Source: Brevundimonas sp. AJA228-03 (GTDB lineage Bacteria > Pseudomonadota > Alphaproteobacteria > Caulobacterales > Caulobacteraceae). From it: a stretch of 64,000 nt of DNA. Below, in pieces: positions 1 to 64,000 of the stretch. Location of the stretch: positions 434,001-498,000 of the forward strand of contig NZ_CP059297.1 of assembly GCF_017795885.1 (NCBI RefSeq). The letters are read 5' to 3'. The notes below the pieces were generated by a model. That model worked only from the letters and a program-made list of their open reading frames with translations, ran no database searches and had not been told where the DNA came from. A program made the translations under genes and the position numbers. Numbering within the stretch: the stretch's first letter is position 1; each line of letters opens with the position of its first letter.

Positions 1-264
1 GGCGCAGAAGGTGAAGCTGGGCACGAACACCGCGTCGCCCGGCCGGATGTTCCAGGCCATCAGCGGCAGGACCAAGGCCTCGGTCCCGTTGGCGCAGCCC
101 AGGGCGTGTTTCGCCTGGCCAAAGGTCGCCAGCGCCGCTTCGAACTCGCGCACGGGCGGACCCATGACATAGGCCCCGCTCTCGACGGCGGCCATCATGG
201 CGGCCTCGATCCTGCCGCCCAGACGGCGGCGCTGGGCCTGAAGGTCGATGAAGGCGATGCTCAT
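1..264 (-). CDS. DegT/DnrJ/EryC1/StrS-family aminotransferase (N-terminal part)
   Basis: Partial gene running off the left edge; 88 codons from an ATG at 264 are visible. The family comprises PLP-dependent enzymes that transaminate keto-sugar nucleotides for O-antigen, capsule or S-layer glycans. The visible part opens with the family's FIDLQAQRRRL signature and continues with YVMGPPVREFE and CANGTEAL (where the PLP phosphate is bound in this family), then PGDAVFVPSFTFCA. The catalytic lysine lies outside the window. A GmhB-like heptose phosphatase starts 157 bp away on the opposite strand, which fits a cell-surface sugar context. The substrate cannot be deduced from this fragment. Confidence 0.88.
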   Translation of the reverse strand, partial: MSIAFIDLQAQRRRLGGRIEAAMMAAVESGAYVMGPPVREFEAALATFGQAKHALGCANGTEALVLPLMAWNIRPGDAVFVPSFTFCA

Positions 265-420
265 GGGGGTTGCCTCTTTGCGGACGGCCCGGCCGTCGAA
301 GGTGGGCGCGGTCTAGCCCGTGTCGGTCCCGAACGCCAAACACGCCCGGGTCACTTCGCGTTGCGCCTTGCAACGGTCGCTTCTATCCAGTGGCCCGTCA
401 GCACCCGGAGCCGCCTCGCC

Positions 421-942
421 TTGACCGAACCCCAACCCGGCACCCCCGCGGTCTTTCTGGACCGCGACGGCGTCCTGATCGAGGACAGTGGCTATCCGCA
501 TCTGGACGAGCATCTGGTGCTGATCCCCGGCGCCGCCGAGGCGGTACGTCGGCTGAACGGCCTGGGCTATATGGTGGTGATCGTGACCAACCAGTCCGGC
601 GTCGCGCGCGGCCTGTTCGACGAGGCCCGGATGAACCGGTTCAACGACCAGCTCGTGCGGTCTCTGGCCGGCAAGGGGGCCCGGATCGGCGCCGTCTATG
701 CCTGCCCGTTCCATGCGGAGGCGCAGGATCCCCGCTACCGGCATCCGGATCACCCGGACCGCAAGCCCAATCCCGGCATGATCCTGCGCGCGATCGCCGA
801 TCACCCTATCGATCCGACGCGGTCATTCCTGATCGGAGACCGACAGAGCGACCTGGAGGCAGCTCGCCGGGCCGGTGTGCCGGGCTTTCTGTTCGAGGGC
901 GGCAATCTGGATCAATTCGTCCGCGATCTGCTGGGCGGCTGA
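421..942 (+). CDS. gmhB: HAD-family D-glycero-D-manno-heptose-1,7-bisphosphate 7-phosphatase-like protein
   Basis: Predicted cytosolic HAD phosphatase of the HisB-N/GmhB type, which removes the C7 phosphate of heptose 1,7-bisphosphate for LPS core or S-layer glycans. HAD motif I is DRDG (residues 14-17), motif II VTNQSG (55-60), the lysine motif is RKPNPG (114-119) and motif III GDRQSD (139-144). CPFH (95-98) and HPDH (108-111) occupy the zinc-loop region, although the full four-cysteine set of E. coli GmhB is not present. A TTG at 421 was chosen as start because GGAG lies 10 bases upstream and the domain begins just after it; a longer frame upstream only overlaps the antisense of the aminotransferase. 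Histidinol phosphatase is the alternative, less likely without his genes nearby. Confidence 0.8.
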   Translation: MTEPQPGTPAVFLDRDGVLIEDSGYPHLDEHLVLIPGAAEAVRRLNGLGYMVVIVTNQSGVARGLFDEARMNRFNDQLVRSLAGKGARIGAVYACPFHAEAQDPRYRHPDHPDRKPNPGMILRAIADHPIDPTRSFLIGDRQSDLEAARRAGVPGFLFEGGNLDQFVRDLLGG

Positions 943-1011
943 TCGCATTTCCACGTGCGATGAAATACTGTGGGCCCGACGCGGGGGCGTCGCTGTCAGG
1001 GAGACGAACCG

Positions 1012-1893
1012 ATGCCCGATCCGACCGGCTTTTCCGAACGTCACTGGACCTCATCCGACGGGCTCAGCCTGTTCGCGCGCGACTATCCGGGTGCCGATGG
1101 TCCGGCCAGGCTGCCGGTGATCGCCATCCACGGCCTGACCCGCAACAGTGCCGATTTCGACGCCATCGCGCCCCTGATCGCGCGGGGCGGGCGACGGGTT
1201 CTGGCGCTGGACGTGCGGGGACGGGGGCGCTCGGACCGCGCCACCGATCCCATGACCTATCAGCCGCCGATCTATGCGAACGATGTGCTGGCCCTGCTCG
1301 AACAGGCAGGTCTCGAGCGCGCCGTCTTCCTGGGCACCTCCATGGGCGGGCTGATCACCATGACGCTGGCCGCGATGAAGACCCGCGTGGTCGCCGCCGC
1401 CATCCTCAACGACATCGGCCCCCAGGTGTCGCCCGAAGGTCTGGCCCGGATCGCCGCCTATTCCGGCCAGCCGGTCGAGACCCCGACCTGGGCCGCCGCC
1501 GCCGCCTATGCGAAGCGGATCAACGCCGTCGCCCTGCCGCACTACAGCGACGCCGACTGGGACGCCTTCGCGCGAAGGACGTTCCGCGAGGGGACCGAAG
1601 GGTCGCCGGTCCTCGACTACGATCCCGACATCGCCGCACCGATCCGGGCGGCGGGCGCCAGGGCCCTGGCCCCGAACCTGTGGCCCTATTTCCGACGGCT
1701 GGCCAGGAAGCGTCCCACCTTGCTGATCAGGGGGGCGACCTCGGACCTGCTGGGAGCCGACATCGCGGCCCGCATGCAGAAGGCCGCGCCGGACATGGCC
1801 TATGCCGAGGTTCCCGGCGTCGGCCACGCGCCCATGCTGGACGAACCCGAGGCCATGTCCGCGATCTTCGAATTCCTGCGGGATATTCCCTGA
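1012..1893 (+). CDS. alpha/beta-hydrolase fold protein
   Basis: A 293-residue cytosolic alpha/beta hydrolase; the substrate is unknown. It shows HGLTRN (40-45, oxyanion-hole region), the strand-4 motif DVRGRGRSD (67-75), and the nucleophile elbow GTSMGG with serine 110. The likely catalytic acid is Asp245 (ATSD) and the catalytic histidine His272 ([10 protein letters not shown]), so the triad looks complete. The ATG at 1012 has AGGGAG a few bases upstream; the in-frame codons before it have no ribosome site. It sits alone, 69 bp after the GmhB-like gene. Relatives include lactonases, haloperoxidase-like proteins and ester hydrolases, and the sequence does not decide between them. Confidence 0.85.
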
Positions 1894-1901
1894 GGTCTGT
1901 C

Positions 1902-2126
1902 TCAGGCCTTCCGGACGAAGTCGGTTTTCAGCACCAGCCCGCGCACCTTCTCGACATTGGCCTCGATCTCGTCGGTGTCGTCGGTCAGGCGGATGTTCCG
2001 GACCATCGTGCCTCGCTTGAGCGTCACCCCGCCCGAGCCCTTGACCTTCAGGTCCTTGATCAGGGTCACGCTGTCGCCGTCGGACAGGATGTTGCCGTTG
2101 GAATCCTTGGTGGGGGCGTCGGTCAT
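1902..2126 (-). CDS. PhnA-domain protein lacking the N-terminal zinc ribbon
   Basis: A 74-residue protein matching only the C-terminal domain of the PhnA/YjdM family: [20 protein letters not shown], then VKGSGG and [12 protein letters not shown]. coli PhnA has an additional N-terminal zinc ribbon with CxxC pairs; none is present here and the protein contains no cysteine. Despite the family name, a role in alkylphosphonate use is not established. It follows nadE on the same strand with a 9-bp gap, and the AGGAGG ribosome site overlaps the nadE stop region, so the two are probably co-transcribed and possibly translationally coupled. Confidence 0.85.
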
Positions 2127-2135
2127 GCTCGCCTC

Positions 2136-4187
<2,052 letters not shown>

Positions 4188-4267
4188 GGCAGATCCTCGA
4201 GATGGGTTATGCTCATATAGAGCTAAAGGGTCGGATCCCCAAACGACTCCGATCCGCCCTTCAATTC

Positions 4268-4323
4268 TTTCGTCATCCTCCGGCAAGCCGCGCCTTTGCG
4301 GCGTAGACCGGAGGATGACGAAA
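4268..4323. repeat. perfect-arm intergenic palindrome between nadE and ftsY
   Basis: Two perfect 16-base arms (4268-4283, TTTCGTCATCCTCCGG, and 4308-4323) enclose a second small stem (GCCGC...GCGGC). The flanking genes diverge, so this is not a terminator for either. It resembles a REP-type extragenic palindrome. Confidence 0.75.
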
Positions 4324-4367
4324 GGAAAAGATGACGCCCTTTCCCCGCCCCGCTAAAGCCCTTGCCC

Positions 4368-5306
4368 ATGACCGACACGCCAAAGAAGGGCTGGTTCCAG
4401 CGCCTCAGCGCCGGGCTGGCCCGCTCCAGCCAGCAGATGACCGAGACGGTCGTCGGCGCCTTCGTCAGGGAGCCGCTGAGCGAGGCCGCGCTCGACCGGC
4501 TGGAAGAGCATCTGCTGGAAAGCGATCTGGGCCCCGCCGCCACCGACCGGATCGTCGCCCGCTTCCGCGAGCTGCGGTTCGGCAAGGTGTCGGACGAACG
4601 CGAGGTCAAGGAGGCCCTGGCCGAGGCGGTCGCCGCCGAACTGCTGCCGCGCCAGGCGACGTTCGATCCCCTGTCGGAAGGCATCAAGCCCTATGTCGTG
4701 CTGTTCGTCGGGGTGAACGGATCCGGCAAGACCACGACGCTCGGCAAGATCGCGGCCGACCTGACCGGCAAGGGGGCCAGGGTCATGATCGTGGCCGGCG
4801 ACACCTTCCGAGCCGCCGCCCGCGAACAGCTGAAGGTCTGGGCCGAACGGGCGGGTGCCGATTTCGAGAGCCGCAGGGACGGAGCCGATCCCGCAGGGCT
4901 GGCGTTCGACGCCTATACGAAGGCGCGGGCCGGGAACTATGACGTCATCCTGATCGACACGGCCGGTCGGCTGCAGAATAAGTCCGCCCTGATGGACGAA
5001 CTGCTGAAGATCGTGCGGGTGCTGAAGAAGATCGATCCGGATGCCCCGCACGAGACCCTGCTGGTGCTGGACGCCACCGTGGGCCGCAACGCCCTGGCCC
5101 AGGAACAGATCTTCGGCCGCACCGCCTTCGTGTCGGGTCTGGTCATGACCAAGCTGGACGGGACGGCACGCGGCGGGGTGCTGGTGCCCGTGGCCCAGGC
5201 GTCGGACGCCCCGATCAAGCTGATCGGGGTGGGCGAGGGGATCGATGACCTGCAACCCTTCGACGCCCGCGCCTTCTCGCGCTCGCTCGTTGGACTGGAA
5301 GACTAG
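4368..5306 (+). CDS. ftsY: signal recognition particle receptor FtsY
   Basis: SRP receptor GTPase that docks Ffh-ribosome complexes at the inner membrane for co-translational insertion. The N-terminal four-helix N domain is at about residues 20-100. The GTPase follows: G1 GVNGSGKTTT (115-124), the DTFRAAA motif (about 145-151), G3 DTAGR (197-201) and G4 TKLD (251-254). At 312 residues it lacks the long acidic A domain of E. coli FtsY, as is usual in alphaproteobacteria. The ATG at 4368 was taken; a TTG two codons earlier is also possible. ispZ begins directly after the stop codon (0 bp gap), so the two form an operon. Confidence 0.96.
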   Translation: MTDTPKKGWFQRLSAGLARSSQQMTETVVGAFVREPLSEAALDRLEEHLLESDLGPAATDRIVARFRELRFGKVSDEREVKEALAEAVAAELLPRQATFDPLSEGIKPYVVLFVGVNGSGKTTTLGKIAADLTGKGARVMIVAGDTFRAAAREQLKVWAERAGADFESRRDGADPAGLAFDAYTKARAGNYDVILIDTAGRLQNKSALMDELLKIVRVLKKIDPDAPHETLLVLDATVGRNALAQEQIFGRTAFVSGLVMTKLDGTARGGVLVPVAQASDAPIKLIGVGEGIDDLQPFDARAFSRSLVGLED

Positions 5307-6002
5307 ATGACCGATGCACAGCCCCACCGCGCAGGCCCGCCGCCGTGGGTGCGCCAGCTGGTCGATTTCGGCGCGCTGCTGGCGTTTGGACTGACCTTTG
5401 TCGTCTTCCGGCTGCGCGGCCTGCCCGGCGACGAGGCGCTGGTGCATGCGACCTGGGGTCTGGTGGCGGGCTCGGTCGTCGCCGTGGTCGTCGGCCTGAT
5501 GGTCGAGAAGCGACTGGCTCTGATGCCGCTGCTGGTCGGCGGATTCGCCCTGGTGTTCGGGGTTCTGACCCTGCTGACCAATGACGATGTCTGGGTGAAG
5601 GTGAAGGTCACGGTGCTGAACGCAGCGCTTGCCATCGCCTTGCTCGGCGGGCTGAAGCTGGGCAAGCAGCCGCTCAAGGCCCTGCTCGGCACGGTCCTGC
5701 CGATCAACGACTCGGCCTGGCGGACGCTGACGTTCCGCTACGGGCTGTACTTTCTGGCGGTCGCCATCGTCAACGAGCTGATCCGCTCAGAGACGCTCGT
5801 GGCCTGGGTTGCGGCCCGGATCGGTATGACGGGCGTCGACCCGGCGGACGTCTGGGTCAGCTTCCGGGGCGTCCTGTGGATGGCCTCGACCGCGTTCGGC
5901 CTGTCGCAGGTGCCGCTCATCATGAAGAACATGATCCCCGACACGGACAAGGACGGGCCGATAGACCCCACGGCTCCCGCCCGCCCGGACACAGCCCTCT
6001 AG
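5307..6002 (+). CDS. ispZ: septation protein IspZ/YciB (inner-membrane protein)
   Basis: A 231-residue polytopic inner-membrane protein of the IspZ/YciB family, implicated in cell-envelope integrity and septation in enterobacteria and Shigella. About five to six hydrophobic segments are visible. Family marks are the FGALLAFGLTFVVFRL opening, then LKLGKQPLKALLG, INDSAWRTLTFRYGLYFL and the C-terminal FGLSQVPLIMKNM. The ATG directly abuts the ftsY TAG, implying coupled expression. Its stop codon overlaps that of the convergent glycosyltransferase gene by three bases (CTAG), leaving no room for a conventional terminator. The molecular function is not settled even in model species. Confidence 0.92.
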   Translation: MTDAQPHRAGPPPWVRQLVDFGALLAFGLTFVVFRLRGLPGDEALVHATWGLVAGSVVAVVVGLMVEKRLALMPLLVGGFALVFGVLTLLTNDDVWVKVKVTVLNAALAIALLGGLKLGKQPLKALLGTVLPINDSAWRTLTFRYGLYFLAVAIVNELIRSETLVAWVAARIGMTGVDPADVWVSFRGVLWMASTAFGLSQVPLIMKNMIPDTDKDGPIDPTAPARPDTAL

Positions 6003-7309
6003 ATATTCAGGCCGACTTTTGCATACAGGGCGCGCAGTCGATCCTGATAGGCGGTTGCGGAAAACCTGGCGGCCTGGGTGATGCCTCGGTTCACCAGATC
6101 GTCCCTTTTGCCGACATCTTGATCCAGTATCTGGATGCCGCGCGTGATGGCAGCCGTATCGTAAGGATCCACGCTCAATGTGGCATCGCCCGAGACTTCC
6201 GGTAGAGCGCCGCCCGTTGACGTGAGAACCGCGGTTTTCAGAGCCATGGATTCCAGAACCGGTAGTCCGAAGCCCTCGTAAAGCGATGGAAACAACGTCG
6301 CCCTGGCGCCCCGTATAAGCGAAATCAGCATGGAAAAAGGTAAGTATTCGTACCGTCGGATTTTCTCTGCAGACGGGCCACCATCGCGCATGACCTGATC
6401 CAGAAGTCGCAATTCCCCATCTTCCAGCCAGGCGCGCCCGCCTACAATGACAAGAGGCGTCACGACACCCGAGGACAGATAGGCCTCTACAATCCGGCCA
6501 AGATTCTTTTTCGGTTCGATCGCGGCAAAGTGCAGAAAGTAGTCTTTCCATCCCAATTGGAAGACACCCTCAAGTTCCAGCATCACGTCGTTTTCAGGGC
6601 GTTCGGCGAGAAACTTGGGTATGTTAACGGACTGGTACGTGTTTGTTACTCGATCTTCTTCGACGCCTAGTATTCGAATGACGTCCTGTCGCGTCGTTTC
6701 GGATACGACGGCAATATGGTCGGCACGACAGGCTATGTCGCTGCATAGTTTGAGATATTTTGATTTATCGTCGGTCGTAGTATGAGGTAGGCGAATTGGA
6801 ATCAAGTCATGGATCGTAAATACATTGGGAATGTTCTTTGCATATAGAGGTACAGTGGCCGTCCAGTGCATAAGATCAGGCTTCAAATCTGAATCTTCGT
6901 CAAATATCACAGGCGTATGTGTGCCGTAGGCATTGAACGCGCGGTGTGCAACACCGAACAAGTCTTCAACAGCCCAGTAACTGTCGGCATCCGGCCGGCC
7001 GCCCCCGCGTGTCGGCCAAATGACCTCGCCACTGGGGATGACAGGCCAGGCTTTGCGAGGAAAACGGCTTGAGAGCGTTTGAACGAAGCGCGCCGGCTTC
7101 CTCATCTTTCGCGGTTTTCTGTCCGAATCCGCCAATGAAGCTTCATTCAGAACGTTGCTGTCGTTTCGCGGAGCAGGAGATCCATAGATGACCTGTGGGG
7201 TGAAACCCATCTCGCGGGCGTTGATAAGCAGGTTGCGGCCATAGGTTGCGATCCCGGAGCCCTTCGCCAAGGATATGTTGAATGCGTCTATGCATAATTT
7301 GGGCATCAA
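5999..7309 (-). CDS. GT4-type glycosyltransferase, AT-rich relative to neighbours
   Basis: A 436-residue retaining glycosyltransferase of the GT-B fold (GT4-like). The C-terminal donor site EGFGLPVLE (345-353) gives the E-x7-E motif and is followed by STGGALPEVSG. The N-terminal half contains FTIHDLIPIRLP and AVVSETTRQDV, typical of mannosyl/rhamnosyl transferases of this group. Donor and acceptor are unknown; the adjacent upstream GDP-mannose gene suggests a mannose-family donor. Base and codon use are visibly more AT-rich than in all neighbours, suggesting acquisition. It lies 113 bp downstream of the guanylyltransferase fusion and is probably co-transcribed. The start could be either of two consecutive ATG codons. 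Confidence 0.88.
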   Translation of the reverse strand: MMPKLCIDAFNISLAKGSGIATYGRNLLINAREMGFTPQVIYGSPAPRNDSNVLNEASLADSDRKPRKMRKPARFVQTLSSRFPRKAWPVIPSGEVIWPTRGGGRPDADSYWAVEDLFGVAHRAFNAYGTHTPVIFDEDSDLKPDLMHWTATVPLYAKNIPNVFTIHDLIPIRLPHTTTDDKSKYLKLCSDIACRADHIAVVSETTRQDVIRILGVEEDRVTNTYQSVNIPKFLAERPENDVMLELEGVFQLGWKDYFLHFAAIEPKKNLGRIVEAYLSSGVVTPLVIVGGRAWLEDGELRLLDQVMRDGGPSAEKIRRYEYLPFSMLISLIRGARATLFPSLYEGFGLPVLESMALKTAVLTSTGGALPEVSGDATLSVDPYDTAAITRGIQILDQDVGKRDDLVNRGITQAARFSATAYQDRLRALYAKVGLNI

Positions 7310-7422
7310 ACTCAGGCCTTTTCAGTCGCGGCTTGCACGACAAAACATTGAGACCCTGGCGCGAACGCGGAATGAGTCTTTATCGTCGCAGAATCGCGAC
7401 CAGCTTCCCGACTTGGAAGCCA

Positions 7423-9636
7423 TCACGCAAGCGACAGGTGATCCGGACCGACGGCTTGTGCAGCCTGTTCGGTTCGCTTCAGTTCCGTAAATGCAGCCAT
7501 TATATGGTAAAACGAACTGGCCGGTGCCGGCTCGTCGATGAACGCGCCCGTCGATAGCCTTTTGTCGTGCCACAACCCATCGCTCGTGAGGTATAGAGCA
7601 AGCGCACGTTGCGCCGCAGCCGCCTGCTCCAGGAAGTCAGCGCGCGATCCATCTACCGCGCATTCGGCAAGGATGAGGGAGGCCTTCAACCATTCTGTTT
7701 GAGGCCAAAGCCGGGCTCTCGAGCTTCGTACCGACAGATCGTCATTGAGGCTGTCGCAGGCGACGCGATCCCGGTCGCCCACGCCTCTGAGGCCGGCCGC
7801 ATAAAGTCGGTGTGCCGCCGCCAGGATCTTTTCGTCCTTGCGCGAGACCGCATAGCGAGCCAGCAACCACGCCCATTCGAACTGATGCCCGGGCTCCACC
7901 AACCGTCCGTCGTCGCCGTCTGCTGGGCCCCAGCTTTCGTCGAAAAACTCTCGCAGGAAGCCGCCGGCGGGATCGATGAAGGTTGACAGCGCCAGGCCGA
8001 CGACGCGATCGCTCAGGGCCATCCAGCCCGCATCAGGGCGGGATTGTTCCCACTCCAGCGCCGCCTCCAGAAGGTGCATATGCGCATTGGACTGAAACGG
8101 GTGCTCGCCCGCTTCGCGCAGAGCCCCGTTCGGCAGGACGCGGACAGCAAGGGCGTCCCGAAGGTTTATGGCGCATTGGACGAGATCGGGTTCGGCGACA
8201 CCAACCTTGTCAGCCATTGCCAGCGCCAGAAGTATGAAGGCCTGATCGTACAACATCGACGTGTCATCGAGTGGTTCGCCCTCTGCGCTGAGGAGCGTTC
8301 GCGCCAGGCCATCGGGCTTGATGAATTTGTCGATCAGGCATCGGGTGCCCGCCTTGACGATGTGTTGCCAGGGTCCTTCCCAACCGAGAATCCCGGCCTG
8401 GGCATAGACATAGATCTGGCGGGCCTGAACGCGCGCTCTTCGGGGGACATGGACCGGTCGGCCGGCAAGTGTCAGCGCTTCGGCGAACGACCCGTCACAG
8501 CCCATTCCGAGGGTGGCCCACGTCGGCAACGCCTTCAACCGCAACCAGTCAGCAAAGCGCCGGGCACCGTCAGCAAGGGTCTCGGGATGCGAGGGCTCGA
8601 AATCCAGGTGTCGTGCCGATGTCGCACGTATGCGCTCGACGATTCGCTTGACGTCCTGGGATCTGGAAAGAGAGCAGACAAGCACAGCATCTGGCTCAAC
8701 AATGATCGCCAGATCCTGAACGCCGAGCGCGGCCACCAGAACGCCGTCCGGAGCACGGGCGAGGCAATGCTCCGAGTCCTCGAATATATGTATCCCTCTG
8801 TTTCCTTCGCCGCTGGCTGCGATTGAATCCCATGCACCAAGGTCGGACCAGGCGAAATCGACAGCGAGCACCCATGCAAGCCGCGTCTTCTCCATCACGG
8901 CGTAGTCGATCGAAATCTTCGGCGCCTTGAGGAATGCGTCGCTGAGCGTATGCGTCAGCGAGATGCCCGGGACAGGAAGCGCCGCTGTTGCTGCGGCTTC
9001 GACTGCCGGAGCATAGGCTTTCAGCTCCGCCATGAGCGTGGAAGCCTGGACAATAAAGTTACCGCTGTTCCAGAGGTAGCCTTCGTCGATGTAGATCGCA
9101 GCTGTGGCGGCGTCGGGCTTTTCGCAAAACCTGTCCACTCGGGCCAGGCCTGGTCCGGCCGGCTTGATGTAGCCATAGGCCGCTGAGGCCTCGGAGGGCT
9201 TTACCCCCAGAGTCACCATATGGCCGTCACTTGCCCTCTCAGCGGCTTCCAGGACGGCCTGGCGGAACGCCTTTGCGTCGGGGACATAATGATCGGAAGC
9301 GACGAAAGCTGTCACGCCTTCGGGATCACGCCTCGATACCCAGGCCGCTGCCGCCGCCATGGCTGCTGCCGAATCTCTGGGTTGCGGCTCAAGCAGTATG
9401 TCCGCAGACAGACCTATTTCGGCCAGCTGGTCCAGAATGGTGTCGCGGTGTGCGACACCACCAATGATCACAAGTCGACCTCCGTGGTCGGCAAGGGGCG
9501 CGACGCGTTGGGCCGTATCCTGGAAAAGCGAACGGTTACCGGCGAGCGGGATGAACTGTTTTGGCCTTGACGGCCGTGACGCCGGCCACAGGCGCGTGCC
9601 GGCACCGCCGCACATGATAACAGGATACAGGGCCAT
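7423..9636 (-). CDS. mannose-1-phosphate guanylyltransferase fused to AGE-type isomerase domain
   Basis: A 737-residue two-domain protein. The N-terminal half (about 1-345) is a mannose-1-phosphate guanylyltransferase with the pyrophosphorylase signature GGAGTRLWP (10-18), RPKQF (24-28), a SDHYVPD metal-site region and VDRFCEKP. It makes GDP-mannose. The C-terminal half (about 350-737) is an (alpha/alpha)6 barrel of the N-acylglucosamine 2-epimerase (AGE)/mannose-6-phosphate isomerase type, with histidine-bearing helices such as SNAHMHLLEA and EPGHQFEWAWLL. The common bifunctional enzyme instead has a cupin isomerase at this position. If the C-terminal half is a phosphomannose isomerase, the protein would supply both ends of the GDP-mannose route (phosphomannomutase not seen). 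Start ATG 9636. Confidence 0.87.
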   Translation of the reverse strand: MALYPVIMCGGAGTRLWPASRPSRPKQFIPLAGNRSLFQDTAQRVAPLADHGGRLVIIGGVAHRDTILDQLAEIGLSADILLEPQPRDSAAAMAAAAAWVSRRDPEGVTAFVASDHYVPDAKAFRQAVLEAAERASDGHMVTLGVKPSEASAAYGYIKPAGPGLARVDRFCEKPDAATAAIYIDEGYLWNSGNFIVQASTLMAELKAYAPAVEAAATAALPVPGISLTHTLSDAFLKAPKISIDYAVMEKTRLAWVLAVDFAWSDLGAWDSIAASGEGNRGIHIFEDSEHCLARAPDGVLVAALGVQDLAIIVEPDAVLVCSLSRSQDVKRIVERIRATSARHLDFEPSHPETLADGARRFADWLRLKALPTWATLGMGCDGSFAEALTLAGRPVHVPRRARVQARQIYVYAQAGILGWEGPWQHIVKAGTRCLIDKFIKPDGLARTLLSAEGEPLDDTSMLYDQAFILLALAMADKVGVAEPDLVQCAINLRDALAVRVLPNGALREAGEHPFQSNAHMHLLEAALEWEQSRPDAGWMALSDRVVGLALSTFIDPAGGFLREFFDESWGPADGDDGRLVEPGHQFEWAWLLARYAVSRKDEKILAAAHRLYAAGLRGVGDRDRVACDSLNDDLSVRSSRARLWPQTEWLKASLILAECAVDGSRADFLEQAAAAQRALALYLTSDGLWHDKRLSTGAFIDEPAPASSFYHIMAAFTELKRTEQAAQAVGPDHLSLA

Positions 9637-9962
9637 CAAAAAACTGGCTATTCCTTGTCGCCATCCCTCATGCTCGGCGTGGCGCGCCGTCGTAACACTC
9701 GCTCTTGTTGCCGTATAGACATGCTCGATGGCTTTGCGAAAAACGGCCTGTGCAACTTGCCACGACCACCAGAAACTGCGTGAGGAATGGCCGGGTCCAG
9801 GGACCTGACGCTGGCTATCACCGCCACGCACCCGGTTCCAGAACCAGAGCCGTCGTCCCTCGCCAGCTTTCGCAAGCCCGCTACAGTGCCTCCCTTGATC
9901 ATATAAGCATATCTTTATATGTCTCCTCGCCACCCCGCCCTGTGGCTGCCCGGAGCATCGCC
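9637..9962. other. divergent intergenic region between the guanylyltransferase fusion and metK
   Basis: A 326-bp region with no supported gene on either strand. It carries the promoters of both divergent genes; the only clear element seen is the AT-rich palindrome at 9900-9921 on the metK side. Confidence 0.7.
9900..9921. promoter_or_regulatory. AT-rich imperfect palindrome, candidate operator of metK
   Basis: A 22-base palindrome with 18 of 22 positions symmetrical and outer arms CATATAA / TTATATG, isolated in G+C-rich surroundings and ending 41 bp before the metK start. A TTGATC at 9895 overlaps it, so it could cover the promoter. It resembles operators described for ArsR-family regulators of the S-adenosylmethionine cycle (SahR/SamR type) in proteobacteria; that assignment is from memory. 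No regulator gene is adjacent. Confidence 0.6.
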
Positions 9963-11162
9963 TTGTCCCGTTCTTCCTTCCTTTTCACCTCGGAAAGCGT
10001 GTCCGAGGGCCATCCCGACAAGGTCGCGGACCGCATCTCTGACACGGTCGTGGACCTGTTCCTCTCCAAGGATCCGTTCGCCCGCGTGGCGTGCGAGACC
10101 CTGACGACGACCAACCTGGTGGTGCTGGCCGGCGAGATCCGGGGCAACGGGATCATGGACACAGGCGGAAACTGGGCCCCCGGCGTCCAGGACGAGATCG
10201 AGGCCGCCGTGCGCGCCGCGGTCCGGGACATCGGCTATGAGCAGACCGGCTTCCACTGGGAGACGTTCGAGTTCATCAACCGCCTGCACGGCCAGTCGGC
10301 CGACATCGCCGTCGGGGTCGACGCGGCGGGCAACAAGGACGAGGGCGCGGGCGACCAGGGCATCATGTTCGGCTATGCCTCGAACGAGACGCCGGAGCTG
10401 ATGCCGGCCACCCTTCAGTACAGCCACAATATCCTGAAGCGTCTGGCCGAGGTCCGCCACGGCGGCGACACCCGCCTGGAGCCCGACGCCAAGTCGCAGG
10501 TCACCATCCAGTACGAGGACGGCAAGCCCGTCCGCGCCACCTCCATCGTCCTGTCGACCCAGCACGCGGCCGGCCTGTCGTCCGAACAGGTCGCCGGGAT
10601 CGTCAAGCCCCATATCCTGGCGGTGCTGCCCGAGGGCTTCACCGACGAGAATACCGTCTGGCACATCAATCCGACCGGCATCTTCGAGATCGGCGGGCCC
10701 GACGGCGACGCGGGCGTGACGGGCCGCAAGATCATCGTCGACACCTACGGCGGTGCGGCCCCCCACGGCGGCGGAGCCTTCTCGGGCAAGGACCCGACCA
10801 AGGTCGACCGGTCGGCCGCCTATGCCTGCCGCTACCTGGCCAAGAACGTCGTGGCGGCGGGTCTGGCGGACCGCTGCACCATCCAGATCTCCTACGCCAT
10901 CGGCGTGGCCAAGCCCCAGTCGATCCACGTCGACCTGCACGGCACCGGCAAGGGCGCGATCAGTGAAGCCGTTCTGGAGGCCAATATCCTCGGCCTGATC
11001 GGCGGAGCCACGCCGCGCGCGATCCGCGAGCACCTGGGCCTGAACAAGCCGATCTACGCCCGCACCTCGGCCTATGGCCATTTCGGCCGCACACCCGACG
11101 CCGACGGCGGCTTCAGCTGGGAAAAGACCGATCTGGTCGATGCCTTGAAGGCCCTGGGCTGA
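9963..11162 (+). CDS. metK: S-adenosylmethionine synthetase
   Basis: Makes S-adenosylmethionine from ATP and methionine in the cytosol. The family features are in order: GHPDK (16-20), [12 protein letters not shown] (about 123-134, the catalytic loop signature), and [19 protein letters not shown] (phosphate-binding P-loop region, about 264-282). The protein is 399 residues, slightly longer than E. coli MetK (384) and usual for this group. The TTG at 9963 was chosen because GGAG lies 8 bases upstream and the next residues align with the family N-terminus; no ATG fits. The AT-rich palindrome at 9900-9921 is the likely control site. Confidence 0.95.
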
Positions 11163-11261
11163 TCCTTCCTGACCGGCGTCGGGCGAACGCTTGACGCCGC
11201 GGGGAGCAGTGCGTCATGTCGCGCCCGGTTTCGGCCTGTCCGCAAGCATAGGAATTTGCCC

Positions 11262-11627
11262 ATGAAGACCATGTTTCTGAGCGCTCTCGGCCTTCTGGCC
11301 GCTCTGGGGATGGCCGCCCCGGCCGCAGCCCAGGCCGACGGCGATTACTACACATTCGATCTGGTCAACCAAAGCGACTATACGATTCTGACCTTCAAGA
11401 CCCGCAAGCCACCCAGCGGGACCTACAGCAATGACTGGATGCCGACGCGCGTCCTGGCACCGGACGATGATATCGCGATGCGGTTCTTCGATTCCGAGGA
11501 TGCGTGCCTCTACGACGTCGAGATCACCTTCAACGACGGCGACACCTGGGAAGAGCGTCTGGACTTCTGCGACCTGGAATACGTGGTCGTGACCAACGAA
11601 GGCATTTCCGGCACCAACGGCGACTGA
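11262..11627 (+). CDS. small secreted protein, paralogue 1 of 3
   Basis: A 121-residue predicted periplasmic or secreted protein with a Sec signal peptide (residues 1 to about 24, ending APAAAQA). The mature part is acidic: YTFDLVNQSDYTILTF, a D-W segment, APDDDIAMRF, CLYDVEITFNDGDTW and a second cysteine in LDFC. Two other proteins here (11795-12154 and 17416-17847) share the same order of motifs: aromatic-N-[QN]-[ST] turn, TIL/TM, W-x-[ED]-D, a polar turn, C-x-Y, DG, C. The two cysteines probably form a disulfide in the mature protein. GGAA precedes the ATG. Related small proteins occur in other alphaproteobacteria as hypotheticals; no function is claimed. Confidence 0.75.
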   Translation: MKTMFLSALGLLAALGMAAPAAAQADGDYYTFDLVNQSDYTILTFKTRKPPSGTYSNDWMPTRVLAPDDDIAMRFFDSEDACLYDVEITFNDGDTWEERLDFCDLEYVVVTNEGISGTNGD

Positions 11628-11794
11628 GCCGGCTCGGCGCGCGCGGCCCGGCCGGCCGCCGGCCCCCCGTTCGGATCCGCTGACGGTTCCTGACAAGGAC
11701 CGCCGACGTCGATCGAGACTCTTGACGGAACGCCACGGCCAGCGCCTTTGTGCGGCTGATCCGGGCGACTTCCGTTCGGGCGAGGAATTCGACT

Positions 11795-12154
11795 ATGAAA
11801 AAGATGATCGGCGCGGCCGTCTGCGCTCTGATGATGATCGCTGCCGGCGGCTCGGCCATGGCCCAGGACGGAGACGAGGACGACTACACCTTCACCCTGT
11901 ACAACAACTCGTCCTCAACGATCCTGACCTTTCGCCTGGTCGCCAAGAACGACGACAGCTGGAGCGAGGACCTGATCCCGAACAACGTCATCGAGAGCGG
12001 CGACGAGCTGTACATGACGTTCAACCCGAACGAGGACGAGTGCGAATACGCCACCGCCGTGACCCTGTCCGACGGGTCCGAGTTCGCCGATGTCATCGAC
12101 TACTGCGGCATCGACGGCGTCGCCGTGGATGACGACGGCATCCGCGCCTACTGA
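11795..12154 (+). CDS. small secreted protein, paralogue 2 of 3
   Basis: A 119-residue protein with a signal peptide (MKKMIGAAVCALMMIAAGGS..., cleaved near AMA-QDG) and a strongly acidic mature domain. Shared family marks are YTFTLYNNSSSTILTF, SWSEDLIPNNVIESGDEL, CEYATAVTLSDG and IDYC. It sits 167 bp after paralogue 1, in tandem, so a local duplication is likely, though the two have diverged a good deal. AGGA lies a few bases before the ATG; an upstream in-frame ATG at 11750 would precede the signal peptide with an implausible extension. A strong hairpin with a T-rich tail follows the stop codon. Confidence 0.75.
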   Translation: MKKMIGAAVCALMMIAAGGSAMAQDGDEDDYTFTLYNNSSSTILTFRLVAKNDDSWSEDLIPNNVIESGDELYMTFNPNEDECEYATAVTLSDGSEFADVIDYCGIDGVAVDDDGIRAY

Positions 12155-12160
12155 TACCCA

Positions 12161-12203
12161 CATCCCGGTTCCGTCGCGCGACGGAGCCGGGATGCTCTTC
12201 TTT
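12161..12203 (+). terminator. rho-independent terminator after the tandem secreted-protein genes
   Basis: A 15-bp stem (CATCCCGGTTCCGTC pairing with GACGGAGCCGGGATG, one G-U pair) with a GCGC loop, followed by CTCTTCTTT. It begins 6 bp after the stop of paralogue 2 and separates it from trmB. Confidence 0.85.
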
Positions 12204-12232
12204 CGGGCGAGATGAGGCTCTACAGAGCCCCG

Positions 12233-12955
12233 ATGCCCGCCTCGCGCCCCCGATCCGAACAGTCCGAACCCCGCAGCCCCGACGCGCCCCTGCGCTCGTT
12301 CGGCCGCATCAGGTCGCGCGCGGTCAAGCCGCGACAGGCTGCCCTGTTGGACACCCTGATGCCCCTGATCCGCCTGCCCGATCCCTCGGCCGGGCCCATC
12401 GATGTCGCGTCCCTGATGCCGGAAGCGACCGGATGCTGGCTCGAGATCGGTTTCGGCGGCGGCGAGCATCTGGCGGCCCAGGCCGCGGCGCACCCCGACG
12501 CCCTGATGATCGGCTGCGAGCCCTTCATCAACGGCGTGGCCTCGGCCCTGCGGCACGTCGAGGAGGGCCAGCTGAAGAACGTCCGCCTGCACGACGACGA
12601 CGCCCGCGCGGTGGTCGAGGCCCTGCCGGACGCCTCGCTGGACCGGATCATGATCCTGTTCCCCGACCCCTGGCACAAGGCGCGTCACAACAAGCGCCGC
12701 CTGATCCAGCCCGCCTTTGCCATCGACCTGGCGCGGGTGCTGAAGCCCGGCGGACGGCTGCGTTTCGTGACGGACTGGAAGGACTATGCCGGCTGGGCGC
12801 TGGAACGATTCCGGGCGACGCCGGGTCTGGTCTGGCTGGCCGACGAGGCGGCGGACTGGCGGATCGCTCCGGCCGACCACGTCGTGACGCGCTATGAGGA
12901 AAAACGCCTCGGCGACACCAACCCGATCTTCCTGGAGTTCGAAAAGACCCACTGA
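12233..12955 (+). CDS. trmB: tRNA (guanine-N7-)-methyltransferase
   Basis: Methylates G46 in the variable loop of tRNAs using S-adenosylmethionine. The segment RSFGRIRSR-x-VKPRQAALL marks the TrmB N-terminus. The SAM site is WLEIGFGGGEHLA, and the family signature ILFPDPWHKARHNKRRL is intact, followed by LKPGGRLRFVTDW. About 240 residues, normal for the family. The ATG at 12233 is preferred by comparison with relatives; an ATG at 12212 in the same frame is possible. The gene is separated from the preceding genes by a terminator and is convergent with dapB. Confidence 0.93.
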   Translation: MPASRPRSEQSEPRSPDAPLRSFGRIRSRAVKPRQAALLDTLMPLIRLPDPSAGPIDVASLMPEATGCWLEIGFGGGEHLAAQAAAHPDALMIGCEPFINGVASALRHVEEGQLKNVRLHDDDARAVVEALPDASLDRIMILFPDPWHKARHNKRRLIQPAFAIDLARVLKPGGRLRFVTDWKDYAGWALERFRATPGLVWLADEAADWRIAPADHVVTRYEEKRLGDTNPIFLEFEKTH

Positions 12956-13020
12956 CGCCGGCCATACCGCGCTCAGGCTGCGAGCCGGGCGTCAGCGCGC
13001 CGCCACCGGTGGCCCAGACA

Positions 13021-13770
13021 TCATGCCTGCCTGAATCCCAGCACATCCTGCATGTCATACAGGCCCGGTCGGCGTGTCCGCACCCAGGCGGCGGCGGCGA
13101 CCGCGCCCCTGGCGAACAGGGACCGGTCGATCGCCGAATGGCTGAGGGTCAGAATCTCGTCCTCCGAGGCGAACAACACCGTATGTTCGCCGACGATCCC
13201 GCCTGCGCGGGTGGACGAAAAACCGATCCGGCCCGTCTCACGGGCCTCGCCGACGCCGTCATAAGGTGGGCTGCGAAGGTCGTTCAGATCGCGACCACGG
13301 CCGTTGGCGGCGGCCTCTCCCAGCATCAGGGCCGTGCCGGACGGCGCGTCGACCTTGCGCCGATGATGCGCCTCGCTGATTTCGATGTCCCAGTCTCGCG
13401 CGTCGAGCCTCAGCGCGGCATGTTCCACCAGCCCGATCAGGATGTTGACGCCGAGCGAGAAATTTCCGCTGCGCACGATGGCGATTCTCTCGGCCGCCGT
13501 CGCCAGCGCCGCGTCCTGCTCGGGCGAAAAGCCGGTGGAGCCGATCACCAGGGCCGGCGCGCCGGCCCGGGCGCAGGCGGCGGCCAGGGCGACCGAGGCC
13601 TCGGCCATGGAGAAGTCGATGACGACATCGCAGCGCGACAGGTCGGGCGTCTCACCCCGGTCGAACCGCGCGGCCACCATCACGTCGCTGCGGGCATCCA
13701 GCACCAGATCGACGGCGCGCCCCATCTTGCCCCGCGCGCCCGAGATTCCGACGTGAAACAGCTCGCTCAT
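13021..13770 (-). CDS. dapB: 4-hydroxy-tetrahydrodipicolinate reductase
   Basis: NAD(P)H-dependent reduction in the diaminopimelate/lysine pathway, supplying peptidoglycan and lysine. The dinucleotide-binding loop GISGARGKMG is at about residues 8-17 and the GSTGFS segment at about 98. The DapB signature EAHHRRKVDAPSGTA includes the catalytic HH-RK and SGT residues, with a C-terminal SHSAIDRSLFARGA. At 249 residues it is slightly shorter than E. coli DapB (273). It follows dnaJ on the same strand with a gap of 10 bp, so it is probably the last gene of a dnaJ-dapB transcript. Confidence 0.95.
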   Translation of the reverse strand: MSELFHVGISGARGKMGRAVDLVLDARSDVMVAARFDRGETPDLSRCDVVIDFSMAEASVALAAACARAGAPALVIGSTGFSPEQDAALATAAERIAIVRSGNFSLGVNILIGLVEHAALRLDARDWDIEISEAHHRRKVDAPSGTALMLGEAAANGRGRDLNDLRSPPYDGVGEARETGRIGFSSTRAGGIVGEHTVLFASEDEILTLSHSAIDRSLFARGAVAAAAWVRTRRPGLYDMQDVLGFRQA

Positions 13771-13780
13771 CGGGCGGCCC

Positions 13781-14956
13781 TCACTGGACGTTTTCGCGCG
13801 ATGTCCTGGCGTCCTCGGCCCCGAGGATGTCGGCCCAGAACCGCTTGGCCTTGCCCGCGAAGGAAGTGTTCCTGGGGTTCTGGCTGTCCCCGAACGAGGC
13901 CGCCAGTTCCTGCATCAGCTCCTTCTGGCGCGGAGTGAGATCGGTCGGGGTCTCGACGAACAGCTCGACCACCAGGTCACCGCGCTGGCGACCGTTCAGG
14001 TGCGGCATGCCCTTGCCGCGGATGCGGACCGTCTTGCCTGTCTGGGCGCCGGCCGGCACGGAGACCGGGGCCTTGCACTGACCGTCGCAGGCCTCGGACA
14101 TCAGACACGGAGCCTCGATCTCGCCGCCGAGGGCCGCGACCGTCATCGACACCGGCACGGTGACCAGCAGATCCAGATTGTCGCGCTCGAACAGGTCGTG
14201 GGGCGTCACAGAGAGAAAGACGTACAGATCGCCGCGCGGTCCGCCGCGCGTGCCCGCATCGCCTTCGCCCGACAGGCGGATGCGCGAGCCGTCGTCGACC
14301 CCGGCCGGAACCTTCAGCGCCAGTTTGCGGGTCTTTCGTACCTGGCCGTGACCCTGGCAGGTCGCGCAGGGATCCACGTTCTGGCCCGAGCCACCGCAAC
14401 CGGGGCAGGTCCGCTCGACCTGGAAGAAGCCGTTCGCCTGACGCACGCGGCCCGCTCCGCCACAGGTGGAGCAGGTCCTGGGCCTGGTGCCCGGCCGGGC
14501 TCCGGATCCCTCGCAGGTTTCGCAGGTGGCCGTCGTCGGCACCGCGATCTCGACGTCGGCCCCCTGATAGGCCTGCTCCAGAGTGATCTCGAGGTCGTAA
14601 CGCAGGTCCGAGCCCCGTCGGGGGCCATTCGACGGACGCCGCCCGCCGAACACGTCGCCGAAGGCGTCGCCGAAAACCTGGGAGAAGATATCGTTGACGT
14701 CGTGGAAGCCCTGCTGGCCCCCGCCTCCGCCACCATTGACGCCCGCATGGCCGAACCGGTCATAGGCAGCGCGCTTCTGGTCATCCGACAGCACCGTATA
14801 GGCCTCGGAGATTTCCTTGAACCGGGCCATCGACTCTTCCGATCCGCCGTTGCGATCGGGATGGTGCTCCATGGCCAGCCTGCGATAGGCGGATTTCAGG
14901 CCGGCGGCGTCGATGGTCCGTTCGACCGACAGCACCTCGTAATAGTCACGCGCCAT
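13781..14956 (-). CDS. dnaJ: chaperone DnaJ
   Basis: Hsp40 co-chaperone that delivers unfolded substrates to DnaK and stimulates its ATPase. It has a J domain (1-70) with HPD at 32-34, then a Gly-rich linker (NGGGGGGQQG). The zinc-binding region has four CxxCxGxG repeats (CETCEGSG, CSTCGGAG, CPGCGGSG, CATCQGHG), followed by the two C-terminal substrate-binding beta domains. It is a 391-residue type I DnaJ. The ATG at 14956 gives the standard MARDYYEVL start; the frame extends upstream without a plausible site. It lies downstream of dnaK, from which it is separated by a terminator hairpin and 230 bp, so it probably has some independent transcription. Confidence 0.97.
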   Translation of the reverse strand: MARDYYEVLSVERTIDAAGLKSAYRRLAMEHHPDRNGGSEESMARFKEISEAYTVLSDDQKRAAYDRFGHAGVNGGGGGGQQGFHDVNDIFSQVFGDAFGDVFGGRRPSNGPRRGSDLRYDLEITLEQAYQGADVEIAVPTTATCETCEGSGARPGTRPRTCSTCGGAGRVRQANGFFQVERTCPGCGGSGQNVDPCATCQGHGQVRKTRKLALKVPAGVDDGSRIRLSGEGDAGTRGGPRGDLYVFLSVTPHDLFERDNLDLLVTVPVSMTVAALGGEIEAPCLMSEACDGQCKAPVSVPAGAQTGKTVRIRGKGMPHLNGRQRGDLVVELFVETPTDLTPRQKELMQELAASFGDSQNPRNTSFAGKAKRFWADILGAEDARTSRENVQ

Positions 14957-15154
14957 GCGCCAATGGTCCTTAAGCCAGCCCCGCACATTCCGTTCGCGCC
15001 TCTGATCGAAAGCGAGGGTGGAACGGTGACGCCTCAGACATGGGCACCGGGGGCGGTGATGCAAGGTTTCGGCCAGCAGCGTCGTTGGAGCGGGAGTAGA
15101 GAAAAGTGACTCTCACTTCTCCAGTGCCTCCGATCGCCAGCAAGCCCGGGTAAC

Positions 15155-15180
15155 GCCCTCCCGGTCAGGACCGGGAGGGC
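15155..15180 (-). terminator. hairpin terminator directly after dnaK
   Basis: A perfect 11-bp stem, GCCCTCCCGGT / ACCGGGAGGGC, with a 4-base loop, beginning 6 bp beyond the dnaK stop. There is no long T run, so it may act as a partial terminator or mRNA 3'-end stabiliser between dnaK and dnaJ. Confidence 0.7.
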
Positions 15181-15186
15181 CGTTCA

Positions 15187-17088
<1,902 letters not shown>

Positions 17089-17209
17089 GAGCCTTATGTC
17101 TCTCCGTCTGGCGGGCGATGCGGCGGCCTTCTGGAGCCAAGCGCCGCGCGTGACCGCCCCCGTTTTGTTTGCGTCGCCCGACCGCGAGGCCGGGATCGAC
17201 AGGTGGGTT

Positions 17210-17225
17210 CGTTTCCCGTGAAACC
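17210..17225. other. parS: degenerate parS-like sequence
   Basis: The core GTTTCCCGTGAAAC matches the ParB site core GTTTCACGTGAAAC at 13 of 14 bases, but the outer bases (C...C) differ from T...A. It lies about 10 kb from parB, further out than the other sites. The central mismatch may abolish binding. Confidence 0.3.
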
Positions 17226-17258
17226 CCACGGGCGGCGGGGTCTCTCGGGCTGGTCGGG

Positions 17259-17286
17259 ATATGGGAAAGTCGCCATGCCCTGCAAG
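17259..17286 (-). promoter_or_regulatory. candidate sigma-32 (RpoH) promoter of dnaK
   Basis: On the minus strand, CTTGCAG at 17286-17280 is followed after CTTG by 18 bases and then CCATAT (17264-17259). This resembles the alphaproteobacterial RpoH pattern of CTTG with a -10 near CYTATNT, though the -10 match is partial. It would give a leader of about 165 nt before dnaK. Confidence 0.4.
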
Positions 17287-17415
17287 GCCTTGATGCGAAT
17301 CATCCCGACGCGATCGCAGAGTCAGGTCGCATCAGGTGCATTCCGCGGGCAGGATCGGCACAATGGCTACCGATCGTGGGCTCAACGCCCCCTGATCGAT
17401 CTTCAGGACGCCTGC

Positions 17416-17847
17416 ATGCCAGAGACATCACCGTCAGCGACGCGAAGGGCGAACCTGATGGCCGTCGTTCTGGCGGGTGGCCTTGCCCTCGGGATCGCGG
17501 CCAACGCCGTCGCCGCTGCGGAGCCCGTCTCGCGGACGGAGGCCCCGGCCCTGGCCCGTCCCGTCGTCCAGCAATCCCGGGACAGCTACAACCGCGAGAT
17601 TCGGGTCCATAACCAGACCGGCTGGACGATGACCTATTTCTATACCGCCAGTTCCGGCACGGACGGCTGGGGCGACGACCTTCTGGGCTCCGCCACCCTG
17701 TCACCCGGCGACAGCGTGGTCGTGACGGTCGACGACGGCTCGGGGGCCTGCCGCTACGACTTCTGGGCCGAGTTTGACAATGGCGAGGCCCTGCGCCGCA
17801 GCGGCATCAACGTCTGCCAGATCGCGGACTACTATTTCACGCGCTGA
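17416..17847 (+). CDS. small secreted protein, paralogue 3 of 3
   Basis: A 143-residue protein divergent from dnaK. The N-terminus has a positively charged stretch (TRRANL) and a hydrophobic segment ending near ANAVAAAEP, consistent with a signal peptide. The mature part repeats the layout of the two secreted proteins near 11.3 and 11.8 kb: VHNQTGWTMTYFYTA, DGWGDDLLGSATLSPGDSV, ACRYDFWAEFDNG and INVC, with the two conserved cysteines. The start is uncertain: ATG 17416 is chosen because it keeps the charged n-region, while an ATG at 17458 has an AAGG upstream but would leave a signal lacking positive charge. Function unknown. Confidence 0.68.
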   Translation: MPETSPSATRRANLMAVVLAGGLALGIAANAVAAAEPVSRTEAPALARPVVQQSRDSYNREIRVHNQTGWTMTYFYTASSGTDGWGDDLLGSATLSPGDSVVVTVDDGSGACRYDFWAEFDNGEALRRSGINVCQIADYYFTR

Positions 17848-17882
17848 TGCGCTGGACCGAAGCGCCACCGCGCCGCGAGACT

Positions 17883-19136
17883 CTAGACAACCTCTCCCCG
17901 CAGCAATCGGGGCAGATCGCCGGTCGCGCCGCCCGCTTCGCTCATGAACGCCTTGCGCAGCGGGCTGATGCGGTTGACCGCCGCCATGCCGAGGTCGCGC
18001 GCCAGCCGGATGGGCGCGATGTCGTTGGAAAATAGCCGCACGAAGGCATCGAACCCGGCGGCCAGGGCCATGATGTCGAAGCGGCGCCAGCGGGCGTAGC
18101 GGTCCAGCACGGTTTCCGACCCGATGTCCTCGCCCAGCCGCATGGCCTCGATCAGCACCTCGGCCAGGGCAGCGGCGTCCTTCAGCCCCATGTTCAGTCC
18201 CTGACCCGCCACCGGGTGAACGCCATGCGCCGCATCGCCGATCAGGGCCGTGCGGGGCGCGGTGAGGCGCGTCGCCAGTTCCAGCGCCAGCGGATAGACG
18301 AAACGCGGACCCTCGGGCGTCGCCGTTCCCAGAAACTCGCCGAACCGCCGCATCAGGTGTGACCGGAAGGCCTCGTCGGAGGCCACCCGCAGGGCTTCGG
18401 CCGCTCGTGTCGTCTCGGTCCAGACCAGGCTGGCCCGCTGGTCCGTCAGCGGCAGGATGGCGAACGGGCCATGCGGCAGGAAGTATTCGTGGGCGACATT
18501 GCCGTGATCCCGGTCAAGCCGGACCGTGGCGACCACCCCCGACTGGCCATAGCGCCAGCCCACGGTCTCGATGCCGGCGGCGGATCGCACCAGCGACCCC
18601 CGGCCCTCCGCGCCGATCACCAGCGGGGCGGTCAGCACCGTGCCATCCGCCAGCGTCACCGTCGCGCGGGACGTGGAGGTCTCGACCGCCACCACCGAGG
18701 CCGGGGCCATCAGGTCGATGTCCGAGACGGCGACCAGCTCGGCCAGGGCGGCCCGGATCTGGCGGTTCTCGACCAGATACCCCAGCGGCTCGCCGCCGGT
18801 CGCATCGCCGACCTCCGCGGCATCGAAGCGCAGAAAGGCGGGCCAGGCGGCCTTGGACGCGGCCCCGGGCCTGCGCCCGTCGGTCACCAGAATGTGGTCC
18901 ATCCGGCAGGCGTGGGGACGCAGGCGCTCACCCAGGCCCAGCACGTCCAGCATCCGGAAGGTAGACCAGGCGATGGCCGTGGATCGCCCGTCAAAGGTCG
19001 GTGCCAGCTGGGCCGGGAACGGCTGGGGATCGATCAGCGCGACCTTGAGCCCGCCCTGCGCCGCCGCCAGGGCAAAGGTCGCGCCCGCCAGGCCCGCGCC
19101 TGCGATGATGACGTCGTGGGTATGGGGTCCGCTCAT
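17883..19136 (-). CDS. UbiH/UbiF/VisC-family FAD-dependent hydroxylase
   Basis: A 417-residue class A flavin monooxygenase of the ubiquinone-biosynthesis group, which hydroxylates the benzoquinone ring precursor at the membrane. The FAD dinucleotide-binding GAGLAGA lies at about residues 12-18. The second FAD motif, ALIGDAAHGVHPVAGQGLNMGLKDAAAL, is characteristic of UbiH-like enzymes. A conserved DGR with nearby arginines is in FDGRSTAIAW. Which ring position it modifies (UbiH, UbiF, UbiL type) cannot be told from sequence alone. It is a single gene, followed on the same strand by nothing close and preceded 58 bp away by the response regulator. Confidence 0.88.
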   Translation of the reverse strand: MSGPHTHDVIIAGAGLAGATFALAAAQGGLKVALIDPQPFPAQLAPTFDGRSTAIAWSTFRMLDVLGLGERLRPHACRMDHILVTDGRRPGAASKAAWPAFLRFDAAEVGDATGGEPLGYLVENRQIRAALAELVAVSDIDLMAPASVVAVETSTSRATVTLADGTVLTAPLVIGAEGRGSLVRSAAGIETVGWRYGQSGVVATVRLDRDHGNVAHEYFLPHGPFAILPLTDQRASLVWTETTRAAEALRVASDEAFRSHLMRRFGEFLGTATPEGPRFVYPLALELATRLTAPRTALIGDAAHGVHPVAGQGLNMGLKDAAALAEVLIEAMRLGEDIGSETVLDRYARWRRFDIMALAAGFDAFVRLFSNDIAPIRLARDLGMAAVNRISPLRKAFMSEAGGATGDLPRLLRGEVV

Positions 19137-19194
19137 GGCCGTCTTGTCGCCCCCTCGATCCGGTCCGTCCAGTGTCGGGGGCGTCGCACGGTCG

Positions 19195-19881
19195 TCAGGG
19201 CTGAAGGCGGTAGCCGCCGGCGTCCGTCAGCAGCAGCCGCGCCTGACCCGGCTCCGGCTCGATCTTCTGGCGGAGGCGATAGATGTGGGTTTCCAGAGTG
19301 TGGGTGGTGACACCGGCGTTGTAGCCCCAGACCTCAGTCAGCAGTTCCTCTCGCGACACCGCCTTGATGCCCGCGCGATAGAGGTATTTCAGGATACTGG
19401 TTTCCTTTTCCGTCAGCCGGACCTTCTTGCCCCGGGCGTCCAGCAGCACCTTGGCCGCCGGTCGGAACTCATAAGGGCCGATCTGGAAGACGGCGTCCTC
19501 GGACTGTTCGTGACTGCGTAGATGAGCGCGGATGCGGGCCAGCAGCACGGCGAACCGGAAGGGCTTGGTGACATAGTCATTGGCCCCGGCGTCGAGGCCC
19601 AGAACCGTGTCGGCATCGGAATCCTGGGCTGTCAGCATGATGACAGGGGTGGAGACGCCGTCCTTCCTCAACAACCGGCACGCCTCGCGGCCGTCCATGT
19701 CGGGCAGATCGACGTCCAGCAGGATCAGGTCGGCGCGGATCTCGCGGCCGAGGCGGACGCCCTCGGTGGCGGTCGAGGCCTGGACGGTCTTGAACTCCTC
19801 GTGCAGCGCCAGCTGCTCGGCGAGCGCCTCGCGCAGGTCGTCGTCGTCGTCGATGATGAGCAGGGTCTTGGCTGTCGGCAT
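19195..19881 (-). CDS. OmpR/PhoB-type response regulator
   Basis: A 228-residue two-domain transcription factor. The receiver domain (1-120) has an acidic pocket in IIDDDDDL, the phospho-acceptor Asp56 (LILLDVDLP), a Thr in MLTAQD and Lys106 (YVTKPF). The winged-helix DNA-binding domain (about 130-225) ends with LLTEVWGYNAGVTTHTLETHIYRLRQKIE and GGYRL. No histidine kinase gene is adjacent, so it is an orphan by position. It resembles a widely conserved alphaproteobacterial regulator, but I do not recognise which pathway it controls. Confidence 0.9.
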   Translation of the reverse strand: MPTAKTLLIIDDDDDLREALAEQLALHEEFKTVQASTATEGVRLGREIRADLILLDVDLPDMDGREACRLLRKDGVSTPVIMLTAQDSDADTVLGLDAGANDYVTKPFRFAVLLARIRAHLRSHEQSEDAVFQIGPYEFRPAAKVLLDARGKKVRLTEKETSILKYLYRAGIKAVSREELLTEVWGYNAGVTTHTLETHIYRLRQKIEPEPGQARLLLTDAGGYRLQP

Positions 19882-19941
19882 CTGTCTAGAATGGCGAGGC
19901 TTGAGGCAAACGCCAAGGCGGTGCCGGAAATTGGTCCGAAA

Positions 19942-20667
19942 TCAGGGCCTGGAGGGCATCTGGACCGGGTTTCGTTCCCCGAACAGCGCCGATCCGATCC
20001 GGACATGGGTCGCGCCCAGCCGGATCGCGGCCTCGTAATCGCCGCTCATCCCCATCGACAGGACGCCCAGTCCGTTCCGTTCCGCGATTTTCTTCAACAG
20101 GGCGAAATGCAGGATGGGCTCCTCGTCGGTCGGCGGAATGGCCATCAGCCCCTCCACTGTCAGCCCCTGAGCCCGCGCCAGGGCGATCAGGGCATCGGCC
20201 TGCCGCGGCGCGACCCCGGCCTTCTGCGGCTCCTCGCCGGTATTGACCTGGACCAGCAGGCGCGGCGACCGTCCGGTCTTCGATGCCGCCGAGACCAGGG
20301 CCCCGACCAGCTTTTCGCGGTCCAGCGTCTCGATTACGTCGAACAGGGCCACGGCATCCTCGGCCTTGTTGGATTGCAAGGGCCCGATCAGGCGCAGTTC
20401 CAGATCAGGCCGTCGGGCGCGCCGGTCCAGCCAGCGCCCCTGGGCCTCCTGCACCCGGTTCTCGCCGAACACGCGCAGTCCGGCCGCCAGAGCCGCATCG
20501 ATGGCCTCGGGGGGTTGGGTCTTGGACACGGCGGTCAGGATGATCGAGGACGGGTCGCGGCCGGCGGCTGTGGCCGCTGCCGTCATCCGGGCCCGGACGG
20601 CCGTCAGCCGTCCCGTGAAGCCGGGGTCGCTGGACGCGGGAGCGGAAGCGGGCAAAGAGGCGGTCAT
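19942..20667 (-). CDS. YggS-family pyridoxal-phosphate homeostasis protein
   Basis: A 241-residue PLP-binding barrel protein of the YggS/PLPBP family, which helps keep free pyridoxal phosphate balanced; no catalytic reaction is known. The PLP lysine is Lys49 in ILTAVSKTQPPEAI. Other family marks are GENRVQEAQ, LRLIGPLQSNKA, VQVNTGEEPQKAG, LMAIPP, LSMGMSGDYEAAI and a C-terminal VRIGSALFG. The start ATG (20667-20665) overlaps the start codon of the divergent ThiE-like gene by two bases within CATG, so no normal promoter space exists between the two unless one start is wrong. Confidence 0.93.
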   Translation of the reverse strand: MTASLPASAPASSDPGFTGRLTAVRARMTAAATAAGRDPSSIILTAVSKTQPPEAIDAALAAGLRVFGENRVQEAQGRWLDRRARRPDLELRLIGPLQSNKAEDAVALFDVIETLDREKLVGALVSAASKTGRSPRLLVQVNTGEEPQKAGVAPRQADALIALARAQGLTVEGLMAIPPTDEEPILHFALLKKIAERNGLGVLSMGMSGDYEAAIRLGATHVRIGSALFGERNPVQMPSRP

Positions 20668-21316
20668 GACTGAGCCGGTAATGATGGGCACGGCGGCCAC
20701 GCGACTGTGGGCCGGTGCCCGGGCCTTAGCCCGTGCGGCCGCCGCTGTCAGGGGGGGCGCGCCGTCGCGGGTGCCGCCCCTGCTGTTCTTTACCGATCCC
20801 CGGCGGACGCCCAGGCCGTGGGAGATCGTCGCGCGCATGCCGGCAGGGTCGGGTGTCGTCTACCGGTCCTTCGGCGCGAACGATGCCCGGGACACGGCCG
20901 ACCGACTTCGGACCGTGACGGCAGAACGCGGCATGGCCCTGCTGATCGGCATGGACAGCGCCCTGGCCGAGGCCGTAGGCGCGGACGGGCTTCATCTGCC
21001 CGAGCGGGCGTTGTCGGCGGCCTATGCGCTGTCGGGACGGCGACCGGACTGGATCCTGACCGCAGCTGTGCATTCGGTCGAGGCGGCTCTGGCGGCCCGC
21101 GATCTCGACGCGGTCGTCCTGTCTCCCGTCTTTCCGGCAGGCGGGGCCTCCTCCGCCAGAACCGCCCTTGGCGTCCAGGCGCTGGCCGACGTAGCGGCGA
21201 ACCGGCCGGTCATCGCGCTGGGCGGCATCACGGCCGACACTGTGGCGGATCTGGTGCGAACGGGCGCCACGGGGGTGGCAGCCGTCTCCAGCATCGCCGA
21301 AGCCTTCGCCGTCTAG
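20666..21316 (+). CDS. thiamine-phosphate synthase-like (ThiE/TenI fold) protein
   Basis: A 216-residue TIM-barrel protein of the ThiE/TenI group. It shows LLFFTDPRRT near the N-terminus (normally the first beta strand), then GADGLHLPE (residues around the phosphate/pyrimidine pocket), VVLSPVFPAGG with SSARTALG, and ALGGIT near the C-terminus. These are ThiE/TenI-like, but the protein has an N-terminal extension and no other thiamine genes are near, so thiamine-phosphate synthase activity is not assured. ATG 20666 has AGAGG about 6 bases upstream; ATG 20681 or 20684 are alternatives that would remove the start overlap with the PLP protein. Its stop overlaps that of ntrZ. Confidence 0.75.
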   Translation: MTEPVMMGTAATRLWAGARALARAAAAVRGGAPSRVPPLLFFTDPRRTPRPWEIVARMPAGSGVVYRSFGANDARDTADRLRTVTAERGMALLIGMDSALAEAVGADGLHLPERALSAAYALSGRRPDWILTAAVHSVEAALAARDLDAVVLSPVFPAGGASSARTALGVQALADVAANRPVIALGGITADTVADLVRTGATGVAAVSSIAEAFAV

Positions 21317-21708
21317 AATCGGAACAGGGTCTCGAGGCGGACGCGCGGCTGGGCGCGGCGATCGGTTTCGGCTGCGCGCGCCGGATCCTGCTCGGCCGGG
21401 GCCAGACCGGCGGCGGCGCCGACGCGGAGCGACGGCGACAGGCGGTAGTAGGCGCCCGCCTCCACATCACCCCAGCGGGTTTCGCGACCGACAGGCTGGT
21501 TCAGGTTGAAATCCAGACCCCAGCGACCGTTCGCGTTCCAGCGCAGGCCACGGCGCGGCGTCGACGGCGCGACGCTGTTGCGGGCCGCACTGGCTTCGGA
21601 CAGGCTGACGGCCGGGACGCGCGAGCGCGATTGCGCAGCGGCTTCGCCCGCGACGCCAGAGATGGCGGCGGCGATGAACAATCCGGCGATGACGACGCGA
21701 AGCCGCAT
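21313..21708 (-). CDS. ntrZ: NtrZ-family periplasmic protein
   Basis: A 131-residue periplasmic protein with a cleavable signal peptide (MRLRVVIAGLFIAAAISG..., to about residue 25, AAAQS). The mature domain carries RGLRWNANGRWGLDFNLNQP, RWGDVEAGAYYRLSPSLRVG and a C-terminal RVRLETLFRF, which I recognise as the NtrZ family. In Caulobacter crescentus NtrZ acts on the sensor kinase NtrY to restrain NtrYX signalling; ntrY is not in this window. The ATG at 21708 gives a proper signal peptide. A promoter-like TTGACC-N17-CTAATC lies upstream. The stop codon overlaps that of the convergent ThiE-like gene. Confidence 0.82.
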   Translation of the reverse strand: MRLRVVIAGLFIAAAISGVAGEAAAQSRSRVPAVSLSEASAARNSVAPSTPRRGLRWNANGRWGLDFNLNQPVGRETRWGDVEAGAYYRLSPSLRVGAAAGLAPAEQDPARAAETDRRAQPRVRLETLFRF

Positions 21709-21780
21709 TTCCAACCCTTGAGTCCGACGTTTCGTCGCCGGACCTTTTTTCTGAACCGGCGTTTTCGCCGAGAACACACC

Positions 21781-21809
21781 GATTAGACACCGGTGGTCCG
21801 CCCGGTCAA
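21781..21809 (-). promoter_or_regulatory. candidate sigma-70-type promoter of ntrZ
   Basis: Minus strand TTGACC (21809-21804), a 17-base spacer, then CTAATC (21786-21781), about 73 bp upstream of the ntrZ start codon. Confidence 0.45.
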
Positions 21810-21954
21810 TGGAACCCCGTCGAACGATCCCGGTTGCAGCGACTCTAGGCTCCCTCTGTGGCGCAAGCGTCACGGGAATGCGTCAGGAAGGCGTTCGCCC
21901 GAACGGCGAGTGGCCGGCGTCGAGCGCCGTCGGGGCGACCGGAACGCCATTGCC

Positions 21955-21983
21955 TTGTCATCGCCCCTTTTCAGCGTGTTATA
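21955..21983 (+). promoter_or_regulatory. candidate sigma-70-type promoter of the DUF3576 gene
   Basis: TTGTCA (21955-21960), a 17-base spacer, then GTTATA (21978-21983), about 95 bp before the start codon. Confidence 0.4.
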
Positions 21984-22077
21984 GAGCCTTGCTTCGCTGC
22001 GCGCCCTTCAATGGGGACGTCGAGGTGCCCGTGTCCCGAAGGGGCCATGGGTCGATCCTGGGATGGAGACAAGACGA

Positions 22078-22530
22078 ATGGCGTATGTTCGCGGCAAGAC
22101 GGTCGTAGCGGCCACGGCCCTGGCCCTCGGCGGTCTGGTTCTGGCGGGGTGCGGCAGCCTGCCCTTCATCGGCGATCGACCGACTCCCCGGGCCAATGCC
22201 CAGCAGGGGATCGGCGTCAACGGCTATCTGTGGCGTGCCACCCTGGACACGCTCAGCTTCATGCCCCTGCTGACCGCCGACCCGTGGGGCGGCGTCGTCA
22301 ACTATGACTGGTACATCAATCCCCAGACCCCGAACGAGCGGTTCAAGGCCACGGTCTTCATCCTCGACACCCGTCTGCGCGCCGATGCCCTCAACGTCAC
22401 CGTGACCAGGGAGGTCAAGGACGCCTCGGGGGCCTGGACCGGCGCGCCGGTCGCCGCCCAGACCGAGGCCGATCTGGAAAACGCGATCCTGACCAAGGCG
22501 CGCCAGCTGAACCTGTCCAACGCGGGTTAG
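22078..22530 (+). CDS. DUF3576-family lipoprotein
   Basis: A 150-residue protein with a lipoprotein signal (GGLVLAGC, lipobox cysteine near residue 27), so predicted to be anchored to a membrane facing the periplasm. The body matches the DUF3576 family: GIGVNGYLWRATLDTLSFMPLLTADPWGGVVNYDWY, PNERFKATVFILDTRLRADALNVTV, and a C-terminal ENAILTKARQLNL. The family is common in alphaproteobacteria next to leuS and lptE, which suggests a role in outer-membrane or LPS assembly, but that is only contextual. ATG 22078 has GGAGA 7 bases upstream; an ATG five codons earlier is also in frame. Confidence 0.88.
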   Translation: MAYVRGKTVVAATALALGGLVLAGCGSLPFIGDRPTPRANAQQGIGVNGYLWRATLDTLSFMPLLTADPWGGVVNYDWYINPQTPNERFKATVFILDTRLRADALNVTVTREVKDASGAWTGAPVAAQTEADLENAILTKARQLNLSNAG

Positions 22531-22535
22531 GACTC

Positions 22536-22711
22536 GTCTCCTCCCCATTCGCCCCTTGGCGAAAGGGGAGGTGGATGCGAGCCTCCTGGCGAGCAGACGG
22601 AGGGGTTCTTGACGCCCCATGACCGAGTCCGCTTCAAGAACCCCTCCGTCTCGTCGGCTTTCGCCGCCGATCCACCTCCCCGTCGCCACAGGGGCGACAG
22701 GGAGGAGACTC
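22536..22711. repeat. nested long inverted-repeat element upstream of leuS
   Basis: Arms at 22594-22611 (CAGACGGAGGGGTTCTTG) and 22635-22652 match at 17 of 18 bases. Further out GAGGTGGAT (22568) pairs with GATCCACCTC (22669-22678), and the ends GTCTCCTCCC / GGGAGGAGAC also pair. The whole stretch can form one branched cruciform or RNA hairpin. It fills nearly the entire gap between the DUF3576 gene and leuS. Confidence 0.8.
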
Positions 22712-22724
22712 GACAAGGAATCCC

Positions 22725-25322
22725 GTGTCCGCCTCTTCGACCCGCTACGATCCCAAGACCGCCGAACCCCGTCAGCAGGCCCGCTGGGCGGAGGCGGGTG
22801 CCTTCGTCACCCGCGACACGGGTCGCCCGAAATACTATGTCCTTGAAATGTTTCCCTATCCGTCGGGGAACATCCACATGGGTCACGCCCGCAACTATGT
22901 GATGGGCGACGTGGTGGCGCGTCACAAGCGGGCCCAGGGGTATGACGTCCTGCATCCGATGGGCTGGGATGCCTTTGGTCTGCCGGCCGAGAATGCCGCC
23001 ATGGAGCGGGGAATTCACCCCGGCGCATGGACCTATTCCAACATCGCCTCCATGCGCGATCAGCTGAAACTGCTGGGTCTTTCGCTGGACTGGTCGAGGG
23101 AGTTCGCCACCTGCGATCCCGCCTACTATGGCAAGCAGCAGGCCTGGTTCCTGGAGCTGTTCAGGCGGGGTCTGGCCTATCGCAAGGACTCGGTTGTCAA
23201 CTGGGATCCGGTCGACAATACCGTCCTGGCCAACGAACAGGTCGTGGACGGTCGCGGCTGGCGCTCCGGAGCCCCGGTCGAGAAGCGCAAGCTGAACCAG
23301 TGGTTCCTGCGCATCACCGACTATGCCGACGACCTGATCGAGGGCCTCAAGGACCTGGATCGCTGGCCCGACAAGGTCCGGCTGATGCAGGAGAACTGGA
23401 TCGGCAAGAGCCGCGGGGCCACCGTCTGGTGGGACATCGCCGAGGGTCCCGGGTTCCTGCCCGCCGCACCGGACGGCCAGCCCAGCCATGACCGCGACCC
23501 GGTCGAGGTCTATACAACCCGGCCCGATACCCTGTTCGGGGCCAGCTTCCTGGCCCTGGCGCCCGACCATCCCCTGACGAAGGCGATCGCCGAACACCGT
23601 CCGGATGTCGCCGCCTTCGTGAAGGCCTGCGCCCGGACCGGCACCAGCGAGGCCGATATCGAAAAGGCGGAAAAGCTGGGCATCGACTTGGGCCTGCGCG
23701 TCCGTCATCCGTTCGATCCCGGGCGCACCGTGCCGGTCTGGGCGGCGAATTTCGTCCTGTCGACCTATGGATCGGGCGCCATTTTCGGTTGCCCGGGCCA
23801 TGACCAGCGCGACCTGGACTTCGCCCGCAAATACGATCTGCCGGTCGTACCCGTGGTCCGTCCTGACGGGGCGGAGGACGTCGAGATCGGCACCGAGGCC
23901 TATGTCGGCCCGGGCACGATCTTCAATTCGGACTTTCTGGACGGCCTGTCGGTCGAGGCGGCCAAGGCCGAGGCGATTCGCCACCTGGAGGCCTCCGATC
24001 ACGGCAAGGGCACCACCATCTATCGCCTGCGCGACTGGGGCGTGTCCCGCCAGCGCTACTGGGGCTGCCCCATCCCCATCGTTCATTGCGCCGCCTGCGG
24101 CGTGGTCGAGGTCCCGGCCGATCAGCTGCCCGTCGTCCTGCCGGACGACGTGACCTTCGACGTCCCCGGCAATCCGCTGGACCGCCATCCGACCTGGAAG
24201 CACGTCAAATGTCCGTCCTGCGGAGCCGATTCGACACGCGAGACCGACACGCTCGATACCTTCGTCGATTCCAGCTGGTATTTCGCCCGTTTCACCGATC
24301 CGACGGCGGCCGAGCCGATCAGTAAGGCCGCCGCCGACCGCTGGCTGGCCGTCGACCAGTATATCGGCGGGGTCGAGCACGCGGTCCTGCACCTGCTGTA
24401 TGCCCGGTTCATCACACGCGCCCTGTCCGACGCCGGCATGCTGTCGGTGAAAGAGCCCTTCGCCGGCCTGTTCACGCAAGGGATGGTGGTCCACGAGACC
24501 TATCGGCGGGCCGACGGGGCCTGGGTCGAGCCGACCGACGTCGATCTGGCCAATACCGCCGGGGTCCGCAGCGCCCGCCAGCTGTCCACCGGCGAGACCC
24601 TGGTCATCGGCGACATCGAGAAGATGTCCAAGTCCAGAAAGAACGTCGTCGCGCCGCAGGAAATCCTCGACTCGCACGGCGTGGACGCCGGCCGCCTGTT
24701 CGTCCTGTCCGACAGCCCGCCCGAACGCGACGTCCAGTGGACCCCCGGCGGCGTCGAGGGTGCCAGCCGCTTCGTCCAGCGCGTCTGGTCCCTGTTCGAC
24801 AGCTTCGACGCCACGGCAACCGGCGATCCGGCCCAGGATGCGGCCCTGCAGAAGGAAACCCACAAGGCCATCAAGGCCGTGTCCGAGGGGGTCGAGGGCT
24901 TCCGCTTCAACTCGGCCATCGCCAAGCTCTATGCCTTCGTCGCCACCCTGCGCGACCATGACACGGCCTCCGGCCCCGCCCGGCGCGAGGCCCTGTCGGC
25001 CCTGGCCCGGCTGATCGCCCCCTTCACGCCGCATCTGGCCGAGGAAGGCTGGACCCGCCTGGGCAAGACCGGGATGGTGCTGGATGCCCCTTGGCCGGTC
25101 TTCGATCCGGCGCTGGCGGCCGATGATGAGGTGGTCCTGCCGATCCAGATCAACGGCAAGCGTCGGGGCGAGATCACCATGCCGCGCGGGGCCGATGCAA
25201 GGACCGTCGAGGCCGAGGCACTCGCCAATCCCGGCGTTCAGGCCTATCTGGAGAGCCAGGGCCAATCCATCCGCAAGGTGATCGTCGTGCCGGACCGCAT
25301 CGTCAATCTGGTGGCCGGCTAG
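22725..25322 (+). CDS. leuS: leucyl-tRNA synthetase
   Basis: Class I aminoacyl-tRNA synthetase charging tRNA-Leu, 865 residues. The HIGH signature appears as HMGH (51-54, in [16 protein letters not shown]) and the second catalytic loop is KMSKS (633-637). The CP1 editing domain lies between, with [12 protein letters not shown] and a [12 protein letters not shown] region. Zinc-type CxxC pairs occur around [10 protein letters not shown] and CPSCGAD. It starts at GTG 22725, shortly after the nested inverted repeat. The stop codon is directly followed by lptE (0 bp gap) and then holA, the usual alphaproteobacterial leuS-lptE-holA order. Confidence 0.97.
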
Positions 25323-25802
25323 ATGTCGGTTCGCGGCCTTGCAGCCCTGGGTGTCGCCGCCGGGCTTCTGGCCGGATGCGGCTTCACGCCGTTGTACGGG
25401 GACACCGGGGCCTCTGCATCTTTGTCCCGTATCACCGTGACGACCCAGGACGATCGCCTCGGCTATCGGTTGCGAGAGCAGCTGGAGGACGCCCTGGGCC
25501 GGGATCGTGCCACCGCCCCGCTCTATCGGCTTGAAACCACAGTCGAGCAGAGCCGCCGCCCGCTGGGTCGCCGGATTGACGATACCGCCACCCGCTACCA
25601 GCTGACGGTGCGCGGGACCTGGGCCCTGACCCCGACGTCGGGCGGAACGCCCCGAACCGGCAGCCAGACCGTGACCACCACCTATGCTGCCGCCGACCAG
25701 CCCTATGCCGCCATCGCAGCCCAGCAGGACGGCGAGGACCGCGCGGCCGCCGAACTGGCCCGGATGATCCGTCTGGACCTGATGCGGGCCCTGGCCGAGT
25801 GA
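25323..25802 (+). CDS. lptE: LPS-assembly lipoprotein LptE
   Basis: A 159-residue outer-membrane lipoprotein that plugs and assists LptD in LPS insertion. The N-terminus VAAGLLAGCGFTPLYG contains the lipobox (Cys19) and the typical post-cysteine GFTPLY motif of alphaproteobacterial LptE. The rest is a mixed alpha/beta domain with YRLRE-LED and a C-terminal helix ARMIRLDLMRAL. It begins directly after the leuS stop, and its last bases overlap the GTG start of holA, so the three genes are very likely one transcript. Confidence 0.9.
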   Translation: MSVRGLAALGVAAGLLAGCGFTPLYGDTGASASLSRITVTTQDDRLGYRLREQLEDALGRDRATAPLYRLETTVEQSRRPLGRRIDDTATRYQLTVRGTWALTPTSGGTPRTGSQTVTTTYAAADQPYAAIAAQQDGEDRAAAELARMIRLDLMRALAE

Positions 25803-26851
25803 TCCTGGCCAAACGGCCCGAGGTGGACCGCTTCCTGTCGCGGCCCGACGCCGGGATTTGCGCCGCCGTGATCCACGGCAAGGACCGGTCCGGCGTCGCC
25901 GAACGCGCCGAAATCCTGTGCAGGGCCATCACCCCCGACCTGGATGACCCCTTCAACGTCACGGTCCTGACCGACAGCGACATCGACGGGGACGAGGCCC
26001 GGCTGGAGGAAGCCCTGACGGCGCTCAGCATGATCGGCGGGCGACGGCTGGTCCGCGTGCGGCTCGGGGCCGACAAGGCCTCGATCGACAGGATGCTGGC
26101 AGCGGCACTGAAGACCCACGGCGACGGCGGCTACAATCCCGACGCCATGCTGGTCATAGAGGCCGGGGCGCTGGGCCGCGACTCCGCCCTGCGCAAGGCT
26201 GCAGAGGCGGGCAAGGCCTCGGTCGGGATCGCCTGCTATGAGGACGAGGCCGGCGACATCGCCCGGATGACGCGCGAGGCCCTGGCCGCCGACAAGGTCG
26301 GTCTGACGTCGGACGCCCTCGCCGCCTTCGTCGCGCGTTTGCCCAGGGAGCGCGGCCTGATGCGTCAGGAGATCGAGCGTCTGGCGCTGTATGTCGGCCC
26401 GGGCTCCGGCCGCACGATCGACCTGGAGGAACTGGAGGCGCATCTGGGGGTGGAAGCGGACGCATCCCTGGCCGATGCCGCGCTTCAGGCCTTCGGCGGC
26501 AGACCCGCCCCGGCCCAGAGCGGCCTACGCCGCGCCCTGGCCGAGGGCGAAAGTGCGGTCATGGCGGTCCGCTCGGCCTCGATCCACCTCGGAAAGCTTC
26601 GTCGGATCAATGTCTTGCAGCTTTCTGGGGCCGGCGCCAAGGAGGCGGCCAGGGCAGCGGGCGTATTCTGGAAGCAGGAGGCGGAAATGCTGCGTCAGGC
26701 CCGGGCCTGGCGACTGGAGGAGCTCGACATCGTCCAGGACAGTGTCAACACGGCCGACATCGCCACCAAGACGACCGGCATGCCGGAACACCTGATCGCC
26801 GAACGGCTGCTGCTGGAAATCGCGGGTCGCGCCCGGCGGCTGGGGCTGTAG
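25799..26851 (+). CDS. holA: DNA polymerase III subunit delta
   Basis: Clamp-loader delta subunit that opens the beta sliding clamp; 350 residues in a three-domain AAA+-like fold without a working ATP site. Recognisable segments are AAVIHGKDRSGVAERAEIL near the N-terminus, SMIGGRRLVRVR, the LPRERGLMRQEIERLALYVG segment in the middle, and the C-terminal collar domain LHLGKLRR-like (IHLGKLRRINVLQL). The GTG at 25799 overlaps the lptE stop by four bases. It is the last gene of the leuS-lptE-holA operon and converges with the small lysine-rich gene at 26858. Confidence 0.9.
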   Translation: MILAKRPEVDRFLSRPDAGICAAVIHGKDRSGVAERAEILCRAITPDLDDPFNVTVLTDSDIDGDEARLEEALTALSMIGGRRLVRVRLGADKASIDRMLAAALKTHGDGGYNPDAMLVIEAGALGRDSALRKAAEAGKASVGIACYEDEAGDIARMTREALAADKVGLTSDALAAFVARLPRERGLMRQEIERLALYVGPGSGRTIDLEELEAHLGVEADASLADAALQAFGGRPAPAQSGLRRALAEGESAVMAVRSASIHLGKLRRINVLQLSGAGAKEAARAAGVFWKQEAEMLRQARAWRLEELDIVQDSVNTADIATKTTGMPEHLIAERLLLEIAGRARRLGL

Positions 26852-26857
26852 ACGACC

Positions 26858-27034
26858 TCAGCCCCGCTTCGACGCCTTGCGGAAGGCGGGCTTGGCCAGG
26901 GTGACATTCCTGGCGGCCACGGCGCGTTCTTCGGACTTGCCGCCGGACATACCGGCGTGGGCCGGGGCATTGGCCTTCTTGGCGGCCAGGACGCGTTTCA
27001 GGGCTTCGGATGCAGTTTCGGGCATGTCGGTCAT
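26858..27034 (-). CDS. small lysine/alanine-rich conserved hypothetical protein
   Basis: A 58-residue basic protein (starts MTDMPETASEALKRVLAAKK, ends AFRKASKRG) between holA and parB. It has high lysine, alanine and arginine content, no cysteine and no signal or membrane segment. Coding is supported by clean third-position G/C bias, a clear start at ATG 27034 and its fit in the 209-bp gap. Similar short basic proteins occur in Caulobacterales, from memory. It lies 26 bp beyond the parB stop on the same strand and could be co-transcribed. Function unknown; a nucleic-acid- or ribosome-associated role would be a guess. Confidence 0.6.
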   Translation of the reverse strand: MTDMPETASEALKRVLAAKKANAPAHAGMSGGKSEERAVAARNVTLAKPAFRKASKRG

Positions 27035-27060
27035 TCGCCCACCCTAGCACAGTTGCCGGA

Positions 27061-27957
27061 TCAGGCCTTCATCAACCGGCGGCACAGGTCGTCGAGCTGT
27101 TCCAGGCTGGCATAGGACAGGGTCAGCTCACCCCGCCCGCCGCGGTCCGACAGCGCCACCTTCAGACCCAGGGCATCGGCCAGATCCTGTTGCAGCGCCG
27201 CAGTGTCGGCCGAGGCCAGCCCCGTTCTGGTACCGCCTGCCCCTGCCTTTGCCTTTGCGGGACCCTGGGCCGCGCGTCTGGCCAGGGCCTCGGTCTGACG
27301 CACATTGAGGCCGTCGCGCTCGACCTGGGCGGCCAGGGCACCGGGGTCAGGGGCCGTGATCAGGGCTCTGGCGTGGCCGGCGCTGAGCTTTCCGTGCCGC
27401 ACGAACCAGAGCACCTCCTCGGGCAGCTGGAGCAGACGCAGGGTATTGGCCACATGACTGCGGCTCTTGCCCACGATCCCGGCCACGGCGTCCTGCGTTC
27501 GCCCGAACCGCTCCATCAGCATGCGATAGGCGTCGGCCTCCTCCAGCGGATTGAGGTCCGCCCGCTGGACATTCTCGATGATCGCGACCTCGAAGACCTC
27601 GACGTCGTCCATCTCGCGCACGACGATCGGCACCTCCGTGAGGCGCGCGGCCTGGGAGGCCCGCCAGCGCCGCTCTCCGGCGATGATCTGCCAGACTCCG
27701 TCCTCGCCAGGCTGGGTCCGGACAAGGATCGGCTGAAGCACACCCTTGTCGCGGATCGAGGTCGCCAGTTCATCCAGATCGGACTGGGTAAAGATCTTGC
27801 GGGGCTGATCGGGATTGGGTTTGAGGCTCTCGATCGGTGCCATCTGCACGCCGCCGGGCACCGGCTGGCCACCGGTCACGGGCACGGGGGTTTCGGCCAC
27901 GGGCTCTCCCAGCAGCGCCGACAGACCGCGACCAAGACCTCTTTGACGTTCAGACAA
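27061..27957 (-). CDS. parB: chromosome partitioning protein ParB
   Basis: A 298-residue centromere-binding CTP switch protein that binds parS and spreads, positioning the origin region. It has an N-terminal ParA-activating peptide with RGLGRGLSALLGE, then the CTP-binding/ParB-Srx domain with GVLQPILVR, GERRWRAS and ENVQRADLNPLEEA. The helix-turn-helix region for parS (VGKSRSHVANTLRLLQLP, with LSAGHARALI) follows, then a short C-terminal dimerisation domain (LSYASLEQLDDLCRRL). It is separated by 21 bp from parA in the same transcript. Three parS sites lie within 5.5 kb. Confidence 0.97.
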   Translation of the reverse strand: MSERQRGLGRGLSALLGEPVAETPVPVTGGQPVPGGVQMAPIESLKPNPDQPRKIFTQSDLDELATSIRDKGVLQPILVRTQPGEDGVWQIIAGERRWRASQAARLTEVPIVVREMDDVEVFEVAIIENVQRADLNPLEEADAYRMLMERFGRTQDAVAGIVGKSRSHVANTLRLLQLPEEVLWFVRHGKLSAGHARALITAPDPGALAAQVERDGLNVRQTEALARRAAQGPAKAKAGAGGTRTGLASADTAALQQDLADALGLKVALSDRGGRGELTLSYASLEQLDDLCRRLMKA

Positions 27958-27978
27958 GATATTGATTCCGTTTCGTTA

Positions 27979-28791
27979 TCAGGCGGCAGCGAGGGATTTC
28001 AGACGGCGCCGCTCGCGGCCGACCACTTCCTTTGCCAGGCGCAGATAGGCCTGGCTGCCGGAGCATTTGAGGTCATAGATCAGGACGGGCTTCCCGAATG
28101 ACGGCGCCTCCGAGACCCGGACGTTCCTGGGAATCACCGCCTCATAGACCTTGTCGCCGAAATGGGCCCTCACGTCCGCCGCCACCTGCCCCGACAGGGC
28201 ATTGCGGCGGTCGTACATGGTCAGGACCAGCCCCTGGATCTCAAGCGACGGATTCAAGGACTGTCGGACCATGTCGATGGTCTTCATCAACTGGGTCAGC
28301 CCTTCCAGGGCGAAGAACTCGCACTGCAACGGGACCAGCACACCGTCGGCCGCTGACATGGCGTTGAGCGTCAGCAGGTTCAGCGATGGCGGGCAGTCGA
28401 TCAGGACATAGTCATACCCGGTGCTGCCGGCCTCGCCCTGCCGCATCAGCGCGTCGCGCAGACGGTAGGAACGCCTGTCCGCGTGACTCAGTTCGATCTC
28501 GACGCCCGACATATCGGCATCGGCAGGAATGATGTGCAGGCCGGGAACCGTCGTCGGTACGGCCGCGTCATGGACGGACCGTCCATCGACGATGACATCG
28601 TAGATGGTGATGCGTCGTGTTTCACGTGGAACGCCCAGACCCGTGGAGGCGTTGCCCTGGGGGTCCATGTCAACGATCAGGACCTTCTCGCCGATCGCGG
28701 CCAGGGCCGTGCCGAGGTTGATCGCAGTGGTGGTCTTGCCGACCCCGCCCTTCTGGTTCGAGACGGCGAGGACGCGGGCGGTCTTGGTCAT
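27979..28791 (-). CDS. parA: chromosome partitioning ATPase ParA
   Basis: A 270-residue deviant-Walker ATPase that moves ParB-parS complexes. The Walker A box KGGVGKTTT (about residues 13-21) carries the signature lysine. Further motifs are VDMDPQGNASTGLG, the Walker B-like YDYVLIDCPPSLNLLT, and NVRVSEAPSFGKPVLIYD. ATG 28791 is used; a GTG three codons upstream (28800) overlaps the end of rsmG and is an alternative. A near-consensus parS lies inside the coding region (28618-28633). Gene order rsmG-parA-parB is typical of alphaproteobacterial origins. Confidence 0.96.
   Translation of the reverse strand: MTKTARVLAVSNQKGGVGKTTTAINLGTALAAIGEKVLIVDMDPQGNASTGLGVPRETRRITIYDVIVDGRSVHDAAVPTTVPGLHIIPADADMSGVEIELSHADRRSYRLRDALMRQGEAGSTGYDYVLIDCPPSLNLLTLNAMSAADGVLVPLQCEFFALEGLTQLMKTIDMVRQSLNPSLEIQGLVLTMYDRRNALSGQVAADVRAHFGDKVYEAVIPRNVRVSEAPSFGKPVLIYDLKCSGSQAYLRLAKEVVGRERRRLKSLAAA
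28618..28633. other. parS: parS site within parA (one core mismatch)
   Basis: TGTTTCACGTGGAACG differs from the perfect site TGTTTCACGTGAAACA at one core base and the last base. It sits inside parA, encoding part of its N-terminal half. Confidence 0.75.
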
Positions 28792-28792
28792 G

Positions 28793-29407
28793 CTAGACAC
28801 GGCGTTTGGCGCTCCGGACGGTCACGATGCGCCCGCGCGGGTCGCTGCGCGAGACAGTGAGATCGGCCTCCACTTGCCAGACCTTGGACGCCTCCTGCAA
28901 CTCGACCTCGGCCTTCTCTCCCTTGAGAAACAGACCTTGTGCACCGCGAGACAGACAGGGCTGTGCATAACCCAGCAGCTTCTCCATCGGGGCCACCGCG
29001 CGCGCCGTTACGATGTCGACCTTCAGCGTCTGCGCCTCGGCCCGGCCCCAGACAACGGTCGCCGGAAGCGCGAGTTGGTCGACGACCGTCTGCAGGAAAC
29101 GGCAGCGTTTCTGCAGTGAATCGATCAGCCAGACGTGCGATCCCGGACGCCCCTTGGCCAGCACGGCCAGCACGACACCCGGAAACCCTGCGCCCGCGCC
29201 CAGATCCGCCCAGGTCCTGCCCAATCCGGCCAGATCGATCAACTGGGCCGAGTCCCAGGCATGGCGGTTCCAGAAGTCCGGCAGGCTGTCGGGCCCGACC
29301 AGATTCATGACCGCGTTCGCCTCGGTCAGCATGACCCGGAACCGCTCGAGATCGGCCATCCGCTCCGGCCAGGCCCCGGTCAGACGTTGAAACTCGTCGG
29401 CGGTCAT
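28793..29407 (-). CDS. rsmG: 16S rRNA (guanine527-N7)-methyltransferase
   Basis: A 204-residue SAM-dependent methyltransferase modifying G527 of 16S rRNA. The SAM-binding motif is in TWADLGAGAGFPGVVLAVL, followed by VWLIDSLQKRCRFL (the K-R-x-FL signature of RsmG/GidB) and VTARAVAPMEKLLGYA. It is the usual length. Its ATG overlaps the mnmG stop (ATGA), and its stop lies beside the parA start, so mnmG-rsmG-parA-parB appear to be one leftward operon, the classic gidA-gidB-parA-parB arrangement. Confidence 0.95.
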   Translation of the reverse strand: MTADEFQRLTGAWPERMADLERFRVMLTEANAVMNLVGPDSLPDFWNRHAWDSAQLIDLAGLGRTWADLGAGAGFPGVVLAVLAKGRPGSHVWLIDSLQKRCRFLQTVVDQLALPATVVWGRAEAQTLKVDIVTARAVAPMEKLLGYAQPCLSRGAQGLFLKGEKAEVELQEASKVWQVEADLTVSRSDPRGRIVTVRSAKRRV

Positions 29408-31272
29408 CAGGCCGCGACCGCCGTCCGTTTCACATGCGACAGCAGGGCCGTCAGCGCGCCCGGGGTGACCCCCTCGATCCGACCGGCCTGCCCCAGGGTC
29501 CGGGGCTGGACCATCGACAGCTTCTCGCGCACCTCATTCGACAGACCGCCGATCGCCGCATAGTCCAGGTTGGCCGGCAGGGTCAGCGCCTCCTCCCGAC
29601 GCAGGGCCTCGGCATCGGCCGTCTGGCGATCCAGATATCCGGCATAGCCCGCATCGATCTCGACCTGTTCACGGATGGCCGCCGGCCAGGACTGGATCAC
29701 CGGATAGGCGACTTCGAACTGCGTCAGGCTCACACCCGGATAGGCCAGCAGATCGCGCATCGAGCGGCGCTGGCCGTCGGCATTGACCGCGATTCCCAGA
29801 CCCTGGGCCTCGTTCGGCGTGAACCGGGTATCCCGAACCATGGTGGTGGCAACCGCAAGCGCGGCGGCCTTGGTCTCGAAGGCCGACCGGCGCACGCCCG
29901 ACACGATCCCGGCCGTGATGCCGACCGGCGTTAACCGTTGATCCGCATTGTCGGCGCGCAGCGTCAACCTGTATTCGGCCCGGCTGGTGAACATCCGGTA
30001 GGGCTCGGTCACACCCCGTGTGACCAGATCGTCGATCATCACGCCGATATAGGCCTGGTCCCGCGCCAGAACGATTTCGGCCGATCCAGCCGCCGCTCGC
30101 GCTGCGTTCAGACCCGCGATCAACCCTTGAGCGCCGGCTTCCTCATACCCGGTTGTACCATTGATCTGACCGGCCAGAAACAGGCCCGGCCGACGCTTCA
30201 CCTCCAGCGCCGGGGTCAGCTCGCGCGGATCGACATAATCATATTCGATCGCATAGCCGAACCGCAACACGTCGACGGTTTCAAGTCCGGGCATCGTCTT
30301 CAGGAAGGCCATCTGGGTCTCGGGCGAGACCGACGTCGAAATGCCGTTCGGATAGACCGTCGGATCGTCCAGTCCCTCGGGCTCAAGAAAGACCTGATGC
30401 GAGGTCTTGTCGGCGAACCGCACCACCTTGTCCTCGATCGACGGACAATAGCGCGGACCCCGTCCGGTCAGATGACCGCCATAGACAGCGCTCTCACCCA
30501 GGTTGGCGGCGATGATGGCGTGTGTGTCTTCGGTCGTCTGGGTGATGCCGCAGGCGATCTGGGGCACCGTGATCCGATCGGTCAGGAAGCTGAAGGGGAC
30601 CGGCTCCGCATCGGCCGCCTGCATCTCCAGCCTGTCCCAGCCGATGGTGCGGCCGTCCAGACGAGCGGGCGTGCCGGTCTTCAATCGACCCATCTTCAGG
30701 CCGGCACCATAAAGATCCCGGGCGAGGCCGGTCGAGGGGGCCTCGCCATGTCGGCCGGCAGGCGTTCGGACATCGCCCTGATGGATGACCCCGTTCAGGA
30801 AGGTGCCTGTCGTCAGAACGACGGCCCCGGCCCGCAGCGCCACAGCCTCGCCCGTCGTCACGCCCACCACGCGGTCACTGTCCAGAATCAGGGCCTCGGC
30901 CGTCCCGGCCATCAGGGTCAGATTCGGCGTCGATGCGAGTTCGGCCTGCATGGCCTCGCGGTACAGACGGCGGTCGATCTGGCTTCGAGGTCCGCGCACA
31001 GCCGCACCTTTCGACCGGTTCAGCATGCGGAACTGAATGCCGGACACATCGGCCAGCCGTCCCATCAGACCGTCGAGCGCATCGATCTCGCGTACCAGAT
31101 GGCCCTTGCCCAGGCCGCCGATGGCCGGGTTGCAGCTCATCTCACCGATGGTTTCCAGCGTCTGGGTCAACAACAGGGTGCGCGCGCCGGTCCGGGCGGA
31201 GGCGGCCGCGGCCTCGCAGCCGGCATGGCCGCCGCCGATCACGATGACATCGAAGGCAGTGGGGGAGCTCAT
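29407..31272 (-). CDS. mnmG: tRNA uridine-5-carboxymethylaminomethyl(34) modification enzyme MnmG (GidA)
   Basis: An FAD enzyme of 621 residues that with MnmE modifies wobble uridine-34 of several tRNAs. The N-terminal FAD loop is [12 protein letters not shown] (GGGHAG at 13-18). GidA signatures follow: [41 protein letters not shown] and [22 protein letters not shown]. The C-terminal helical domain ends in [19 protein letters not shown]. The ATG at 31272 is chosen; the frame is open further upstream but there crosses a parS site. Its stop overlaps the rsmG start. mnmE lies upstream on the same strand, 82 bp away, with a parS between. Confidence 0.96.
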
Positions 31273-31318
31273 GAGCGGGGACATAGGCGAAACCACAGCC
31301 GAACGCCACTCACCCCAC

Positions 31319-31334
31319 TGTTTCACGTGAAACA
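31319..31334. other. parS: perfect parS site between mnmE and mnmG
   Basis: TGTTTCACGTGAAACA, a perfect 16-base palindrome identical to the canonical ParB site. It lies between the mnmE stop and the mnmG start. Confidence 0.95.
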
Positions 31335-31354
31335 GAGAGGGCGGCCAGGCCGGG

Positions 31355-32656
31355 CTATTTGCCGATACAGAAGGTGGAGAAAACCTCTCCGAGGATGTCC
31401 TCGACCCCGATCTCGCCCGTGACCCGGCCCAGAGCCTCCGCTGCCCGGCGAAGATCGTCTCCGGCCAGCTCCGGGGCATCGAGCAGCCGCATGCGCCCGG
31501 CCTCGATCGCCGCCAGCGACTCCGTCAGCCGTCGGCGATGCCGTTCGCGGGTCACGGCCGGGAAATCCGAGCCCGACAGATCCCGCTCAAGCCGGGCCTG
31601 AATAGCGTCGCGGAGACGGCCAAGTCCCGCCCCCGTGGTAGCGCTGACGGCAAACCCCGGGCGGGAGAGATCGGCCGTCGGCAGATCGGCCTTGGTCCAG
31701 ACAACGAGGTCCTCGCTCCGAACGAAGGTCGCCGCGTCGCCCTCCGGGTCGCCGGGCCCTCGCACCCAGAGGCGAAGGTCTGCGGCCTGTGCCCGGGCGC
31801 GCGCACGACGGACGCCCTCGGCCTCGACCAGATCGTCGCTGTCGCGAAGACCGGCGGTGTCCGACAGGGTCACGGCATAGCCGCCGATGACGATGTCGGC
31901 ATCCAGCACATCCCGCGTCGTTCCGGCGATCGGCGTGACGATGGCGGCCTCGCGCGCGACCAGGGCGTTGAACAGAGCCGACTTCCCGGCATTGGTCTCG
32001 CCGATCAGGACGATGCGATAGCCCTCTCGCACCCGTCGCCCCCGATCGGCATCGGCCAGGGCTGCCGTCAGATCTTCGATCAGACTGTCCAGCACCGGCC
32101 CGGCGGTTCGCGCCAGTTGGTCGGGCACATCATCGTCGGGAAAGTCGATCTCGGCCTCGACAAGAGCCAGGGCCTTCAACAGATCGCGCCGGAACCCGGC
32201 ATAGGCCTGCGACAGCGCGCCTTCGAGCTGACCCAGGGCCTGGGCCGCCTGGGCCGTCGTTTCGGCGTCGATAAGATCGGCAACCGCTTCGGCCTGGGCC
32301 AGGTCCATCCGCCCGTTCTCGAAAGCGCGGCGCGTGAACTCGCCGGGATCGGCGGGGCGCACGCCCAGAGCGATCAGGGCTCTGCTCGCCGCCTCGACCA
32401 CGGCGCGGCCGCCGTGGAGATGCAGTTCGGCGCAGTGCTCTCCGGTGTAGCTGTTCGGCGCGGGGAAGCGCAGCACCAGCGCCTTGTCGATAACCTCTGC
32501 GCCATGCCGAAGTGTTCGCAGCGATGCGACCCGAGCCGGCACGGGTCCCACCCCAAGGCCTGCCAGCGCCGCATCAGTACCGGGTCCGGCGAGGCGCAGG
32601 ATGGCGATCGCTCCCCGGCCGGGCGGGGTCGCCAGGGCGAAGATGGTGTCGGTCAA
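31355..32656 (-). CDS. mnmE: tRNA modification GTPase MnmE (TrmE)
   Basis: A 433-residue GTPase partner of MnmG in wobble-uridine modification. The N-terminal formyl-THF-binding domain starts [22 protein letters not shown] and includes [15 protein letters not shown]. The GTPase is inserted in the helical domain: G1 [13 protein letters not shown]2 [12 protein letters not shown]3 [10 protein letters not shown]. The C-terminus is CIGK, with the catalytic cysteine at 430. It is a little short of the E. coli protein (454). The start is a TTG at 32656 preceded only by a weak AAGG. It lies 7 bp downstream of the DUF6489 gene, so the two are coupled. Confidence 0.95.
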
Positions 32657-32663
32657 CGTCGAA

Positions 32664-32900
32664 TCAGGCCTTCGGCACCTGGGTGACGACCGACATCATC
32701 TGGCGGAACTGATCCTGGGCCTGCAGTCCGAAGCTGGTCCAGGTCTTCATCAGCTCTTCCGGCTGCATGGCGGTGAGGTTTGCATCCATCCGGGTCTTCA
32801 TCTCGCTGACCAGCTGGTCGTTCAGAACCGTGACATCCGGCAGGCCCAGAAAGGCACGGGCTTCTTCCGGTGTGCACTCGGCCTCGATCTTGACTTTCAT
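32664..32900 (-). CDS. DUF6489-family protein
   Basis: A 78-residue cytosolic protein (start MKVKIEAECTPEEARAFLGL, then PDVTVLNDQLVSEM, and MKTWTSFGLQAQDQFRQMM). This matches the small family annotated as DUF6489, widespread in alphaproteobacteria and usually beside mnmE. It appears all-helical apart from a short N-terminal strand. The gap to mnmE is 7 bp, indicating an operon. The function is not known; the repeated neighbourhood suggests a link to tRNA modification or origin-region housekeeping, which is only inferred. Confidence 0.8.
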   Translation of the reverse strand: MKVKIEAECTPEEARAFLGLPDVTVLNDQLVSEMKTRMDANLTAMQPEELMKTWTSFGLQAQDQFRQMMSVVTQVPKA

Positions 32901-32964
32901 TCTGACGCTCCAACCTCTCGGAGGCCCGTCATAGGCCGAACCGCCCGATCAAAGGAACCCTCCC

Positions 32965-33936
32965 ATGCGTGCCATTCGTCTCTCCCGTGCCGGAGGACCG
33001 GAGGTTCTGGAGCTTCAGGAGGTCGAGACCCCTGTACCAGGCCCGGGTCAGATCCTGATCCGGCACGAAGCGATCGGACTGAACTTCATCGATATCTATC
33101 ACCGGACCGGCCTCTATCCCCTGTCCTTTCCCACCGGTCTCGGTCTGGAGGGCGCAGGGATCGTCGAGGCGATCGGCGATGGCGTGACCCGATTCAGCGT
33201 CGGCGACCGCGCCGCCTACGGAACAGGACCGATCGGAGCCTATGCCGAAGCTCACGTCGTCGATGCGGGCCGCGCCGTCCGGTTTCCCGCCGACGTACCC
33301 CTGAAGACGGCGGCGGCAGTCATGCTGAAGGGTATGACCTCCGAGTGCCTGGCCAGGCGCGTGTTTCACGTGAAACAGGGAGACGCCGTTCTCGTCCATG
33401 CGGCGGCCGGCGGAGTGGGGTTGATCCTGTGTCAGTGGCTCCACTCGCTGGGAGCCACCGTCATCGGCACGGTCGGCGACGAGTCCAAGGCCAACATCGC
33501 ACGCGCCCACGGCTGCGACCATGTGATCCTCTACAAGACCGACGACATCGCCGGGCGGGTCAGGGCCCTCACCGACGGCCTGGGCTGCGCGGTCGTCTAC
33601 GATTCAGTGGGCCGGGATACGCTGGAATCCTCTCTCGCCAGCCTGAGCCGCAGGGGCCTGCTGGTCAGTTTCGGAAACGCCTCCGGGCCCGTCCCGCCGA
33701 TCGAGCCGCTCCGGCTCTCTCGCGGGGGGTCGCTGTTCCTGACCCGCCCGACCCTGTTCGACTATGTGGCCACGACGGAGGAACTGGACGAAAGCGCCGG
33801 CGCCCTGTTCGCGATGATACAGTCGGGTGCCATAACGGTCGAGATCGGCCAGACCTTCCGGTTGGATCAGGTCCGGGAAGCGCACGAGGCGCTCGCCGGG
33901 CGACAGACGACGGGCTCTACCCTGCTGATCCCGTGA
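32965..33936 (+). CDS. NADPH:quinone oxidoreductase (zeta-crystallin type), carrying an internal parS
   Basis: A 323-residue zinc-independent medium-chain reductase of the quinone oxidoreductase family, reducing quinones with NADPH in the cytosol. The N-terminal GroES-like domain has PGPGQILIRHEAIGLNFIDIYHRTGLYP. The Rossmann domain has VLVHAAAGGVGLILCQW, and YDSVGRDT follows. No zinc-binding cysteine pattern is present. The gene reads rightward between the leftward rho and mnmE transcripts. Residues 133-138 (VFHVKQ) are encoded by a perfect parS site, so this stretch is under double selection. Confidence 0.9.
   Translation: MRAIRLSRAGGPEVLELQEVETPVPGPGQILIRHEAIGLNFIDIYHRTGLYPLSFPTGLGLEGAGIVEAIGDGVTRFSVGDRAAYGTGPIGAYAEAHVVDAGRAVRFPADVPLKTAAAVMLKGMTSECLARRVFHVKQGDAVLVHAAAGGVGLILCQWLHSLGATVIGTVGDESKANIARAHGCDHVILYKTDDIAGRVRALTDGLGCAVVYDSVGRDTLESSLASLSRRGLLVSFGNASGPVPPIEPLRLSRGGSLFLTRPTLFDYVATTEELDESAGALFAMIQSGAITVEIGQTFRLDQVREAHEALAGRQTTGSTLLIP
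33362..33377. other. parS: perfect parS site inside the quinone reductase gene
   Basis: TGTTTCACGTGAAACA, identical to the site at 31319-31334, located within a protein-coding region and read in frame as part of VFHVKQ. Confidence 0.95.
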
Positions 33937-33979
33937 ATGTCTCCTCCCCGTGCGCACCGCGAACAGGGAGGAAAGCCGA

Positions 33980-35419
<1,440 letters not shown>

Positions 35420-35634
35420 GTCGGAACTCGGGATTCACGCCGTCCCGCCCCGGCGTCGGACGACGTCAGGCGGGGACGATTGGAAGGGTGTGGCCTGACG
35501 GCCGAGGGGGAGCGGCGGGTCCGGGGGCGGCATCTGCCAGCGATCGGTCGACGCGAAGAGAAGGGCAGCGCCGCAGAACGACGCCTCGACTCCAGCGGAA
35601 CCACGAACCAGGGGTCCGGGTCAAGCGTGGCGGA

Positions 35635-36099
35635 TCAGAACGTCCACTCCGTCGTTACCGACAGCACCATGACGATGGCCAGGACGAACGGCACCTCATT
35701 GGTCATGCGCCAGAATTTCGAGGTCCGGACCGATGTCCCGGCCAGGATCTTCCTGCGCTCCGCCACCAGATAGACATGCCAGGCCAGCAGCAGCACGACC
35801 CCGATCAGCTTGGCGACCATCCAGGGCTCGACCAGAAAGGCCACCCCGCGCATCTGCACATCCAGATGGATCAGCCACAGGCCGAAGATCAGGGCCAGAC
35901 CCATGGCTGGATGCAGGATGATCTTCAGCATCCGCCCCTGCCACAGCCGCAGCAGCGTCCGCATCTCCGTCTTCAAAGGCTCGGTCTTGTCGGCCTGTTC
36001 GGCGTCATAGGCATAGAGCCGCGGCAGAAACAGCAGGCCTGCCATCCAGGCGATGACAGCGAGGATGTGAAGACCGCGAGCCAGATCGTACAGATTCAT
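35635..36099 (-). CDS. hemJ: protoporphyrinogen IX oxidase HemJ
   Basis: A 154-residue inner-membrane protein of the HemJ (UPF0093/CopD-like) family, oxidising protoporphyrinogen IX to protoporphyrin IX in haem synthesis. Four hydrophobic segments are visible. Key features are DLARGLHILAVIAWMAGLLFLPRLYAY with the conserved His11, WQGRMLKIILHPAMGLALIFG, KLIGVVLLLAWHVYL and a C-terminal FWRMTNEVPFVLAIVMV. The ATG at 36099 was chosen over upstream codons because it gives the family start MNLYDLARGLH. It lies 11 bp after the hemH stop, forming a hemE-hemH-hemJ operon. Confidence 0.93.
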   Translation of the reverse strand: MNLYDLARGLHILAVIAWMAGLLFLPRLYAYDAEQADKTEPLKTEMRTLLRLWQGRMLKIILHPAMGLALIFGLWLIHLDVQMRGVAFLVEPWMVAKLIGVVLLLAWHVYLVAERRKILAGTSVRTSKFWRMTNEVPFVLAIVMVLSVTTEWTF

Positions 36100-36110
36100 G
36101 GCTGAGCCTC

Positions 36111-37190
36111 CTAGGCGGCCTTCTTTTGCGCCTGACAGGGGCAGGCCTTCCAGCGCCCCTGGCACCCGGGCCCCGCGGCCGCGACACCGGTTCGGCCCAG
36201 GCTGTCTTTCACCGCATCGGCCAGGCCGTCGATGAACAGAGGGCTGACCCCCACGGCCGGCACGCGCAGATAGGGGTGAACCCCGGCCTCATGCGCCAGT
36301 TCGCCGTATTCAATATCCAGCTCGACCAGGGTCTCGATGTGTTCGGACACGAAGGCGATGGGGGTAACGATCAGGCCGATACCCTCGGCTCCGGCCGCAC
36401 GAATGGCATCGGGCGTGGACGGTCCCAGCCATTTCAGCGGCCCGACGCGGCTCTGGTAGCACAGCAGCCAGTCGCTCAGACCGGCTTGGGACGCGACCGC
36501 GGCGACGGTCGCCTCGACCTGTTCCTGATAGGGATCTCCGTCCTTGTGGACGAGCTTTTCCGGGATGCCGTGCGCCGAAAAAAGGACCCGCACCGCCCGG
36601 CCCGGATGCTCCCGCGCAGCCTCCGCCAGCTTGAGACGAACGCCCTCGGCCTGCGCCGCGACCCAGCCTTCAGCCCGGGGATAGCAGCAGATCGTCCGGG
36701 TCGTGCCCGTGCCGCCATAGGCGGCGTTCCAGGCCTTCAGCGACGAGCGCGTCGTGGTGGTCGAGAACTGCGGATAGAGCGGCAACAAAACGACCTCGTC
36801 CGGCCCCCAGGCGGCCACGTCGACCGCGGCTTCCTCGGTCAAGGGATGCCAGTACCGCATGGCCATGAAGCTCCTGACCTCGTCGCCCGGCAGTCGGGCC
36901 GCCAGCGCGGCTTCCAGCGCCTCCATCTGGGCCCGGGTCTCGCCCTTCAGCGGCGATCCGCCATTGGAATCCATCATTGAATAGTTGGCCTGGGCGCTGG
37001 CCTCACGACGCGAGGAGATCAGCTTCGCCAGGGGCGTGCGGAACAACCCGGGTAGCCCGATAATGGCCGGGTCGTTGAACAGGTTAAACAGGAACGGCTT
37101 GACGGTCGCCGCATCGTCCGGCCCCCCCAGGTTGAAGAGCACGACGGCGATACGACGACCCGACCGCTGGCTCCCCGGGCTTGCGTTCAC
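36111..37190 (-). CDS. hemH: ferrochelatase with C-terminal cysteine cluster
   Basis: Inserts ferrous iron into protoporphyrin IX, the last step of haem synthesis; 359 residues. Signatures are VVLFNLGGPDD at the N-terminus, MMDSNGGSPLKGET, the YPQFSTTTTRSSLKAW segment, the catalytic-histidine motif VLFSAHGIPEKLV and TPIAFVSEHIETLVELDIEY. The C-terminus has CQGRWKACPCQ; clustered cysteines at this end are the ligands of a [2Fe-2S] cluster reported for the Caulobacter enzyme. The GTG at 37190 overlaps the hemE stop (GTGA), indicating translational coupling. Confidence 0.95.
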   Translation of the reverse strand: MNASPGSQRSGRRIAVVLFNLGGPDDAATVKPFLFNLFNDPAIIGLPGLFRTPLAKLISSRREASAQANYSMMDSNGGSPLKGETRAQMEALEAALAARLPGDEVRSFMAMRYWHPLTEEAAVDVAAWGPDEVVLLPLYPQFSTTTTRSSLKAWNAAYGGTGTTRTICCYPRAEGWVAAQAEGVRLKLAEAAREHPGRAVRVLFSAHGIPEKLVHKDGDPYQEQVEATVAAVASQAGLSDWLLCYQSRVGPLKWLGPSTPDAIRAAGAEGIGLIVTPIAFVSEHIETLVELDIEYGELAHEAGVHPYLRVPAVGVSPLFIDGLADAVKDSLGRTGVAAAGPGCQGRWKACPCQAQKKAA

Positions 37191-38224
37191 TGCGCGCCGA
37201 TCCGTTTCAGAACCTGCTCGACATGAGCGATCGGCACGTCCGGCAGGATGCCGTGGCCCAGGTTGAAGATCCATGGGCCGGAACCCCAGGCCTCCACAAG
37301 CTGATCCACCCTGCGGTCCAGCGCCGCACCGCCGACACGCAGCAGCAGCGGATCGAGCGCGCCCTGGATCGGCTTGATCTTCTGGACCTCGCGGCCGCGC
37401 TCCAGAGAACACGCCGTATCCACCGCCACACCCTGCACATCGACCTCGCGGGCATAGCGATCGGCATGAAGCGCTGAGCCGCGCGGGAACCCGATCAGCG
37501 GCACGGTAACGCCCAGCTCCCGCACCCGCCGGACCAGGGCCTGATGGGGCTTCAGCACCAGCCGCTCGAACAGGTCGTCCGGCAGGCCTTCTGCCCAGCT
37601 CTCGAAGATCTTCAGCGCGTCAGCCCCGGCGTCGGCCTGCATCTTCAGATAGCGGGCGGTGGCCTCGACCAGCACGGCCAGGACCTCGTCGACCTTCTCG
37701 GGTTCCGCATAGGCATAGGAGCGGGCCGTGGCGCGTTCGCCCTTGCCGATCGTGTTGTGATGGCCGTCCAGCATATAGGTGGCTACGGTCCAGGGCGCGC
37801 CGGCGAAGCCGATCAGGGCGCGTTCCGGCTCCAGCTGGCTGCGCACCAGGCTCAGGGTCTGGCCGACCTGGTGCAGATGCTGGCCTGCGCCTTCCGTGAG
37901 TTCCTGCATCCGGCTGACGCTCGGCAGCAGACCGAGGCGCGGCCCCTCGCCGGTCTCGAACCAGACGTCCTGGCCAAGCGCCTGCGGGATCAGCAGGATG
38001 TCGGCGAAGACGATGGCCGCATCAAAGCCAAAGCGGCGCATGGGTTGCAGGGTCGCCTCGGCCGCCATCTCCGGGTTCAGGCAGAAGGCGATAAAGTCCG
38101 GAGCCTGGGCCCGCAGCGCCCGGTATTCAGGCAGATAGCGCCCGGCCTGGCGCATGAACCAGACGGGTGGACGCTCCAGGGTCTCGCCCTGCAGGACGCG
38201 GATCAGTGACGGCGTGGTGCTCAT
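37187..38224 (-). CDS. hemE: uroporphyrinogen decarboxylase
   Basis: Converts uroporphyrinogen III to coproporphyrinogen III in the cytosol; 345 residues. The N-terminal signature PPVWFMRQAGRYLPEYR is intact, followed by LQPMRRFGFDAAIVFADILLIPQALG, GFAGAPWTVATYM and the C-terminal FNLGHGILPDVP. It is the first gene leftward from the predicted origin and heads hemE-hemH-hemJ. In Caulobacter the hemE promoters lie within Cori and are controlled by CtrA; the two CtrA-type boxes found here (38436 and 38500) occupy the same position. ATG 38224. Confidence 0.97.
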   Translation of the reverse strand: MSTTPSLIRVLQGETLERPPVWFMRQAGRYLPEYRALRAQAPDFIAFCLNPEMAAEATLQPMRRFGFDAAIVFADILLIPQALGQDVWFETGEGPRLGLLPSVSRMQELTEGAGQHLHQVGQTLSLVRSQLEPERALIGFAGAPWTVATYMLDGHHNTIGKGERATARSYAYAEPEKVDEVLAVLVEATARYLKMQADAGADALKIFESWAEGLPDDLFERLVLKPHQALVRRVRELGVTVPLIGFPRGSALHADRYAREVDVQGVAVDTACSLERGREVQKIKPIQGALDPLLLRVGGAALDRRVDQLVEAWGSGPWIFNLGHGILPDVPIAHVEQVLKRIGAQ

Positions 38225-38369
38225 GACCTTGGCTTTACGGGGGGAGGGCGCTGGCCTCAAGCCCACGTCCTCCTCCTTGTTCCATTGAGAATCATAAAAG
38301 GATTGGAGGAAAGCAGCAGAGGGCGGGACGGCGGGGACAAACCGCGACGATTCCGGGCTTCGGTATCGC

Positions 38370-38378
38370 TTTTCCACG
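38370..38378 (+). promoter_or_regulatory. weak candidate DnaA box
   Basis: TTTTCCACG matches the consensus TTATCCACA at seven of nine bases, on the hemE side of the first CtrA-type box. Confidence 0.35.
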
Positions 38379-38435
38379 CCCGGCGGGCGGCTTCAGTCGT
38401 TCGCGACGAAGGCCGGTGGAAAGCGGGGATAATCC

Positions 38436-38450
38436 TTAACCAAACCTTAA
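38436..38450. promoter_or_regulatory. CtrA-type box (TTAA-N7-TTAA)
   Basis: TTAACCAAACCTTAA, an exact match to the full CtrA recognition pattern. It lies 212 bp upstream of hemE within the predicted origin, where CtrA binding would repress initiation and affect hemE transcription. Confidence 0.85.
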
Positions 38451-38499
38451 CGGTCGGGGGCTCCGGCGGGTTGTTCAGCCTTGACTGGCGTGGGGGTCA

Positions 38500-38514
38500 T
38501 TTACCTTCTGTTAA
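38500..38514. promoter_or_regulatory. second CtrA-type box (TTTA-N7-TTAA)
   Basis: TTTACCTTCTGTTAA matches the CtrA pattern with one substitution in the first half-site and is 50 bp from the first box. Confidence 0.75.
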
Positions 38515-38664
38515 GGATGTCCCCAACCTACCGACCGGGGCTACGGCCGCATGGGATGATGTCCGGCAAGGATACCGGTGTGTCCGACATTCTCCCGGCT
38601 CGCCCGGCGCACAGTGGCGCCCTATAGAAAACCGTGCCCCGGCGTCGCCGCGCGGCGCCCAGAC

Positions 38665-38673
38665 CGATCCACA
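38665..38673 (+). promoter_or_regulatory. candidate DnaA box (G-box type)
   Basis: CGATCCACA matches the Caulobacter-type G-box TGATCCACA at eight of nine bases, on the right side of the predicted origin. Confidence 0.5.
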
Positions 38674-38729
38674 GGAATCACGACCATTCGCGCAATCTCG
38701 ATCTTGGTTATCCAGCCGTGGGGTCCGCG

Positions 38730-39599
38730 GTGAGCCCGGCCAGGCCTGCGGGCGCCTCGCGGCTGGCGACCTATTTCCACGTCCATCTGGTCTCGGATTC
38801 GACCGGTGAGACGCTGAACGCCATGGCCAAGGCGGTCACGGCCCGCTTCGACGGCGTCATCCCGATCGAGCACATCTACGCCCTGGTTCGGTCAGACCGC
38901 CAGATGGAGCGTGTGCTGGAGGAAATCGCGACGGCACCGGGTGTCGTTCTTCACACCATCGTCGATCGTGCCCTGAGGGCCCAGCTGGAAGAGGGCTGCC
39001 GCGCGCTGGACATTCCCAACATCGGCGCTCTGGACCCGCTGGTCGGAGCCCTGTCCCGGTACCTGGGCGCCGCCCTGTCGACCCGCGTTGGTGCCCAGCA
39101 CACCCTGGATCACGACTACTTCAACCGGATGGGGGCGCTAGACTACGCCATGTCGCACGACGACGGCCAGGGCACGGCCGAGCAGCTGGAGGGGGCCGAT
39201 GTCGTCCTGGTCGGGGTCAGCCGCACATCCAAGACGCCGACCTGCATCTATCTGGCGCATCGAGGTGTCCGGGCGGCCAATGTGCCTCTGGTGCCCGGTC
39301 AGGAGGATGGCGAACGCCTGGTCGGACTGAAAAACCCGCTGATCGTGGGCCTGACCGTGTCGCCTGACCGGCTGATCCAGATTCGCAGGAACCGGCTGGA
39401 CGGCCTGAACGCCAACCACACCTCCTCCTATGTCGAGCCCGACGCCGTGCGGGAGGAGACCATCAAGGCCCGCCGCGCCTTCGAGCGTCGGGGATGGCCG
39501 ACGATCGATGTGACCCGCCGCTCGGTCGAGGAGACGGCTGCAGCCATTCTCAATCTGCTGAACGAACGGCGGAACAGGACGGCAGGGGTCACCTGGTGA
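38730..39599 (+). CDS. ppsR: pyruvate, phosphate/water dikinase regulatory protein (DUF299 kinase/pyrophosphorylase)
   Basis: A 289-residue bifunctional regulator of the DUF299 family that uses ADP and phosphate to phosphorylate or dephosphorylate a threonine of PEP synthase or pyruvate phosphate dikinase. Signatures are YFHVHLVSDSTGETLNAMAKA, the P-loop-like GVSRTSKTPTCIYLAHRG and a C-terminal IDVTRRSVEETAAAIL. GTG 38730 is preferred because it gives the N-terminal length I recall for the Caulobacter protein; GTG 38718 is also in frame. It is the first gene rightward of the origin (RP001 in Caulobacter nomenclature). Its stop overlaps the maf start. Confidence 0.92.
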   Translation: MSPARPAGASRLATYFHVHLVSDSTGETLNAMAKAVTARFDGVIPIEHIYALVRSDRQMERVLEEIATAPGVVLHTIVDRALRAQLEEGCRALDIPNIGALDPLVGALSRYLGAALSTRVGAQHTLDHDYFNRMGALDYAMSHDDGQGTAEQLEGADVVLVGVSRTSKTPTCIYLAHRGVRAANVPLVPGQEDGERLVGLKNPLIVGLTVSPDRLIQIRRNRLDGLNANHTSSYVEPDAVREETIKARRAFERRGWPTIDVTRRSVEETAAAILNLLNERRNRTAGVTW

Positions 39600-40201
39600 C
39601 GGGCGAAAGGTTCAGACGGCTGATCCTCGCGTCGCGCAGCGCCGCACGGCGCGCCATGCTGACCGGAGCCGGCGTTTCCTTCTCGATACAGGACGCCGGC
39701 GTCGACGAGGATGCCATCAAGATCCGCCTGACCGGCACCGATCCGGCCGACCTGGCGCTGGAGCTCGCGCGTGCCAAGGCCCTGGCGGTATCGCGTAAGG
39801 ATCCGCACGCCTGGGTTCTGGGTTCGGACCAGACGCTGGATCTGGAAGGCACGATGGTGTCCAAGGCTCCGGACCTCGCGGCGGCGCGTCTGCGCCTGCT
39901 GTCGATGCGGGGCCGGACCCACCATCTGAACGCGGCGGCCGCCCTCGCACACGACGGCGTGGTCGTCTGGTCCGGCGTGGATACGGCGCGGATGACCCTG
40001 CGGCATTTCTCCGACGGATTTCTCGATCACTATCTGGCTGCCGAAGGCGAGGCCCTGCTGGGCTCGGTCGGCTGCTATCGGCTGGAAGGCATGGGATCGC
40101 AGCTGTTCGACCGGGTCGAGGGCGACTATTTCACCGTTCTGGGCATGCCCCTGTGGCCGGTGCTGGACGAACTACGCCGCGTCGGAGTGATCGCGACATG
40201 A
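39596..40201 (+). CDS. maf: Maf-family nucleotide pyrophosphatase
   Basis: A 201-residue Maf/HAM1-fold protein that hydrolyses non-canonical or pyrimidine nucleoside triphosphates, limiting misincorporation. The family marks are LILASRSAARRAML (phosphate-binding start), the VLGSDQTLDLEG catalytic segment, and GSVGCYRLEGMGSQLFDRVEGDYFTVLGMPL. The GTG at 39596 overlaps the ppsR stop (GTGA) and the stop overlaps the aroE start (ATGA), so it is translated as part of a tightly coupled cluster. Confidence 0.93.
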   Translation: MTGERFRRLILASRSAARRAMLTGAGVSFSIQDAGVDEDAIKIRLTGTDPADLALELARAKALAVSRKDPHAWVLGSDQTLDLEGTMVSKAPDLAAARLRLLSMRGRTHHLNAAAALAHDGVVVWSGVDTARMTLRHFSDGFLDHYLAAEGEALLGSVGCYRLEGMGSQLFDRVEGDYFTVLGMPLWPVLDELRRVGVIAT

Positions 40202-41025
40202 CGGCCAGACTCACGGGCGCGGTGCGGCTCGGCGGGATCGTAGGAAATCCGGTGACCCATTCGCTCAGCCCGGTCATCCACAATGCCTGGCTGGAGGCGG
40301 CGGGCCTGGACGGGACCTACGGGGCCTTCTCGCCGCGCGATGCCGCCGGCTTTGAGGCCCTGGTGGCCTTTGGGCGGGCCGGACTGCTGGCGGGTGTGAA
40401 CGTCACGGCGCCCTTCAAGGAACAGGCCTTCGCCAGCGCCGATACCCGGTCCGAAACGGCCACGTCCAGCGGATCGGCCAATATCCTGGTCTTCCGCGAC
40501 GGGCAGGTCTTTGCCGACAGCACCGATGGCGAGGGCCTGCTCCGGGCGCTGTCCCAACAGGCGCCCGCGCTGTCCCTGGAGGGATCGCCCGTCGTGATGC
40601 TCGGCGCGGGCGGGGCGGCGAGGGCGGCGGTCGCGGCCTTGCGCGATGCGGGGGCCACCGTCCGGATCGTCAATCGCACCCGGGAACGCGCCGAGGCCCT
40701 GGCCACGGACCTCGGCGGCCTGATCGAGGTCGGCGATGAGGCGACGGCCTTCGCCGGGGCCGCTCTGGTGGTGAACGCGCTCAGCGTCCGACCCGCGATC
40801 GATCCGGAGGACCTCGATCCGGCCACGGTGGTCATGGACATGACCTATCGCCCCGTCCGTACACCGTTCCTGACGGCCGCCAGAAGCGCCGGCCTGACCA
40901 CCGTCGACGGCCTGGCCATGCTGATCGGCCAGGCCGGGCCATCCTTCCGGGCGATCTTCGGTGTCGAACCGCCCGATCTCGATCCCCGCCCCCTGCTGCT
41001 GGCCCATCTGGGAGAGACGGTGTGA
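40198..41025 (+). CDS. aroE: shikimate dehydrogenase
   Basis: Reduces 3-dehydroshikimate to shikimate with NADPH in aromatic amino-acid synthesis; 275 residues. Shikimate-binding [11 protein letters not shown] and the catalytic lysine in [10 protein letters not shown] (Lys74) are present, then the dinucleotide loop [13 protein letters not shown] with INRTRE-like [14 protein letters not shown] 40198 overlaps the maf stop. The end of the gene (GTG TGA) contains the GTG start of coaE. It is the third gene of the origin-proximal rightward operon. Confidence 0.95.
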
Positions 41026-41663
41026 TCGTTCTGGGCCTGACCGGATCGATCGGCATGGGCAAGTCGACGACGACCGCCCTGTTCGCCGATCATGGAGCCC
41101 TGGTCTGGAACGCTGACGATGCCGTCCACGCCCTCTATGCCCCGGCCGGGGCGGCGGTCGGGCCGGTCGGTGAGGCCTTTCCCGGTGTCGTGGTGGACGG
41201 TGCAGTGGATCGGGCGCGACTGGCCGAGCGCCTGGGCCGCGACGCTGCGGCTTTCCGGCGGCTGGAGACGATCGTCCATCCGCTGGTTGTGGCCGGGCGG
41301 CTGGCCGATCTTGAGGCCGCGCGGGCGGCGGGGGTCGCGCTGGCCGTCCTGGATATTCCCCTGCTGTTCGAGACCGGTGGCGAGCGCGCCGTCGATGCCG
41401 TGGTGGTCGTGTCCGCGTCCGAGGCGGTGCAGCGCGCCCGCGTCCTGGCCCGGCCCGGCATGACGGTTGAGCGGTTCGAGGCCATCCTGGCGCGGCAGGT
41501 CCCCGATTCTGAAAAACGCCGCCGCGCCGACTTCGTCATCGATACGGGCGGGAGCCTTGAGGCGACCCGCGCCCGCGTGGCTGAAATCGTGGGGATGGTT
41601 CTGTCGCCGGGCTGGAAGCGGCCAGTGCGGAGCCTTTCACAACCCGACGAACCGCCCCATTAA
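41022..41663 (+). CDS. coaE: dephospho-CoA kinase
   Basis: Phosphorylates the 3'-hydroxyl of dephospho-CoA, completing coenzyme A synthesis; 213 residues. The P-loop [10 protein letters not shown] (about 8-17) is followed by the dephospho-CoA-binding [16 protein letters not shown], a DIPLLFE segment and the LID-like [22 protein letters not shown] 41022 overlaps the aroE stop. The last residues extend slightly past the usual family end. The dnaQ start follows within 7 bp. Confidence 0.93.
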
Positions 41664-41669
41664 GCGGGG

Positions 41670-42377
41670 ATGGCCCGCGAAATCGTTCTCGATACCGAAA
41701 CCACCGGCTTCGACCCGAAAACGGGTGACCGGCTGATCGAGGTCGGCTGTATCGAGATCATGGATCTCTTGCCCACCGGGCGGACATTCCACCGTTTCGT
41801 CAATCCGGAACGGCTGATCCCGGCCGATGCCATCCGGGTCCATGGCATCACCGACGACAAGGTCCGGGACGCGCCCCGGTTCGCCGAGATCGTCGTCGAT
41901 CTGATGGGCTTCATCGGCGATGCGCCCGTGATCGCCCACAATGCCCAGTTCGACCGCAATTTCATCGACCACGAATGCGGCCGCTGCGGCCATCCGCTGC
42001 TGCACGAGACCCGCTGGATCGATACGCTGCAACTGGCCCAGAAGCGGTTTCCCGGCATGGCCAATTCGCTGGATGCCCTGTGCAAGCGCTACCGGATCAG
42101 CCTGGTCGACCGCACCCTGCACGGGGCCCTGATCGATGCCCGCCTGCTGGCCGAGGTCTATCTGGAGCTGAGGGGCGGCAAGGAGCGGGTCCTGGACCTG
42201 ACCAGCCGTCGCGAGAGCGTGGCTGCCGCCGCCCACGCCGCGGCGGGCGGCTATGGTCCCCGCCCCCGGCCGCTGGCCCCGCGTCTGCGCGCCGAAGAAA
42301 GCGCCGCCCATGCCGCATTCCTGGCCGTGACGCTCAAGGACCGGTCGTTATGGGAAGGCTACGGGGTGACCCTGTAG
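41670..42377 (+). CDS. dnaQ: DNA polymerase III epsilon subunit (proofreading exonuclease)
   Basis: The 3'-5' exonuclease of the replicase, 235 residues. The metal-binding ExoI motif DTETTGFD has Asp8 and Glu10. The ExoII region is VIAHNAQFDRNFIDHE, and ExoIII is HGALIDARLLAEVYLEL with the active-site His and Asp. The C-terminal tail, rich in alanine and proline, would bind the polymerase alpha subunit; a short QLxLF-like clamp motif was not seen. It ends the ppsR-maf-aroE-coaE-dnaQ cluster and converges with secB. Confidence 0.95.
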   Translation: MAREIVLDTETTGFDPKTGDRLIEVGCIEIMDLLPTGRTFHRFVNPERLIPADAIRVHGITDDKVRDAPRFAEIVVDLMGFIGDAPVIAHNAQFDRNFIDHECGRCGHPLLHETRWIDTLQLAQKRFPGMANSLDALCKRYRISLVDRTLHGALIDARLLAEVYLELRGGKERVLDLTSRRESVAAAAHAAAGGYGPRPRPLAPRLRAEESAAHAAFLAVTLKDRSLWEGYGVTL

Positions 42378-42419
42378 TCTCGGCCCTGTCGGCGAAGCCG
42401 ATGGGGAGGGGACTAAAGC

Positions 42420-42917
42420 CTACGCCACGCCCGACGGCTGACCATTCTGTTGCTGCATCCGCGCGGCATAGATGCCGGCGAAATCGATCGGATCCAGCAT
42501 GAAGGGCGGATAGAAGCCACCGTCCGCCGTGGCGCGGGCGATGATCTCGCGCGCATAGGGGAACAGGTAGCGCGGGCATTCGATCAGCAGCAACGGCTCT
42601 ATGTCGTGCTCGGCCACGCCCGACAGCTGGAAGAGACCGCCATAAAGCAGCTCCACTTGGAACACCGCCATCGCCTCGGTCGAGGCCTTGATCGACAGCT
42701 TGATGTCGACCTCGAACAGGCCGTCGGGGCGGCCCTGGGCATTCAGCTCCACACCCATATCGATCGAGGGTCGCCCCTCGATACGCAGCGAATCCGGGGC
42801 CTTGGGGTTCTCGAACGACAGGTCGCGGACATATTGCGCCAGGATGCGGAAGCCCGGAGCGGGCGGCTGGCCGGTGGGGGCGGAGCCGTTCGGCTCGGTC
42901 GGGGCGACATCGGTCAT
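42420..42917 (-). CDS. secB: protein-export chaperone SecB
   Basis: A 165-residue tetrameric chaperone that keeps preproteins unfolded for SecA. Marks are [44 protein letters not shown] and the C-terminal [36 protein letters not shown]. The N-terminus has a Pro/Ala-rich extension. ATG 42917 is used; the longer open frame begins in a poor context. It converges with dnaQ, as I recall for Caulobacter, and is divergent from the Tim44-like gene. Confidence 0.95.
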
Positions 42918-43129
42918 GGGGTCAAAGCCGTTGGCGAACGAAGGATGAGAGGCCGGGCGACTAGCATTCGCGACACGCCCCCGCAACGGTGCCGTCCCAT
43001 TGCCGTCCACTCGCCTTCGTGACGCAGCGGATGCGTGTCGCCTTGCGCGCGTCTATATAGGACCGTAATCGTCCACCAGACGCCGTTCGCCTCCGGTCGA
43101 AAGCGCGCATCGAAAACCCGGGATAGACC

Positions 43130-43777
43130 GTGCCCTCACAGTTTCTGATCGTCATCTTCGCCGTAATCGCGGCCATCGTCCTGTTCCAGCTCTACAATGT
43201 GCTGGGCAAGAAGGTCGGCCGCCAGCCGCAGGAAGATGCGAAGACCCTGACGGCCCTTCCGGCGACCACCGGTCCGGACGCCCCCGGTCGGACGCCCGGC
43301 GTAGACGCCACCCTGCTGGCGGCTGCCGCCTCGCTCCGTGCCCGCGACCCCGCCTTCGATCCCGCCCGGTTCATCGACGGGGCGCGTCAGGCCTATGAGA
43401 CGATCGTTCGGGGCTATGCCGCCGGAGACCGCGCGGCGCTGAAGCCCCTCTTGACCCCGGCCGTGCTGGAATCGTTCGAGACCGGCATCGCGGCGCGCGA
43501 GACCCGCGGCGAAACCGAACAGGTCGAGTTCCTGCATCCGCCCCGCGCCGATCTCGAACTGGCCTCGGCCGAAGGCGACCGGGCCGTGGCCAAGGTGCGG
43601 TTCCTGGCCGAGCTGCGGTCACGGATCATGCCGCGTGCCGACGAGGCCACGCCGGGAGCCCCCGCCGAGGAACGCGTCGAGGAGCGCCGGACCGCTGAGC
43701 ACTGGACCTTTGAACGCTCGCTGGGCGCGTCCGACCCGAACTGGGTCCTGGCCCGGGTCGAGCCCGCCAACGCCTAG
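43130..43777 (+). CDS. Tim44/TimA-like membrane-associated protein
   Basis: A 215-residue protein with one N-terminal hydrophobic segment (QFLIVIFAVIAAIVLFQLYNVLG, residues 4-26). A low-complexity linker and a C-terminal Tim44-like domain follow, with AYETIVRGYAAGDRAALKPLLTPAVLESFETGIAARETRGETEQ and AEHWTFERSLGASDPNWVLARVEPA-type segments. Bacterial Tim44-domain proteins (TimA in Caulobacter) are membrane-linked and of uncertain function, named for similarity to a mitochondrial import motor subunit. It starts at GTG 43130. mltA follows 13 bp after the stop. Confidence 0.87.
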   Translation: MPSQFLIVIFAVIAAIVLFQLYNVLGKKVGRQPQEDAKTLTALPATTGPDAPGRTPGVDATLLAAAASLRARDPAFDPARFIDGARQAYETIVRGYAAGDRAALKPLLTPAVLESFETGIAARETRGETEQVEFLHPPRADLELASAEGDRAVAKVRFLAELRSRIMPRADEATPGAPAEERVEERRTAEHWTFERSLGASDPNWVLARVEPANA

Positions 43778-43790
43778 GGGCGACCGCCCC

Positions 43791-44900
43791 TTGGGATTTT
43801 ACCGGAGGCCTGGGCTGGCGGCGGCGCTGCTGCTCCTGGCGGGTTGTGCCACCGCGACGGTCGAGGCACCGAGCCAGCCAAGCGCTCCCGCGCCCGGGAC
43901 ATCGCAGCCGCCCTATTCGCCCGATCCCGCCCCGCCGTCCGGCTTGCCCGGCCCGCAGACCCTGCCCGGCTGGGCCGACGAGGATCATCTGGCCGCGTTC
44001 CAGGCCTATGCCGGGACCTGCCGTGTTGCGCGCGAGGCTCTCGCGACCGTGCGTTGCGAGAAGGCGCAGGCGATCGGGCGGATGTCCGGGCCCGTGACCC
44101 CCTCTGTCGCCCGGGCCTTTTTCGAACGCGGGTTCGGCGTCGTGGCCGCCGGAACCTCTGACGGCCGACCCGGACTGATGACTGCCTATTTCGCACCGGA
44201 GTATCTGGCGCGCCGTGCCCCGGACGGCCTGTTCGACACACCGGTTCTGGCCCGGCCCGAGGGCTGGACGCGGGGCCAGATCCTGCCGGACCGGGCCACG
44301 ATCCAGGCCGGACCTCCGCCGTCCCCGCCGCTCGCCTGGATGCGGGCCGAGGACCTGTTCTTTCTCCAGATCCAGGGCTCCGGCTATCTGACCTTCGAGG
44401 ACGGGACGACCGCCCGCGCCGCCTATGCCGCCGACAACGGGCGGCCATTCACGGGAATCGCCCGGCCGATGGCCGAACGCGGCCTGCTGCCGTCTGACGG
44501 CACCTCGGGCGATGCGATCCGGGCCTGGCTGGCTGCCCATCGCGGGGCCGAGGCGCGGGCGATCACGGCCCTGAACCCGCGCTACATCTTCTTTTCGCTG
44601 GATCCCGACGACGGCGGTGATCCGGCCGGCGCGGCGGGCGTGCCCCTGCCGGCGCGCCGGGCCATTGCGGTCGATCCGGCCAGTTGGACCTATGGCGATC
44701 TGGTCTGGATTTCGACAGATGCGGGCAACCTGGTGGGTGCGCGCCATGGCTATCAGGGTCTGGTGATGGCGCTGGACACCGGCTCGGCCATCCGGGGTCC
44801 GGTGCGCGCCGATCTCTATATCGGCCGGGGCGAGGCGGCTGGCGCGGAAGCGGGCGTCGTGCGCCACCCGCTTCGGATGTGGCGTCTGGTTCCCCGCTAG
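43791..44900 (+). CDS. mltA: MltA-type membrane-bound lytic transglycosylase A
   Basis: A 369-residue murein hydrolase cleaving glycan strands at the outer membrane. The start has a lipoprotein signal with LLLLAGC and lipobox Cys19. The body has RAFFERGFGVVAAG, GLMTAYFAPEYLA, DLFFLQIQGSGYLTFEDG, YGDLVWIS and the double-psi-barrel catalytic Asp region MALDTGSAI, then RADLYIGRGEAAG. The start is a TTG at 43791, following a small GGGGC-GACC-GCCCC hairpin that overlaps the likely ribosome site; no better codon exists. The stop codon lies inside the end of a MITE-like repeat. Confidence 0.9.
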   Translation: MGFYRRPGLAAALLLLAGCATATVEAPSQPSAPAPGTSQPPYSPDPAPPSGLPGPQTLPGWADEDHLAAFQAYAGTCRVAREALATVRCEKAQAIGRMSGPVTPSVARAFFERGFGVVAAGTSDGRPGLMTAYFAPEYLARRAPDGLFDTPVLARPEGWTRGQILPDRATIQAGPPPSPPLAWMRAEDLFFLQIQGSGYLTFEDGTTARAAYAADNGRPFTGIARPMAERGLLPSDGTSGDAIRAWLAAHRGAEARAITALNPRYIFFSLDPDDGGDPAGAAGVPLPARRAIAVDPASWTYGDLVWISTDAGNLVGARHGYQGLVMALDTGSAIRGPVRADLYIGRGEAAGAEAGVVRHPLRMWRLVPR

Positions 44901-45036
44901 GGCATGATCGTTTGAGGTGGACCCACGTCGTGGGTCCAGCCGAAAACGTGAATCATGCCCTCGCTCATGTCCGGAGCCTGATTCACGGCATCGGCGGAAT
45001 CGCGAAGCGATTCCCCCTCAGCCGATCAGGCTCTAG
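44897..45036. mobile_element. MITE-like element with terminal inverted repeats (copy A)
   Basis: The 140-bp unit begins and ends in CTAG. The left end CTAGGGCATGATCGTTTGAGG and the inverted right end agree at 19 of 24 bases. The left 66 bases match the sequence at 58326-58393 (opposite strand) at about 60 positions. Internally there are further palindromes (GGACCCACGTCGTGGGTCC). It starts within the mltA stop codon. Confidence 0.7.
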
Positions 45037-45096
45037 GGAATTGGGCCGATAGCGCCTAGAGGGAAAGGCGGATAGCCCGCCAGGTTGCCCATTCCC

Positions 45097-45528
45097 ATGA
45101 CATCGCCCATCGAACGTATCGTCTATCGCAGCGATGCGGTCGCCCTGACCGACGGCCCCGTCGATGTCTCGCCCATCCTCTCAACCTCGCTGCGGAACAA
45201 CGCCAGGCATCGCCTGACGGGGGCTCTGGCGCTCCAGGGCGGGACTTTCGTGCAGGTGCTGGAAGGCGACCCGGAGGCCCTGACCGGACTGATGGAGACG
45301 ATCGAGGCCGACGACCGACACCGCAACCTTCGGGTCCTGGCCCGCTGGCCGGTACAGGTGCAGCTGTTCATGGGCTGGGCCATGGTGCACGTCGACACCC
45401 GCGCCCTGTCGCCGCATCAATCCAGACTGCTGACCCAGACCGGCTCGGGCGCGCAGGTCACCAGCGTGCTTGCTGACCTTGCCAGCGCCCGGCTCGGCTC
45501 TGTCGCCCGGCTCAGTTCGGTGGTCTAG
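45097..45528 (+). CDS. BLUF-domain blue-light sensor protein
   Basis: A 143-residue single-domain flavin photoreceptor (BLUF, binding FAD). The residues needed for photochemistry are present at the expected spacing: Tyr10 (IVYRS), Asn35 and Arg37 (NNARHRLTGAL), Gln53 (FVQVLEG), Trp94 and Met96 (GWAM). A C-terminal extension of about 45 residues forms the usual capping helices. No output domain is fused, so signalling would go through a partner protein. Start at ATG 45097; an upstream TTG is also in frame. It lies 60 bp after the repeat element and converges with the HerA-like gene. Confidence 0.88.
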   Translation: MTSPIERIVYRSDAVALTDGPVDVSPILSTSLRNNARHRLTGALALQGGTFVQVLEGDPEALTGLMETIEADDRHRNLRVLARWPVQVQLFMGWAMVHVDTRALSPHQSRLLTQTGSGAQVTSVLADLASARLGSVARLSSVV

Positions 45529-45531
45529 GCC

Positions 45532-47061
45532 CTACCGCCGCTTCAATCCGCCCAGCACCCCACGCAACAGTTCGCGGGTCAGGGTCGATCCGGCGGTGCG
45601 CAGGACCGACTTGGTCAGGGCCTCGAGCGGGGTCTGGCGGGTCGAGCGGCGCGGGGCCCTCGGAGCCGGTGCGGGGCGTGGAGCCGGCGCAGCCCGGCCC
45701 CCGGGCGCGGCCCCGGGTGCGGGCTCCCCGGCTGTGGTTTCTGCCGCATGGCGGGCGGCGAGGACTTCCGCGGCGGAGTCGCGGTCGATCACCGTGTCAT
45801 AGACGCCCTTGACCGGGCTGGCGGCCATGACGGCGGCGCGTTCCGGGTCGGTGGCCGGGCCCAGACGGCTGTCCGGCGGACGGATCAGGGTGCGCTGGAC
45901 GATGGTGGGGGCCCCCTTCTCGTCCAGCACGGACACCAGCGCCTCGCCGGTGCCGAGCGCCTGGATCGCCTCCCGGGTGTCGAAGGCCGGATTGATCCGG
46001 AAGCTTTCGGATGCCGCCTTCAGGCCGCGCTGGTCGGCCGGGGTATAGGCCCGCAGCGCGTGCTGGATGCGGTTTCCCAGCTGGGCCAGCACGCTGTCGG
46101 GGATGTCGGCCGGGTTCTGGGTGATGAAATAGATGCCGACGCCCTTGGAGCGAATCAGGCGCACGACCTGCTCGACCTTTTCCAGCAGCGGCCTGGGCGC
46201 ATCCCTGAAAAGCAGGTGGGCCTCGTCGAAGAAGAAGACGAGACGGGGTTTCTCCGGATCGCCGACCTCCGGCAGTTGCTCGAACAACTCGGAAATCAGC
46301 CACAGCAGGAAGGCCCCATACAGGCGCGGGCTGTTCATCAGCCGGGTCGAATCCAGCACATTGACCTGGCCGCGACCATCGAGGCCGGTCTTCATCATGT
46401 CGGTCAGCTTCAGCGCCGTCTCTCCGAAGAAGGCGTCGCCGCCGTCCTGTTCCAGCTGCAGCAGGGCACGCTGGATCGAGGCAATGGAGGCCGGAGCCAC
46501 ATTGCCGACCTCGCGCCCGATCCGGGCCGCATTCTCGGCCACATAGACCAGCATGGCGCGCAGGTCGTCGAGGTCGAGCAGCAGCAGGCCCTCCTTGTCG
46601 GCGACGTGGAAGGCGACGGTCAGCACACCCTCCTGCACGTCGTTCAGATCCAGCATCCGCGCCATCAGCAGCGGACCGATCTCCGACACGGTGGCGCGGA
46701 CGGGGTGACCCTTCTGGCCGTACAGGTCCCAGAAGACCGTCGGTGCCGCCTTCGGCTGCAGCGTCAACCCCATGCCCGTGGCGCGGGCGATCAGCTTTTC
46801 GTTCGGCGTGCCGATCTGGCTGATGCCCGACAGGTCACCCTTCACGTCGGCGCAGAACACGGGCACGCCCATGTCCGAGAACCCCTGGGCCATGATCTGC
46901 AGGGTCACCGTCTTGCCGGTTCCGGTCGCGCCCGCGATCACGCCGTGTCGGTTGGCGCGGTTCCACAGCAGATATTCCCGCCGCGCGACGCCGTTGTCAG
47001 AAGATTGGCCGAGGAGAAGGCCCGCGGTCTGGTCGAGGGCGGGAGCGGCGGCGTCGGTCAT
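45532..47061 (-). CDS. HerA-like/DUF853 ATPase
   Basis: A 509-residue protein of the DUF853 (HerA/FtsK-like) ATPase family. The Walker A box is GATGTGKT (44-51) and the Walker B box RLVFFFDEAHLLF. FITQNPADIPDSVLAQLGNR follows with the arginine-finger region typical of these motors. The C-terminal 80 residues are Ala/Pro/Arg-rich with no defined fold, then a conserved-looking TPLEALTKSVLRTAGSTLTREL tail. HerA relatives translocate DNA, but this subfamily is uncharacterised and no NurA nuclease gene is adjacent. Start ATG 47061. It diverges from the AI-2E-family permease. Confidence 0.85.
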   Translation of the reverse strand: MTDAAAPALDQTAGLLLGQSSDNGVARREYLLWNRANRHGVIAGATGTGKTVTLQIMAQGFSDMGVPVFCADVKGDLSGISQIGTPNEKLIARATGMGLTLQPKAAPTVFWDLYGQKGHPVRATVSEIGPLLMARMLDLNDVQEGVLTVAFHVADKEGLLLLDLDDLRAMLVYVAENAARIGREVGNVAPASIASIQRALLQLEQDGGDAFFGETALKLTDMMKTGLDGRGQVNVLDSTRLMNSPRLYGAFLLWLISELFEQLPEVGDPEKPRLVFFFDEAHLLFRDAPRPLLEKVEQVVRLIRSKGVGIYFITQNPADIPDSVLAQLGNRIQHALRAYTPADQRGLKAASESFRINPAFDTREAIQALGTGEALVSVLDEKGAPTIVQRTLIRPPDSRLGPATDPERAAVMAASPVKGVYDTVIDRDSAAEVLAARHAAETTAGEPAPGAAPGGRAAPAPRPAPAPRAPRRSTRQTPLEALTKSVLRTAGSTLTRELLRGVLGGLKRR

Positions 47062-47157
47062 TCGGAACTCCGGTTTCAGCGCCACAATACAGCTTAAGAC
47101 GCGGCCGGGGAGAGGGTTCAGCTTGACCGCTGTGGCGGCCACCCCGACAGTCCGGGC

Positions 47158-48303
47158 ATGAAACTGCCCATCGCCGTCCCGTCCAGCACGGTCGCCCGCA
47201 ACGCCCTGGTGACCCTGACCGTCGTGGCCGTCGGGGCGGCGCTCTACTGGCTGCGGGACATTCTGACGCCCCTGGCCATGGCCATCTTCCTGATGATCAT
47301 GATCGACGGCGTAAAGCGGTTCATCGAGGACCGGACCAGTCTGCCGGATCATTGGGCCGGGACGGCGGCCCTGCTTGTGGTCGTCCTGGGCTTCTCCTTG
47401 TCGATCGCCTTCATCGTCAACGGCGCGGCGGGCTTCTTCACCGACATGTCCGGGGTGTCGAGTGGCATCGGGCCGCGAATCGACGCGATCATCGTCGACG
47501 GGGCCCGCGTTTTCGGCATCACCACGGCCCCTACGGCCCATGAGCTGATCGCCAGCATCGACCTGCGCGGCTATCTGATCGGCCTGGCCGGCCAGGCCCA
47601 GGGCGTGGCTTCGGGATCCTTCTTCGTTCTGGTCTATCTGGGATTCCTGCTGGCCTCGCAGGTCGGGTTCCGGCGCAAGATCGTCGCTATGTTCCCCGAG
47701 AGGGAGCAGCGCAGCGAGGCGCTGGCGGTGTTTCAGCGGGTGCGCGGCGGGGTCGAGGGCTATCTGTGGGTCCAGACCGTGACCGGTGCCATCATCTGCG
47801 CGGCCGCCTGGATCCTGATGCGGATCGTGGGCCTGGAACATGCCGAGTTCTGGACCTTCGTGATCTTCGTGGTCGGCTTCATCCCCGTGCTGGGCGGGGC
47901 GGTGGCGGGCCTGGCCCCCCCGCTGTTCGCCCTGGTGCAGTTCCCGACCTACTGGCCCGCCCTGATCCTGCTGGTCGGCCTGCAGACCATCCTGTTCGTG
48001 GTCGGCAACCTGATCCAGCCGCGCATGCAGGGCGAGAACCAGAACATCGACCCGGTCGCGGTGCTGCTGGCGCTGGCCCTGTGGGGCAAGATGTGGGGCG
48101 TGGTCGGCATGTTCCTGTCGACCCCGCTGGCGGTCATGGCCATGGCGATCCTGGCCGAGTTCAAGGGGTCGAGGTGGATCGCCGTTCTGCTCAGCGGTGA
48201 TGGCAAGCCCTATGCCGACGAGGACGAGCACAGCAACCACCCTGCTCCGGCCAAGCGCTCCGTCCGCGTCAAACCGCCGCGCCCCGGAGCGGGCCAGGCC
48301 TGA
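47158..48303 (+). CDS. AI-2E-family transporter (UPF0118/TqsA-like)
   Basis: A 381-residue polytopic inner-membrane protein with about eight hydrophobic segments. Family marks are the paired N-terminal helices (LVTLTVVAVGAALYWLRDILTPLAMAIFLM), GGVEGYLWVQTVTGAIICAAAWILM, FVVGFIPVLGGAVAGLAPPLFAL and NLIQPRMQGENQNIDPVAVLLALALWGKMWGVVGMFLSTPL. The family name comes from autoinducer-2 export by TqsA, but many members transport other solutes or cations, so the substrate is open. The soluble C-terminus is basic and proline-rich. A hairpin with a T-rich tail lies about 130 bp downstream. Confidence 0.9.
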   Translation: MKLPIAVPSSTVARNALVTLTVVAVGAALYWLRDILTPLAMAIFLMIMIDGVKRFIEDRTSLPDHWAGTAALLVVVLGFSLSIAFIVNGAAGFFTDMSGVSSGIGPRIDAIIVDGARVFGITTAPTAHELIASIDLRGYLIGLAGQAQGVASGSFFVLVYLGFLLASQVGFRRKIVAMFPEREQRSEALAVFQRVRGGVEGYLWVQTVTGAIICAAAWILMRIVGLEHAEFWTFVIFVVGFIPVLGGAVAGLAPPLFALVQFPTYWPALILLVGLQTILFVVGNLIQPRMQGENQNIDPVAVLLALALWGKMWGVVGMFLSTPLAVMAMAILAEFKGSRWIAVLLSGDGKPYADEDEHSNHPAPAKRSVRVKPPRPGAGQA

Positions 48304-48435
48304 CGAACGGGCTCTTGCGGGTCGGGTCGGGGTTCCCATCTTTCCTTCAGGCGTCGCGGCCTTCTTCCCCCTCCCCCGGCCGTGACGGCATCGAACCTGC
48401 GCCCCCTCCCCCTCCGGCGCGGGTTCCAGACGAGG

Positions 48436-48473
48436 CCGTCGGACCCCCCCCGTCCGGCGGCCTTTTCTCTTTT
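48436..48473 (+). terminator. rho-independent terminator downstream of the AI-2E-family gene
   Basis: A 9-bp stem, CCGTCGGAC / GTCCGGCGG (one G-U pair), with a C-rich loop, followed by CCTTTTCTCTTTT. Confidence 0.7.
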
Positions 48474-48621
48474 CCGGACTGGTACACGAAAGCGCCACCC
48501 GCGATCCGCGTCTCGCAATACTGCGCATCGGCGAGGAACGCTGACCCCTCCCGCCCGTCAGCCCCGAGCGAAAGGCAACGCCGCCTCCCGTGGCGCACGA
48601 CAGCCCCGGGATACAGATCGA

Positions 48622-48653
48622 CGCCGGGCGCGCGAAGGCGCGCCCGGTGTTTT
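48622..48653 (+). terminator. strong hairpin with T run in the gdhZ leader (possible attenuator)
   Basis: A 12-bp stem, CGCCGGGCGCGC / GCGCGCCCGGTG (one G-U pair), with a GAAG tetraloop, followed by TGTTTT. Its position directly upstream of gdhZ suggests conditional termination rather than the end of a gene. Confidence 0.65.
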
Positions 48654-48743
48654 CGCTTTCCGGGCTTCCCGACGGACGCGGGCGGGCCTATTCCCGTCCC
48701 AGCACCTGGCGGTCCCAGAGCCGCGCTGAACGAGACCCTGCCC

Positions 48744-51700
48744 ATGTCCGGCGAGCTGCGTCCTTCCGTCCCGTCCCCGACCGCGGAGGCGCTGAAGACA
48801 GCGTTCGCAAGGGCGTTGAGGGAGGGCGGGGCGCTCGATGCGATCGAGCAGTCCTTCATCGACCAGGCCGCCGACGACTACGCCGGAGACGAGACGCCCG
48901 AACTGGACATGGCCGCCATGGCCGCCCTGCTCGCCGACGCCTGGCGCTGGGCGCAGGCGCGTGGGGTCGGGGATGCCCCGACCGTCCTGGTGCAGCCAGT
49001 CAGGGCGGCCGGGGGGCTGTCGGGGGCCTATGATACCCTCTGGATCGTCCAGGACGACCGACCCTTCCTGGTCGACAGCGTCATGGGCGAACTGGCCGAT
49101 GCCGGCGTCTCGGTGCGGGCGCTGTTCCACCCCGTTCTGGCGCGTGAGGCGGTGCGCGAATCGCTGATCGTCATCGTCGTCGACCCCCTGCCGTCCGAAC
49201 GCCGGGAGGCCCTGAAGGCCCAGGTGGAGCAGGCCCTGGCCGACGTCCATGCCGCCGTCGGCGATTTCGACGCCATGAGCGACCTGATGGCGCGGTCGAT
49301 CGCCCATCTGGAGGCCTGCCCCGGCGGGATCGATCCGGAAGTGGTGGACGAGAATCTGGCCTTTCTGCGCTGGCTGAACGACGAGCATTTCGTCTTCCTC
49401 GGTGCGCGCGACTACGACTATCCGCGCACGCCGGACGGGGGTTATGCCGCCGAGGCCCCGCTGGACCAGGCCACGGCCGGGGTCGGGGTGCTGCGCGATC
49501 CGGCGCGCACCGTGCTGCGTAGGACGTCGGAGCCGGCCGTGCTGACCGCCCAGATGAAGCGACAGATGGACCTGTCCGAGCCCGTGACCGTGGCCAAGGC
49601 CAATCTTCGCAGCCGCGTCCACCGCCGGGCCTATATGGATTACGTCGGGGTCAAGCGGTACGGCGACGACGGCCGCCCGTCGGGCGAGACCCGTTTCGTC
49701 GGCCTGTTCACAGCCGAGGCCTACGATCGCACGGCGTCCGAAGTCCCGCTGATCCGCCGGAAGGTCGCGAACGCCCTGACCCGGGCGGCCAAGGTGCCCG
49801 GCAGCCATAACGAGAAGCGGCTGAAGAACATCCTGGAGAATTATCCGCGCGACGAACTCTTCCAGATCACCGAGGACGAGCTGCTGACCTCGGCCCTCGG
49901 CATCCTGCATCTGTATGACCGGCCCCGCATCAAGACCTTCACCCGGCTGGATCCGTTCGACCGGTTCGTCTCGGTCCTGGCCTTCGTGCCGCGCGAGCGG
50001 TTCGAGGCGGCGGTCCGCGAACGCATCGGACGCCTTCTGGCCAGGGCCTGGGGCGGTCGTCTGTCGGCCTGGTACCCGCAGCTCTCGGACGCGCCCCTGG
50101 TGCGCATCCACTACATCATCGGCGTCACGCCCGGCGATCACCCCACACCGGATCCCGTGGCGCTGGAGGCGGAGATCACCGAGGCCGGCCGTAGCTGGAT
50201 CGACCGCTTCGAAAGCGCCCTGCGCGCCGCCCACATCGATGACAGCCAGATCGGGGCGCTGAGCCTGAAATGGTCGGACGCCTTCGGGGCCGGCTATCGC
50301 GATCGCTACGATGCGACCGAGGCCGTCGCGGACCTGCAGGAGATCGACCGGCTGAACGCCTCGGGAACGGCCGGATCGGGCGAGCCCGTCGCGGTTCGCG
50401 CCTTCCGCTCTGCCGGCGACACGCCGCTGCAGTTCCGCTTCAAGCTGTATCACCGGGGCGCGGCGGTGCCGCTGTCCGACGTCCTGCCGATTCTGGCCGA
50501 CATGGGGCTGAAGACGCTGGAGGAGTTCGGCCATGCGATCCGCCCGGCCGACGCCGGGGAAATCCACGTCCACGAGTTCCTGCTGGAGGATCCGCGCGGG
50601 GCCGCGATCGCCTTCGCTGACGTCAAGGGACCGTTCGAGGCGGCCTTTTCGGCCGTGTGGACGGGCCAGACCGAAAGCGACGGCTTCAACCGGCTGGTGT
50701 TGGAGCTGGGGGTCGGCTGGCGCGAGGCGGCCCTGATCCGCACCCTGGCCCGCTATCGCCAGCAGACGGGGCTCGATCCGTCGCAGGCCGTGCAGGAAGA
50801 GGCGCTACGGGACTATCCGGTCATCGCCCGCGCCCTGCTGAGCCTGTTCACCTGCAAGTTCGATCCCGTGCATGGCGGATCGGCGGCTGATCGTGCGGCG
50901 TCCGCGACGGAACTGACCGACAGGATCACGGCCCTGCTGATGGATGTGACGTCCCTGGACCACGACCGGGCACTGCGTCGCCTCGCGGCCCTGATCGGGG
51001 CGATCAAGCGGACCAACTATTTCCAGACGACCGGAGACGGGGGTTTCAAGCCGCACATCTCGATCAAGATCGCCTCGCGCGAACTGGACGACCTGCCCCT
51101 GCCCAGGCCCTATCGCGAGATCTTCGTCTGGGCTCCCCACATCGAGGGCATCCACCTGCGCTTCGGACCGGTGGCGCGGGGCGGCCTGCGCTGGTCCGAC
51201 CGTCGCGACGACTTCCGCACCGAGGTGCTGGGTCTGGTGAAGGCCCAGCAGGTCAAGAACGCCGTCATCGTACCCGTCGGCTCCAAGGGCGGCTTCTTCC
51301 CGAAATACCTGTCGGCCATCGTGCGCGCCGGCGGTGATCGCGACGCCCAGCAGGCAGAGGCTGTCCGCGCCTACAGGACCTTCCTGTCGGGTCTGCTGGA
51401 CATCACCGACAACATCGCCGCCGACGGTCATGTGACCCATCCGGCCGACGTCGTCGCCTTCGAGGGGGACGATCCCTATCTGGTCGTCGCCGCCGACAAG
51501 GGCACGGCGACCTTCTCCGACATCGCCAACGGAGTGTCCGCCGATTACGGCTTCTGGCTGGACGACGCCTTCGCTTCGGGGGGATCGGTCGGCTATGACC
51601 ACAAGGCCATGGGCATCACGGCACGCGGGGCATGGGAGGCGGTCAAGCGGCATTTCCGCGAGATCGGCAAGGACATCCAGTCCGAGCCCTTCACCGTCGT

Positions 51701-53612
51701 CGGCGTCGGCGACATGAGTGGCGATGTGTTCGGAAACGGCCTGCTGCTGTCCAGGGCCTCGAAACTGATCGCCGCCTTCGATCACCGCGACATCTTCATC
51801 GACCCGACGCCCGATCCGGCCCGGTCATGGGAAGAGCGCAACCGTCTGTTCCAGCTGCCGCGCTCGTCCTGGCAGGACTACGATCCATCATTGATTTCGA
51901 CCGGCGGCGGCGTGTTCTCGCGCTCGGCCAAGTCCATCCAGCTGACGCCCGAGATCAAGGCGGCGCTGGACATCGCCGACGACAGTCTGGACCCCGTCAG
52001 CCTGATCCGGGCGATCCTGAAGGCTCCGGCCGAGCTGCTCTATCTCGGCGGCATCGGCACCTATGTGAAGTCCGCGACCGAGACGGACGCCCAGGTCGGC
52101 GACAAGGGCACCGATGCGCTGCGGATCAATGCAGACGAACTGCGGGTCAAGGTGGTCGGGGAGGGGGCCAACCTCGGCTTCACCCAGGCGGGCCGGATCG
52201 CCTTCGCGGCCGGAGGTGGCCGGATCAACACAGACGCCATCGACAACTCCGCCGGCGTGGATACCTCCGACCACGAGGTCAACATCAAGATCCTGATCGG
52301 CGCCGCCGTCGCCCGGGGGGCTCTACCATTGACCGAGCGGGTGCCGCTGCTGGCCTCGATGACCGATGAGGTCGGCCTGAAGGTTCTGGCCCACAACTAC
52401 GACCAGACCCTGGCCCTGACCCTGCAGCAGGCGGAAGGCACGGGTGCGCTCGACAGCCAGCAGCGGTTCATGCAGGCCCTGACGGCCAGGGGCAAACTCG
52501 ATCGCAAGGTCGAGGGTTTGCCCGGCGATATCCGCATCGCCGAGATGAAGGCCGCCGGTATCGCCCTGACCCGGCCGGAACTGGCCGTGCTGATGGCCTA
52601 TTCCAAGCTGGAGCTGGCCGACGACATCGTGGCGTCAAAGGCACCCGAAGATCCCTTCTTCGAGGAGACCCTGGTCCGCTACTTCCCCGGGCCCCTGGCG
52701 CGGTTCGAGGGCCAGATGAAGGGCCACCGGCTGCGGCGCGAGATCGTGGCCACGGTGCTGTGCAACGAGATCGTCAATATGACGGGGCCGACCTTCCCCG
52801 ATCGCCTGCGCGGCGCGGCGGGTTGCGACACCACGGCCCTCGTCATCGCCTTCGAGGCGGCGCGGCGGGTGTTCCGGCTGGATGAGGCCTGGGGCGCGGT
52901 CAATGCCCTGGACCTCAAGGTCCCGGCCGAGACGCAGACGGCGCTCTATCTGGAAATCGCCACCGTCCTGCGGCGCCAGACCTTCTGGCTGGCGCGCCGG
53001 GGCGCAAGGGACGGCGCGACCGTGCAGGGTCTGATCGAGGCCTATCGTCCGGCCGCCGATGCCCTGCGCGCGGCGGGCGGCGACGTGCTGTCCCGCTTCG
53101 AACAGGGCCGGCTGGCCGAACGCCTGAAGCGGTTCGCCGACATGGGTGTGGGCGAGCAGCTGGCCCAGACCGTGTCCATGCTCCGGCCCCTGGTGGCGAC
53201 GGCGGACATCGGCGATCTGGCCCGGGAAACGGGCTGGTCGGCCCCCCGGATGGCGCGGCTCTATCACCAGGTGGGCGCGGCCTTCGATTTCGACCGTCTG
53301 CGGGCGGCGGCGGGCGCCGTGCCGTCGGGCGATCATTTCGACCGGCTGGCCGTGCGTCGCCTGATCGAGGATCTGATGGGCGAGCAGGTCACCCTGACCC
53401 GGGCTGTGGCCAGGGCTTCCGATCCGGCCGTCGGCGACAGCGAGGCGACCGCCGAATCTGCGGTCGACGCCTGGATCGGTCCGCGCCAGTCAATAGTTGA
53501 GGGCGTTCGCGCCGCCGTGGACGAGATCGAGGCTTCGGGCACCGGCTGGACTTTCGCCAAGCTGACCATCGCCAATGGCCAGATCCGGAGTGTGGCGGCC
53601 TCGGCGAGCTGA
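48744..53612 (+). CDS. gdhZ: NAD-dependent glutamate dehydrogenase, large (180-kDa) type
   Basis: A 1622-residue enzyme oxidatively deaminating glutamate to 2-oxoglutarate with NAD. The size matches the 180-kDa family (about 1600 residues). The N-terminal regulatory part (1 to about 700) includes ALFHPVLAR and HFVFLGARDYDY. The catalytic core has HIEGIHLRFGPVARGGLRWSDR and DDFRTEVLGLVKAQQVKNAVIVPVGSKGGF with the active-site lysines. The NAD domain has VVGVGDMSGDVFGNG and GEGANLGFTQAGR. In Caulobacter this enzyme (GdhZ) also stimulates FtsZ GTPase together with KidO. ATG 48744; the open frame upstream is leader DNA. Confidence 0.95.
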   Translation: MSGELRPSVPSPTAEALKTAFARALREGGALDAIEQSFIDQAADDYAGDETPELDMAAMAALLADAWRWAQARGVGDAPTVLVQPVRAAGGLSGAYDTLWIVQDDRPFLVDSVMGELADAGVSVRALFHPVLAREAVRESLIVIVVDPLPSERREALKAQVEQALADVHAAVGDFDAMSDLMARSIAHLEACPGGIDPEVVDENLAFLRWLNDEHFVFLGARDYDYPRTPDGGYAAEAPLDQATAGVGVLRDPARTVLRRTSEPAVLTAQMKRQMDLSEPVTVAKANLRSRVHRRAYMDYVGVKRYGDDGRPSGETRFVGLFTAEAYDRTASEVPLIRRKVANALTRAAKVPGSHNEKRLKNILENYPRDELFQITEDELLTSALGILHLYDRPRIKTFTRLDPFDRFVSVLAFVPRERFEAAVRERIGRLLARAWGGRLSAWYPQLSDAPLVRIHYIIGVTPGDHPTPDPVALEAEITEAGRSWIDRFESALRAAHIDDSQIGALSLKWSDAFGAGYRDRYDATEAVADLQEIDRLNASGTAGSGEPVAVRAFRSAGDTPLQFRFKLYHRGAAVPLSDVLPILADMGLKTLEEFGHAIRPADAGEIHVHEFLLEDPRGAAIAFADVKGPFEAAFSAVWTGQTESDGFNRLVLELGVGWREAALIRTLARYRQQTGLDPSQAVQEEALRDYPVIARALLSLFTCKFDPVHGGSAADRAASATELTDRITALLMDVTSLDHDRALRRLAALIGAIKRTNYFQTTGDGGFKPHISIKIASRELDDLPLPRPYREIFVWAPHIEGIHLRFGPVARGGLRWSDRRDDFRTEVLGLVKAQQVKNAVIVPVGSKGGFFPKYLSAIVRAGGDRDAQQAEAVRAYRTFLSGLLDITDNIAADGHVTHPADVVAFEGDDPYLVVAADKGTATFSDIANGVSADYGFWLDDAFASGGSVGYDHKAMGITARGAWEAVKRHFREIGKDIQSEPFTVVGVGDMSGDVFGNGLLLSRASKLIAAFDHRDIFIDPTPDPARSWEERNRLFQLPRSSWQDYDPSLISTGGGVFSRSAKSIQLTPEIKAALDIADDSLDPVSLIRAILKAPAELLYLGGIGTYVKSATETDAQVGDKGTDALRINADELRVKVVGEGANLGFTQAGRIAFAAGGGRINTDAIDNSAGVDTSDHEVNIKILIGAAVARGALPLTERVPLLASMTDEVGLKVLAHNYDQTLALTLQQAEGTGALDSQQRFMQALTARGKLDRKVEGLPGDIRIAEMKAAGIALTRPELAVLMAYSKLELADDIVASKAPEDPFFEETLVRYFPGPLARFEGQMKGHRLRREIVATVLCNEIVNMTGPTFPDRLRGAAGCDTTALVIAFEAARRVFRLDEAWGAVNALDLKVPAETQTALYLEIATVLRRQTFWLARRGARDGATVQGLIEAYRPAADALRAAGGDVLSRFEQGRLAERLKRFADMGVGEQLAQTVSMLRPLVATADIGDLARETGWSAPRMARLYHQVGAAFDFDRLRAAAGAVPSGDHFDRLAVRRLIEDLMGEQVTLTRAVARASDPAVGDSEATAESAVDAWIGPRQSIVEGVRAAVDEIEASGTGWTFAKLTIANGQIRSVAASAS

Positions 53613-53691
53613 CGCCGTCACACTCCGGGCTGGTGGCGCTACCGCGCTTCGCGCTACTTGAGCGCAGGCGCGCGCGCCGTGGAGAAAGCCA

Positions 53692-54159
53692 ATGCCCAGA
53701 AAGTTCCTGGTCGTCGTCGATGACAGCCCCGAGTTCGAGGCGGCGCTGCGCTATGCCGCCCGGCGGGCCCGATCGACCGGCGGCCGTGTCGCCCTGCTGC
53801 GGATCATCCCGGGCGGGTCGGACGAGCAGTGGGCCGGGGTGCGTGAGCAGATCAAGCGCGAGCAGCGGGCCGAGGCGGAAGGCCTGCTCACCCGTCTGGG
53901 CGAGGAGGCGCAGACCCGGTCGGGGGCCGCGCCCATCTTCCTGATCGAGGAGGGCGACCCCCAGGCGGCGATCCGCAAGGTCTGTGGCGAGGACCCGGAG
54001 ATCAAGATCCTGGTGCTGGCGGCCGGGGGCGGGTCACGCGGTCCGGGGCCGCTGGTGTCGGCCGTGCTGAAATCGGGTGCGGCGTTCGGGGGTCGCAAGC
54101 TGCCGGTGACCATCGTGCCGGGCGAACTGACGGATGCCGAGATCGAGGATCTGGCGTAG
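53692..54159 (+). CDS. universal stress protein (UspA) family
   Basis: A 155-residue cytosolic protein with the Usp alpha/beta fold. It starts KFLVVVDDSPEFEAALRYAARRA, with GGRVALLRIIP and a middle helix containing many Glu/Arg. The C-terminal nucleotide loop region is VLAAGGGSRGPGPLVSAVLKSGAAFGGRKLPVTIVPG, an ATP-site-like G-x2-G-x9-G arrangement. Role and ligand are not established. It is 79 bp downstream of gdhZ, in the same direction, with its own GGAGAAAG ribosome site. Confidence 0.85.
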   Translation: MPRKFLVVVDDSPEFEAALRYAARRARSTGGRVALLRIIPGGSDEQWAGVREQIKREQRAEAEGLLTRLGEEAQTRSGAAPIFLIEEGDPQAAIRKVCGEDPEIKILVLAAGGGSRGPGPLVSAVLKSGAAFGGRKLPVTIVPGELTDAEIEDLA

Positions 54160-54174
54160 GGTGATAACCCGCTC

Positions 54175-54325
54175 CCTCCCCCTCGGGGAGGGTGGCTGAG
54201 TGGAGCGAGGCCGTGTGGGGGCGGCAAGGCAATGCCGCACCAGATCAGAGTTTGTATCGCCTTGTCCTTCCCACCCCGTCGCTGCTTTGCATCGGCGACC
54301 CTCCCCCTAGGGGGAGGGAGAGGCA
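54175..54325. repeat. pair of palindromic CCCTCCCCCT...AGGGGGAGGG units
   Basis: Two similar hairpins (about 54175-54192 and 54299-54320) flank a G+C-rich spacer with further short inverted repeats, filling the gap between the Usp gene and nfuA. Confidence 0.6.
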
Positions 54326-54362
54326 CCTTGCGAACCCCGGCACCAAGGCGCATTTCTCGCTC

Positions 54363-54920
54363 ATGTTCATCCAGACCGAACCCACCCCGAACCCCAATGC
54401 GCTGAAGTTCCTGCCGGGACGCGATGTGGCCCCGGACGGCTCGCGCGAGTTCCTGAGCATCGACCAGGCGACGGCCTCGCCGCTCGCCGAGGCCCTGTTC
54501 CAGCTTGAGGACGTGACCGGTGTCTTCTTCGGCGGCGACCATATCTCGGTCACCCGCGCCGGGCATGGCCGCGACTGGAGCGAGATGAAGCCCGAAATCC
54601 TGTCGGTGATCATGGATCACTTCGTGTCGGGTCAACCCCTGATGCGCGAGGGCACGGACGCCGTCGATGACGCGGAGGAAGACTCCGAGATCGTGGCCGA
54701 GATCAAGTCGCTGCTCGACAGCCGCATCCGCCCGGCCGTGGCCCAGGACGGCGGGGACATCCTGTTCGACGCCTTCGACGCGGAAAGCGGCGTGCTACGC
54801 TTGCGGATGCGCGGGGCCTGCGCCGGCTGTCCGTCCTCGGCCATGACGCTGAAGGCCGGCGTCGAGCAGATGATGCGCCACTACGTCCCCGAAGTGACCA
54901 GCGTCGAGCAGGTGCTCTAG
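54363..54920 (+). CDS. nfuA: NfuA/NifU-type Fe-S scaffold protein
   Basis: A 185-residue iron-sulfur carrier. The N-terminal Nfu domain begins MFIQTEPTPNPNALKFLPGRDV and includes PLAEALFQLEDVTGVFFGGDHISVTR. The C-terminal NifU-like domain has PAVAQDGGDILFDAFD and the cluster-binding CAGC motif (Cys153, Cys156). This is the eukaryote-like (ISU1-associated) Nfu form usual in alphaproteobacteria rather than the A-type-fused E. coli NfuA. ATG 54363 gives the canonical N-terminus; upstream sequence is repeat DNA. Its stop is directly next to the convergent OmpA-like gene. Confidence 0.93.
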   Translation: MFIQTEPTPNPNALKFLPGRDVAPDGSREFLSIDQATASPLAEALFQLEDVTGVFFGGDHISVTRAGHGRDWSEMKPEILSVIMDHFVSGQPLMREGTDAVDDAEEDSEIVAEIKSLLDSRIRPAVAQDGGDILFDAFDAESGVLRLRMRGACAGCPSSAMTLKAGVEQMMRHYVPEVTSVEQVL

Positions 54921-55376
54921 CTAGGGCCGCACGGCCTCGACCAGGACTTCGGTGCGACGCCGCAGGGGCTCCTGCACGCCATCTGGGCTGACGGCACCGG
55001 CGTCCCCCGCCGCCGTAATCTCGAACGCGGGCACAGGCCAGCCTGCGGCTGTCAGTGCCTCTGCGACCGCCAGGGCACGGCGCTCTGACAGGTCCTGGTT
55101 TGTATCAGCGGCACCGGTTCCGCTGGCCAGGCCCAGGACCTTGACCGACGTGATGCGGCAGCCCTGGAGCTGGGTCGCCGTGAGGCCGATGGCCTCCAGC
55201 GCCGGGCCGGTCAGCCGGTCCTGTTTCTCGTCGAAATAGATGTCGAATCGCCGGGCGGCGCAGGCATTGGGCACCGTGACCAGGGCGTCGCGATCCATGG
55301 AGCCAGATCCCATCGAACAGGCTGACAGGCCCGCCGCGCCCAGCGAGGCGGCCAGAAGAATCGCCCGCGTCGTCAT
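54921..55376 (-). CDS. OmpA-like lipoprotein
   Basis: A 151-residue predicted lipoprotein (signal LLAASLGAAGLSACSMG, lipobox Cys20) with a C-terminal OmpA/MotB-like domain: IYFDEKQDRLTGPALEAIG, VLGLASGTGAADTNQDLSERRALAVAEAL and RRRTEVLVEAVRP. The NxDLSxxRA motif normally contacts peptidoglycan; here NQDLSERRA is present, so cell-wall binding is likely. ATG 55376 is used, with AGGG about 6 bases upstream; an ATG one codon earlier is also possible. It converges with nfuA and follows the glycine-zipper lipoprotein gene on the same strand. Confidence 0.78.
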   Translation of the reverse strand: MTTRAILLAASLGAAGLSACSMGSGSMDRDALVTVPNACAARRFDIYFDEKQDRLTGPALEAIGLTATQLQGCRITSVKVLGLASGTGAADTNQDLSERRALAVAEALTAAGWPVPAFEITAAGDAGAVSPDGVQEPLRRRTEVLVEAVRP

Positions 55377-55462
55377 CATCGCCCTGTGTCCCTGTGTTCG
55401 CTCAAACATAGGGCGGCCCGCTTTTCGACGAGCCGCCCCGAGAATCGTCAAGACGTTAGCGC

Positions 55463-55810
55463 CTAGTAGCGGCGCTGGCCATTCTCCCAGTAACACTCGT
55501 TCTGATTGTTGTCGTAGCAGTAGTAGTACTGACCGCGGTTGTCGCGATAGCGTTGCTGGTTGTTGCGGTCGGCTTGCGAGCCTCGTACCGCACCGACAGT
55601 ACCACCGATCGCGCCGCCGATAAGGGCTCCGGTTGCAGCGTTGCCGCTGCCGACGTTGTTGCCGATGATGGCGCCGGCCACCGCGCCGATGCCGGCCCCG
55701 ATCGCGCCCTGGCGGACGGTCTGGTTGGGGGTGCTGTTGCCGTAGGGGTCGGTCGCGCAGGCCGATGCGAGCAGGCCGGCGACGCCGATCGCGATGATTG
55801 CCGTCTTCAT
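55463..55810 (-). CDS. glycine-zipper lipoprotein
   Basis: A 115-residue lipoprotein (MKTAIIAIGVAGLLASAC, lipobox Cys18) whose core is a glycine-zipper: GAIGAGIGAVAGAIIGNNVGSG and GALIGGAIGGTVGAV, resembling YMGG/OmpA-like glycine-zipper domains. The C-terminus is rich in tyrosine, asparagine and arginine (NNQQRYRDNRGQYYYCYDNN) with two cysteines. It is probably in or at the outer membrane. AAGGA lies 7 bases before ATG 55810. It is 86 bp upstream of the OmpA-like lipoprotein gene on the same strand. Confidence 0.82.
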   Translation of the reverse strand: MKTAIIAIGVAGLLASACATDPYGNSTPNQTVRQGAIGAGIGAVAGAIIGNNVGSGNAATGALIGGAIGGTVGAVRGSQADRNNQQRYRDNRGQYYYCYDNNQNECYWENGQRRY

Positions 55811-55970
55811 GGATGTGTCCTTCATTCCTGATGTTCGCCCCGAGAGCGAGAACGCTGGAATATAGCTCAGGTTCCGCGCCTATGCTCGATGCTGACGATG
55901 ACATAGGCTGCAGCGGACCGTGCGAGGGGCACCGGATTCGAACACGTCAGCGTTTGTGAGGAGTTTTTCG

Positions 55971-56327
55971 ATGCGTTTTCCTGAGCCGGTCCGGATGTCG
56001 GACGATCATGCCAGCCCGGTCTGGGCCCGCACCAAACGCCGGTCGGGCGGCGGGGGCGGTGGCTTCGTCGGTCTTCTGGTCACGCTTCTGGCCCTGTTCG
56101 GCGTGTTGACGGCGGTCCTGGGCATCAAGGAGCAGTCTCTGGCCAGGGGCGGCGCGCTGATGGACGGCTGGATCACCGCCGGCGTCACCTCCGCCAGGGG
56201 CCTGGTCGGCCAGGCCCCGGAAGCGGCCGAAAGCGCGGCCGACAAGGCGGGGGCTGCGGCCGAAAAGACCGGCGACGCGCTTCAGGCGGGGGCTGCGACC
56301 ACGGCCAAAGAGCTCAAGACGCAATAG
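55971..56327 (+). CDS. small single-pass membrane protein, function unknown
   Basis: A 118-residue protein. A basic N-terminal region (RTKRRS) and a glycine run (SGGGGGG) lead into one hydrophobic segment (FVGLLVTLLALFGVLTAVLGI, about residues 32-52), followed by an alanine/glutamate/lysine-rich helix (EAAESAADKAGAAAEKTGDALQAG). Predicted topology is N-in with the C-terminal helix in the periplasm. It has a good AGGAG site before ATG 55971. No family is recognised. The diacylglycerol-kinase-family gene follows within 46 bp. Confidence 0.65.
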   Translation: MRFPEPVRMSDDHASPVWARTKRRSGGGGGGFVGLLVTLLALFGVLTAVLGIKEQSLARGGALMDGWITAGVTSARGLVGQAPEAAESAADKAGAAAEKTGDALQAGAATTAKELKTQ

Positions 56328-56372
56328 TCACGCTTGGCCGGAACGCGGGCGGGACAGGCGCGTTCGGGCGTG

Positions 56373-57344
56373 ATGAACGCCACCACCCCGCCCTCGCCCG
56401 TGCCCATGGACCTGCCCGAGACTGCACCTGTCGAGGCGGTCGCTGAACCGCGCGCCCTGACGCCCCACGTCGCGATCTCGCGCGTGGTGATCCTGGTCAA
56501 CACCCTGTCCGGCTCGGTCGGACCCCGGGCGGTCGCCGAGGTCGAGGCCATCATGGCCGACTATCCCTGCGAGGCCGAGATCGTCGAGCTGGTCGGCGCG
56601 ACCATGGACGCCCAGATCGACGCGGCCCTGGCGTCCAACCCCGATGTCCTGTTCGTTCTGGCCGGAGACGGCACGGCGCGGGCCGCGGCCTCCAGGGCCG
56701 GACCGGGGGGCCCTCTGGTCGCGCCGCTGCCGGGCGGCACCATGAACATGCTGCCCAGGGCGCTCTACGGCACCGGCGACTGGAAGCTGGCGCTGCGCGA
56801 GGCGCTGGAGAACGGCTCGCCCCGGTGCGTATCGGGCGGCCTCGTCGAAGGACAGTCCTTCTATTGCGCCGGCATCTTCGGCTCGCCCGCCCTGTGGGCC
56901 CCCGCGCGCGAGGCGATGAGGACCGGGAAGCTCAGCCTGGCCTGGACCTACGGGCGACGTGCGCTGAAGCGGGCCTTCTCGGGCAAGATCCGGGTCGAAC
57001 TGGACGGCGGCAAGGTCCGTCGAAGCGAGGCGCTGGCGTTGATCAGCCCGATGATCTCCAGGGCGATGGACGACCCCATCGGGCTGGAAGCCGCGGCCAT
57101 GGATCCGGCCGACGCGGCCCAGGTTTTCCGCCTGGCGGCCAACGCCCTGTTCAGCGACTGGCGCCAGGATCCGTCCGTGGTCACCCAGCCGGCGCGAAAA
57201 ATCCGCATCCGCGCCCGGTCAAGGATTCCGGCGGTGCTGGACGGGGAGCCGACCCTGCTGCATCACGACACCATGGTGACGTTCATTCCAAAGGCCTGGC
57301 AGGCCCTGGCCCCCGATCTCCGTCCGCAGGGCGAGGCTGACTGA
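56373..57344 (+). CDS. diacylglycerol kinase catalytic-domain protein
   Basis: A 323-residue protein with the DAGK/NAD-kinase-like fold. It shows VVILVNTLSGSVG, the nucleotide motif VLFVLAGDGTARAAA (GDGT) and PLPGGTMNMLPRAL, followed by an all-beta C-terminal domain (RARSRIPAVLDGEPTLLHHDTMVTFIP). Family members phosphorylate diacylglycerol or other lipids, often near the membrane. The first glycine of the usual GGDGT is alanine. The actual lipid is unknown. ATG 56373 is used; upstream TTG/GTG codons are possible. The metallophosphoesterase gene starts 28 bp downstream. Confidence 0.83.
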   Translation: MNATTPPSPVPMDLPETAPVEAVAEPRALTPHVAISRVVILVNTLSGSVGPRAVAEVEAIMADYPCEAEIVELVGATMDAQIDAALASNPDVLFVLAGDGTARAAASRAGPGGPLVAPLPGGTMNMLPRALYGTGDWKLALREALENGSPRCVSGGLVEGQSFYCAGIFGSPALWAPAREAMRTGKLSLAWTYGRRALKRAFSGKIRVELDGGKVRRSEALALISPMISRAMDDPIGLEAAAMDPADAAQVFRLAANALFSDWRQDPSVVTQPARKIRIRARSRIPAVLDGEPTLLHHDTMVTFIPKAWQALAPDLRPQGEAD

Positions 57345-57372
57345 TGCGGCGGTCCGCCCGGAGAACCACCCG

Positions 57373-58230
57373 GTGAGGACCGGCCGCCTGCTGCAGTTTT
57401 CCGACGTCCATTTCGGCGTCGAACATCCCCATGCCTGCGCCGCCGCGCTCGAATACGCCCACGCAACGCCCAGCGACCTGATCCTGATCACGGGCGACAT
57501 CACGCAAAAAGGTCTGCCCGACGAGTTCGCCGCCGCCGGGGCCTGGATCGGGGCGATGCCGACGCCGCGCTTCGTCATCGTCGGCAATCACGACGTGCCC
57601 TATTACAGCCTGGGTGCCCGCCTGTTCCGGCCGTGGAAGGCGTTCGAGGCCGCGACCGGTCATCCGGCCCATGACGGCGAGTTCATCTCCGACAGCCTGA
57701 TGGTGCGCGGCGTCGTCACCGCGCGCGGCTGGCAGGCCCGGGCCAACTGGTCCAAGGGCGTGATCGATCTGAACCAGACGCGCCGCGCCGCCGAGGCCCT
57801 GCGCCAGGCCCCGGTCGGCGCGCTGCGCATCCTGGCCTGCCATCACCCCCTGATCGAGATGATCGGCACCCCCATGACGGGCGACGTCAAACGCGGCGAC
57901 GCGGCGGCCGGAATCTTCGCCGAAGCGGGCGTGGACCTGATCACCACGGGCCATGTCCATGTGCCCTTCGCCATTCCGATCGACCTGTCGGACCGTTGCT
58001 CCTACGCCGTCGGCTGCGGGACCCTGTCCAGGCGCGAGCGCGGGACCCCGCCCAGCTTCAACCAGATCGAGTGGTCGGCCCACGAGATCGTGGTGACGGC
58101 CATCGCCTGGGACGGCCAGACGTTCAAACCCGCCGAGAGCTGGCGTCTGCCCCGTCGTCAGGACACCCGGCACACGGCATCCGCTCCCGATCCGGCGACG
58201 CCGGGAGCCCTGGAAGCGGCCATGAGCTGA
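57373..58230 (+). CDS. calcineurin-like metallophosphoesterase
   Basis: A 285-residue cytosolic phosphoesterase with the full metal-binding set: FSDVHFG (motif I), LITGDIT (II), VGNHDVPYY (III), ACHHPL and TTGHVHVPF (H-x-H, last motif). Relatives include cyclic-nucleotide phosphodiesterases (CpdA type) and lipid or nucleotide phosphatases; the substrate cannot be named. Start GTG 57373. It is downstream of the DAGK-like gene with 28 bp between, so a lipid-phosphate pair is possible. A hairpin terminator follows. Confidence 0.87.
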   Translation: MRTGRLLQFSDVHFGVEHPHACAAALEYAHATPSDLILITGDITQKGLPDEFAAAGAWIGAMPTPRFVIVGNHDVPYYSLGARLFRPWKAFEAATGHPAHDGEFISDSLMVRGVVTARGWQARANWSKGVIDLNQTRRAAEALRQAPVGALRILACHHPLIEMIGTPMTGDVKRGDAAAGIFAEAGVDLITTGHVHVPFAIPIDLSDRCSYAVGCGTLSRRERGTPPSFNQIEWSAHEIVVTAIAWDGQTFKPAESWRLPRRQDTRHTASAPDPATPGALEAAMS

Positions 58231-58239
58231 AGCCGGAAA

Positions 58240-58269
58240 AAAGCCGCGACCCGGGAGGATCGCGGCTTT
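58240..58269 (+). terminator. terminator after the metallophosphoesterase gene
   Basis: A perfect 10-bp stem, AAAGCCGCGA / TCGCGGCTTT, followed by GGGTCTTC. The A run on one side and T run on the other suit termination in both directions. Confidence 0.75.
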
Positions 58270-58322
58270 GGGTCTTCTGGCCCAGGGTCGGCGGTCGATC
58301 CCGGTCCGCCTGGAACCTGATC

Positions 58323-58393
58323 TGAGCGAGGGCATGATGCATGCTTTCGGCGGGACCCACGATGTGGGTCCACCTCAAACGATCAGGCCCTAG
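58323..58393. mobile_element. MITE-like element (copy B, short form)
   Basis: Read on the minus strand from CTAG at 58393, the sequence repeats the left part of the unit at 44897-45036 with about six differences in 66 bases, then ends in GCTCAGATCAGG, similar to the right end of copy A. It overlaps the stop codon of the membrane-protein gene. Confidence 0.7.
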
Positions 58394-58788
58394 CGGCGGC
58401 GGTAACGGCCGTTGGACTTTTCGGTGAAGGCCGCCGCCACCATGGTGGCCAGCGCGGGATTGCGCAGGAAGATCCAGCCGCCGGCCAGGGCCGCGACCGT
58501 GCCGAGGATCGGACGGCTGCGGAACAGGGCATAGGCCCGGCCACCCAGACCTTCCGGCTCGAGCGCCTCTTCCTCCTCGAATGCGCCACCGGCGCCCAGG
58601 AAGACCACCGCCACGATCACGGCGACCAGGGCGAAGGCCCCGGCCGTGACCGCGGCCGCCCCCAGCGGCGGCAGCACCAGGGCGAGCGCATAATAGAGCG
58701 TGGCCCCCAGGGCCACGACGACCACGAAGGCGCAGCCGGCGACCACGAAGGCCGCCGCCAGTTTTTTCACAAGCCCCTTGACGATCAT
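58390..58788 (-). CDS. small polytopic membrane protein (phage-holin/YqjE-like size)
   Basis: A 132-residue membrane protein. A basic start (MIVKGLVKKL) is followed by two long hydrophobic segments (AAAFVVAGCAFVVVVALGATLYYALALVL and AAAVTAGAFALVAVIVAVVFLGAG), an acidic loop (EEEEALEPEG), and a third weaker segment (ILGTVAALAGGWIFL) with an arginine-rich end. Pairing with a DUF883-like gene (ATGA overlap) resembles the elaB/yqjD-yqjE arrangement, where a ribosome-associated membrane protein is followed by a holin-like one. This comparison is structural only. Its stop codon lies inside a MITE-like repeat. Confidence 0.65.
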   Translation of the reverse strand: MIVKGLVKKLAAAFVVAGCAFVVVVALGATLYYALALVLPPLGAAAVTAGAFALVAVIVAVVFLGAGGAFEEEEALEPEGLGGRAYALFRSRPILGTVAALAGGWIFLRNPALATMVAAAFTEKSNGRYRRR

Positions 58789-59165
58789 CAGCGGCGGCGA
58801 CCGGCCAGCAGGAGACCCAGCACCACGCCGACGCCGAGGGCGATGGCCGTGGACTGAACGGGGCGCTCCTGCACCCGCTCGGTGATGTAGCGCTGCGCCT
58901 CGTCGAACCGCTCGGACGCGTCGTCGTAATACTCGCGGCTGCGGACGCGGGCCTGATCGTAGTAGCCGCGAGCCTGCTCACGCAGTTCATCGGCGCGCTC
59001 ACGCAGGCGGGCGTCGGCCTCGGCGGCTTTTTCGCGCAGGCGGGCCTCGGTTTCCGCAGCCCTGGCCTTCAGCCTGGCGGCTTCCTCGCGCGCGCCAACC
59101 TTCAGGTCCTCCTTGAGGGTGTTCAGGTCGTTCTTGATGTCTTCACGCGCCTTGCTGGTGGACAT
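58788..59165 (-). CDS. DUF883-like (ElaB/YqjD-type) coiled-coil membrane protein
   Basis: A 125-residue protein with a long charged helical region rich in Glu, Arg and Ala (REEAARLKARAAETEARL..., DELREQARGYYDQAR) and a single C-terminal transmembrane helix (STAIALGVGVVLGLLLAGRRR). That is the layout of ElaB/YqjD proteins, which in E. coli bind ribosomes at the membrane in stationary phase. The stop codon overlaps the start of the following membrane-protein gene. ATG 59165 gives the natural start; the upstream frame runs through repeat DNA. Confidence 0.75.
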   Translation of the reverse strand: MSTSKAREDIKNDLNTLKEDLKVGAREEAARLKARAAETEARLREKAAEADARLRERADELREQARGYYDQARVRSREYYDDASERFDEAQRYITERVQERPVQSTAIALGVGVVLGLLLAGRRR

Positions 59166-59270
59166 GATCCCACTCCGTTGATGCAGCTTTGCGATAAATA
59201 GGAGGCTTGTCGGCTGAACGCCACTGCTCTGTGCCGGTTCCGCCGCGTCGCAGCATTCGGAGGGGAGAGA

Positions 59271-59305
<35 letters not shown>

Positions 59306-59398
59306 GGGATGAGCCAGGTCGCTGCCGGGGGGAGGGGCCTGTCTGGCAGCCCATTCGCACAAGGTCCTTCTACTGCCTCCTGCCCACGGCCTATCGCC

Positions 59399-59412
59399 GT
59401 TACCCCGGTAAC
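59399..59412. promoter_or_regulatory. palindromic candidate operator upstream of the KidO-like gene
   Basis: GTTACC-CC-GGTAAC, perfect 6-bp arms around a 2-base centre, 58 bp before the start codon. No binding protein can be named. Confidence 0.3.
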
Positions 59413-59470
59413 ACTCCGTAAGGGTCTCCCTCAGCCTCCCTTAAACTTTCGCGGTCACGATCGACCGGTG

Positions 59471-60364
59471 ATGTCCTCCTCCTGTCCCTCTCCGGTCGCG
59501 AAACTCGCCCTGGCGGTCGTGACCGAGCCGGAGCGCGCGCTTCCCGCGCCCGTCGGCGCGCGCGAGGAGGCGATGCGCACCCTGCTGCAGACGGCGGCCG
59601 ATTCCGGCGTTTCGATCGTCGCCACCCGGCCGACCGGCGATGCGGAGCGTCTTCTGGGTCAGGCCTGGCCCTTCCCGTCCCCCTTTTCCGTCACCGTTCG
59701 CACCGTCGCCCTGTCGGAAGGGCTCGACCGGGTCGAGGCCCGCGCCCGGCGGTCTCTGGAGCGGATGGGCCTGCCGCGCGCCGACACGCTTCTGGTCTCG
59801 GGCGCGACCGATCTGGCGGGTGCCGAGGGCCGTGCCCTGTGGGACCGGATGCTGGCGCTCAGGGATCGCGGCCTGTTTCGCCGCATCGGCTTTCTGGCGA
59901 CCATGGAGGACGGACCGACCCTTCTGGCGCGCCGCTATCAGCCCGATGTGGTCCAGATCGCCTGCAATATCCTGGACCAGCGACCGGTGACCGAGGGGGT
60001 CCTGTCCGACCTGGCCGGCCTGGGCGTCGACGTCCACGTGTCGTCGGTTTTCGCACATGGTCTGCTGTTCGCCAGTCGCGAGACCCTGCCCGCGCATCTG
60101 ACCCACCAGGGCGTGGTCCTGTCGCGCACCCGCCGTCGCCTGGCCGAGGCCCGCATTGACCCGATGCAGGCCGCGCTCGCCTTCTGCCTGGGTCTGCCGC
60201 CGGTCGCCGCCGTCGTCGCCAGCGTCGCCTCGGCCGCCGAGCTGCGCGCGGTCCTGGCCGCCGCCCATGCGCCACGGCCCGATCTGGACTGGGACGCGCT
60301 GGCCCTGCCGGAGCCGGCCGCGCTCTCCACGCGCCCCAGGGACCGCATCAGCGACGCCGCCTGA
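59471..60364 (+). CDS. aldo/keto-reductase-like protein with degenerate active site (KidO candidate)
   Basis: A 297-residue protein of the aldo/keto reductase barrel fold. It has LLQTAADSGVSIVATRPTGDAERLLGQAW near the N-terminus, RADTLLVSG, RDRGLFRRIGFLATMED, VVQIACNILDQR and a C-terminal helix-rich end. In active enzymes the first segment reads D-x-A-x-x-Y-G; here it is ATRPTG, so the catalytic Asp and Tyr are missing. A nucleotide-binding but inactive relative is therefore likely. In Caulobacter such a protein, KidO, controls Z-ring assembly with GdhZ, and gdhZ lies only 6 kb away. The identity is inferred, not proven. ATG 59471. Confidence 0.7.
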   Translation: MSSSCPSPVAKLALAVVTEPERALPAPVGAREEAMRTLLQTAADSGVSIVATRPTGDAERLLGQAWPFPSPFSVTVRTVALSEGLDRVEARARRSLERMGLPRADTLLVSGATDLAGAEGRALWDRMLALRDRGLFRRIGFLATMEDGPTLLARRYQPDVVQIACNILDQRPVTEGVLSDLAGLGVDVHVSSVFAHGLLFASRETLPAHLTHQGVVLSRTRRRLAEARIDPMQAALAFCLGLPPVAAVVASVASAAELRAVLAAAHAPRPDLDWDALALPEPAALSTRPRDRISDAA

Positions 60365-60546
60365 TCCGGCAGGGGGGAGAGGGACCGCCGCGCGCTGGGG
60401 CGGGCGTTGAGGGGGCACTCCCCGGACGCTGATCCCTGCCTCGGGCCCCTCCGTCATGGTACGAAGGCGAGCCGATCCTCAAGCCCTCGAATGGGGGAGG
60501 ATTCGCTTGAGCCGGGCCGTGCGATCCGTCACCCTGACGGCCGCCC

Positions 60547-63227
<2,681 letters not shown>

Positions 63228-63231
<4 letters not shown>

Positions 63232-64000
63232 GCGACACCCTCGACGCCCGTCTCGACGCCATCGTCTCCGGCCCCGGCGTCCGCCCGGCCGTCGCGGCGA
63301 TCCTGAAGGCCCATTACGACGCGGCGCGCGAGAAGATCGCGACGAAACTCGCCAACGGCCTGCCGGGGGTCGAGGTCGCCCGCCTGTATGCCGCCGCCGC
63401 CGACGACCTGCTGGTCGCCCTGTGGCGGTTCACGACCGAGACCCTCTATCCGTCCCACAATCCGACCGAGGCCGAGAAGCTGAGCCTGATCGCCGTCGGC
63501 GGCTATGGCCGGGGCGTGCTGGCCCCCTTCTCCGACCTCGACCTGGTCTTCCTGCGGCCGTGGAAGACCACCGCGCGGACCGAGACGGTGGCGGAGTTCA
63601 TGCTCTATGTCCTGTGGGACCTCGGCCTCAAGGTCGGGTCGGCGGCGCGATCGGTGGAGGAGGCGCTGTCGCTGGCCCGCAACGACATGACGATCCGCAC
63701 GGCCCTGCTGGAGGCGCGGCCGCTGGCGGGCGACGCCGCCCTGACCGAGACCTTCCTGTGGCGCTTCCGGGGCATGGTGACCAATGCCGATCCGCGCCCC
63801 TTCATCGCCGCCAAGATGGAGGAGCGCGACGGCCGCCACCAGAAGGCCGGGGCGACCCGCTACCGGGTCGAGCCCAATATCAAGGACGGCAAGGGCGGCC
63901 TGCGCGACCTGAACGCCCTGTTCTGGATCGCCCGGTCGCTGGCCCCCGAAAGCCCGCTGGGGGCCAGGGTGCTGGACGAACTGCTGACGGCCCGCGAGCG
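63228..64000 (+). CDS. glnD: bifunctional uridylyltransferase/uridylyl-removing enzyme GlnD (N-terminal part)
   Basis: Partial gene running off the right edge; 257 codons are visible. GlnD uridylylates or deuridylylates PII proteins in response to glutamine and so sets nitrogen status. The visible part has a helical N-terminus and the nucleotidyltransferase motif AVGGYGRGVLAPFSDLDLVFL (GG...D-x-D). EPNIKDGKGGLRDLNALFWIAR follows, the segment that marks GlnD. HD and ACT domains lie outside the window. GTG 63228 overlaps the mutS stop, so the two are co-transcribed. Confidence 0.93.

Follow-up and report, generated by a model that had tools for sequence, protein, structure and literature searches.

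The window analysed here, meaning the whole 64-kb stretch of DNA at positions 434,001-498,000 of a single 3,038,188-bp contig, contains a gene-free gap of 505 bp (38225..38729) between hemE and ppsR, which lies at about 0.472 Mb on its own chromosome (genome G000). The left neighbour hemE (37187..38224, minus strand; NCBIfam TIGR01464, 359 bits) and the right neighbour ppsR (38730..39599, plus strand; NCBIfam PRK05339, 318 bits) both read away from the gap, and beyond ppsR follow maf, aroE, coaE, dnaQ and secB in this order, secB on the minus strand, with NCBIfam matches of which those of maf and aroE score below the curated cut-offs. This flanking gene order and the divergent reading on both sides, which an earlier note on this DNA had put forward, are backed by the profile matches as well as by synteny: hemE adjoins ppsR in all 60 Brevundimonas loci fetched (61 genomes searched, 60 with a ppsR match) and likewise in all 80 named Brevundimonas loci. 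Among 40 loci fetched from other genera of the Caulobacteraceae (out of 96 genomes with a match), hemE adjoins ppsR in 33, which span 17 genera, and was not found beside ppsR in the remaining seven.

The gap carries two CtrA-type boxes on the plus strand. Box 1, TTAACCAAACCTTAA (38436..38450), is an exact match to TTAA-N7-TTAA and is kept in most of the genus; box 2, TTTACCTTCTGTTAA (38500..38514), has one mismatch to this pattern and begins 64 bp after the start of box 1. With the pattern TTAAC-N6-TTAA and up to one mismatch, the two boxes are the only matches in the 64-kb window, and none of 100 shuffles reached as many. The 3.04-Mb genome as a whole has six exact TTAA-N7-TTAA matches; strict genome-wide counts of the CtrA motif are too few for a comparison of regulons.

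DnaA-like 9-mers, defined as TTATCCACA with up to two mismatches, are found five times in the 505 bp (one of them overlapping CtrA box 1), where the 64 such 9-mers of the 64-kb window would lead one to expect 0.5 (Poisson P = 1.8e-4 for at least five and 1.8e-3 for at least four sites); the window as a whole is mildly rich in such 9-mers, with 64 against 51 in shuffles. No perfect DnaA box is among the DnaA-like sites of the gap, and the gap holds no exact copy of the Caulobacter G-box TGATCCACA. From left to right, the four weak 9-mers outside the boxes are TTTTCCACG (38370..38378, plus strand), with two mismatches to TTATCCACA and a TTTTCC that is largely kept in the alignment; the left site TTATCCCCG (38424..38432, minus strand), 3 bp from CtrA box 1; CGATCCACA (38665..38673, plus strand), whose core TCCACAGG is conserved; and TTATCCAGC (38708..38716, plus strand), which falls outside the conserved blocks. 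A further DnaA-like site, the right site TGTCCCCA (38518..38525, plus strand), stands beside box 2 as the mirror of the left site.

On the hemE side, an AT-rich stretch (38265..38319; up to 60% AT in 40-bp windows) is a candidate unwinding element. Only 0.28% of the 40-mers in the window match its AT-richness, and 78 of 101 distinct gaps of the genus have their most AT-rich 40-mer at the equivalent place on the hemE side. A conserved block in the 60-genome alignment (38297..38341) comprises the AT edge, AAGCAGCAG-type triplets, a G-rich run and GGGGACAA, an arrangement which we take to resemble a basal unwinding system. Three GANTC (CcrM-type) sites (38289..38293, 38349..38353 and 38675..38679) compare to about 0.8 predicted from the 106 sites of the 64-kb window, an excess that is weak taken alone. 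The two boxes, the DnaA-like 9-mers and these three sites agree in coordinates and motif with the earlier note.

Towards ppsR, GGGATGA (38553..38559, plus strand) is conserved in the 60-genome alignment, and two GGCGCC palindromes (38616..38621 and, seen also in the alignment, 38654..38659) belong to a motif of which each gap in the Brevundimonas diminuta clade has an enlarged set of 6-11 copies. Between the two palindromes (38616-38659), upstream of ppsR, sits the promoter-like CTATAG (38622..38627, plus strand; alignment consensus GCTATAG), a possible -10 element of a promoter directed towards ppsR; the Caulobacter promoter consensus is GCTANAWC. It is possible that the elements at 38553-38559 and 38616-38659 belong to an untranslated or small RNA leader. 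A search of the gap against Rfam gave nothing above threshold and a single match far below it, and the single-strand fold of the window's own stretch is not stable relative to shuffles (z 0.8).

Chromosomal position and replication polarity

Three parS-type sites, GTTTCACGTGGAAC (28619..28632) and two copies of GTTTCACGTGAAAC (31320..31333 and 33363..33376), lie 5-10 kb to the left of the gap and are the only exact GTTYCACGTGRAAC matches in the genome. In Caulobacter, parS is located near the origin Cori, and parS-type sites were found near hemE|ppsR in all 13 genomes searched. In a scan of 29,610 overlapping 505-bp segments, covering 1.52 Mb or half of the genome, at least two CtrA-type boxes together with at least four DnaA-like sites occurred in five overlapping segments only, all from this region (starts at 472,201-472,401). 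Two CtrA-type matches each, with fewer DnaA-like sites, were found in the same 1.52 Mb at about 1.155 and 2.553 Mb.

The polarity of the window's own chromosome, as measured by GC skew, GGGNAGGG and data-driven 8-mers, locates the terminus and fails to locate the origin. The terminus is sharp at about 2.03 Mb and its antipode at 0.51 Mb is close to the gap at 0.472 Mb. Polarity is nearly neutral over 200-720 kb, and change-point fits within this zone are best at 687 kb (GGGNAGGG) and 711 kb (8-mers), the gap at 472 kb scoring 32 and 24 log units below these points, respectively. The whole-genome skew proposed as a check in the earlier note, taken from this genome alone, thus speaks against an origin in the gap. 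For G056, a closely related genome on a single contig, the fit puts the GGGNAGGG change point at 275 kb, and points from 225 to 275 kb score within 2 log units of the optimum (106 motif copies in 20 stretches, each of 20 kb, with arm frequencies taken from G000); hemE|ppsR at 287 kb is located about 12 kb from the fitted switch and scores 5.4 log units lower. Comparison of the two genomes shows inversions and displacements of blocks around the origin, and we infer that the neutral zone of G000 reflects rearrangement relative to G056.

Two other positions were considered. The dnaA gene (G000:C1:316879-318255; locus L007, outside the window) lies beside a dnaN-like ORF at 154 kb from the gap, and the distance from dnaA to hemE|ppsR is 138-530 kb in all nine single-contig Brevundimonas genomes searched; consequently, a contig that is opened at dnaA begins elsewhere than at the predicted origin. 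As an origin, the dnaA position was rejected for its bad fit in G056, where it is 31 log units worse than the best change point. Near the change point at about 0.7 Mb, the nearest exact CtrA site (708,817) is found inside a long ORF and has two DnaA-like matches nearby, one of which overlaps the CtrA site itself; this position was likewise rejected as an origin.

The synteny, the parS-type sites, the cluster of CtrA and DnaA motifs, unique within the scanned half of the genome, and the polarity switch fitted near the locus in G056 uphold the chromosomal origin predicted in the earlier note: the 505-bp gap is very probably a Cori-type replication origin and the positional homologue of Caulobacter Cori.

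CtrA boxes across the family and their absence from the Brevundimonas diminuta clade

The 140 loci of the genus represent 101 distinct gaps; for 39 of the 60 fetched gaps an identical sequence is found in a titled Brevundimonas record. Boxes were counted with up to one mismatch, leaving aside the AT-rich block that makes up the initial 130 nt of the core-to-core stretch. At least one CtrA box is present in 86 of the 101 gaps: two boxes in 63, three in 5 and one in 18, with none in the remaining 15. The 159 matches in total compare to 1.4 in dinucleotide shuffles. The earlier contrast of only two boxes with the five of C. crescentus therefore holds as a count and not as a peculiarity of this strain, because two boxes are the commonest state in Brevundimonas, seen also in the sampled relatives of B. 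subvibrioides. Among the 63 two-box gaps, start-to-start spacing is 60-65 bp in 58, most commonly 64 bp (30 gaps), and 52-53 bp in the other five, corresponding to about six and about five helical turns, respectively.

The boxes of these 63 gaps are accompanied by DnaA-like partners, which adjoin the outer sides of both boxes in mirror order. On the left, 54 gaps have a GGGGATAA-type site, which corresponds to a weak DnaA box read on the opposite strand, no more than 16 nt outside box 1 (the pattern also takes in GTGGACAA), compared to 4.3% of random 16-mers drawn from the same gaps; on the right, TCC[AC]C lies within 16 nt of box 2 in all 63, compared to 14% of random 16-mers. Since the gaps are related by descent, these percentages do not represent independent trials. 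The description of the DnaA boxes as weak in the earlier note is accurate, yet it misses that these weak sites are recurrent partners of the CtrA boxes in the two-box gaps of the genus.

Outside Brevundimonas, the 33 gaps with adjacent hemE contain 100 box matches (5.0 in shuffles), 63 of them exact (0.12 in shuffles). An exact box is present in 28 of these gaps and a box with up to one mismatch in all 33, compared to 0.4% and 12% of their shuffles, respectively. At least one match was found in the 700 bp before ppsR in six of the seven loci without adjacent hemE, and none in the seventh (L275). Since most of the sampled genera of the family have boxes, and two is the number seen most often within Brevundimonas, the boxes are probably ancestral.

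Against this background, the absence of boxes from one group of Brevundimonas stands out. In a tree of hemE and ppsR proteins from 60 genomes, ten gaps that are box-less with the AT-rich block counted in form a single clade (support 100/99), and a quick tree of 100 rows, with L143 left out for its long branch, recovers a clade of 13 rows (SH-aLRT 99), all box-less, which includes B. diminuta ATCC 11568. Identical gap sequences extend the clade to records titled as B. diminuta (3F5N and 470-4), B. guildfordensis and B. bullata. A locus of the same B. diminuta-clade type is carried by a record titled as a Bordetella MAG (L191), the title or bin of which is therefore probably wrong. The 13 distinct gaps of the clade contain no CtrA box in the whole stretch, the first 130 nt included. 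Beyond these first 130 nt even TTAA is missing from all 13, where the remaining 88 gaps average 2.94 copies; within the first 130 nt the clade gaps do contain it (mean 0.77). Of the outgroups closest to the clade, L098 carries a single box together with seven GGCGCC, and L130, L176 and L203 have two boxes each, both mismatched in L130. Boxes were lost separately in two other gaps, L099 and L100.

Other parts of the locus were retained. Twelve of the 13 clade gaps have a left DnaA-like site at offset 204-206 (11 with GGGATAA, one with TGGAAAA), and the remaining gap has one at 196 (TGGATAA); it is the shared position that counts here, because a chance match is expected in 36% of such stretches. 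A right-hand DnaA-like site, by a looser pattern, is present in eight. CtrA itself was found in all 16 genomes searched, nine of them from the clade, with 88-89% identity to a C. crescentus CtrA sequence. Within residues 121-226, the CtrA of the clade and that of the window's genome are distinguished by no positions other than 138, 144, 206 and 225, each of which varies outside the clade too, and the TTAA sites of the ctrA promoter are kept in the clade, three of them in the usual places in eight of nine genomes. An intact CtrA and a preserved ctrA promoter imply that the boxes were lost at the origin and that the change does not concern the regulator. The clade gaps have thus lost the boxes but still have hemE and ppsR on their flanks and a DnaA-like site on the left, so that in this group CtrA probably does not control initiation directly.

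GGCGCC and GANTC in the gaps of the clade

The clade gaps are rich in GGCGCC and, for the most part, in GANTC. GANTC reaches a mean of 6.0 per gap in the 13 distinct clade gaps (range 2-8), compared to 2.6 in the others, and a density of 11.0 per kb, compared to 1.7 per kb in the flanking genes. GGCGCC reaches 14.7 per kb in the clade gaps and 4.2 in other gaps. The commonest spacing between neighbouring copies is 21 bp (38 of 220), and pairs within 0.17 turn of an integer number of turns make up 44 of 92 in the clade and 48 of 128 elsewhere, with 34% expected; we claim little for such helical phasing because the pairs are related by descent. The GGCGCC array of G022 (L318, 10080-10335) has a modestly stable single-strand fold relative to shuffles (z -2.5).

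According to passages in PMC7987155, the C. crescentus enzyme CCNA_03741 methylates GGCGCC and has a predicted ortholog in B. subvibrioides. A related m5C methyltransferase, a candidate enzyme for GGCGCC, is present in 13 of 14 genomes, including all eight of the clade, and falls into two subgroups that are about 42-52% identical; the genome without a match (G026) also has no GGCGCC in its gap. Exact CtrA-type boxes were observed about 140 and about 250 bp past the ends of the methyltransferase matches in two genomes (G022:C10:256100 and G051:C12:146718, respectively).

It is conceivable that the clade switched its origin regulator, in that the boxes were dropped and a GGCGCC array, mostly together with dense GANTC, came to time initiation through a methyltransferase or a GGCGCC-binding protein that reads it. 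We hold this scenario to be rather doubtful. The methyltransferase is present also where CtrA boxes remain, and the box-less L099 and L100 hold only two or three GGCGCC and hence lost their boxes without gaining the motif. The latter observation equally fits the alternative that the array is no origin element and merely a by-product of a genome-wide excess of GGCGCC, which we consider a serious possibility, though somewhat short of an even chance. Such an excess can be an epiphenomenon of methyltransferase or repair activity, as passages in PMC4390886 describe, and TGGGCGCCG is indeed frequent (374-562 copies, both strands) in 10 of 14 Brevundimonas genomes; it is scarcer in the other four (20 in G022, 72 in G056, 75 in G000 and 121 in G010), and a reversed control pattern at 10-64 copies per strand indicates that there is no excess in G010 and G022. 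Within 200 kb of G039, the 550-bp segment overlapping the origin is the densest for GGCGCC only narrowly (eight copies, the next seven) and is also the densest for GANTC (nine, the next six). Against a mere by-product, most of the clade shares seven positions at which GGCGCC recurs, and the flanking genes of the clade have only 3.2 copies per kb, compared to 14.7 in the gap. Moreover, the motif is rare over 200 kb of G022 (0.18 per kb in coding and 0.39 per kb in non-coding DNA), yet the 550-bp origin segment contains nine copies and the next segment three; its GANTC content is unremarkable (three, with a maximum of four elsewhere).

A narrower idea, that GGCGCC is an iteron confined to the origin, was weakened by the abundance of TGGGCGCCG in 10 of the 14 genomes and partly revived by the low background of G022. 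Iterated TGGGCGCCG is reminiscent of the methyltransferase-linked highly iterated palindromes described in parts of PMC4390886.

Proposed control of the predicted origin and comparison with known systems

Where the gap lies, which elements it holds, how far these are conserved and that they stand in mirror order can be read directly from the sequences. By analogy with C. crescentus, from which CtrA and DnaA binding, occlusion and firing are carried over, these elements would work together as follows. DnaA would assemble on several weak sites and open the hemE-side AT-rich stretch. CtrA~P would occupy both boxes on roughly the same face of the helix, their start-to-start distance of 64 bp amounting to about six turns, and the bound CtrA would cover or block the outer DnaA-like sites, so that the origin would stay silent until CtrA is removed. 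Blocking is suggested because each box adjoins a weak DnaA-like site on its outer side. Passages in PMC4468827 describe a proposal that CtrA excludes DnaA from Cori, where G-boxes lie near or in CtrA sites, and the two-box layout fits this simplest mechanism of CtrA keeping DnaA off its sites. We consider it highly likely that the explanation as a whole is correct, i.e. that the chromosome origin lies at hemE|ppsR, is silenced via CtrA boxes and has lost these boxes in the B. diminuta clade.

There are two alternatives to a silenced origin. The gap might be nothing but a divergent promoter region, the boxes of which serve hemE, ppsR or a CcnA-like RNA, with the origin elsewhere, for example at dnaA or at about 0.7 Mb. 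The polarity fits of the window's own genome favour the latter position, GCTATAG is kept upstream of ppsR, and CcnA, an RNA whose promoter and end carry CtrA boxes, is encoded in the origin of C. crescentus (passages in PMC8959179). This alternative is nevertheless highly improbable in view of the parS-type cluster near the gap, the bad fit of dnaA in G056 and the location of the 708,817 site, with its two DnaA-like matches, inside a long ORF, and the far sub-threshold Rfam score argues against a CcnA-like RNA. As CcnA overlaps the origin in Caulobacter, an RNA and an origin at this locus can both be real. The boxes might, on the other hand, act at a genuine origin mainly on origin-linked transcription of hemE or an RNA, with DnaA blocking secondary; their loss in the clade would then alter transcription and not the timing of initiation. 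A lowered CtrA affinity at all five Cori sites perturbed the cell cycle of C. crescentus only mildly in laboratory culture (passages in PMC4468827), which agrees with such a role. The boxes adjoin DnaA-like sites in mirror order, however, which points to competition between the two proteins, and we regard a mainly transcriptional role as unlikely.

What is new here is the box-less B. diminuta clade with its 13 distinct gaps despite an intact CtrA, and the wider interest lies in this clade beyond the window's own origin. In titles, abstract openings and passages of the literature we found no account of a Brevundimonas origin or of CtrA-box loss in B. diminuta, which is no proof of novelty. Our data show CtrA boxes at the predicted origin beyond Caulobacter, in most of the sampled genera of the Caulobacteraceae, and define a two-box layout with mirror-placed DnaA-like partners. 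The purpose of CtrA binding at the origin is a long-standing question, and a natural loss of boxes in a culturable clade with intact CtrA makes it testable by comparison of close relatives. The GGCGCC array is a candidate replacement element that is directly testable.

Among known systems, Cori of C. crescentus is the closest in that it shares the flanks hemE and COG1806 (ppsR), an AT-rich region and weak DnaA sites near or in the CtrA boxes (passages in PMC1914354, PMC8959179 and PMC4468827). It differs by its five boxes (passages in PMC8959179 and PMC1914354), compared to two here, about 64 bp apart and with outward DnaA-like partners. The TGATCCACA G-boxes present there have no exact copy in the window's gap. 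Likewise, dnaA is close to Cori in Caulobacter, in contrast to the 138-530 kb in the nine Brevundimonas genomes. The predicted origins of Rickettsiales (Wolbachia, Ehrlichia, Rickettsia) are also located beside hemE and have from zero to seven CtrA boxes among relatives (passages in PMC1914354). Those are AT-rich, obligately intracellular bacteria, whereas the loss described here took place within one culturable genus with ctrA intact. Hyphomonas neptunium has a CtrA ChIP-seq site next to its origin (passages in PMC7200025). This species belongs to a different family. In E. coli, oriC contains a cluster of GATC sites on which SeqA acts. If the GANTC- and GGCGCC-rich origins of the clade were controlled by methylation, the GATC/SeqA system would be their functional analogue, with other sites and other methyltransferases.
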